A stretch of 33,666 bases of DNA from a virus: the IMG/VR virus record IMGVR_UViG_3300009156_000061, positions 1 to 33,666 of that record. One strand, 5' to 3'. A model generated the notes under the pieces. The model was not told the DNA's origin, ran no database searches, and saw nothing but the letters and a program-made list of their open reading frames with translations. Positions within the stretch are counted from its first letter, which is position 1; each line of letters starts with the position of its first letter. A program made the translations under genes and the position numbers. Below, one piece after another: positions 1-33,666 of this stretch.

Positions 1-102
1 CCATTCCCGTCCTCACGCAAGTTACATTAATTACGTACCCGAACTAAATTCATGACCGCAGTTTCCCTGATGCACCGTGAATAATTGGTGAACAAGATCC
101 GG

Positions 103-1422
103 TCAGGCGACTTTCGCGCCCGGCATGGCGATAACCTTTTTCCGCTCTGGCAGGATGCCAAACCATTCGGCAGCTTCCTCAGGCGTTTTGAGCGCGAGGT
201 AATTCTGGCGGATCATCGTTTCCGTGTTGCCGGATTCCAGCGCCACCGCGCCCACGGACCCAGCCTCGCCCTTGTCGTCCATCAGTTCAGCCACGCGATA
301 AGACGCGCAGGAATTTCGGAGCGCGTTCTTTTTATATTTCACCCCGGCGTGCCTGGCCAGACGGACCAGTGCCTCGTCGTATTTCTGGTAGGTGCAGCAA
401 AGCAGTTCTTCGTATCCTTCGGTCCCTGGAGTCGGCTGGCAGAGATTCAGCCACGCCTGGAGATTCTCGCGGATCTTAATGTTGCGCTTCCTTCTGGTGC
501 CACCCTTGGCGGCAGTGACCTTGATGTACCCGTTCCTGATGTCGGCCCATTTCTGACGGATGACCTCACCGGGTCGCATATTCCCAAAGGCGCACAGGAC
601 CAGGACGGGCAGCAGGCACTTCCCCTCGTCCACATCCCGGCGATACCATTGCGGGAAGCTCTCGCGAGGCAGGAGCGCCGTCGCCAGAAGCTTCTTCATC
701 TCAGCAGGGGTGAAGGTTTCCGAGTCGATCACTTCACCCTCCTTCGCTTCGGCAATTTTCTTGAAATCGATTGAATTCTTCACGATTGCGTTCTGGTCTT
801 CCGCATACCGCAGGAGGGTAATGATCCCGTTCCGGTAATTGTTGCGGGATCGTCCCCCCATTTGGGGCAGGCTTCGCAGGAAGGCATCAATACGTTCCTT
901 GGTTACGGTGTGAATCTCCTGCTGAAACGCCCTCGAAAATGTCGTGAGGTAATGCCCGAGAGTCTTGCAGTAAGCATCGGTGACACCGTCCTTCTTCTTG
1001 GCCTCCAGCATCTCCTTGGCGATGTCTTCCACCCGGCGGAACTTCAAGTTGCTCGGGTGTCGTTCCACCCAGAAGTGAACCGCCTCCACGATGGATGTGG
1101 AACCGAGGAGAGAGGTTGCTTCGTCGAAAATCCTGGCGATCTCATCGACCGTTTTCCCGTGTTTCTTTGCCACCTCCCGGCTACGGGCAAACTCGACGCA
1201 TTCCGCGTTGGAGAGGGCCAGTCCCTGAAGGTCTCCATTCTTGACCGAGTTGTTGATTTCATCCGCTCGCGCCTTGGCCTTTTCCCAGGTGTTTTTGGTT
1301 TCGCGTTTCCGCACGCCACCGACGTAGTGGACGATCGTGAATTCATTCTCGTCCGGCCGGTAGATCCGCACGATCGAACTGCCTTTTTGAACAACGTAGG
1401 GGAAGCTATTGGGTAATTTCAT
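103..1422 (-). CDS. int: Phage tyrosine recombinase (integrase)
   Basis: Probably catalyses site-specific integration and excision between attP and a host tRNA gene. The 439-aa length is normal for a phage integrase. An N-terminal arm-binding and SAM-like core-binding region (about residues 60-230) precedes a catalytic domain. Visible catalytic elements are the box I Arg in NMRPGEV, the beta-hairpin Lys region AAKGGTRRKRN, box II NALRNSCASYRVA, and the Tyr in IRQNYLAL. The usual His of HxxR is Asn, and the usual GH before the Tyr is GN. I recall both as common in integrases of Planctomycetes/Verrucomicrobia, so I do not read them as inactivation. The ATG at 1422 has no clear ribosome site. 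The gene reads away from an att-like tRNA fragment at 1514-1539, the usual position for an integrase. Confidence 0.93.
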   Translation of the reverse strand: MKLPNSFPYVVQKGSSIVRIYRPDENEFTIVHYVGGVRKRETKNTWEKAKARADEINNSVKNGDLQGLALSNAECVEFARSREVAKKHGKTVDEIARIFDEATSLLGSTSIVEAVHFWVERHPSNLKFRRVEDIAKEMLEAKKKDGVTDAYCKTLGHYLTTFSRAFQQEIHTVTKERIDAFLRSLPQMGGRSRNNYRNGIITLLRYAEDQNAIVKNSIDFKKIAEAKEGEVIDSETFTPAEMKKLLATALLPRESFPQWYRRDVDEGKCLLPVLVLCAFGNMRPGEVIRQKWADIRNGYIKVTAAKGGTRRKRNIKIRENLQAWLNLCQPTPGTEGYEELLCCTYQKYDEALVRLARHAGVKYKKNALRNSCASYRVAELMDDKGEAGSVGAVALESGNTETMIRQNYLALKTPEEAAEWFGILPERKKVIAMPGAKVA

Positions 1423-1435
1423 TTCCGGTCGTTAC

Positions 1436-1675
1436 TGTCAGAAAGTTTACAGAAAAAAACAATCAAAAATCTCGAACTCACACTTAAGTCGTTGTGGGAG
1501 AGGTACATAAAAATGGCTCCAAAGGCAGGACTCGAACCTTAAAAAAGCATTTCTCGTAGGTGCGTGGAAGTGCGTTCTGACCGCATGGATATTGGGTGAA
1601 ACGCACTATTGGCCAAATTGTCAGAAAGTCGCCAGAACGAACCTGCACGCAAGTTTACTGTCAGAATTGTCAGAA
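1436..1675 (+). repeat. Four direct TGTCAGAA repeats around the att core
   Basis: Identical 8-mers start at 1436, 1619, 1659 and 1668, all in the same orientation. Two of them extend to TACTGTCAGAA and two to TTGTCAGAA. One lies left of the tRNA fragment and three lie right. They occur in the 285-bp gap between the integrase and the last late gene. This is the expected layout of integrase arm-type binding sites or of an excisionase or regulator site. Nothing else gene-like is seen in the gap. Confidence 0.6.
1514..1539 (-). other. attP-like core: 3' end of a tRNA gene
   Basis: On the minus strand this reads as the T-loop (TTCGAGT), the 3' half of the T-stem, a 7-nt acceptor strand, a discriminator G and the encoded CCA. 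Sequence 5' of the T-loop is A/T-rich and cannot form the other tRNA arms, so only the tRNA 3' end is present. Integrases often use such segments as the crossover core, and the phage copy restores the tRNA end. It lies 92 bp upstream of the integrase start. Phage late genes lie on the far side, which means attP and not attL or attR. The tRNA type cannot be told from this fragment. Confidence 0.8.
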
Positions 1676-1707
1676 GATTTTCGACCCTTAAACCGGCTCC
1701 AAATCTC

Positions 1708-4700
1708 TCACTGAGTGGGCGCGGTCATCGCCCTCTGAATTTCCTCTGTGGTCCCGGTCGGCACTCGCGTCTGCTGCGCTCGCAATTCCTCCCGTTTTCC
1801 CGTCCGCAAATCCGCGTCTATCGCGCCCTTGATTTGGATGGTCGCCATCCGTGCTGCGTCCGTGGCTTTGGCGGCACCAATCTGTGCCGCCGTCCCGAAC
1901 TCTGTTTCGGTCGCAAAGAACGTCGCCAGGTCGCGCATGATCGGGGCACCGGCGATGAACGCATTCACAAACGCGGCTCGATCCGCGATATTACCCGTGA
2001 GGCCAAATGCATTGTTGGTGATCCATTTGTGGGTTGGGCCAAATTTGTACAATTCCGCGAGGAGGAAGCTTTTCAGGATCCCGCCCATCTGTCCCACCAT
2101 GCCGGTCGGGCTGAGTAGTTCCTTCTCAATGGTGGCAATCTGCATTCCCGCACTGATCCCGCCTGCCGCTTTGAAAGCGCCCTCCACGATATCCGCTGGC
2201 CGCGTTATGTCATGAATGCCTCTGAGCCGACGCATGGTCTCGTCCCCAACCAGGGCGTGAATACGACTGGAGAGCATGTCCCCGCTGGGATCATCCTGCA
2301 GGAAACCGCGCAGCGCGGCGGAATGAAGCCGCTCTTTGCCTTCCGGCCCACCCATTGATTCATGAAAGATCCGCAAGATGGTGCGTTGCCGCATCTCGTC
2401 AATGATGTCCGGCCGGTCGCTGAGTAAACTCATGACCTCCCGCACGTCCCGCACCTCACTGGTTGGACTGAAGATCAGATTTTCTACGAGCTTGCTCGGC
2501 TCGTCGCGGAACTCACCTTTGCGGAGCTGATCCAGGTGGGTATTACGCAACCGGATTTCCCTGGCTTCCTGCAAAGTGGCGAGGTCTTCCAGCGATTCCT
2601 TGGTGAGCGAACCCTGATCGATCCGCGCCGCCAGTTCCACCGCATCCACATTGCGTAAGAGTTTTCCTTTTTGGGCAGCTCCACCGGCTTGGGCAATCGC
2701 AAGCAACTGCTCGGTTTGCTGACCGAACACGTCATCGACAATATCGGGCTGCTTTTCAAAAGCGTTCGTCAGGCGCTTCGCGAACCGATCCATGTTAATG
2801 GCGTTGTTCCCGAGAGTGCGACCGATCAGCGAATCAGCGTAGGAACGGCGGAGGTGATCCATCTCGGGGCTTTGCGCTCCGAAGAAATCCCGGTAGGTCG
2901 ACCAGACTCCCTGATCGCGGCTGGCCCGGTCGACAATCTCGTAGAAATTCAAAGCACCCGCCTGATTCTGCTCCTTCAAAATCGGCAGGATGTCCAGGTT
3001 CTTGAACCGCTGCATTCCGTTGCGTTTGAAATCCTGCGCGGTTTGCCATGCCTGGCGGAGTGCGCCCGTATCATCAAGTGTTTCGAGTCCCCTCTCAATT
3101 TGCAGAGTGAGCGAGGCGTAGAGTTTACCCAACCGTGCCTCTGGAATGCCGCCCAGTGTAAACCCATCCATGGCCCTCCCGATGTCAGCCCGGGCTTCAA
3201 TCAAATCGGCGTAGCCGGTCCTGCCGGGGACGGAAAGGTTATTCAGAATGGCGGTCGTGTTCGGGTTGAGTACACCCGCAATCGGCCGGGTTTGTGTTTG
3301 GAAAACTTCGATTGGATTGCCGTAAGTGGGATCGTAGCCGGGCACTCCCACTTCCCTTTCAATGGAGGCCATGCTGGCGAGTGCTTCCTGTGCATCCCTA
3401 GCCAGTGGTGTCGTGTCGATATTCCTTCCCTGCCCAGAAATGCGCGGATCGTCCGTGACCACCCTCGCGAGTGCTACGGCCCGGTCGTTAAATTCATTCC
3501 ACATCCTCTCTGTTGCCTGGAACAGGCGTTGCCCCACCGAGGTGGTGCTGACGTTGGATGGAATCCGGGTGGCAGCAGCAACCCCGTTTTTAATTTCCTG
3601 ATCGGCCTGCTCGAGAACATCCCGTGTCCCGCGATCAACCACATGATCCAACGCGTCAAACTGCGTGCCAATATGGGACATGGCACGCTGCCCGACGATG
3701 TCGGCGGGTGGCACGGCGCTGGGATCACGACCGAGGGTGATGCGAATCATGTTGTCCACGGCGGCGCGTTGTTCAGCGGCGCGTTCGGCAAACACACCCG
3801 CGCTGCCGGGTTTAATCGTGCCGTAGGCTTCAGTGCGTCCAAGGAATGGACTGCCGGTAGCTTGCGCCGGGGTAAAATCGTAAATGACACCTTCCCGTCG
3901 CCACATCTCTGCTGCCGCCTCCGCATCCATTTGGATCGGACCCCGCTGGCTTAATGGGGTCACAAACCGACTGGCGAGCTTGCCCATGGGAGCGTCCACT
4001 GCCGTACCAAAGAGGAAGTCAGATAAGGTGTTGTAGCCTTGTTCCTTCAGGACAGTTGGCGCATTAACGTCCTGCAAATTACCTGTTGCTCTGAGTCCTG
4101 TCCTCCCTATCAGCTGCTCCGCCGTATTGACGACACCACTAGCCAGGGCACCTCGCGCATTCGCCGCGATCACGCCGCTCCGACTGTTCAAAAACCACTT
4201 GGCGATACTGGAAGCGTTTTTCAGTGCAGTTGGATTTCTGCCGAGGGTAGCGACTGCACCCGCCAGCATGGACGGAGCATTAGCCAGAACAAAAGCAAAG
4301 TCGCCTGGATCCATCCCGACCGGGTTAGCCAGCACGTCGCGTTCTTCCCCGGTGTTGGGATCTGTGATGGTCAGGACGGGATCACCAATCGAGTTGTAGC
4401 GAATCTCTTTGATATTGGGATTGGCGCGCTTAATGAAATAGTCCAGTTCGGCGCGATTCAGCGTGAACTGCTCCACCATCCGAGTGGTGAAGTTTTCCGC
4501 CCGGCGATCTGTCCCGGTGATGTCAAAAGGAACACCAGGACGCTCCCCCAGCATCCGGCGGGTGTCTGGACTCTCTGTATCCAGGAACGGACGGTGCAGC
4601 ATCGTCATCGCGGCGGAGGCCGCGCTACCGATTGGGCGCAGCATACTGTCCCCGAATGTCTCTCGCTGTTCCGGTGGTGTGGTCTGAGGAGTGGCTTGCG

Positions 4701-4941
4701 GAGTAGTAGTGGTGGTGGTGGGCGGTTCATCCTCGACCGGGACTGGCGGCGCATTGAGTTTGGCGAGGAACGCCTCCCGCGCAGTCATTGGCGCTTCCGG
4801 TGTCGGCGCTGGCACGTCCGGTCTCGGAACAGTGGCACCTACGCTGGTGTCCGGTGGCGGAGTCGGGATCTGTGGCGTGGGCACATTCTCTCCCACGGCC
4901 AATCGGCTCAGGAACTCGTCTTTAGTGGCAATGTCCGCCAT
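1708..4941 (-). CDS. Very large putative internal virion / DNA-ejection protein
   Basis: This 1077-aa protein is the last gene of the late region. I do not recognise a catalytic domain. The N-terminus holds two similar short motifs (residues 7-17 TKDEFLSRLAV; about 52-63 MTAREAFLAKLNA) separated by Pro/Thr-rich linkers, including a run of six Thr encoded by a triplet microsatellite near 4707-4722. The rest is mostly helical with a few Gly/Ala-rich hydrophobic stretches, as in ejection proteins of podoviruses. Size, position after three other Gln/Gly-rich virion-like proteins, and the end-of-cluster location all fit the largest internal virion protein. The start follows the upstream stop as TAATTTATG. 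A lytic transglycosylase domain, common in such proteins, was not seen. Confidence 0.6.
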   Translation of the reverse strand: MADIATKDEFLSRLAVGENVPTPQIPTPPPDTSVGATVPRPDVPAPTPEAPMTAREAFLAKLNAPPVPVEDEPPTTTTTTPQATPQTTPPEQRETFGDSMLRPIGSAASAAMTMLHRPFLDTESPDTRRMLGERPGVPFDITGTDRRAENFTTRMVEQFTLNRAELDYFIKRANPNIKEIRYNSIGDPVLTITDPNTGEERDVLANPVGMDPGDFAFVLANAPSMLAGAVATLGRNPTALKNASSIAKWFLNSRSGVIAANARGALASGVVNTAEQLIGRTGLRATGNLQDVNAPTVLKEQGYNTLSDFLFGTAVDAPMGKLASRFVTPLSQRGPIQMDAEAAAEMWRREGVIYDFTPAQATGSPFLGRTEAYGTIKPGSAGVFAERAAEQRAAVDNMIRITLGRDPSAVPPADIVGQRAMSHIGTQFDALDHVVDRGTRDVLEQADQEIKNGVAAATRIPSNVSTTSVGQRLFQATERMWNEFNDRAVALARVVTDDPRISGQGRNIDTTPLARDAQEALASMASIEREVGVPGYDPTYGNPIEVFQTQTRPIAGVLNPNTTAILNNLSVPGRTGYADLIEARADIGRAMDGFTLGGIPEARLGKLYASLTLQIERGLETLDDTGALRQAWQTAQDFKRNGMQRFKNLDILPILKEQNQAGALNFYEIVDRASRDQGVWSTYRDFFGAQSPEMDHLRRSYADSLIGRTLGNNAINMDRFAKRLTNAFEKQPDIVDDVFGQQTEQLLAIAQAGGAAQKGKLLRNVDAVELAARIDQGSLTKESLEDLATLQEAREIRLRNTHLDQLRKGEFRDEPSKLVENLIFSPTSEVRDVREVMSLLSDRPDIIDEMRQRTILRIFHESMGGPEGKERLHSAALRGFLQDDPSGDMLSSRIHALVGDETMRRLRGIHDITRPADIVEGAFKAAGGISAGMQIATIEKELLSPTGMVGQMGGILKSFLLAELYKFGPTHKWITNNAFGLTGNIADRAAFVNAFIAGAPIMRDLATFFATETEFGTAAQIGAAKATDAARMATIQIKGAIDADLRTGKREELRAQQTRVPTGTTEEIQRAMTAPTQ

Positions 4942-4944
4942 AAA

Positions 4945-6633
4945 TTATTTCTTGGACTCGTCGTACAGCTTCGTTGCTTCTTCCTTGCTGATTTTACCAG
5001 CATTGGTGGCTCGGATCAGCCCCTCGTCATCGATCACTCCAAACATATACATGCGCCTGACTTCGCGGGGATCAATCTGCCGAATCAACGAGTCCGGTAT
5101 CTGCTTCTCGACAGTCTTCAACCGGCGCAGTTGTCCGGCGACCAGCATATTTCGCATGTTCCCAACCTTGCCGAGGGCCAGTTCGGGTTTATCCGTCCAG
5201 CTTCTCACATCCCCGAGTTTGTCGAGTTGCCGTCGTTCATAGAGGGACATATTCCCGGTATCGATCCGCAGTCCGTCTGCAACCCGGGTGAACATGAGAC
5301 CGGCCTGGTTACGGGTGATGCCGAGGTAAGCCGGTGAGTTGGGATCGAATACGCCTTGAACATTTTCGAAGAATTCCCCGACGATTCCTTGTGGCCCGAA
5401 TGCGCCCGGCACCTTGCGAATCGCCTCCTCGACTTTATCCAGTTCATACAGCGCCTCGTCCGCAGCGCCTATCTTCCGGTTGAGTTCGGTCCTGTTCGCC
5501 GTGGTCTGTCCACCCGCTGCGCCGCCCTTGGTGATACTAATGGTGCCATCCGGGGAGACGGTGACACTTTCGCCTTTCGCCGCATCCCGAATGCGCTGCA
5601 AATCCGTAAAGCGTTTAACACGGGCTGGATCGCCTGCGGCTTCCAGATTCGCCAGATCCTCCTCCTCGCGTCCGATTCCAGAGAGTGGTTTCTGATATCC
5701 AGCAAGGATCGATCTCGCTTTTTCTTTAGCCTCTGGAGTGGCGTTCGGATCAGCGAGAATCGCGGTTTGCGCGGCCTTATCGCGGACGACCTGCATTTCC
5801 GCAGGCATCTTGCCACCCTCTTGCTCGTCGTATCCCGCAATTACCCGTTCCGCTTGCGCGACGTCTTCCGGTGTGGAACTTGGATTGGCGATGATCCTCC
5901 GCTGTTCGGCAATATCGCGAGCCACCTGTCCCTTGTCCGGCAGCGTTTGCGATTCCAGATTCAGAATCTGCCGATCGATCTGTCTTAGTATCGCCGGGTC
6001 GGTGGTCTTGCCCCGTTGGTCATATAACGTGTTCAGCTGTCTGTTGATCTGAATTGGAAGAGCACCTGCCTGGGCCGAACCATACTGAAACTTGCCTTCC
6101 GGCGTTGTGATCTCAGCGACGGTGGGCGCACCACCCATCTTCTTCTGCATCTTTTCATTCGCCAGAAACGCCGTCTGGTTCTGATAGAAAAGCTGTCCGT
6201 TTTGACTGACGGTCGCCAGCGGATATTTGGCGATGATCGGATTATAAATATCCCACGCTTCCGGTTTGCCCCAGAGACCTTTTTGAGAAATCAGGTTTAT
6301 GGCATCACCGACTGCGATGTTCGCTTCCTGAACCTGAAGACCGTAAGCGTTTTGCTTTGCGTCAAATTCCGCCTTATTCTTCTTCGCCACAAAATCCATC
6401 CCGAGTTGGCTGATCTGCGCGGCGTTGATCGCAATTTCCTGTGGCAGCAACTGACTCTGCCGTGTCTGCAGACGCTCTTCCTGTTTCTCCTGCAGTGTGA
6501 GATTCCGCCTGGAGAGGTTTAATTGCTGCTGTTGCTGCGCCAGTTGTTTACCCTGGACGAAAAACTGTCCGAATCCCTGGCCCTGAGCAGAGCCGCTGGT
6601 TTGCTGCGCTAGAACTTGTGAGACTGGGTCCAT
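4945..6633 (-). CDS. Putative internal virion protein, helical
   Basis: This 562-aa protein is rich in Gln, Ala and charged residues. The first 80 residues are coiled-coil-like with a Gln run (GKQLAQQQQQL). Near residues 230-310 there are two copies of a helical unit of about 45 residues: one contains IIANPSSTPEDVAQAERVIAGY, the other ILADPNATPEAKEKARSILAGY in part. This indicates an internal duplication. No enzyme motif is seen. It sits between two Gln/Gly-rich proteins and the very large last gene, with the upstream gene ending as TGATTTATG, so it is probably translated by coupling. A role in the internal core or ejection apparatus is inferred from position and composition only. Confidence 0.55.
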   Translation of the reverse strand: MDPVSQVLAQQTSGSAQGQGFGQFFVQGKQLAQQQQQLNLSRRNLTLQEKQEERLQTRQSQLLPQEIAINAAQISQLGMDFVAKKNKAEFDAKQNAYGLQVQEANIAVGDAINLISQKGLWGKPEAWDIYNPIIAKYPLATVSQNGQLFYQNQTAFLANEKMQKKMGGAPTVAEITTPEGKFQYGSAQAGALPIQINRQLNTLYDQRGKTTDPAILRQIDRQILNLESQTLPDKGQVARDIAEQRRIIANPSSTPEDVAQAERVIAGYDEQEGGKMPAEMQVVRDKAAQTAILADPNATPEAKEKARSILAGYQKPLSGIGREEEDLANLEAAGDPARVKRFTDLQRIRDAAKGESVTVSPDGTISITKGGAAGGQTTANRTELNRKIGAADEALYELDKVEEAIRKVPGAFGPQGIVGEFFENVQGVFDPNSPAYLGITRNQAGLMFTRVADGLRIDTGNMSLYERRQLDKLGDVRSWTDKPELALGKVGNMRNMLVAGQLRRLKTVEKQIPDSLIRQIDPREVRRMYMFGVIDDEGLIRATNAGKISKEEATKLYDESKK

Positions 6634-6636
6634 AAA

Positions 6637-7188
6637 TCACATAAGGCGACCAGCGCCTTGCATCCCGCTGAAGGACGGGGCCGTCTGCGCGGACCACCCA
6701 GCGTCCATGCCGCCATAGCGCAGTTTGCTCGTATCGCCTTCCGGTGTCTTCTCTGGAACTGCAGACTGACCTGGGTTCTTCCCCATCCCGCCGATCGCTG
6801 CCCCGTGAGCACTCGCTGCATTAATTCTACTGGCGAGCCAACTGGGATCAAACCCGGCGGTCAGCATGTTGTTGCCGAGATTGAGACTGCCGCCGGAAGC
6901 ATCACCCATTTGCTGCATTGGTACTGGCTGACCCTGCGCCGCCATCTGCTGTTGCTGCATCATCATCTGCTGCCGCTGGAGCATCTGCTGACCCAGTTCG
7001 AAATATTGTTTGAACTGGTTGTCAGGAGGTCGCTGGTACTGCTGCATATACGCCATGCCAGCGTTATAGCTTGCGGTGTTGGTCGTGGTGTCGCTCTGGA
7101 CATTACCCTGGCCGACATCGACCGGAACGAACGCTTGTCCGGTGCCGCCCATCTCCGTGTCTACATTTCCGTAAGGTGCAAATGCCAT
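6637..7188 (-). CDS. Gln/Met-rich small virion protein
   Basis: A 183-aa protein of low complexity: residues about 65-85 are almost only Gln and Met (QMLQRQQMMMQQQQM), followed by Gly/Asn-rich disordered sequence. No fold or domain is recognised. It is the second gene in a four-gene set (7890 to 1708) in which the last three junctions have the form stop-TTT-ATG. By analogy with podovirus gene order it is probably a small internal virion protein, but this is inference. Confidence 0.5.
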   Translation of the reverse strand: MAFAPYGNVDTEMGGTGQAFVPVDVGQGNVQSDTTTNTASYNAGMAYMQQYQRPPDNQFKQYFELGQQMLQRQQMMMQQQQMAAQGQPVPMQQMGDASGGSLNLGNNMLTAGFDPSWLASRINAASAHGAAIGGMGKNPGQSAVPEKTPEGDTSKLRYGGMDAGWSAQTAPSFSGMQGAGRLM

Positions 7189-7191
7189 AAA

Positions 7192-7890
7192 TTATCCTCC
7201 TGCCATTCCGCCACCCATTCCTCCGCCACCGGCATAGGACATGCCCACGGAAGCGGCAGTATTCCAAAATCTGTCGATCTCTTTACCGAGTGCCGCTGTC
7301 CCCGGATTCGGCGCGGCCGCGATCTGTTCATAGAGAAGGTTGCGCTGGAAGTGCGCGGCGCGATCCTGGAACGCAAACTCAAGTCTCTGCTGCGGACTAT
7401 AGAACATCGAGGACACATCATACGCCTGCGGTGTGAGCATATTCGCCATGCCCTGGTAATTCGCCAGACCTTGCTGCTGCAGTCCCATGCTCGTCATGCC
7501 GAAGTCGCGTGCGGTCAGGTTGCGTCCCAGCATACTCCCACCACCAAATCCACCCGCGAGTGATTGACCGGCGCTGTTCCGCTGGATCTGTGCGGCTACG
7601 TCGGGATTAATCTCCCCGCGCAACTGGGCCATGATATTGCCGCCGATCTGTCCGAGACCACCACCCATCCCCGCTGCCTGCATCGCCTGAGTCAGCGTTC
7701 CGAGACGCTGTTGGACATTGAACTTATTGACCCCAGCAGCCAGTTGTTCCGCGCCGGGAAGGGACGCGACATTCTGCGCGATCGTCTCCGCCTGGACCTT
7801 TGACGGATCGATCTCACCCAGCTCCGGGATGTTTGGTTTCCGCCCGAAAGCTCCAATCGCGTTGCCGATCAAGGCACCGGCTACAGCCAT
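7192..7890 (-). CDS. Gly/Ala-rich putative internal virion protein
   Basis: A 232-aa protein with an N-terminal Gly/Ala helix (MAVAGALIGNAIGAFG), a Gln- and Gly-rich middle and a Gly/Met-rich tail (YAGGGGMGGGMAGG). The N-terminus resembles the small hydrophobic starts of phage ejection proteins, which may insert into membranes. The start is well supported: AAAGGAACC lies about 7 nt upstream of the ATG, 16 nt after the stop of the preceding tail gene. It is the first gene of the probable internal-protein set. No enzymatic motif is visible. Confidence 0.55.
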   Translation of the reverse strand: MAVAGALIGNAIGAFGRKPNIPELGEIDPSKVQAETIAQNVASLPGAEQLAAGVNKFNVQQRLGTLTQAMQAAGMGGGLGQIGGNIMAQLRGEINPDVAAQIQRNSAGQSLAGGFGGGSMLGRNLTARDFGMTSMGLQQQGLANYQGMANMLTPQAYDVSSMFYSPQQRLEFAFQDRAAHFQRNLLYEQIAAAPNPGTAALGKEIDRFWNTAASVGMSYAGGGGMGGGMAGG

Positions 7891-7906
7891 ATAAAGGTTC
7901 CTTTCA

Positions 7907-8959
7907 TCACACTGGGTTCATCACGTTGCCTGCGCCCCATGTTCCGGCGTCTGACACCTTCATCGACATCACCATCCCGTCCCCGAGATAGCTCGCGATT
8001 TCCCCGTCCAATTCCCTCTCTGCGCTCTTGAAATAATATTCCGCCGCATCGATCTCATGGCGTTCCTCCATCAGGATTCCTTTACACATCAATTTGAGTG
8101 CGGCGATGTTCCCGATCACGAACGGATCGTTGTCATTGACGACCGGCACATGCTGCAGTTTGGCTAGAATCTCGATGACCTTTTTATCCTCGCAGGGATC
8201 GCCCGTTGAGTTATGGCAGTCCGGCATCCGCGTGAATCCTGGCAGGAAGGTCGACCGATAGATCGGATGCGTTTCGCTCGGTTCATAAATGGCAAGCAGA
8301 GCAACCTGAGCAGCACTGTTAACATCATAAGAGTAGAGTCGGACGGGATAATTGGTGTTGGCTTTGACGACGTGATAAAGACCGTTGGTCGCCACGTTCC
8401 TGGTGGTCAATACGCCGGTCGTGGAAAGAGTGAGGGTTTCACCTTCGCCCACCGTGGCAGGCAGCAAGAGCGGAACGGGAGAATATCTCCTCTGACTGAA
8501 CTCATCGATGTAACGAAGGTGAATCGTTTTCCCGTTGTCCGATGGGTCACTGGCGACCGCCTGGATCTTGCGCGGTTCGGCGGTACTTGAGAAGACATTC
8601 TCAAAGCAGCAGGTTGTGCCGCGATCGATCAGCTGATAACCGGCGTAGGACTCGGAATCTAGTTTACCCTGTCCACCTTCACCCCAGCCGATGGCTTCGA
8701 ACCATTCCGGCCGGACGATCCCAGGTTGCCTGCAGACCCAGAACGATTTGATATGCCGGATCTGGCGCGGCCACACCAAACAGTCGCTGGACCCTGCGCA
8801 GACCGCATACCGCATCCATGAGCCAACGGGATCGCCGGGACGATTGAGCAATCTCTCCTGCGCTTCATTCGCGTAGATGGGGATCTGCGGACTGCTCGCG
8901 CAGACTTCCAGCACCCTGGCGAGGGTGGGACGAGAGGCTAATAGGGTTAGTGATCTCAT
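7907..8959 (-). CDS. Putative tail tube / head-tail adaptor protein
   Basis: A 350-aa protein with mixed alpha/beta sequence, Trp- and Cys-rich in its first 120 residues, and a C-terminal helical segment (YYFKSAERELDGEIASYLGDG, about residues 308-328). The middle (TLSTTGVLTTRNVATNGLY) looks like beta-strand sequence. It lies between the collar-like and internal virion proteins. In podoviruses that neighbourhood holds the tail tubular proteins that join portal and nozzle. I do not recognise a specific family. The start is an ATG two bases after the upstream stop (TAACAATG). Confidence 0.5.
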   Translation of the reverse strand: MRSLTLLASRPTLARVLEVCASSPQIPIYANEAQERLLNRPGDPVGSWMRYAVCAGSSDCLVWPRQIRHIKSFWVCRQPGIVRPEWFEAIGWGEGGQGKLDSESYAGYQLIDRGTTCCFENVFSSTAEPRKIQAVASDPSDNGKTIHLRYIDEFSQRRYSPVPLLLPATVGEGETLTLSTTGVLTTRNVATNGLYHVVKANTNYPVRLYSYDVNSAAQVALLAIYEPSETHPIYRSTFLPGFTRMPDCHNSTGDPCEDKKVIEILAKLQHVPVVNDNDPFVIGNIAALKLMCKGILMEERHEIDAAEYYFKSAERELDGEIASYLGDGMVMSMKVSDAGTWGAGNVMNPV

Positions 8960-8961
8960 TG

Positions 8962-9648
8962 TTAAGCCCCCTTATAATAGACCCTACCGCTGCGCTTGAT
9001 CCAGATACCAGCTTTATATGGATTAAGGACGTTGAATGGATCTGACTCCCCGGCGATGTTGGTACTGGTTGAGCTGCGGGGAAAGACGATACCAGCTCCC
9101 TGACCCTCGCCTGCGGCAGCGCCGTTCGGAGTGGTGTCCAGATTGTTGATCAGATGCATGTGCGCGGCTAGTTCACCCACGGTTTGGACATGTTTGTCTT
9201 CTCCTCCAGTCGCACCGATGACGAGAGTGTCGCCACTGGGAAGCGCCCCGTAACCAATTGCCACACGACCGGCCATGGTGGTGTCTTCCGTCCACATTGG
9301 CCCGGCGGCATCGCCCACTGCGCCAGACGCGCCACCGTCCAGCGTCTCAAGGTTGGTCAGGGTGCCAGTCCAGAACCAGCGAACAGGTTCGTGCGCGGCG
9401 ATGGGATGCTTTGCCACCCACGCTCCGACCGTTGCGTTCCACGTATAAAAACGACCATGATCAGGGTTGAACCATCCATAGCCACGTTGAGTGGAAGTGG
9501 GAGTCCCGGACTGAATCATGATTGTGCTCCAACCGGTGCTGTCGATCGGCACGCGAGCCTTGCCGACACCTTCGTTGATCAGTTCCTGATAATTGGCCGG
9601 ACAGAAACCATCTGGCAGGGTCGGTGGTATGACGGGTAGGTCAGGCAT
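8962..9648 (-). CDS. Tail-collar-like fibre protein
   Basis: A 228-aa protein ending in a pattern typical of the phage tail-collar domain: GGEDKHVQTVGELAAHMH (about residues 148-165) followed by a Gly/Ala-rich loop and NPYKAGIWIKRSGRVYY. In that family the domain forms the trimeric head of short tail fibres or of microcystin-dependent-like proteins. The N-terminal half is Trp-rich and probably attaches to the tail. The ATG overlaps the upstream junction as TGATATG, one base after the stop. Role in host surface contact is inferred from the family. Confidence 0.65.
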   Translation of the reverse strand: MPDLPVIPPTLPDGFCPANYQELINEGVGKARVPIDSTGWSTIMIQSGTPTSTQRGYGWFNPDHGRFYTWNATVGAWVAKHPIAAHEPVRWFWTGTLTNLETLDGGASGAVGDAAGPMWTEDTTMAGRVAIGYGALPSGDTLVIGATGGEDKHVQTVGELAAHMHLINNLDTTPNGAAAGEGQGAGIVFPRSSTSTNIAGESDPFNVLNPYKAGIWIKRSGRVYYKGA

Positions 9649-9649
9649 A

Positions 9650-11566
9650 TCAGGCGCTTTCGCTTAATGGGGTTGGCGTGAGCGGGTTTCGCGAGATCAC
9701 GTAACTGAAATCATCCACGACACAGTCATCCACCAGTCCGACTGAAGTGCAGGCTTGCGTGGGACACGCGCCGGTTACTTCTTCCGGCAGATCGCGAGCG
9801 ACCAATCGGAACTGACCGATCTCGCAATGACCGGTGATCTCGAGTCGGACGGCGAAGCGGTACCCGTAATCCGTGGTGCTGTCCGTGATCACTGTGCATT
9901 CACCGTCCGGCGATGGAAGACGAATCCGGGTGCGGTACTGCTCCAGGAATTGCGCCGGGATATTACAACTGTTGAACTCGCAGTTGTTATAGAGCGAGCA
10001 GACCGTGAATGCTTTCCAGAGTCGCCAGATCGGATCACTGTCGCACCGGTACTTGACCACAATGTCGACCGTTCCCGCGATGCGGTTGACCCAGAGATCC
10101 GCGTAGCCCAGCTTCCTCTTATTCCATCCGCCGGTTTCAAAACCATAGAGTGGAGTTTCCACCACCCATTCAATCCTGTTATCGAGCGGCGCGGCATCGA
10201 ACCGTTCCGTGCGCGTGACCTCCCACAGTTCAATGGAGAGATCATCGGGATTGAGCGCGAAGACGAAGCACCGGCTTTCGAACGGCATGTCGACCGTGAG
10301 AATCTGGAGAATATCCAGGCCGGTCCACAATCCGTCCCAGACCGGCGGAGTGCGGTTAAACATCTGGGAGATCGGCATGAAGTCCAGGGAGACCAGACCG
10401 CGATGCACAATCCCACGAATCTTGCCACTCTCCAGATCCAGCTTTTGGAAGGGAGCAGTCGTCATCAGGAGCCGGTTATCGAAGAGCGCGCCCGACGCGA
10501 ATTCCAGAAGCATGGTGTCATCAAAAGCGAGTGTTCGGTCGACCTCCCGAGAGACCGCCGTGTTCACCCAGGTGCCATGATCCCGTTGCGCCACCTGATA
10601 ACTGCGGATGCCGTCCAGTGCGCGAAACCATGCGTCTCCATTTACCAGCACGGTGGCATCCGGCGAGGTCGCCCCGGCGGAGAGAAGACTGACACTCTGA
10701 ATCGGATGCGTGGTGGTCTGCCAGGCTTCGCGTGGAATCTGCGAAGCGACTGAGAATGCACCCCGTGGGCCGAACACCTGCAGAGTGCCATGACCAGTGG
10801 CAGTATCCTGAACCGCGATGCTGGTCATGCTAGAGATCGGACCAATGCCCTCCGGTCTGCTGAACGCACCGCGATTAGTGAACGCTCCGCCACCGGTCAA
10901 ATACTGATTCTCGGTCACCTTCAGCACGGCGGCGCGGGTGCCGTCCGAATAGACCTGGTCTCCGCCGATAAACGCGGTGCCATCGACATTCGCGAGCCAG
11001 ATCCGCCCGTTGTTGTAAGTCATCACACTGCCGCCCGGTAATTCATCACCACCGAGAGTGTAGGAGTTGGACCGGCGCAGGATGGAACCATCGAATATCA
11101 GCGGCAGATCCGATTTATTTTGATGCACCAAAAAGTTCTCCGCCTGCACCCAGTAGGACTTCGGCATGTCAGGATGATTGAGTAACTTGTCCTCCAGTGT
11201 TGGATCCACTGAGGTCAAATCCTGCACTTCGAACTTATCGAGGCTGATCTTGAAGAGGCGACCGCCGATGCTCGCGACAATCGCACCCGTCCCATTGTCA
11301 TAGATGTAGGAATGCGCTCCCTGAAAGCGTCCGTTGAACTTGAAGTTCGCCTCCACCTCCGCATCCACTTCAAAATCCTTGTTGAGGAAACTCAATTCGC
11401 GCTCGCGCATCCCGGGCCGTGGACCGACAAAGCCGCCGCGAGTCCGGCCGTTGACGAGCCAGACGAGCTGAGCACTGTCGAGCAGTGCGGGAGAACGTCC
11501 ACTATCGACCCCGGTGGCGATCGCCTGGAAGCCTGCATACTTGTCATGGGTAGCACGAAGGCTCAT
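9650..11566 (-). CDS. Putative tail nozzle / tail tubular protein
   Basis: A 638-aa beta-rich protein. I chose the ATG at 11566 because it overlaps the stop of the upstream Ig-like gene (ATGA) and begins a credible sequence (MSLRATHDKYAGF); a longer open frame to 11818 overlaps that gene and is Arg/His-rich junk. Repeated blade-like strands (YNNGRIWLANVDG, VLVNGDAWFRALDGIRSY) suggest a beta-propeller, as in the T7 gp12 nozzle class. The C-terminal 150 residues are Cys-rich (YNNCEFNSCNIP; GACPTQACTSVG), which is unusual for cytosol-assembled virion proteins. The family is inferred from fold-like features and position. Confidence 0.6.
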   Translation of the reverse strand: MSLRATHDKYAGFQAIATGVDSGRSPALLDSAQLVWLVNGRTRGGFVGPRPGMRERELSFLNKDFEVDAEVEANFKFNGRFQGAHSYIYDNGTGAIVASIGGRLFKISLDKFEVQDLTSVDPTLEDKLLNHPDMPKSYWVQAENFLVHQNKSDLPLIFDGSILRRSNSYTLGGDELPGGSVMTYNNGRIWLANVDGTAFIGGDQVYSDGTRAAVLKVTENQYLTGGGAFTNRGAFSRPEGIGPISSMTSIAVQDTATGHGTLQVFGPRGAFSVASQIPREAWQTTTHPIQSVSLLSAGATSPDATVLVNGDAWFRALDGIRSYQVAQRDHGTWVNTAVSREVDRTLAFDDTMLLEFASGALFDNRLLMTTAPFQKLDLESGKIRGIVHRGLVSLDFMPISQMFNRTPPVWDGLWTGLDILQILTVDMPFESRCFVFALNPDDLSIELWEVTRTERFDAAPLDNRIEWVVETPLYGFETGGWNKRKLGYADLWVNRIAGTVDIVVKYRCDSDPIWRLWKAFTVCSLYNNCEFNSCNIPAQFLEQYRTRIRLPSPDGECTVITDSTTDYGYRFAVRLEITGHCEIGQFRLVARDLPEEVTGACPTQACTSVGLVDDCVVDDFSYVISRNPLTPTPLSESA

Positions 11567-11928
11567 AGCGTGTCCCACCACCAGTTGTCCCAATCGTACT
11601 CGCGGGTTTTCCGCCGGATACCGCGCAATCCTGACCCGACCCCGGCAGGCGAACTTGCGCCGAGAGGAATGACTGTCAGGGTCGCGACCGAACTCAGGGT
11701 AGGGCCGTCCAGATTGGTGACGGTGACGGTGTAATTCGCGGCATCCCCAGCCACGATGAATGGAATGGTATAGGTGCTGCTCGTCGCGCCTGAGATGGGA
11801 GCACCAGCTTTCCTCCATTGATAGCTCACCACCCCGTTGTCACTCGTCGCGCTGACACTGAACGTCACAGAGGACTGCGCCAGGCGACTGGTGCTTTGCG
11901 GTTGAGAAGTTATGACGGGGACTGCCAT
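11563..11928 (-). CDS. Ig-like domain virion appendage protein
   Basis: A 121-aa protein made of one immunoglobulin-like domain (residues about 3-88). The signature is VSYQWRKAGAPISGATSS, then YTIPFIVAGDAANYTVTVTN: the core Trp, the Asp-x-Ala-x-Tyr corner and final strand, without the disulfide. The last 30 residues are basic then Trp-rich (DWDNWWWDTL) and may dock to the virion. Ig-like domains on phage virions are generally thought to bind cell-surface glycans weakly. It overlaps the next gene by ATGA and starts as TAACCCATG after the upstream stop. Confidence 0.8.
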   Translation of the reverse strand: MAVPVITSQPQSTSRLAQSSVTFSVSATSDNGVVSYQWRKAGAPISGATSSTYTIPFIVAGDAANYTVTVTNLDGPTLSSVATLTVIPLGASSPAGVGSGLRGIRRKTREYDWDNWWWDTL

Positions 11929-11931
11929 GGG

Positions 11932-13035
11932 TTATGTGTATCGCCATCCGTAAATTCTCATGATGACAGTCATCGCCTGCGCCACTCCGGTGCGTGCGTA
12001 GAGTTGTGTCTCCGTGCGCCTGTCAGTATCGACCACCGGCTGCTTGGCCATGTGCATGATCTTCTCGGGTGCGGTGAGAGCAGTGAGCGTCTGAGTCGCG
12101 CAGAGGGTCGTACCACCACCACCAGGGAGGGAGAAGAGACCGAGGCTCGCGGTCGCGAAGGGAACGCTAGGATTCTCCAGTGTCACTTTGTCGATCAGAT
12201 ACTGCGCCCCCTGAATCGTGAGAGACGTATCGTTGGCGGCGACACTGAGGTTGATCGTGGCAGTGCCCAGAAGACCATAACCTGCGTTGACTCCTAGATT
12301 CGTCCGCCAGTCAGAGCCGCTGTGCTCCGCCAGCATGGCGCGTGAGAATGGAGTAATTTCTGCCTCCACCCACACGTTGGCACCTGTGCTATAGACGTAC
12401 CGATCTGCGACCGTTGGGAAGGCGGAGAGCGACTGCAACCCAGCGTCGAAAGCCTGGACGCTGACACCGATACTGGCTGGTCTCAGACCGGTGGACGGGG
12501 AGAGATAATCCGAGTCATCTACGGCAGTGCTGAGACCGCCGGTGCCGGTCGTCACTTTCATTAAACCGGTGGCGAGAGTAGAGAGCGCCACCTCGCTGGT
12601 GAGTCCAGCGACCGGCGTCTGGGTGATATAGGGAGCGGCAGCAGGAGCACCAGACACTGATGCACCGGACGGACCCTGCCGTCCTGACGGACTAACATTT
12701 GCTCCCACGGCGAAGGAAGTGCCGAATGGGCTGTTCTCTATATAGAACGTGCCATCATTGAGATTTTTGATTTCCAGGGTTGGACTGGGAGCGGATGTCT
12801 TGCTGATGACTTCGAACGTCCCTTTCGCGCCACCCACCTGGATGTAGATGACCTGGCCGATCCCGACCCACTCATTGTTCTCGACTGTGACAGTCGTGGT
12901 GAGTCCAAGGTTCGGCATCGTGAAGCCTGCGGTCGTAACCGTAAACCCATTGACCCCATCCTCGCCGGGAAGACCAGCAGCGCCATCATTGCCTTTGGGT
13001 CCAGGAACCGGAATTACGCAAACTTGTGTAGGCAT
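11932..13035 (-). CDS. Collagen-like tail fibre protein
   Basis: A 367-aa protein with a short collagen-like Gly-X-Y run near the N-terminus (GPKGNDGAAGLPGEDGVNG, residues 12-30) and a second small one (GRQGPSGASVSGAP). The remainder is beta-rich and Thr/Ser/Gly-rich, as in trimeric phage fibres. The Gly-X-Y segments probably help trimerise the shaft. Its ATG is preceded by TAATTTATG although the true upstream stop is further away at 13049. It lies in the appendage cluster between the Ig-like protein and a secreted-type fibre. Confidence 0.7.
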   Translation of the reverse strand: MPTQVCVIPVPGPKGNDGAAGLPGEDGVNGFTVTTAGFTMPNLGLTTTVTVENNEWVGIGQVIYIQVGGAKGTFEVISKTSAPSPTLEIKNLNDGTFYIENSPFGTSFAVGANVSPSGRQGPSGASVSGAPAAAPYITQTPVAGLTSEVALSTLATGLMKVTTGTGGLSTAVDDSDYLSPSTGLRPASIGVSVQAFDAGLQSLSAFPTVADRYVYSTGANVWVEAEITPFSRAMLAEHSGSDWRTNLGVNAGYGLLGTATINLSVAANDTSLTIQGAQYLIDKVTLENPSVPFATASLGLFSLPGGGGTTLCATQTLTALTAPEKIMHMAKQPVVDTDRRTETQLYARTGVAQAMTVIMRIYGWRYT

Positions 13036-13048
13036 AAATTATGGGTTG

Positions 13049-14410
13049 TTACAGGTTGCCTGCCTTCCAATCTTCGGCGGCTGTGATGCCAGTGCCAGCG
13101 TCGTACCCGTTTATGCCAGGCGTGCCGCCATCGAGATCACTGGATGGATTCAGGTCTGTGAAGACATTCACCCACCCTGAGCCAGTGTTCTCTTTGACTG
13201 TTAGGCGCGTGGCGGTGCCTGCTCCGGTGGCTTCTATTCGCAGCTTGTTTCCTGCGACGTAGGATTTCGAGACCGAGGTCACATCGGACCAGGTGCTCCC
13301 AACGACCTGACCAACGTAAAGGGTGGATTGATCCGCATAGCAGCCATACCAACTGGCTGCTGCTCCAGGCTGGAACCGCACTGCCGGACCAATGAAGCCA
13401 GCCGAGGCAAGCGTCTTAAATGTGATTTCGGCGTACTGATTCGCAGCGAGAGCTGGTGTGCCGACATACCTGGCGGCTGTGACAGTGGTGGGGCCGTTTG
13501 ACTCGACCGCACCAGAGATACCTTCCATGTCACTCCTGACACGTTCCCAGAGCGCATCAGTGTCTATGTCGGTCGAGGTTACAAACCGTGTGAAATCATC
13601 CGTGAACACAGTGGGCGCTCCCGGCCTCAACCGCACAAACACTGTTCCACCAACCGGCCAGGTCGCGCCTGAACTTGCCGTTGTAAAAGTGTATCCCGGC
13701 GCTGCTGATCCACTCCCAGCCGTCGCCACAAAATCCGCGATAATCAAATGCGCGTTGTTTCCCAGCGTGGTCCCCGCATCATATCGCTCAGTCGAGCCGG
13801 TGAACGTCACTCCAGTCTCGGTCAGTGTGGAAACGGTATGCTGCGGTGTTCCATCCGCACCGTTAAAACCAGTTGCCGCCATCACCCAATCACACGCCTC
13901 TACTGGCAGAACCTCGATTCCGGTAACACTCCAACTCGTTCCAGCCGCTGCCTCTGACCCACTGGTCTCGTCCCTATCGAAAGTCCCGGTCACCGAACGG
14001 TAAGCCACCATTTGCGCCGTCACAGTGTTGGCTCCGCTTACTGTCACGGTCACCGTACCCGTTTCAGTCCCGTTGCTGTTCTTTTCCCAAACCTCGATCT
14101 TTCCCGTGCCTGAGTTTTCCCCTTCCGCACCACTGGTAGCCCCACCTCCATAGAGATAACTAAATCCAGGAATGGAAACCACGTCCGCATTGTGTGCCGC
14201 CACGGCGATCAGAATCTTGTCCCCGCTCACCAGCCCCGCTGGATACGTCGGAGTGCAAGTGCTAGTTCCACTCGCTGCCGTTCCAGCTGCCACAAACGTG
14301 ATATCCGCGCCTGTGCAACCACTGGGGGTGGTAGTCCCGAAGAAATTAACAAACGGCACCTGTGCATTGGCACTGAGCGCAAAAATCAGGATCAGGAGTA
14401 AATTCTTCAC
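13049..14410 (-). CDS. Fibre-like beta-rich protein with a signal peptide
   Basis: A 453-aa protein. It starts with a clear Sec signal peptide (MKNLLLILIFALSANAQV, cleavage likely after ANA), which is rare on a virion component. The mature part looks like two beta domains. Residues about 30-270 are Gly/Ser/Thr-rich, with strands such as TGTVTVTVSGANTVTAQMVAY. Residues about 280-453 resemble a concanavalin-like jelly-roll (FRLR..., RVRSDMEG, LRIEATGAGTATRLTVKENT, ending AAEDWKAGNL). The ATG overlaps the stop of the tail-spike gene (ATGA). It may be an appendage or an exported protein that modifies the host surface; the sequence does not decide. Confidence 0.65.
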   Translation of the reverse strand: MKNLLLILIFALSANAQVPFVNFFGTTTPSGCTGADITFVAAGTAASGTSTCTPTYPAGLVSGDKILIAVAAHNADVVSIPGFSYLYGGGATSGAEGENSGTGKIEVWEKNSNGTETGTVTVTVSGANTVTAQMVAYRSVTGTFDRDETSGSEAAAGTSWSVTGIEVLPVEACDWVMAATGFNGADGTPQHTVSTLTETGVTFTGSTERYDAGTTLGNNAHLIIADFVATAGSGSAAPGYTFTTASSGATWPVGGTVFVRLRPGAPTVFTDDFTRFVTSTDIDTDALWERVRSDMEGISGAVESNGPTTVTAARYVGTPALAANQYAEITFKTLASAGFIGPAVRFQPGAAASWYGCYADQSTLYVGQVVGSTWSDVTSVSKSYVAGNKLRIEATGAGTATRLTVKENTGSGWVNVFTDLNPSSDLDGGTPGINGYDAGTGITAAEDWKAGNL

Positions 14411-17223
14411 GGCGGCGTTCCGTAGACGATCAGCTTCAAGCCGGTGGCACCCGTTCCTGGTGTGGTGATATTCACAGTGAACTCCTGATCATCGGTTACA
14501 GCGGGTACAAGATTCGACGGCGCGATGGCGGCAGTGAGTGTGGTTTTCTCGGTGGCATCAAACCGGATAACGTCGGTCGCAGCGCCATGAAGTAGATTGA
14601 CTATCACAGAGCTATCACCGGGCGCAGTACTGGCCGTCGTCAGACCACCTCTAATGCCGGTGATCGTGAATGCGCGGGGTGCGCGAATCACAAGCTTGAT
14701 GCCTGCGGTCAGCGGAGTCGTCTCGTCACTGGCCGCGAACCACATCATTGGCAGTCCAGTCTTGTCGAGTTTGGTGGCGATGCTGGCGTTGAGCGCGGTG
14801 GTGAGCGCCTCGATCTTATCGTAGGTCGCGTTCTTGGTTGGCACAGCCAGGCTTGTGTCCCACGGAGCGCCGTAAGCCTCATCGTTGACGAGCAGGTTGC
14901 CGGTGAGGGTTCCACCGGTCGTGTTAAGTTGCAGACGTTCCACCCCACCAGAGTAGAAGCGCATCGTACTGGAGGCGGTAAATCTGGTTTGGCGTGCGAA
15001 TGGAACGTGAGTACTGCCGAAAATCTCCATCCCAACAGAATCACTCGTATCGTTCAGCAGGTAAATCTGCCCGACAGAGGACGCACCCGGCCCAGCCAGA
15101 AAAAACCGCGCCTGGCGTAGAGCGTCGTTCGTGCCAAACACGTATAAAGGAATGTTGCCTCCTGGAACACCTCCAATTCCCAGTGAGGTGGTGATGATCG
15201 GAGTGTTGGGAAGCCCCACAATCACATTACCAGTGCTCGGACTTACCTCGATCTCATTGGCTGTTCCGGCCACAGAGGTAACGCCGCTGCCGCTGCTCGC
15301 TACCTGAATCCAGCCAGTATTCACGGTGGAGTCCGTGGTCTTTACCCATTCGGGATTGACCCCGGCGACAGTGCTGTTAACGAATGCCTTCGCGCCCTTG
15401 ATCCCGCGATAAGTGCCTTCCGGCGAACTGGGGATCACGATCCGGCCAGAGATATTAGTCGTGGTGGAAGTGATAATCGGCAAGCCGCTCAATATCGTGT
15501 CTGGACTCAAGTGGAACGAATGCACCCCAGAACTAACAAGTATCGGAGCCGTTCCGCTGCTGTTGTAGAAACTCCCACCGTTCACCACCAGATTCGACAT
15601 ACCACCAACCGCCAGACAGTAGGATGAACCGCTCGTCCAGATTTGGGGAGAGATCAACCGCAGTGAACCATTCGCGACCCCACTGAACATATAAATGGCA
15701 TGGGTGTTGGTGGCATAAATCGTGTCGCTATCCACGGTGACAGTGCCCATCGCATTCTGAATATCGATTGCGCCCGTGGTGGTCGTGTTTGTGGCAATGA
15801 TGACATTGTTCCGCGAAACGATATCCCGCCCAGTATAGAGGAATTTAATTGCCGTGCGGACATATTCCACCCGGTTACCCTCCACTAGAATATCCTCCGC
15901 CAGACGGTCTGTGGCATTGTAGCCCTGAACCCAAATCCCAATCGTGTCGCGTGTGTCCCCGTTCCCATAGATTCGATTGTTCGTTACCTTGATGCTTTTA
16001 GCCCAGTCCGTGTCACCTCTGATTTCTGGAGCAACGAAAATCCCCGCTCCGGTCCCACCAGAAATATCCGCCATCGCGTGCGTGGACATATAGACCACGT
16101 TGTTATCAATCACCGAGTTATCCGCGTTTTCAGATACAATCGCGGCGTAGGTGTAATTGGAGATGTAATTGTTTTTGAACTCTATTTGAGTCACTGAATC
16201 ATATCCAACAGGGCCGACCAGGTTGATAACCTTGTTGTCATTAAAGATCGCCCTCACCCTTGACCCGCGTGCCACCGGGAGGATGTGACCACTGGCAATG
16301 AAGGCGGCAGGAAACTTCATATCAGGCGCGGCAACCTGGGTTTGCTGGAACAGGTTTTTCTCAACGAAAGCAGTGCTGAGTGTGTCAACGGTTCCACCAT
16401 TGTTAAGAGTCACCGCGAACGAGGTAAGGCGAGCGAGATTGTTGTCTGCGCCCTGGATTCCGTATGCCCGTCCATTCCAGAACTCACAGTTACGGACATG
16501 CAGGAATTCGTTGGTGGCAAAAAAGTTCGCCATGACTGCAGACCGATTCCAGTTGGTGAAGATACAATTCTCGATGATCACGTTTTCACTCGCGATGTGG
16601 AGTGTGATCAACCATTCATTGGTGGTGGCGTACTCATTCTGGCGTCCATCGAAAAGCACCCCTTCGATCCTTCCCACCACTGGGGCCATGAAGGCGAATT
16701 GATTTGCATTATGTGCTAAGATCGGCTTGATCCGTGGCATCCCGACACCCGTGATGCTCAGGTTCCGCTGAGTGAATACGATTCCCGAGGCGAGATAATC
16801 CCCTTGCGGGACCACCAATGTGGTGCCGTTCGGGAGGGAATTGATATAGTTCGCCATCGTCTGCCACCTGGCGGATTCATCCGTAACTCCATCCCCACGA
16901 ATTCCCCACGCCTTCACATTGACCGTTGGTGCCTGAAGCCGTTCCCAGCTCAGGCCGGAATTACCAGAGTAGAACCGAGTGCCAATATTCGTATTGGCTG
17001 TTGTATTGGTGAGCGTGAACCACCCGCCGCCGCCATCGTTCGGGGCATAGTAGCCCAGGACAAAGATGGTCTTGTGGATGCTGGCTGTGGTGCGGCTGTT
17101 TACTAAGTCGAAAATAGTATTATAATTCCGCTGGAAGATTTCCGGGGGAACAGTCAGCGCACCGAGGCACAGGAGGAGCAGTGGAACCGCGATGGCAATA
17201 GATTTCAAAAAGCGAGCTTGCAT
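14407..17223 (-). CDS. Beta-helix tail spike with an N-terminal signal peptide
   Basis: A 938-aa protein. Start chosen at ATG 17223, two bases after the upstream stop; the longer frame only adds nine residues. Residues 1-25 form a signal-peptide-like segment (MQARFLKSIAIAVPLLLLC). Next come FVLGYYAPNDGGGGWF and VKAWGIRGDGVTDESARWQ. These two motifs mark the N-terminus of the pectate-lyase-like right-handed beta-helix of phage tail spikes. About 450 residues of helix repeats (VIDNNVVYMS, VTNNRIYGNGD, VSRNNVIIATN) follow. The C-terminal 350 residues include a likely trimeric stalk (KNATYDKIEALTTALNASI) and a terminal beta domain. Such spikes bind and often cleave capsular polysaccharide; no catalytic pair could be assigned. 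Confidence 0.82.
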   Translation of the reverse strand: MQARFLKSIAIAVPLLLLCLGALTVPPEIFQRNYNTIFDLVNSRTTASIHKTIFVLGYYAPNDGGGGWFTLTNTTANTNIGTRFYSGNSGLSWERLQAPTVNVKAWGIRGDGVTDESARWQTMANYINSLPNGTTLVVPQGDYLASGIVFTQRNLSITGVGMPRIKPILAHNANQFAFMAPVVGRIEGVLFDGRQNEYATTNEWLITLHIASENVIIENCIFTNWNRSAVMANFFATNEFLHVRNCEFWNGRAYGIQGADNNLARLTSFAVTLNNGGTVDTLSTAFVEKNLFQQTQVAAPDMKFPAAFIASGHILPVARGSRVRAIFNDNKVINLVGPVGYDSVTQIEFKNNYISNYTYAAIVSENADNSVIDNNVVYMSTHAMADISGGTGAGIFVAPEIRGDTDWAKSIKVTNNRIYGNGDTRDTIGIWVQGYNATDRLAEDILVEGNRVEYVRTAIKFLYTGRDIVSRNNVIIATNTTTTGAIDIQNAMGTVTVDSDTIYATNTHAIYMFSGVANGSLRLISPQIWTSGSSYCLAVGGMSNLVVNGGSFYNSSGTAPILVSSGVHSFHLSPDTILSGLPIITSTTTNISGRIVIPSSPEGTYRGIKGAKAFVNSTVAGVNPEWVKTTDSTVNTGWIQVASSGSGVTSVAGTANEIEVSPSTGNVIVGLPNTPIITTSLGIGGVPGGNIPLYVFGTNDALRQARFFLAGPGASSVGQIYLLNDTSDSVGMEIFGSTHVPFARQTRFTASSTMRFYSGGVERLQLNTTGGTLTGNLLVNDEAYGAPWDTSLAVPTKNATYDKIEALTTALNASIATKLDKTGLPMMWFAASDETTPLTAGIKLVIRAPRAFTITGIRGGLTTASTAPGDSSVIVNLLHGAATDVIRFDATEKTTLTAAIAPSNLVPAVTDDQEFTVNITTPGTGATGLKLIVYGTPP

Positions 17224-17225
17224 GA

Positions 17226-17522
17226 TTAGAACCTTCTGAAGTAGCGGCACGCCGCGTCGTTGGGGACAATGATGTCGTATCCTGATTCCAGTTCTGCTGC
17301 TCCGAAAATTGCGGTGTAGATCATCCCGATGCCCGGCGCTTCGGGATTGCCGATGATGACAATCTTTCGAACTGGGTCTGACACCAGTTCCCGCATCTCC
17401 GCCAGGGTGTGGACTCCCGTAGACGACTCGGAAGATGACGACGGCGGGGCAATTGAGTCACAGGTGAGGATCATGCCGCCGCAGGACTGGCAGCAGGTAT
17501 TGGCGGACGGCAATAAACTCAT
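17226..17522 (-). CDS. Small Cys-containing protein of unknown function
   Basis: A 98-aa protein I do not recognise. It has an N-terminal Cys cluster (NTCCQSCGGMILTC), a Ser-rich linker, and then an alpha/beta segment with the strand RKIVIIGNPEAPGIGMIY. The ribosome site is strong: GAGGAGG lies 5-6 nt before the ATG. The start codon overlaps the stop of the small lipoprotein upstream (ATGA), and the tail-spike gene follows two bases after its stop. It could be a spike chaperone or attachment factor, but there is no direct evidence. Confidence 0.6.
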   Translation of the reverse strand: MSLLPSANTCCQSCGGMILTCDSIAPPSSSSESSTGVHTLAEMRELVSDPVRKIVIIGNPEAPGIGMIYTAIFGAAELESGYDIIVPNDAACRYFRRF

Positions 17523-17650
17523 GGGGAACCTCCTCGCTCCAGAAGTGGTGGAACATTCCGCTGGATGGAAATTGAATTATGCTGCTCTACGTGACACGCG
17601 CACCCGGCGAAAAGGAGCATCAGCAGGATCAACATAAGTCGCGTCCACAT
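17519..17650 (-). CDS. Short lipoprotein (43 aa)
   Basis: A 43-codon gene: Met-Trp-Thr-Arg, then a hydrophobic stretch (LMLILLMLLFAGCAC) with a good lipobox (FAGC), then a polar tail of about 26 residues with no domain. GGGGGAG lies 5 nt upstream of the ATG. The stop overlaps the next start (ATGA). Small lipoproteins of this size in phages are usually outer spanins (Rz1-like) or superinfection-exclusion proteins. The tail is Pro-containing (QRNVPPLLERGGSP), which mildly favours a spanin, but no Rz-like partner overlaps it. Confidence 0.65.
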   Translation of the reverse strand: MWTRLMLILLMLLFAGCACHVEQHNSISIQRNVPPLLERGGSP

Positions 17651-17673
17651 AGTTACTCCCCCGATTGGGAAGA

Positions 17674-17740
17674 AGCAGGCCAGACAGGGGATGCACTGGC
17701 CTGCTCCAAGGAAGGACGGTCAGGAAGGCGTAACCTGACC
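17674..17740 (-). terminator. Two hairpins after the capsid genes
   Basis: The first pairs 17674-17683 with 17696-17705: a perfect 10-bp GC-rich stem (AGCAGGCCAG and its complement), 12-nt loop, followed on the minus strand by TTCTTCCC. The second pairs 17718-17724 with 17734-17740 (GGTCAGG), 9-nt loop. Both lie between the stop of the decoration gene and the small lipoprotein. They could end or attenuate the highly expressed capsid transcript. There is no long U-tract, so they may instead stabilise the mRNA 3' end. Confidence 0.55.
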
Positions 17741-17754
17741 TGTCCAGCGACTAA

Positions 17755-18150
17755 TTAACTGACCAATCCCTGGTTCGGGTAATACTTGCCGCATTCGATT
17801 ACCTCCAGATCAACGAGCCAGGTGATGTTGGTCGCGGCCGCGCCGGTCACTCGCACGCGAATGTCCGTGCCGCTTGCATCAATATCTGCTGCCCAAGCTG
17901 CCGTGCCTTCAATGACCACGGCCGCGTTAACCGCGCCGACGATCGAAAGGACACCAGCGGGAGTTGTGCGGAAATGCGCTTGAGCGATGTAAAAGGCGGA
18001 TTCGTCTATTTCCATGGCAACCACCTTGGCTGTGACACCATAGGCTTTGCCGGGACTGGTTTGAAACGAAGCTGCCGTAGTGACAGTCGCGTCGGTGGTG
18101 TTCACATACACACCTGACCGACTCGGTGTTCCATGAATTGTAGAGGGCAT
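17755..18150 (-). CDS. Putative head decoration / minor capsid protein
   Basis: A 131-aa, small-residue- and Thr/Ala-rich, beta-rich protein (SGVYVNTTDATVTTAASFQ; IRVRVTGAAATNITWLVDLEV). It follows the major capsid gene by 23 nt and precedes two hairpins, so it probably shares the capsid transcript. An AGAAAGAA purine run lies about 8 nt upstream of the ATG. Decoration proteins of this size next to the capsid gene are common; the assignment is by position, length and composition. Confidence 0.55.
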   Translation of the reverse strand: MPSTIHGTPSRSGVYVNTTDATVTTAASFQTSPGKAYGVTAKVVAMEIDESAFYIAQAHFRTTPAGVLSIVGAVNAAVVIEGTAAWAADIDASGTDIRVRVTGAAATNITWLVDLEVIECGKYYPNQGLVS

Positions 18151-18173
18151 AACTTAGTTCTTTCTAATAAATG

Positions 18174-19346
18174 TTAGGACGCGCAGGCGGTCACTTCACC
18201 CTCTGGGTCGCAACGCAGATGCACGATCGCTACTCCGCGCTCGGGCTGTTCCGGCATGGAAGCCGCACCCATGTGCATACGGTGGTAGATGAGGTTTCCG
18301 TCCGGGTTACAGGTCCGGTCGATGATGTTCTTCAGCGTGACGGCCCCGGTGAAGTTCACCGGGTCGAAACGGAAGTTTGGATGCGGTGCAACCGGCGGAG
18401 ACGGGATCAGGTAAGTGACCACGTTGGGATCCTGAATGGTGGATTCCTCGTAGGTGGCAACCTTCCATGCGTCCGCGACGACCGCTTTCTGACCACGGGT
18501 GGCGGGAGCGAGGGTGAAGGCAGGCACCTCGACATATCCTGCGCTGAACGTGAAGCGGCGCGGAAACGTATCCACCAGAAAAACAATATTCTGGAGCCGT
18601 TCCGTGACACCGAACGTGGTGAGCAGGATATTGGGTGAACCCCAGCGGATGTCATTCCGCAGCGCGTCATTAGCGCGGATGATATTCCCGGCTGTCTCTG
18701 ACGAGACCAGGACGGTCACCAGCGGTTCACCGTTGCTGCGAATCAATGCCTCCGCACCTGCACCATCCCGCATTAGATCAATGGAGAGCTTGCGGAGGAT
18801 TTTCAGGTTGAGCGGTTTGGTGGCGGCGACGGCCGGATAGGTCGTAGCCATCGTCGTGGTGGTGGTGTAAGTCGCATCGCAGACCACCTTGGTTTGGCAG
18901 AGCCGGAAGTATTCGTGCCGATAGCGGATCTCCCACTCTATGCGGCAGTAATCACCGAGAATACCGAAGGTCGAAGCTAGCTGGTTCTGCAGATCGAACA
19001 CCGGCATGGTGTCGATATTGCAAACGTCCGGCCCTTCCAGAACCCGGCGAGCCAGGTTGAAGGACCGTGCGGTACTCGCCACGCTGATCTTAGTGGTGGC
19101 AGGTAAGCAGGATCCACCTTCGATACCGTCTGGGATGGAGTTAATTGCAGTCCAGGACGGTTCTGCTTCGGTGGGGGCTGATCTCTCGTAGACGAGAGTG
19201 TTGATGACGACACCCATTGCGGGTAGCCATTCGCCACGTTTGGCGAGGTTCATTAAGATGCTCTTCGGGAAGACGCGCCGGTCTAGGACTGGCATATAGC
19301 GCCCTGTCTCAGCGGTTAGAAAAGCGGTTACGGCATCACATGCCAT
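18174..19346 (-). CDS. Probable major capsid protein
   Basis: A 390-aa protein, normal length for an HK97-fold capsid subunit. Supporting segments are the N-terminal RYMPVLDRRVFPKSILMNL, a long alpha/beta middle with LSIDLMRDGAGAEALIRSNGEPL and VLVSSETAGNIIRANDALRND (spine-helix-like), and a C-terminal beta region. A coiled-coil scaffold-like gene lies upstream in the cluster and a probable decoration gene follows. A TTGACA promoter candidate and a leader of about 200 nt precede it, consistent with separate strong expression. Several Cys residues (about eight) are present, more than usual. The fold is inferred from length, context and pattern, not from a diagnostic motif. Confidence 0.72.
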   Translation of the reverse strand: MACDAVTAFLTAETGRYMPVLDRRVFPKSILMNLAKRGEWLPAMGVVINTLVYERSAPTEAEPSWTAINSIPDGIEGGSCLPATTKISVASTARSFNLARRVLEGPDVCNIDTMPVFDLQNQLASTFGILGDYCRIEWEIRYRHEYFRLCQTKVVCDATYTTTTTMATTYPAVAATKPLNLKILRKLSIDLMRDGAGAEALIRSNGEPLVTVLVSSETAGNIIRANDALRNDIRWGSPNILLTTFGVTERLQNIVFLVDTFPRRFTFSAGYVEVPAFTLAPATRGQKAVVADAWKVATYEESTIQDPNVVTYLIPSPPVAPHPNFRFDPVNFTGAVTLKNIIDRTCNPDGNLIYHRMHMGAASMPEQPERGVAIVHLRCDPEGEVTACAS

Positions 19347-19584
19347 AAGGTTTCTTCTTTCTGGAAAAGATTAAGGTGATGCAGGGGAAGGCAAAGCAGC
19401 ACACGCGCAGCAACGTCTTGCCTCTGCGGTTTGGTGCTTCGTGGGTCAGAAAGAAGCTATTGCGCGTGAAGCGCGACCCAAAGAGCGGCTTTGTGCGTGG
19501 GAACGCGACCGGCCAAGGTCAGGTGCCGGATCAACACTGACCCGACGATGTGACCGTAGTAAAACCTGAAATAGCTGTCAAGCT
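19347..19584 (-). promoter_or_regulatory. Leader and promoter candidate before the capsid gene
   Basis: This 238-nt gap holds no credible gene. On the minus strand a perfect TTGACA at 19581-19576 is followed after 17 nt by TACGGT (19558-19553), a weak -10. Transcription from it would give a leader of about 200 nt containing small GC-rich inverted repeats (for example GGGTC...GACCC around 19444-19474). A purine-rich stretch (AGAAAGAAGAAACC) lies close to the capsid ATG. Confidence 0.4.
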
Positions 19585-19779
19585 TTAGAGCGCGGCATTC
19601 CACGCTAACTGGAGTGCCTCCAGTTCTTCCGGGGTCATCAGTGCGTCAAGAATGGCGGCATCCGTGATGATCTCGACATTCAGATGATCAGTGTCCGTGG
19701 TGTAACGAATGGCGGTGATCTGGTAGAGGCAGACTGACAATCCGCCGGTCGTTGATTTGATGCGATATATCTTATCCAT
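19585..19779 (-). CDS. Small protein of unknown function (64 aa)
   Basis: I chose the ATG at 19779 because it lies two bases after the upstream stop and has AAGGAAAG before it. The sequence begins with a strand-rich segment (MDKIYRIKSTTGGLSVCLYQ) and ends in a helix containing TPEELEALQLAWNAAL. No family is recognised. It is the last gene before the capsid promoter region and is co-directional with the glycosyltransferase-like gene. Confidence 0.6.
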   Translation of the reverse strand: MDKIYRIKSTTGGLSVCLYQITAIRYTTDTDHLNVEIITDAAILDALMTPEELEALQLAWNAAL

Positions 19780-19781
19780 AG

Positions 19782-20516
19782 TTACTTTCCTTTGCTCTGG
19801 TGGACCGTCACCTTCTCGGCGCTTACTTTTGTCTCCAGAATTATCGCCTGCAGACTTCCGTCCGTGCATCCATGGACAAAGGCGGCATTGGCCGGGATCT
19901 CTGTGAAGACCCGACCAGTCCCTCCACCTTGATCTTTCCGAGTATGCTGCATGAGTGGCTCCATCGATTTGAACGCTCGCATCACGTCGACTCCTGCCGC
20001 CATGTCGAAGGGAACATTCAAAGCGTAGAGCGAGGAGCAATTCGCCAGGGGCGGGATGACATCCATCGGATAGATGCCAACCCCGTTCATGTATTGATCA
20101 CCGTTGATCTCGCAGGCCACACCACCGAACGGTGCCCGTGGTGGCATGGCGAACTGGTTGGAGAGCGCCTTGAGCCATCCTTTGCGGCACGGCACCGCAT
20201 CCGCTTCCCACCAGAGCCAGCCTGAGTAGTATTTGCTTTCGCTGAATTCCTTCGCCACCAGTCGAGCAACCCGTTGCCATGCCCAGTTCTGTGGTTTGGG
20301 CCATGCCTGATCACCGCGCCACTCCGGGTAGCATTCCACCTGAATGCGTGCGAATGCCCCCTTCGCCAGATCCGCCACCTTCGACACATCAAAGCCGGTT
20401 GGATGCACGATGAGAAGATCGGCATCCTGGTTGCCGTCCAGCTTCCGGCACACCTTCAGGTTGGAGAGCGCCAGTTGCTCGTCCTTGGCGCAGACATTCA
20501 GGACCGGGAGGATCAT
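19782..20516 (-). CDS. Putative GT-A-fold glycosyltransferase
   Basis: A 244-aa protein. The N-terminus (MILPVLNVCAKDEQLALSNL, then DADLLIVHPTGF) looks like the first beta-alpha units of a nucleotide-sugar-binding Rossmann-like domain. GWLWWEADAVPCRKGWL (about residues 98-114) resembles the acidic DxD-type metal site (E-A-D) of GT-A enzymes, and the C-terminal part has FVHGCTDGS. It lies inside the capsid cassette, overlapping the scaffold stop by ATGA and two bases before the next gene, so it is expressed with head genes. It could glycosylate a virion or host protein. Donor and acceptor are unknown; a non-catalytic relative is possible. Confidence 0.55.
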   Translation of the reverse strand: MILPVLNVCAKDEQLALSNLKVCRKLDGNQDADLLIVHPTGFDVSKVADLAKGAFARIQVECYPEWRGDQAWPKPQNWAWQRVARLVAKEFSESKYYSGWLWWEADAVPCRKGWLKALSNQFAMPPRAPFGGVACEINGDQYMNGVGIYPMDVIPPLANCSSLYALNVPFDMAAGVDVMRAFKSMEPLMQHTRKDQGGGTGRVFTEIPANAAFVHGCTDGSLQAIILETKVSAEKVTVHQSKGK

Positions 20517-21793
20517 CTTCCACCACCAGCATGATCAGCGCGACGTGCTGCTTCCAATGCCTCCGAAAAATGGTTCACGTAAGCCCGGTCGGTCGTGGAG
20601 GCATTCATCATATCGTTCACGCCGGAACGCATGATGCTCGCGGCCAGACCATCTCCCCCGGGCTGGACTCCGCGCAGTTGTGCGATTGCCTCATTGAGTC
20701 GCTGCACTTCCTGAGTGGCTTCCAGGGCCATGGTCAGCGCGGCATCGAAGCTCGCGGCTTTCAGTGCCGCTGTGGATAAGGTCGACGGGTTGGATTCGCC
20801 ATTGAAGATGCTCTTGGCGAGGTTGATCCGTTTCTCCACCTGCCGGTTCCATTTCTCGTCACCCTCCTTTAACTGCAGGAACGGCATTCCGTCCTCTGGA
20901 TCCATCCAGTCCTTGATCCGGCTGGTCAGCGCGTTGTTGAGTTGTGCCTCGCGTTCCTGTCTCGCGCTCTGCTGGAGGAATTGTTCATTCTGATTTTTGG
21001 CTTCCCAGGTGGCTTTGCGGGAGGCGAGTTCCGCTTCCCGCTCGGCATCGACCTGGGACAGAACAATGAGTTGACCGCGCAATCGCGCCTGGGTGGACGG
21101 ATTGAAATCGCTGATCGCCTTCTCGATCGCTTCATCCCGGTAATCAGAGGGCGGCAATGTGAGTAACTTCTCAATCTTATCGAACGCACCCCCAGCCGCG
21201 AACTTGGCCTGCTTGATGATCGCCTCCCGTTTGGCATCGAACTTATTGCGGAACTCAGGATCGCGTTCCACCGATACCTGTTTGATATAATCGTAATATT
21301 CGTCGTGTTTGGCCTTGAGCTGTTTGTATTCAGGATGGTCTGCAATATTAGCTGGTGCGCCGCCTTTTTTTAGCGTCTCCAGTTCCCGCTGGTAGGTCTC
21401 GGCTTTCTTCTGCCAGTCATCCGCACGCGCATGGACCTTCTTCCAGTCTTCGGAACGAGCCACCTCTGGCTTGACCTTTTTCCTCCAGGGTTCGGCTTCG
21501 ATGGAGAGAGGTTCGTCGGATTCCGGTGGTTCGGGCGCTTTCTCTTTGGGCGGTTGCATCCGCTCATTGCCCTGCTGTTGATCCGCCTGACGCGCCCTGG
21601 TTAGCGCATCCACGTCCATGTTCTGACGGGTGATATCCGCCTGCGGCTTTTCCTTCGCTGCCTGTTGCTGGCGGAACTGTTCGTTCGACACTTCCAGAGG
21701 TGACCGTGCGGTCGCGATCGCAGCTGCGGCGGCTTGCTGGAAAGTTGAGGATGAGACTGGCGGCGCTGCCGCTGGTGCTGATTCTTCTGCCAT
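20513..21793 (-). CDS. Putative scaffolding protein
   Basis: A 426-aa, highly charged protein rich in Ala, Gln, Glu and Lys, predicted almost wholly helical. The first 100 residues are Ala/Pro/Gln-rich and disordered, and residues about 105-330 form long coiled-coil stretches (RADDWQKKAETYQRELETLKK, QSARQEREAQLNNALTSRI). Between portal and major capsid genes this composition is typical of head-assembly scaffolds. No protease domain is seen, so proteolytic maturation is not indicated here. The start is TAATTTATG, coupled to the preceding gene. It ends with ATGA over the glycosyltransferase-like gene. Confidence 0.7.
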   Translation of the reverse strand: MAEESAPAAAPPVSSSTFQQAAAAAIATARSPLEVSNEQFRQQQAAKEKPQADITRQNMDVDALTRARQADQQQGNERMQPPKEKAPEPPESDEPLSIEAEPWRKKVKPEVARSEDWKKVHARADDWQKKAETYQRELETLKKGGAPANIADHPEYKQLKAKHDEYYDYIKQVSVERDPEFRNKFDAKREAIIKQAKFAAGGAFDKIEKLLTLPPSDYRDEAIEKAISDFNPSTQARLRGQLIVLSQVDAEREAELASRKATWEAKNQNEQFLQQSARQEREAQLNNALTSRIKDWMDPEDGMPFLQLKEGDEKWNRQVEKRINLAKSIFNGESNPSTLSTAALKAASFDAALTMALEATQEVQRLNEAIAQLRGVQPGGDGLAASIMRSGVNDMMNASTTDRAYVNHFSEALEAARRADHAGGGR

Positions 21794-21796
21794 AAA

Positions 21797-22120
21797 TTAC
21801 TCCGATGGATACTCCGGTTCGCCTATTGGACCCGGTATGGTTGACTGTCCTCCCTGCATTCCCAAAAGCACACTCACTGCGATTTCATAACCGCGCACCA
21901 ACCCCAGTTGATAGTTCTCGGTTGTCCCCTGCGGCATCGAGAGCGCCTGCTTGCGTTCATTGATCACCACCGTGAGCGCATCCCGGAACATTGGATTGCT
22001 TTGCGCCCAGCGCACCCGCTCGCCATCCGACTTCCACCTGTCGAGATCCAGACCGTTATAAGACCATGCTGGTTTCTTGGGTCGGTTTCGCCTTTGTTTT
22101 GGTTCTAAAGATTCGGTCAT
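21797..22120 (-). CDS. Unknown head-cluster protein (107 aa)
   Basis: Start taken at ATG 22120 (MTESLEPKQRRNRPKK); a TTG at 22132 would add four residues. The N-terminus is very basic. The centre (WKSDGERVRWAQSNPMFRDAL) and the helix VVINERKQAL look like a genuine soluble protein, and it ends in a Gly/Pro-rich tail. It overlaps the preceding small gene by 65 nt and joins the scaffold gene by TAATTTATG. No family is recognised. Confidence 0.6.
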   Translation of the reverse strand: MTESLEPKQRRNRPKKPAWSYNGLDLDRWKSDGERVRWAQSNPMFRDALTVVINERKQALSMPQGTTENYQLGLVRGYEIAVSVLLGMQGGQSTIPGPIGEPEYPSE

Positions 22121-22241
22121 AGTTACGCGCAAACTCTCGCAGGTTGACCCGGCGCGGCCGGTCCCCCTTGCCTGGACCCTCCCGCATATCCACGGGAGGG
22201 ATATTCGCCATCTCGCGACTGATCACCGACTCCGCTTTCAT
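22056..22241 (-). CDS. Small basic phage protein with GKGDRPR motif (61 aa)
   Basis: The stretch REGPGKGDRPRRVNLREF followed by ARNYDRIF resembles a short protein often seen in tailed-phage genomes (Gly-Lys-Gly-Asp, then a Asn-Tyr/Trp-Asp-Arg-Ile-Phe end), whose function I do not know. The C-terminal 15 residues are Lys/Thr-rich. Its ATG overlaps the stop of the preceding gene (ATGA), which supports it over the competing frame at 22123-22359. It overlaps the following gene start by 65 nt. Confidence 0.6.
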   Translation of the reverse strand: MKAESVISREMANIPPVDMREGPGKGDRPRRVNLREFARNYDRIFRTKTKAKPTQETSMVL

Positions 22242-22435
22242 TCCTCCAGTCGGATGAGGGTGACGCTGTGGAGACCGGGTGGTGGATCCTTATAGAAATC
22301 GTCGACGGTGCTTGGATCTTTGGAATCAACGAGATCCTTGATTCCGACCGTCGCGCCATCCATGAGCAGGACTTTGATTTCCCCGCGTTTATCTTCGCGC
22401 AGGAGGAGTTCAGAGATGAGTTGGTCGACGGTCAT
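22238..22435 (-). CDS. Small acidic protein of unknown function (65 aa)
   Basis: Begins MTVDQLISELLLREDKRGE at ATG 22435, where the start overlaps the previous stop as TAATG. Residues about 17-30 (GEIKVLLMDGATVGIKDLV) look like a beta-hairpin, and the end (LHSVTLIRLEE) a final strand. I recall short phage proteins with a similar start (M-T-V-x-x-L-I-x-x-L) but can assign no function. The longer frame to 22651 is a shadow of the lipoprotein gene. Confidence 0.65.
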   Translation of the reverse strand: MTVDQLISELLLREDKRGEIKVLLMDGATVGIKDLVDSKDPSTVDDFYKDPPPGLHSVTLIRLEE

Positions 22436-22992
22436 TATTGGAGCCTTGGTGGGGTGTTGGTTGGGCAGTCGGCAAGTTTTATGACCTCGACATGTTCGCT
22501 GCGGAGTGTGCCGGTGATGGTGCGTTCCTCCCATTTTGGCACCCGGTGCAGGCGCACGGTTTCGCCCACGACCCGGCGCGTGCCGATGACGGGTTCCTCC
22601 TTGGTCAGGCAGAGGTAGATGGGACCGCCGGGAATGGTGGGTGGCATACATTCGGTTCCTTCCTTGGCCGGAATGCGCTCGATCCGCCAGTCGTCCGTTT
22701 TCGAGCGGACAGTCTTGGAGTACGGCTCCTCCTTCACCACTTTGCGAAGGACGACTGCGCCGATGTTCTCTACCCGGTTGGTCACGACCAATTCATCTTT
22801 GCACAGGATCACATCGACGTAATCACCGTGAGGACCGGTGCCTGTAGGTGGTTGGTTCGTGGTCGTGCCGGTCCAGGTGAACACCACGGGTGGGCCGGGA
22901 TCTTCAAGGTGAGTGACGCGTTTGGCGCACTTGTTGGTCGCGCAACCAGTTGCGGCGAGGGCGCAGATGAGAATGAATAATGGTTTCTTCAT
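22435..22992 (-). CDS. Lipoprotein of unknown function
   Basis: A 185-aa protein with a clear lipoprotein signal: MKKPLFILICALAATGC, lipobox ATGC at residues 14-17. The mature part has Pro/Thr-rich linkers (TTTNQPPTGTGPHGD) and several beta-strand segments with conserved-looking Cys. It is anchored to a membrane by its lipidated Cys. It directly follows a two-span membrane protein gene (the stop is 1 base before this ATG), so the two may act together at lysis or in exclusion. No spanin-like coiled coil is visible. Confidence 0.7.
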   Translation of the reverse strand: MKKPLFILICALAATGCATNKCAKRVTHLEDPGPPVVFTWTGTTTNQPPTGTGPHGDYVDVILCKDELVVTNRVENIGAVVLRKVVKEEPYSKTVRSKTDDWRIERIPAKEGTECMPPTIPGGPIYLCLTKEEPVIGTRRVVGETVRLHRVPKWEERTITGTLRSEHVEVIKLADCPTNTPPRLQ

Positions 22993-22993
22993 A

Positions 22994-23191
22994 TTATTGA
23001 TGGAATCTGATGAATCCGGGTTGACCGGTGAGCTGGAGCAGGAAATTGATCAGCATGATCACCCCCACCAGGATCACGACCGCTTTCAGGACTTTGTTGA
23101 TCGGAGCTGGTACACCCAGCCAGTCGATCAGCCAGAAGAGCAGGCCGAGGATGAACCCGATGATGATGAGATAAATAAGGCTGTTGATCAT
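22994..23191 (-). CDS. Small two-span membrane protein, holin-like
   Basis: A 65-aa protein with two hydrophobic segments (LIYLIIIGFILGLLFWLIDW and VLKAVVILVGVIMLINFLL) joined by a short loop with a Lys. Size and topology match class II holins. It also resembles small two-helix membrane proteins of Proteobacteria known only by locus-type names. Followed by a lipoprotein gene, a lysis role is possible, but no endolysin gene was recognised anywhere in the window. Confidence 0.65.
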   Translation of the reverse strand: MINSLIYLIIIGFILGLLFWLIDWLGVPAPINKVLKAVVILVGVIMLINFLLQLTGQPGFIRFHQ

Positions 23192-23230
23192 AAGTGTTTG
23201 TTTTGGTTTGGATGTGCTGGATCGAAAAAC

Positions 23231-23416
23231 TCACGTCGCCGCAAAGTCAGGGTCTTCATCCTTACTCCGTAACTCGAAAGTGATCCTGTCCCACGGAATA
23301 CCGGTCTCACCATTGCTCGTCTCGAAAGCCGTGATGCGCCATTTGTCCGGCGGAAAGTTGTCGCATCCACCGTTTGACCAGATGCTCTGGTGCAGTCTCT
23401 CGAAATCGACTTTCAT
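23231..23416 (-). CDS. Small acidic protein of unknown function (61 aa)
   Basis: Begins MKVDFERLHQSIWSNGG and has DKWRITAFETSNGETGIPWD near its centre. It ends in an acidic tail. The ATG overlaps the portal stop by ATGA, supporting translational coupling. The larger open frame through this region up to 24073 is a shadow of the portal gene. No family is recognised. Confidence 0.6.
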   Translation of the reverse strand: MKVDFERLHQSIWSNGGCDNFPPDKWRITAFETSNGETGIPWDRITFELRSKDEDPDFAAT

Positions 23417-25944
23417 TTGGCACCTACTGGTTGTTGTCGTGCTTTCTGCTCCGCAATTCTGGTCTGCGCGTCGGCTTTCTGCTGCTCGATGCGTGCTTGA
23501 GCGGTCGCCTTCTGCTGCTCGATGCGGATATCGGCTTCCGCTTTGCGTTGATCGATCTGGACACCCGCCTCCGCTGTTCGCGCCTGAGTCATGATCTGCG
23601 CTCGCGCCTTCTCCTGCTCGATCTGCGTCTGGCGATCGACTTTCTGTTTTTCGAGCGCGGCTTCCTGCTGGAACTGTTTCTCCGCGAGCTGTTGTTCCAT
23701 CTGCGATTCCTTCTGCTTCAACTGCCAGGTCATCTGGGATTCCTGCTGTCGCATCTGCATCTCGGCCTGCATTTGAGCGGCTTTTATCTGCAGTTCGTTC
23801 GGAGGTTGCTGCTGTTGCTGCGCCTGCTTCATCTTCTCCATCGCGGCTTGTTCGATCTGTTTGAAGCCCTGCGCGAGTTGCTGATAGGCTGCTGCCAGTT
23901 CGTCGCGGACATTCTTCCGTGAGATCTTTTGGATGTGCTGGCCGACATGCGGCATCATCGATTGCATGAAGGCGAAGGGCATGGCCGGGTCGGCTCCGCC
24001 CTGCAGGACAGCCTGGATAGCACCCACCCCGGCGGAGAGATGGGTCTTGGCGTGCGCTTCGTGATCCTGCCATTCCGCGAACATGACCTGACCGCCGGTC
24101 TGGAAGTCGGCATTCTCACCGACCGCATCGTAATCGTCGCGAGTCGGCACCTGATTGCGATCCTCCTTTGGCAGCAACCGGGTGACACCCTGCTGACCGG
24201 CGAAAGCGGAGGCGAACATCTCCTTCCATTGATCGAGACCTCGCGGCCCGAGGAACGGGACCAGCTGGGAGAGAGCGGAAGCGGTTTGCTGGCGCATGAC
24301 CGGACTGCCATTGCCGATCGCACGCATGGCGCGGATCAAACCTGGCTTGCGGTCTTTGATCTGTTTTTCCGAGAGACCCTCTTCCTTGCACGCTTTTTGG
24401 AATTCGAGCGCCTCCTTAATGGCGGGATCGTCCAATGACGGGAGATCCAACGTAGCTCTTCGATAACATTCATCGTAAAATTTGTCCGCCTGCACGTAGA
24501 ACCGCATGACGGCGGAATTGGAGAGGACAGTGGCTTGACTGAATCGGATATTCGCGGCCGTGGCGCTTTCCGGGTTGCCTGAGGGTTTCTCAAATTGCGG
24601 ACGGTAAGTGCCGGTGTTGACATCGAGCATCCGGTCCAGGTCGTTGTTGACGGCCATGGTGCGCTCGACATCACCGATGATGCCTGCCTGCTGGACGGCA
24701 TACCCGGGTGGCAGGATGACTGTGCCGCTGCCCATCTGGACAATGCCCTGTTTGGCGTGGGCGGCAGCGGTCTGGGACTGGAGAATGATCTGGGTGCCCA
24801 TGAAGACGTTGTCGACCTGAGCGCAACGCATCCGGTCTTTAACCTGCATCACGGAGATGATCCGTTTGCCGATGCCGCCGAGGGAATTGATGGAGCCGTC
24901 TTCTGCCTCGTAAATGAACGGGCAGATGACTTCGAAAAGATTCTTGCCGACACCCTGCTTGTAATAGAGCCAGTCATCGTCATTCAGCTTCGACCTTTTC
25001 TCCGTCCCGGCTTTACCGGCTTGATATTGGGAAGCTTCGACCGGGGTCATGGGCCGGTTCCCGGCGGACGGGTTGTGCGTGCGCGATTCCGTCGTGACCA
25101 TCATGCGGGACCAGGTGCCATTGAACTCCCGCACATAGATTGATGCTGCCTGGACGGTGCGGCTCGCCATCGAGGTGTAGAGTTCGGCGTTCTTCATCGC
25201 CTGCTGGAGCTGGAGTGGTTCCTCTGGATCAGCGAGATCCTTCGGGACAGCCGCCCGAATCGCCTTGATCACCTGCTCCTTGTTCCAACCACCGGCTTTC
25301 GCCGCCTTCTGGTTGCGGACAAATTCCCAGAGTTTATGAACAGGCCAGATATGTTCGATGGCGAAGATCTCCCATTTGTCGGGGTCGATGCCGGTGCCAT
25401 CTGGAAACATGACTTTCTGCCATGGGACACATTCGAAATGCCAGGAGTCGTGGCGCGGCCACCAGAGATAGCCTTTCCCGAAACCAATGAACCCGTCGAG
25501 CATCTGCCAGATGGCAGCATGAAAACTCGGGTAACTTTTGAGGAGACGATCAAATTTCTCCGATCGGATTCGCGATGCTTCCGCTCCGGGGATTGTGTCC
25601 GTGCTTACATCCGTCTCGCAATCGGCATACATGGGCGCGGAAGAGAACAGATCGTAGTAGGGCGATTTCGAAGATTCCTTGCGGGATGTGCCTTCCAGCG
25701 TGTTGAAGTTCGCACGCCAGGCTTCGCCGCGCTGACGGAGCTTCTGTGAGTTATAAGGCGCGTTCCCGTCGAACATTCCCTGGATGACAGCAGCCCGATT
25801 ATTGCGCGGGGTCGCCGCGTCTTTCAAAAGCCAGTAAATATCTTCGGCTTGTTTGGCGGAACAAAGCCGATGTTCTGGTGCTTTTCCCTCTTCGGAAATG
25901 GTCTCAAGATCGAGTCCGGCGTCTGTCGGGTGGATGCCTGTCAT
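23413..25944 (-). CDS. Portal protein with long Gln-rich coiled-coil tail
   Basis: Probably forms the dodecameric ring at the capsid vertex through which DNA is packaged and ejected. The 843-aa length is above usual podovirus portals (about 530-730 aa), and the excess is a C-terminal coiled coil of about 160 residues, rich in Gln, Glu, Lys and Ala, with near-repeats such as RIEQQKATAQA and RIEQQKADAQT. Portal-like segments include AVIQGMFDGNAPYNS near residue 53, FIGFGKGYLWWPRHDSW, HFECVPWQKVMFPDG, and a helical region with ATAANIRFSQATVLSNSAVM. It lies between a Cys-rich protein and the small-gene run before the scaffold. Its ATG is 41 nt inside the upstream gene. The C-terminal coil may make the barrel or tunnel extension seen in P22-type portals. 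Confidence 0.82.
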   Translation of the reverse strand: MTGIHPTDAGLDLETISEEGKAPEHRLCSAKQAEDIYWLLKDAATPRNNRAAVIQGMFDGNAPYNSQKLRQRGEAWRANFNTLEGTSRKESSKSPYYDLFSSAPMYADCETDVSTDTIPGAEASRIRSEKFDRLLKSYPSFHAAIWQMLDGFIGFGKGYLWWPRHDSWHFECVPWQKVMFPDGTGIDPDKWEIFAIEHIWPVHKLWEFVRNQKAAKAGGWNKEQVIKAIRAAVPKDLADPEEPLQLQQAMKNAELYTSMASRTVQAASIYVREFNGTWSRMMVTTESRTHNPSAGNRPMTPVEASQYQAGKAGTEKRSKLNDDDWLYYKQGVGKNLFEVICPFIYEAEDGSINSLGGIGKRIISVMQVKDRMRCAQVDNVFMGTQIILQSQTAAAHAKQGIVQMGSGTVILPPGYAVQQAGIIGDVERTMAVNNDLDRMLDVNTGTYRPQFEKPSGNPESATAANIRFSQATVLSNSAVMRFYVQADKFYDECYRRATLDLPSLDDPAIKEALEFQKACKEEGLSEKQIKDRKPGLIRAMRAIGNGSPVMRQQTASALSQLVPFLGPRGLDQWKEMFASAFAGQQGVTRLLPKEDRNQVPTRDDYDAVGENADFQTGGQVMFAEWQDHEAHAKTHLSAGVGAIQAVLQGGADPAMPFAFMQSMMPHVGQHIQKISRKNVRDELAAAYQQLAQGFKQIEQAAMEKMKQAQQQQQPPNELQIKAAQMQAEMQMRQQESQMTWQLKQKESQMEQQLAEKQFQQEAALEKQKVDRQTQIEQEKARAQIMTQARTAEAGVQIDQRKAEADIRIEQQKATAQARIEQQKADAQTRIAEQKARQQPVGAK

Positions 25945-26707
25945 GAGTCGGTGCTTTTTCTTTGGGTTTATGCCGTGGAACTGAGATCACCTTCTCCTTT
26001 TCCTTCGCCTTTTCCTTTGGCTTCGCCTTGTACGGAGGGCTGGGTGGGGGTGGAATAGCCTGACGGAGCGGGACCGGTTTCTGTTCAGTGATCAACCAGC
26101 AGAAGGATGGAAGCTTCTCTCTCTGCCCTTCCGACATATTCCGCCAGATGGTGTCCTGGGGCAGCTTGACCTTGGCCCGAAGATCACAGAAACAGACCGC
26201 GCATGATTTCAACTGCGCGTCGTACTTGGTCGCTCTGGATCCGGTGATGAGCCGCGCCGCTGCGTGGAGGGAGTTCATATTGCAGCTGGTGCAACCTTGC
26301 GGCTCCTGATTCATCGGACAGGACACGCAGACTTTGGCGCGTGCATCGGATTGTTCGGGGGGAACGAGCTTGCGACCGTCCACTATCCACCAATTGGCCA
26401 GTGTCCGGGTGCCCTGCAGGACGACATGGAACGAATGCGCGAGACCAGCGACCCATCCCATTGGTTTCGGAAAGTCCTGTTGACGTGGTTCGCCGCCGCA
26501 ATAGTCCGGTATGCGAGCGCAAGTCGCCTCCTCAATCCTCTGGGGCAGATCGTTCGGAAGCGGGTAACCGTTAACCTGATAATGCCGGGTGAGATCGTCT
26601 ATTAGACCGCTGAGACTGGCTTGTTCGAACTCCTGCCCGGTTTCCGGCACTTTATAGCGCCATCCGCCGGGCGGGACATTATCGAGATTCGGTAGATGAA
26701 GGTTCAA
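25904..26707 (-). CDS. Cys-rich metal-binding protein next to the portal
   Basis: A 267-aa protein, apparently starting at TTG 26707, one base after the upstream stop; the first in-frame ATG would remove 80 residues of plausible sequence. Residues about 120-190 contain a Cys array: CVSCPMN, GCTSCNMN, SCAVCFCDLRAKVKLP and a later FCW. The spacing suggests one or two bound zinc ions or an iron-sulfur cluster. The last 50 residues are Pro/Lys/Glu low complexity (KAKPKEKAKEKEKV). Encoded directly upstream of the portal in a late operon, it is probably a head-assembly or packaging accessory. No enzyme family is recognised. Confidence 0.6.
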   Translation of the reverse strand: MNLHLPNLDNVPPGGWRYKVPETGQEFEQASLSGLIDDLTRHYQVNGYPLPNDLPQRIEEATCARIPDYCGGEPRQQDFPKPMGWVAGLAHSFHVVLQGTRTLANWWIVDGRKLVPPEQSDARAKVCVSCPMNQEPQGCTSCNMNSLHAAARLITGSRATKYDAQLKSCAVCFCDLRAKVKLPQDTIWRNMSEGQREKLPSFCWLITEQKPVPLRQAIPPPPSPPYKAKPKEKAKEKEKVISVPRHKPKEKAPTHDRHPPDRRRTRS

Positions 26708-26708
26708 T

Positions 26709-27116
26709 TCATACCTTCTCTAACTGCTCATCCAGAAATTCTTCTGCCTCCTCGCTCATCCCGTACGGGATTGGAATCGGAAGTTCGAAAATGACGGGAC
26801 CACCGATCTTCTTCACGACGATCTCGAGACCCTCGCGGTAGATGTGGATGCCGTTGTCCATGCACCAGCGTCCGATGCTGAACTGGAGTGGAACCATTTT
26901 GCGGAACTCCAGTTCCAGTCGCGCTTCGACCCGGGCCATGGCTTTCAAGGTTTCCTGCAGCACTTCTGCTTTCCGTAAAGCCTTCAGGGTATTGTCCCTC
27001 TTCTCCTCCTCCTGTTCGGGAGTGAGCTTCAATTCCCCGACGGTCGTGAACACGTCCCGACCGTACTGTGGCAGTGCCACTTCCCGGTCGTTGTCGATCT
27101 GTTCGGTGCGTTTCAT
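26709..27116 (-). CDS. First late-operon gene; small terminase candidate
   Basis: A 135-aa protein from ATG 27116 (MKRTEQIDNDREVALPQYG). Upstream codons to 27239 overlap the promoter region and are not likely translated. The middle is a helical, charged segment (LTPEQEEEKRDNTLKALRK, then ETLKAMARVEARLELEF), followed by a beta region (IHIYREGLEIVVKKIGG) and an acidic end. It lies directly opposite the large terminase across the divergent promoters. A small-terminase role is possible from position, but no helix-turn-helix is evident. No ribosome site is visible; the predicted 5' leader is short. Confidence 0.55.
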   Translation of the reverse strand: MKRTEQIDNDREVALPQYGRDVFTTVGELKLTPEQEEEKRDNTLKALRKAEVLQETLKAMARVEARLELEFRKMVPLQFSIGRWCMDNGIHIYREGLEIVVKKIGGPVIFELPIPIPYGMSEEAEEFLDEQLEKV

Positions 27117-27128
27117 GCGAATCAGCAC

Positions 27129-27211
27129 GTTAACGATACAGTAATAGGCTTTAACGATAACGCTTGTCAAGCCCAAGAACCGTCCGTAATCTGATTTAAC
27201 GAGAGTTAACG
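27129..27211. promoter_or_regulatory. Divergent promoter region with four TTAACG boxes
   Basis: Four copies of TTAACG start at 27130, 27151, 27196 and 27206; the spacings 21, 45 and 10 are near whole helical turns for two of three. On the minus strand a perfect TTGACA (27170-27165) and TATTAC (27146-27141), 18 nt apart, form a good promoter for the late operon. On the plus strand TTGTCA (27164-27169) and a weak TAATCT (27187-27192), 17 nt apart, could serve the terminase. The two -35 boxes overlap in the near-palindrome CTTGTCAAG. The boxes probably bind one regulator controlling both directions. Confidence 0.6.
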
Positions 27212-27227
27212 CCGATTTAAGCCCAGA

Positions 27228-29108
27228 ATGACCACCCATTGGCCGGATTTAGCCAAGTTGAAGACCGCTTATGTGGATCCGGGGACTGGGCTTCGTCATG
27301 TGATGGGACTGCGGGAGCAGGCTGCGAGCGACTTCATGTTTGGTGCCGATGGCGATGTTCGGTATGAGGGACTGAGGAGGCTGATGTGGTTCACCTGGCC
27401 GGAATTCGTGAAGAACATCGTTGTGGCTCAGGATAAGTCGGTTCTGGTGACGACGAGTGACCGGTGGAATCCGTGGATGGCCAGGATGCTTAAGGCATTC
27501 ACGAACACGGAGCATGTGGAGAAGGTGGGTGAGACGATCTTCCGGTATGTGGGGCTGACTGGATGCGGCGGCGCAGGGAAGACGCATTCGGCGGGAGCGT
27601 TCGCCATGGCCTGGTGGGGAGTGGACCCGACCAACTCAATTGTCATCCTGACCAGCACGACGGTTGGAATGATCCGGCACCGTATCTGGCCCGTCGTCTC
27701 CCACTATGCGAAGAACGCTTATGACGTAGTCAGCGGCAAGCATCTGGAGCTGGGCCACATGGTGGAGAGCCAGATGGAATTGCGAGCCAGTAAAGGTGAC
27801 GCGAAGCACGCTGTCTTTGCGCTGGCTGTGGCCATGGGAGAGACGCAGAAGGCGATCCACAACCTGAAAGGTATGCACGCAAAGCGCATCCTGCTGATCA
27901 TCGATGAAGCCAATGGGACACCGGAAGCAATCTTCGAAACCATCCCCAACCTCGCGAAAGGTGCGCTCGACGTGACGGTGATCATCATTGGCAATCCGTG
28001 GAGCCGGATGGATCCGCACGGGAGAGCGATCACGCCCGAAGGCGGGTGGGGAACTTTTAGTGAGGACAAGCTGGAATGGAGGAGCCGGTCGGTGGCGGAG
28101 TGGGGCTTGCCGAGTGGAGTGATCCTGAGGTTCGACGGGAAAGACAGTCCCAACGTCAAGCTGAAGCGGAATGCTCATCCTTATATTTACACCTATGACA
28201 ACTGGATGCAGGACAACAAACCGGAACGCCTGGGGACGTTGCAGTACTGGATCCAGTGTCGCGGAGCGCATCCGCCCAGCGGCATCGAGAAGACGATCTT
28301 CAACGAGCAACTCTTTGATCGGTGCGATGCGGACAACCATTTCGAATGGTTGAGTGAGAAGATGAAGCTCGCGTTCCTGGACCCGTCCTTCACGTCCGGC
28401 GGGGATGCGTGCGTGCTGCAGATTGCGGAGATGGGCGATATCCGGGATGGGAAGAAAGCCCTGCAGCTGACGGAGGTGGTCGACATGGAGATCGATGCGA
28501 ATGCGGCGGCGCATGACATCGATTACCAGATTGGTCGGAGGGTTATTGAGGAATGTAAACGGCGGAATATAAGGCCGGAATGTTTCGGGCTGGATGCGAC
28601 CGGCACGGGGCGCGGGGTCGGTGCCATCATGGCCAGTGAATGGAGTTCAGCGATTCATTACACCACCTGGGGATCGAGCGCGACGGAGAGGTCGAGCGCC
28701 CAGAATGACGGGAGACCAGGGAAAGAAGTCTACAATAATTTCGTGTGCGAAATGTGGTTCGCGGCCCGGGAGATGATGGAGGCAGGCCAATTGAAGGGAT
28801 TCGGCCGGGAAGCCAAGCAACAGTTCTGCTCGCGGATGTATGACATGGCCGGGAAAAAATTCACGATCGAACCGAAAAGCGAGATGAAGGAACGGGTGCG
28901 TTACTCGCCGGACTACGCGGATGCGGTCGTGGGTGTGGTGGAAGTGGCGCGGAGGAATGGACTGATGATTTCAGGGAAGATCGCCCAGGTGCAATCCAGC
29001 GAATGGAAAAAGCAGGTTATGGATCTGCAGGATGAAGGTGGACTGGAGGTGGATGCGGTCTGCAGTGTGGCGATGGATGGAGGATGGGGACTGGAGGATG
29101 TGGGATGA
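27228..29108 (+). CDS. terL: Terminase large subunit
   Basis: DNA-packaging motor ATPase and nuclease. A 626-aa protein. Walker A is GCGGAGKTHSAG (about residues 112-123), Walker B is RILLIIDEA (about 220-228), and a coupling motif lies after VILTSTTVG. The C-terminal RNase H-like nuclease has acidic residues in LAFLDPSFTSGGD (about 383-395), CFGLDATGTG (about 457-466) and YSPDYADAVVG (about 562-572). The protein is somewhat longer than average. It is on the opposite strand from the portal, scaffold and capsid, which is unusual because terminase genes normally lead the late operon. A fibronectin-like gene follows on the same strand. Confidence 0.92.
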   Translation: MTTHWPDLAKLKTAYVDPGTGLRHVMGLREQAASDFMFGADGDVRYEGLRRLMWFTWPEFVKNIVVAQDKSVLVTTSDRWNPWMARMLKAFTNTEHVEKVGETIFRYVGLTGCGGAGKTHSAGAFAMAWWGVDPTNSIVILTSTTVGMIRHRIWPVVSHYAKNAYDVVSGKHLELGHMVESQMELRASKGDAKHAVFALAVAMGETQKAIHNLKGMHAKRILLIIDEANGTPEAIFETIPNLAKGALDVTVIIIGNPWSRMDPHGRAITPEGGWGTFSEDKLEWRSRSVAEWGLPSGVILRFDGKDSPNVKLKRNAHPYIYTYDNWMQDNKPERLGTLQYWIQCRGAHPPSGIEKTIFNEQLFDRCDADNHFEWLSEKMKLAFLDPSFTSGGDACVLQIAEMGDIRDGKKALQLTEVVDMEIDANAAAHDIDYQIGRRVIEECKRRNIRPECFGLDATGTGRGVGAIMASEWSSAIHYTTWGSSATERSSAQNDGRPGKEVYNNFVCEMWFAAREMMEAGQLKGFGREAKQQFCSRMYDMAGKKFTIEPKSEMKERVRYSPDYADAVVGVVEVARRNGLMISGKIAQVQSSEWKKQVMDLQDEGGLEVDAVCSVAMDGGWGLEDVG

Positions 29109-29152
29109 TCAATTTCGGTAGCGGCTGTTTTTGCTGTTTCCATGCCGCGTAT

Positions 29153-29183
29153 GCTCCCCGCAGGCCAACAGCGGCAGGGGAGC
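29153..29183 (+). other. Inverted repeat between terminase and the Fn3-like gene
   Basis: GCTCCCC (29153-29159) pairs with GGGGAGC (29177-29183), extendable by one T-A pair, with a 17-nt loop. It sits in the 100-nt gap between the terminase stop and the next start, with no T-tract after it. It may attenuate the downstream gene or stabilise the mRNA. Confidence 0.3.
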
Positions 29184-29208
29184 AGCCGAACAACAACACA
29201 GAATAACT

Positions 29209-29778
29209 ATGACTAATTCCTTATTCCTGGCTTTGACCCTCCTGATGACCGGCAACGGGGTTATTCTCACATGGAAAAAACATCCCGATGCCGCTTATTA
29301 CAACCTCTACGTGATCAATACCAATCTCCGCCTGACCAACGTGGTGCGGGTCGCCACCAACTCCTACACCATGACCAATCTGGTCAAGGGCAACACCTAC
29401 TCCGTCCAGATCGCCGTCGTGAATCATCTCGGGCTGGATTCCGAACTCAGCCTACCAACCACCTTCATGTTCGGAATCCTCTCACCACCCACTGTCCATA
29501 CCCATTTCCTCATCAACACACCCTCGTCATGGACCTTCACCACCTCCTGGCACGCCGCTCCCGGCGCTTCCGGCTATTACCTGAAGATCGCCCAAAACGG
29601 ACGACCACTGACCAACATTTTCACCACCAACCTCTCCGCCCGGGTCGTCGTGCCAAAAGCCGATCGCACCAATCTCCACCTTCAGTCCACTAATGCGTTC
29701 GGCGCGTCCCGCTCCGTGCCGGTCGCCACTTATGTCCGCCCGACCCGACCCGATCAGGTCTCCCTCATCCTTCCATGA
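29209..29778 (+). CDS. Fibronectin type III-like protein
   Basis: Start taken at ATG 29209 (189 aa); the longer open frame uses TTG and adds Cys/Arg-rich residues. A short hydrophobic N-terminus (MTNSLFLALTLLMTGNG) could be a weak signal peptide. Two beta-sandwich domains follow. In the first, VILTWKKHPDAAYYNLYV, NSYTMTNLVKGNTYSVQIAVVN and LDSELS carry the Trp, Tyr and Leu positions of fibronectin type III. The second is a similar copy with FTTSWHAAPGASGYYLKIAQ. Such proteins decorate phage virions or the host surface. It ends convergently against a minus-strand region. No clear ribosome site. Confidence 0.65.
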   Translation: MTNSLFLALTLLMTGNGVILTWKKHPDAAYYNLYVINTNLRLTNVVRVATNSYTMTNLVKGNTYSVQIAVVNHLGLDSELSLPTTFMFGILSPPTVHTHFLINTPSSWTFTTSWHAAPGASGYYLKIAQNGRPLTNIFTTNLSARVVVPKADRTNLHLQSTNAFGASRSVPVATYVRPTRPDQVSLILP

Positions 29779-29921
29779 AAAAGCCGCGCTATTCGGTCTT
29801 CCTTTGACTCCAACTGTAGCCGCCAGCGACGGTGGGCGCGTTCGCTGGATGTGTCCTTGCACATGATCATCGGGGCGTTGTGAATCCCCAGACTGGGTAT
29901 ACCCTTCGTTTTCTTCTTCAT
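29754..29921 (-). CDS. Possible small basic protein (55 aa)
   Basis: Begins MKKKTKGIPSLGIHNAPMIM and continues to RRWRLQLESKEDRIARLF. It overlaps the end of the fibronectin-like gene on the other strand by 25 nt. It lies just beyond the hairpin that ends the GCNNN array, on the same strand. There is no ribosome site, so support is only the plausible composition. The surrounding 29779-29935 otherwise shows nothing recognisable. Confidence 0.3.
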   Translation of the reverse strand: MKKKTKGIPSLGIHNAPMIMCKDTSSERAHRRWRLQLESKEDRIARLFHGRMRET

Positions 29922-29935
29922 AAGTCGGAAGGATA

Positions 29936-29960
29936 GGTGGAGGAGTATTACTCCTCCACC
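29936..29960 (-). terminator. Perfect 25-nt inverted repeat at the end of the array
   Basis: Twelve-base arms (GGTGGAGGAGTA and its exact complement) flank a single central base; as RNA this gives an 11-bp stem with a 3-nt loop. The last array pentamer (GCAAG on the minus strand) ends at 29961, so the array abuts the hairpin with no gap. On the minus strand it is followed by TATCCTTCC, not a U-run. It may be a terminator, a 3'-end stabiliser or a processing site for the array RNA. Confidence 0.6.
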
Positions 29961-30625
29961 CTTGCTTTGCCATTGCGCTGCTCAGCAAGGCTGAACTCAG
30001 CTTTGCCATCGCTGCGCTGTGGGCAGCTCTGTAGCGCCGTTGCTTTGCATAGCACGGATGGGCATTGCCATGCCATGCCGCTGCTACGCCGTGCTTGGCG
30101 TCGCCATGCCGTTGCCTGGCTCTGCTTTGCCACGCAGTGCCATTGCTGTGCTTAACTGTGCTCTGCCTGGCCTTTGCGATGCCGCACGTCGCATGGCGAT
30201 GCCGTCGCTGTTCGGTGCGTGGCGTCACTTGGCTCAGCCATTACTTTGCTCTGCTGTGCCTGGCCATGCCGTCGCATCGCACTACTCTGCGATACATTGC
30301 CGTTGCGATGCTGTGCCGTGCGTTGCCGTCGCTTCGCTCTACAATGCGTGACATGGCTTTGCCGTTGCTGCGCACTACTGGGCGCTGCTTCGCCGTCGCC
30401 TTGCACTGCATAGCCTTGCCGTTGCTTCGCTCTGCGTGACGTCGCTTTGCCATTGCTGTGCTCTGCAGCTCTCTGCTTCGCATCGCCATTGCACTGCTGC
30501 GCCAGGCTAGGCCGTACTATGCCATTGCTGTGCTCCGCCGGGACACGCGCCGCCGGGCCGCGCCTCGCCACTGCTGCGCGGAACATCGCCCTACTGCGCC
30601 GTTGCTATGAGTCGCATGGCGATGC
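29961..30625 (-). repeat. GCNNN pentamer-phased array with periodic GCRRYG hexamers
   Basis: Read on the minus strand, the direction of the upstream gene, the 665 nt split without remainder into pentamers GCNNN and 20 hexamers. The hexamers are GCAACG (6), GCAATG (5), GCGACG (4), and one each of GCAGTG, GTAATG, GCAAAG, GCAGCG and GCGATG. Each hexamer is immediately followed by GC. Plus-strand cores (GCC plus the rest) start at 29969, 30005, 30036, 30077, 30108, 30139, 30170, 30201, 30237, 30268, 30299, 30325, 30361, 30392, 30418, 30449, 30485, 30521, 30567 and 30598. Intervals are 26 (2), 31 (10), 36 (5), 41 (1) and 46 (1). By hand about 84 of 103 pentamers have exact GC, and most of the rest have GT. 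Intervals are mostly not multiples of three, so it is not protein coding. The transcript strand is poor in U. The array begins at the upstream stop codon and ends at a hairpin. Confidence 0.93.
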
Positions 30626-30626
30626 T

Positions 30627-31274
30627 TTACGCCTCCACTAAGCGACGTTCTGCTTCGCTATCGCCGTACTGCTTCACGATCTCCTCCCATGTAAACCGGC
30701 CCTTGCCGGAATTCCGCCACTGGCCGAGTCCACGGAATTTTCCGTAGTCCAGAAATAATCTCACGTAGGGGACGAGTTCCTTGGCAAGGATCTGAATGTC
30801 GAACACGATACTGGTGCCTGCGGGAACGGTTTCACTCCGACAGAGCGACACTCTCGGTCCCTGCGCGGTATCCGCCTTCAGCGGTCGTTCACAGATTCCT
30901 AGCAATACTCGGTCCATGACCCCAGTCGCGATGATGAACGGAATGAATCGAGGTGTGACAAAGATGCACCCGTCGATTTTGGTTTTATAGGCGGTGAGCT
31001 TTTCCAGGTTGCCGCGATACTCCTTGTCCATCCGATTTAAACTGCCGCACGCATCCTTGAAGAACCCCTTGATCTGGTAATCGTAGATGCCGGGCAGTTC
31101 TTTTTCCCGGTGGAAAATTGTGGTCCCAGCCTCCTCCCGGTGTTCCGCGTTGTCGAGTTCATCATGCTGGGGAGTGCCACTCGGGTGCTTGCTCGCAATG
31201 AAATCTTGGAAGATATCTTTGTTCGCCGCTTTGGTCCCGAGGACTTCCTCAGTGAATGTTATTTTGATTTTCAT
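30627..31274 (-). CDS. RAMP-like (Cas7/Csm3/Cmr4-fold) protein, stand-alone
   Basis: A 215-aa protein. Three features resemble the RAMP fold of CRISPR backbone proteins: YQIKGFFKDAC (residues 66-76), like the xxKGxxR/K helix start; SETVPAGTSIVFDIQIL (147-163), like the E-x-V/I-P-x-G-T strand of Csm3/Cmr4; and RGLGQWRNSGKGRF (181-194), like the Gly-rich RNA-binding loop. RPLKADTAQGPRVSL (130-144) also looks conserved. I recall similar proteins in other phages annotated as hypothetical. It is the last gene of a compact operon, starting as ATGA over the upstream stop. The GCNNN array begins at its stop codon. No cas10, cas6, cas1, cas2 or CRISPR is present. RNA binding is inferred; catalytic activity is not indicated. 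Confidence 0.7.
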   Translation of the reverse strand: MKIKITFTEEVLGTKAANKDIFQDFIASKHPSGTPQHDELDNAEHREEAGTTIFHREKELPGIYDYQIKGFFKDACGSLNRMDKEYRGNLEKLTAYKTKIDGCIFVTPRFIPFIIATGVMDRVLLGICERPLKADTAQGPRVSLCRSETVPAGTSIVFDIQILAKELVPYVRLFLDYGKFRGLGQWRNSGKGRFTWEEIVKQYGDSEAERRLVEA

Positions 31275-31384
31275 ATTTGCTCCTCCTCTTCGGGAGGTGG
31301 TTTGGTTTTATCTCTGGAAGTGCGGCTCGGCAGTAACAGCAGCACAACGGAAGTTATGAGGAGTGAGATGATCAGAACGTTCAT
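31271..31384 (-). CDS. Small single-span membrane protein (37 aa)
   Basis: From ATG 31384: MNVLIISLLITSVVLLLLPS forms one transmembrane helix, followed by a charged tail (RTSRDKTKPPPEEEEQI). This start overlaps the previous stop (ATGA), and its own stop overlaps the next start (ATGA), so it is embedded in the operon. The predicted topology is N-out or N-in single span; the function is unknown. A longer frame to 31453 adds non-plausible residues. Confidence 0.65.
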   Translation of the reverse strand: MNVLIISLLITSVVLLLLPSRTSRDKTKPPPEEEEQI

Positions 31385-31590
31385 ACCATCTCCACCTCTT
31401 CCAGTTTCCACTTCTTCTTCACACAGTACTCCCGCACCCGGCTCAATCCCCAATGCTTCATATAGGTAAGGATGGGTGCCGTCCGAGTCACCACCCCGCT
31501 GATCTCACCATCATTGGTGGGCATCGGCAGTGTGTCCGCCTCAAACCCAGCCGTGAAATGAGCACCTCGGATCTGGTAAAGCCGGGTCAT
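31381..31590 (-). CDS. Small phage protein of unknown function (69 aa)
   Basis: It contains GEISGVVTRTAPILTYMKHWGLSRVREYCVKKKWKLEEV. This resembles a widespread short phage protein (strand ending in x-APIxxWM, then a helix with an xxVxxWxxxKG end); I recall no function for it. ATGA overlaps on both sides show translational coupling with its neighbours. Confidence 0.7.
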   Translation of the reverse strand: MTRLYQIRGAHFTAGFEADTLPMPTNDGEISGVVTRTAPILTYMKHWGLSRVREYCVKKKWKLEEVEMV

Positions 31591-31751
31591 TTGTCGCGCT
31601 TCGGGAGCGGGTTAGCCATGAGCCAATTCTGCCAGCGGCACCACGCCACCAAACTCTCATCACTGTCCTTGAAGCAGAGGATGGGTCGCCTGGTCCCCCA
31701 GACCTCATTTGTCATGGTCGGGATTTGTATTTCGAACGAGACTTCTCTCAT
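31587..31751 (-). CDS. Small unrecognised protein (54 aa)
   Basis: Translates as MREVSFEIQIPTMTNEVWG and continues through LCFKDSDESLVAWCRWQNW to a stop. The Trp/Cys-rich centre and proper start-stop coupling (ATGA on both ends) support it as real despite its short length. No family is recognised. Confidence 0.65.
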   Translation of the reverse strand: MREVSFEIQIPTMTNEVWGTRRPILCFKDSDESLVAWCRWQNWLMANPLPKRDK

Positions 31752-32110
31752 ACCCTCCGACTGACATGGTCGAACGACAGGTTGTCCTGCTGCTCAAGCA
31801 TTTTGGTGATGGTGTTAAACCCATCCAGAAGCTCCACCAGTAGATCCCGTTGTCCGAGGATCATGCCGAGAGTCGACTCGACTATTTTCTTCTTTGTATC
31901 CGCCGGGAGGTTGGTCGAATTGATTTTAATCCCGACTCCGCCCTCATCGCGGAAGATACTGGCGCAGGACCAGGAGGCTTCGAACATCGTCATGTGCTCG
32001 ATCGCGTTCTGATTCGCCAGAATGACCGTGCCGCAGATATCGTGTTTGGACATGAGGTCAGCGATCTCCTTGCGGATCGCGACCAGTTTAGGATCAGGCT
32101 CAGTTCTCAT
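31748..32110 (-). CDS. Phage protein of unknown function (120 aa)
   Basis: A helix (LVAIRKEIADLMSKHDICG) is followed by a beta unit (TVILANQNAIEHMTMFEASW) with SCASI, then a long helical C-terminus (VESTLGMILGQRDLLVELL). I have a loose memory of short phage proteins with D-I-C-G-x-V-x-L and a later W/YSCA, but cannot name a family. ATGA overlaps with both neighbours. Confidence 0.65.
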   Translation of the reverse strand: MRTEPDPKLVAIRKEIADLMSKHDICGTVILANQNAIEHMTMFEASWSCASIFRDEGGVGIKINSTNLPADTKKKIVESTLGMILGQRDLLVELLDGFNTITKMLEQQDNLSFDHVSRRV

Positions 32111-32244
32111 TTTTTCTCCTTGCTCTTCCGCTTCCGTGGCAGCTTGGAATTAGCTCTGTTTGCGAGTGTTTTCCGCTTGCTGCGTTTCAGTCCGCCAACC
32201 CGTCCGAGGATTGCCGCTGCGTTCTCCACTTTGGTGATATCCAT
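32107..32244 (-). CDS. Small very basic protein (45 aa)
   Basis: MDITKVENAAAILGRVGGLK leads into a Lys/Arg-rich tail (RSKRKTLANRANSK, KLPRKRKSKEKK). A ribosome site AAGGTGG lies about 9 nt upstream. Its stop overlaps the next start (ATGA). The charge suggests nucleic-acid binding. It overlaps the less certain frame 32187-32378 by 58 nt. Confidence 0.6.
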   Translation of the reverse strand: MDITKVENAAAILGRVGGLKRSKRKTLANRANSKLPRKRKSKEKK

Positions 32245-32378
32245 TGCCGCGCCACCTTACGAACCGCTTCGCTAACCGTCAAATTAAAGTCGGGGGTTCT
32301 TTGGCGGAACCCCCGTGCCACCAGAGTTGGTGCAGAGTGGTGGCTGTGGCCCGGCTGCGTTGCACAGTCAGGTCTCAT
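32187..32378 (-). CDS. Possible small protein overlapping the basic gene
   Basis: A 63-aa frame starting directly after the zinc-protein stop (TGAATG). The first half is His/Thr/Arg-rich with no pattern; the second (FNLTVSEAVRKVARQWI) could be a helix. It overlaps the basic gene, and the hairpin at 32291-32315 lies within it. Support is only the coupled start. Confidence 0.3.
   Translation of the reverse strand: MRPDCATQPGHSHHSAPTLVARGFRQRTPDFNLTVSEAVRKVARQWISPKWRTQRQSSDGLAD
32291..32315. other. GC-rich hairpin inside the small-gene operon
   Basis: CGGGGGTTC (32291-32299) pairs with GAACCCCCG (32307-32315), 7-nt loop TTTGGCG: nine perfect pairs. It lies 63 nt after the start of the 32378-gap on the minus strand, followed there by ACTTTAATTTG. 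It may attenuate the operon between the zinc protein and the downstream genes. Confidence 0.45.
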
Positions 32379-32603
32379 TCATTTTTCCGCGACTTCGATT
32401 TCCGCCACGGGCCGGTCGCATTCCCCGCAGTAAACGGTGAGATGGCCGGTCTGGGAATTGTACCGCAGGCGGACATCCGCATTGGGATGGCAGCGCCCCT
32501 GGATCCAGCAGGTGGCGAGATGAGCATGATTGCATCCTGGCACATCGCATCCCTCATTGGCGAGTTCATCGAGATTGGTTTGAGTGAGTGCTTTTCGTTT
32601 CAT
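32379..32603 (-). CDS. Small zinc-binding protein (74 aa), first operon gene
   Basis: From ATG 32603 (MKRKALTQTNLDELANEG), with GGGGAAGGA just upstream; a TTG at 32654 adds unlikely residues. Metal ligands are C19 and C24 (CDVPGC), H26/H28, C32, C38 with H39, and a final CGEC (59-62). The arrangement suggests one or two zinc ions. The first strong coding unit of the minus-strand operon that ends with the RAMP-like gene. A weak promoter (TTGACA at 32699-32694, poor -10) precedes it. Confidence 0.7.
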   Translation of the reverse strand: MKRKALTQTNLDELANEGCDVPGCNHAHLATCWIQGRCHPNADVRLRYNSQTGHLTVYCGECDRPVAEIEVAEK

Positions 32604-32812
32604 TCCTTCCCCGGCACTGTCCAGACATCGTAGCACCAGTCGGGCTGCGGTCAATAGGTTTTGGCATGGGTGTTTCCCTCAATCTCAGTTGGGTGTCAAC
32701 CTGCCAGGCCGGGTACTTCTACGATGGTTTTTACCCTTGGCAGCGACAACGTAGGAACATATAGTCTCCTTTGAGCAAGATCTCAGAACAACAAAAAGGA
32801 AGGACAAAGTTA
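32604..32812. promoter_or_regulatory. Divergent intergenic region with a plus-strand promoter
   Basis: For the plus strand, TTGGCA (32737-32742) and TATAGT (32760-32765), 17 nt apart, form a good promoter for the zinc-ribbon gene. For the minus strand, TTGACA (32699-32694) has no good -10, so that operon may need an activator. The divergent layout suggests that the plus-strand protein could regulate the operon, which is inference. Confidence 0.5.
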
Positions 32813-33544
32813 ATGCAGACGACGACAGCGACAGGGCCGGTCACGCAGACAAGTCTGGCTCGCGAACTGGTACCATTACATCCCAATGAAAGCTCAGCGC
32901 AGATCGGGCAGATGATCTACGAGCGGATGGGGCGAAAGGGGAGTCTCAACGCAGCCAAGCAAGCTGTCTACAAAGAGCGAGCCGCGTTGCGAAAAGGCAA
33001 AGTAGTAGGGAAACGTGGAGGCGCACATCCACCGGCAGCAAGAGCCTTCCCGACTGCGAACGGTGCGAGCAGTCTTCCATATAGGAGTAATTCGAACGAG
33101 AGCTACTCCCCAGAGCAATTGAACCTCATGCACCAGATCATCAAGGAGTATGCTGGTGGTCCCAATGGGAAAACGATTCAGTTCACTCGCGCCATGCGTG
33201 AACATCCTGAGTGGAAGACAATACTGCTGAAAGGAGGACGCACTATGTCAGCAGTCTACGCCAAGGTCGCGGGTGTTCGCAGACGACTTGAGAAGTCCCA
33301 AGCTTCGCAACTGCCGGTCCCGGCGAATGCACATCATGCACCAGTCGAAGAGATTCAAACAAGAACTCGCAGGAATCCGATCGCTATCGCTCCCGCACTG
33401 GCGATCAGGCATTGCCCTCGTTGTGGGAAGCCAATCTACTTGTGCCATCACTGCGGCACACCGGAGACGGAATGTAGAACATGCGGTGAGTCCATCACTG
33501 CCTGGTCGAACATCGCGAATGTTCTTCAGGGATTGCCGCGCTGA
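32813..33544 (+). CDS. Zinc-ribbon protein, putative regulator
   Basis: Start taken at ATG 32813 because AAGGAAGGA lies about 8 nt upstream; a TTG 42 nt earlier is less likely. 243 aa. The N-terminal 70 residues are helical (LHPNESSAQIGQMIYERMG, NAAKQAVYKERAALR). A basic Gly/Ala linker and another helical domain (SPEQLNLMHQIIKEYAG, about 102-118) follow. A C-terminal zinc ribbon has HCPRCGKPIYLCHHCG and CRTCGES (about 207-233). Zinc ribbon plus helical domains suggest DNA or RNA binding. It is divergent from the RAMP-array operon. No specific family is recognised. Confidence 0.65.
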   Translation: MQTTTATGPVTQTSLARELVPLHPNESSAQIGQMIYERMGRKGSLNAAKQAVYKERAALRKGKVVGKRGGAHPPAARAFPTANGASSLPYRSNSNESYSPEQLNLMHQIIKEYAGGPNGKTIQFTRAMREHPEWKTILLKGGRTMSAVYAKVAGVRRRLEKSQASQLPVPANAHHAPVEEIQTRTRRNPIAIAPALAIRHCPRCGKPIYLCHHCGTPETECRTCGESITAWSNIANVLQGLPR

Positions 33545-33563
33545 ACTTTAACTTAACGGGAGT

Positions 33564-33666
33564 ATGGCAAGAAGAAGAACCAATCACACCTTACGCCTCG
33601 CACTCAACTGGCAGGATCCAGAACAATTGAGAGCAGCAGTGTTGGCAGGCATGGGTTTTAGCAACG
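33564..33666 (+). CDS. Start of a gene cut by the window end
   Basis: The ATG at 33564 follows a GGGAG purine run and opens a frame of 34 codons to the end (MARRRTNHTLRLALNWQDPE, then QLRAAVLAGMGFS). The basic start and helix pattern could be a DNA-binding protein. The 19-nt gap from the zinc-ribbon gene suggests co-transcription. Confidence 0.45.
   Translation, partial: MARRRTNHTLRLALNWQDPEQLRAAVLAGMGFSN

Follow-up and report, generated by a model that had tools for sequence, protein, structure and literature searches.

The locus and its features

The window, i.e., the whole stretch of 33,666 nucleotides analysed here (IMG/VR record IMGVR_UViG_3300009156_000061), carries terminase and integrase genes and is the DNA of a temperate tailed phage. 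The features at issue lie side by side on its minus strand:

29936 to 29960, minus strand: strong hairpin (stem of 11 bp) at the 3′ terminus of the array
29961 to 30625, minus strand: phased array, putatively RNA, of 130 units (109 GYNNN pentamers and 21 GCRRYG-type hexamers), read from 30625 to 29961
30627 to 31274, minus strand: gene for a Vipr-like/Cas7-like RAMP protein of 215 aa (~24 kDa), a single domain with the G-rich loop GLGQWRNSGKGRF
31271 to 31453, minus strand: candidate small upstream ORF, which overlaps the RAMP start codon and has one apparent hydrophobic stretch

A ribosome-binding site, GAGGAGGAG, can be read in the sequence immediately upstream of the RAMP gene, to which the small ORF may be translationally coupled. 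The 5′ boundary of the array is the stop codon of the RAMP gene and its 3′ boundary is the hairpin, which is not followed by a U-run on the minus strand and may be a terminator, a processing site or a tail; a strong tail fold (−15 kcal/mol or lower) occurs in 24 of 112 arrays. Convergent with the array, at 29131–29778 on the plus strand, lies a gene for a fibronectin type III protein, whose PHROG matches are tail-fibre-like. No Cas10, Cas5, Cas6 or other cas genes were recognised near the RAMP gene.

RAMP proteins thread RNA in class 1 CRISPR complexes. The protein of the window has no match in Pfam, PHROGs or PADLOC. An AlphaFold2 model (pLDDT 84) was searched with Foldseek, where all of the top 50 matches were type III/VII Cas7-group chains (best E 1.7e-7), and VIA assigned it a Csm3/Cas7 fold (Z 13.5, 165 residues, rmsd 3.4). 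Among solved chains, type VII Cas7 and Csm4 are the closest in sequence, with a PDB profile match to type VII Cas7 at E 9.4e-5, and 35 relatives align well around the G-rich loop. One viral relative is already labelled "Cas system-associated RAMP superfamily protein" in BFVD. Thus, the predicted fold together with the sequence matches to the Cas7 group identifies the window protein as a RAMP protein.

Grammar and extent of the array

A sequence-only reading of the window had described 29961–30625 as a non-coding array with a strict 5-nt phase and a 6-nt reset unit. This array is real: the minus-strand parse contains zero out-of-phase steps and no 4- or 7-nt step. Units start with GC in 108 cases, with GT in 15 and with AC in one. 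The stretch contains 122 GC dinucleotides. The mean step of the parse is 5.16 nt, precisely the value given by that reading, and its count of 15 A and 5 U on the transcript strand in 30361–30420 is also correct. Its rule that all hexamer intervals are 1 modulo 5 fails under the strict GCRRYG consensus (18 hexamers), which leaves two double intervals of 67 and 62 nt, but holds when the variant hexamers GTAATG and GCAAAG, which occupy these two intervals, are counted.

The periodicity is confined to the array. GC autocorrelation peaks at lags of 5, 10, 26 and 31 nt (0.55, 0.46, 0.54 and 0.61, respectively), whereas it is flat at ~0.07–0.08 in the remaining phage sequence. The local scan score of the array is 105.8, compared with 10.9 for the best third-order Markov shuffle of the fetched loci. 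A two-unit hidden Markov model (HMM) was trained by EM with "G at position 1" as its sole seed. Its units converged on G(.93)-C(.70; A.16, T.12)-R-N-N for the pentamer and on G-C-A/G-A/G-notG-G for the hexamer, and it gave a score above 10 to none of the 38 blocks elsewhere in the window.

The hexamers are separated by 4–6 pentamers, i.e., they recur about every 30 nt, with a mean spacing of 4.84 pentamers and an sd of 1.69, vs. 5.32 under random placement. The units that flank the hexamers are more conserved, while those at the centre of each interval are nearly free. This combination of regular hexamers, conserved edges and free centres allows the array to be read as a series of ~30-nt modules. 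Special folding of the RNA is not supported, as the array folds about as well as its own shuffles do (z −1.58 for the whole array, which is slightly better, and +0.76 for the first 300 nt). No near-identical spaced repeats resembling CRISPR repeats were found in the array, and an Rfam search of the window and seven array loci returned nothing except one tRNA.

Pairing of the array with the RAMP gene

A scan of 2.9 million viral contigs for the phased pattern gave 80 stretches, mostly long arrays, nearly all of which adjoin a gene that encodes a protein of ~200 residues and in most cases shares their strand. In the opposite direction, a search with the RAMP protein alone found relatives encoded at 396 loci in viral contigs of IMG/VR, of which 80 were fetched. 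With an array called at LLR > 20 inside 1.5 kb of the gene, 92 of 94 non-redundant loci have one beside the RAMP gene, vs. 0 of 94 shuffles; among the non-redundant relatives picked by protein alone, the array is on the gene strand in 60 of 62. These 94 loci also served as the training set of the HMM, so an independent test matters: held-out loci, i.e., two bacterial genomes and four human-gut phages drawn from another collection, have the array on the gene strand in six of six cases, and 0 of 616 control blocks from bacterial genomes scored above 20. Gene and array are therefore near-obligately paired, and the idea of a phased array survived the refutation set for it beforehand, namely that no other genome would carry one. 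The array and the adjacent RAMP gene together make up a two-part system, which the sequence-only reading had missed.

Downstream arrays that start right at the stop codon, co-oriented with the gene, number ~50; 19 of the 94 loci have the array only upstream and 13 have it on both sides. Array lengths range from 665 to 1800 nt. Translations of the arrays aside, no neighbouring gene family occurs in more than 12 of the 94 loci, i.e., no conserved accessory gene was found. Two short records, L005 (4654 bp) and L080 (9786 bp), contain arrays with neither RAMP family (see below for the second) recognised nearby.

Cellular cases are rare. Plasmids yielded no homologue, and a scan of 84,980 bacterial species gave 70 pattern matches, with a long array and the gene together in just four, all of them gut Actinobacteria or Clostridia MAGs. 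One bacterial locus (L114) has a weak array without a RAMP gene, and the remaining matches look like chance in high-GC DNA. The cellular loci L106, L107, L113, L146, L236 and L237, from assemblies of Coriobacteria relatives and a Clostridia MAG, are probably prophage contigs.

Selection on the RNA strand

Changes at pentamer starts are dominated by GA and GT (2407 together) over AC, TC and CC (446). Changes of the second base thus far outnumber those of the first base, which is not expected from recognition of duplex DNA. Substitutions between close phage pairs amount to 3.1% at P1 (G), 7.7% at P2 (C) and 10–11% at P3–P5 (NNN), and to 2.7% at the hexamer positions H1/H2 (G, C), so that G is the most constrained base and NNN drift ~3.5 times faster. 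Indels in the arrays often comprise whole units (5, 10, 15, 21, 31 and 36 nt). Selection therefore acts on the RNA strand, with phase kept while the NNN bases drift; both had been anticipated from the letters of the window, as selection on nucleic acid with an informative minus strand and as conservation of phase in homologous arrays. No DNA-level similarity to phages was found, as expected from the drift of NNN.

A sister family and the VIPR system

An RNA-guided system called VIPR (Viral Interference Programmable Repeat) was first described in a preprint of 27 April 2026 (PMC13142463). According to its main text, VIPR combines a phage RAMP protein, Vipr, with an accessory gene and with RNAs in which GGY and NN alternate (GGY/NN repeats). 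The NN bases jointly read DNA non-contiguously, skipping one base per step; the targets are mostly competing phages and satellites. VIPR is further characterised by a structured 3′ tail on every vrRNA and by proteins of a Vipr clade distinct from Cas5/6/7. The same text refers to seven types, to "a related consensus" and to "staggered arrays with overlapping vrRNAs", and presents the accessory gene vap as typical of VIPR loci, without stating that it is universal (PMC13142463). The array of the window had earlier been said to belong to no repeat class that could be named. It is indeed not a CRISPR, having no near-identical repeats, but it can now be named, since the phased pentamer RNA of the preprint is of the same kind (PMC13142463).

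Two arrays without a window-type RAMP gene, on the long contigs L042 and L034, led to a second RAMP family, phrog_4652, which these contigs carry in its place. Downstream of the phrog_4652 gene the grammar is one of GCNNG pentamers with a 4-nt reset, GCNG. This grammar occurs on the sense strand in 28 of 28 loci (L245–L273; LLR 38–465) and is essentially missing from the antisense strands and from 246 control blocks. The PDB relative of phrog_4652 is the "SUSP1 Vipr protein" (36pp, E 1.1e-36). Cultured phages with this family include Felix O1-like Ounavirinae and phages of Mycobacterium, Gordonia and Pseudomonas, in which short phased tracts adjoin the gene, as separate ~65-nt arrays on either side of the operon. 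The gene is followed by phrog_5926 in L274, L275, L277, L278, L279 and L283 and by phrog_15946 in L281 and L282; this partner is probably the vap gene of the VIPR preprint and possibly a winged-helix DNA-binding protein.

Some cultured loci show further features. In L275, L276, L277 and L283 (Gordonia phages MakoManhole and Trine; Mycobacterium phages LittleE and prophiBWHA-1), minihelices that resemble the T-arm of tRNA, with a GTTCGANTC loop, are interspersed among short phased arrays. There are 11 of these in the four loci vs. 12 in 3.1 Mb of control strands; their stems are 6–7 bp long and differ in sequence, and they may be sites at which RNase P or Z processes the RNA. Phage VpaE1 (L274) has about five phased GGTNN tracts beside gp091/gp092, at 2960–3400 and 4560–4800, several of which are preceded by a long-stem hairpin with AAGAGTCTTNTAAGAGG, forming a repeated module. 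Hypothetical genes are annotated over phased arrays at 2950–3336 in L281 (Donkeykong gp48) and at 4081–4350 in L282 (Pipp gp43), and are probably not real genes.

Proposed function and alternatives

Taken together, we consider it likely that the window carries a divergent VIPR-type locus with gapped guides on RAMP-coated array RNA. The gene at 31274–30627 would make a small RAMP protein, and the array behind it would be co-transcribed, giving an RNA without unusual folding. Each 5-nt unit of this RNA would be covered by one RAMP subunit, which would hold the fixed G and the following pyrimidine and leave the variable bases facing outward. The GCRRYG hexamers would split the array into ~20 modules of ~30 nt or, alternatively, show where staggered guides that overlap one another begin. 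As the VIPR precedent suggests, the variable bases may jointly pair, with gaps, with the DNA of rival phages or satellites and silence it. A search for gapped targets with 12 rule variants, in a small pool made up of the fetched loci (4.35 Mb with both strands counted), gave no convincing excess over reversed controls; this result says little, given the size of the pool.

A narrower form of this proposal, which we put forward only tentatively, is that the locus represents a VIPR branch with a different code, i.e., three free bases per unit, hexamers and their neighbours (GCAAYG-GCAAA) as semi-conserved handles, and ~20 guides of ~30 nt. If so, the decoding would differ from the rule of skipping one nucleotide, and a single phage would hold a guide library in one continuous array, without an accessory protein.

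Alternatively, the array may be a scaffold rather than a guide, which the RAMP protein coats to form a filament or a storage or regulatory particle. The variable bases would then carry no message, and their drift would also avoid recombination between exact repeats. The fast divergence of NNN, the shuffle-like folding of the window array and the absence of gapped targets from the small pool are consistent with a scaffold, as are the filaments of type IV-B Csf2, which assemble on heterogeneous non-CRISPR RNA (PMC7937560). However, neither GCRRYG hexamers at ~30-nt spacing nor a division into ~20 modules, conserved at their edges and free at their centres, is needed in a pure scaffold, and the related SUSP1 system is reported, in the main text of the preprint, to read DNA via its variable bases (PMC13142463). 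We therefore regard the scaffold as unlikely.

Self-control, in which the RAMP protein would bind the array as a 3′ untranslated site and so stabilise or switch off the mRNA that encodes it, would explain why arrays in the downstream cases begin at the stop codon and share the strand of the gene. It is improbable given the loci with the array only upstream or on both sides, array lengths that far exceed the needs of a binding site, and the separate arrays that flank the operon on both sides in the cultured relatives of the sister family.

It is more improbable still that the protein and RNA act as a counter-CRISPR decoy, mimicking type III subunits and jamming the CRISPR complexes of the host. 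The Csm3-like fold of the protein fits such a role, and RNA anti-CRISPRs exist (PMC10651486), but the array contains no sequence like a CRISPR repeat and has a 5-nt phase, whereas every sixth nucleotide is flipped in class 1 crRNAs (PMC11127173). Finally, an element acting as DNA, in which GC steps spaced by half a helical turn (5.2 bp) would serve bending or the binding of a protein to the duplex, matches the mean step of 5.16–5.17, near half of 10.4 bp, but is the least credible of these readings and was rejected by the strong strand asymmetry of an array co-oriented with its gene and by the correlation of successive run lengths (+0.17, against the negative value expected from helical phase-locking), while the sister family resets chiefly with 4-nt units.

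The VIPR-type reading, if correct, places a large phage family (396 IMG/VR loci from one seed) beside a new RNA-guided system, and such a system may predate CRISPR. The phased-pentamer logic comprises at least two grammars, GYNNN reset by 6-nt units and GCNNG reset by 4-nt units, which belong to two RAMP families, and since each protein family is tied to an RNA grammar, the reading rule becomes testable by comparison. With their length, the arrays also offer a large natural set of candidate guides in each phage, from which the targets of these systems might be found.

Comparison with known systems

The window protein shares its RRM core, G-rich loop and overall fold with the Cas7 proteins of type III and type VII CRISPR systems (Csm3 and type VII Cas7). 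In contrast to these systems, the window has no CRISPR array and no recognised cas neighbours, and its RNA has a period of 5 nt rather than 6 nt; CRISPR-Cas type III was rejected for want of a near-identical repeat array and of a multi-subunit cas operon. Type IV-B Csf2 is likewise a Cas7-like protein without a CRISPR array (PMC7937560). However, its bound RNA is heterogeneous and unphased, and several Csf subunits take part, in which the window differs.

There is also a close resemblance to VIPR type II (SUSP1; 36pp), as described in the main text of the preprint (PMC13142463). Both have a small phage RAMP protein with a G-rich loop, an array beside the gene, and tandem non-coding pentamers with a fixed G and pyrimidine, a hypervariable remainder and a conserved phase. 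In the broad sense of VIPR, the locus thus has the small single-RRM RAMP protein encoded by a phage or provirus, as well as the flanking tandem pentamers, although the latter (GYNNN) agree only in the sense of the "related consensus". The exact GGY/NN repeats of type II, 9–16 per RNA on separate ~100-nt RNAs, are not found. The unit of the window leaves about three bases free rather than two, is reset by GCRRYG hexamers and is repeated ~130 times in one continuous array, whereas type II has separate ~100-nt RNAs of 9–16 repeats and a tail (PMC13142463, main text); the window family also has no recurrent accessory gene. The window protein is too divergent from SUSP1 Vipr for direct profile recognition: SUSP1 Vipr is not among the PDB profile matches of its family at E up to 10, and the profiles of the window family and the SUSP1 type meet solely at the G-rich loop (hhalign E 6.5e-4, probability 27%). 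These differences in unit, reset, length, accessory gene and protein lead us to file the locus as a variant rather than as a member of VIPR type II. The "staggered arrays" of VIPR (fig. S18, as cited in the main text of PMC13142463) possibly have the same long, continuous, phased architecture as the array of the window.
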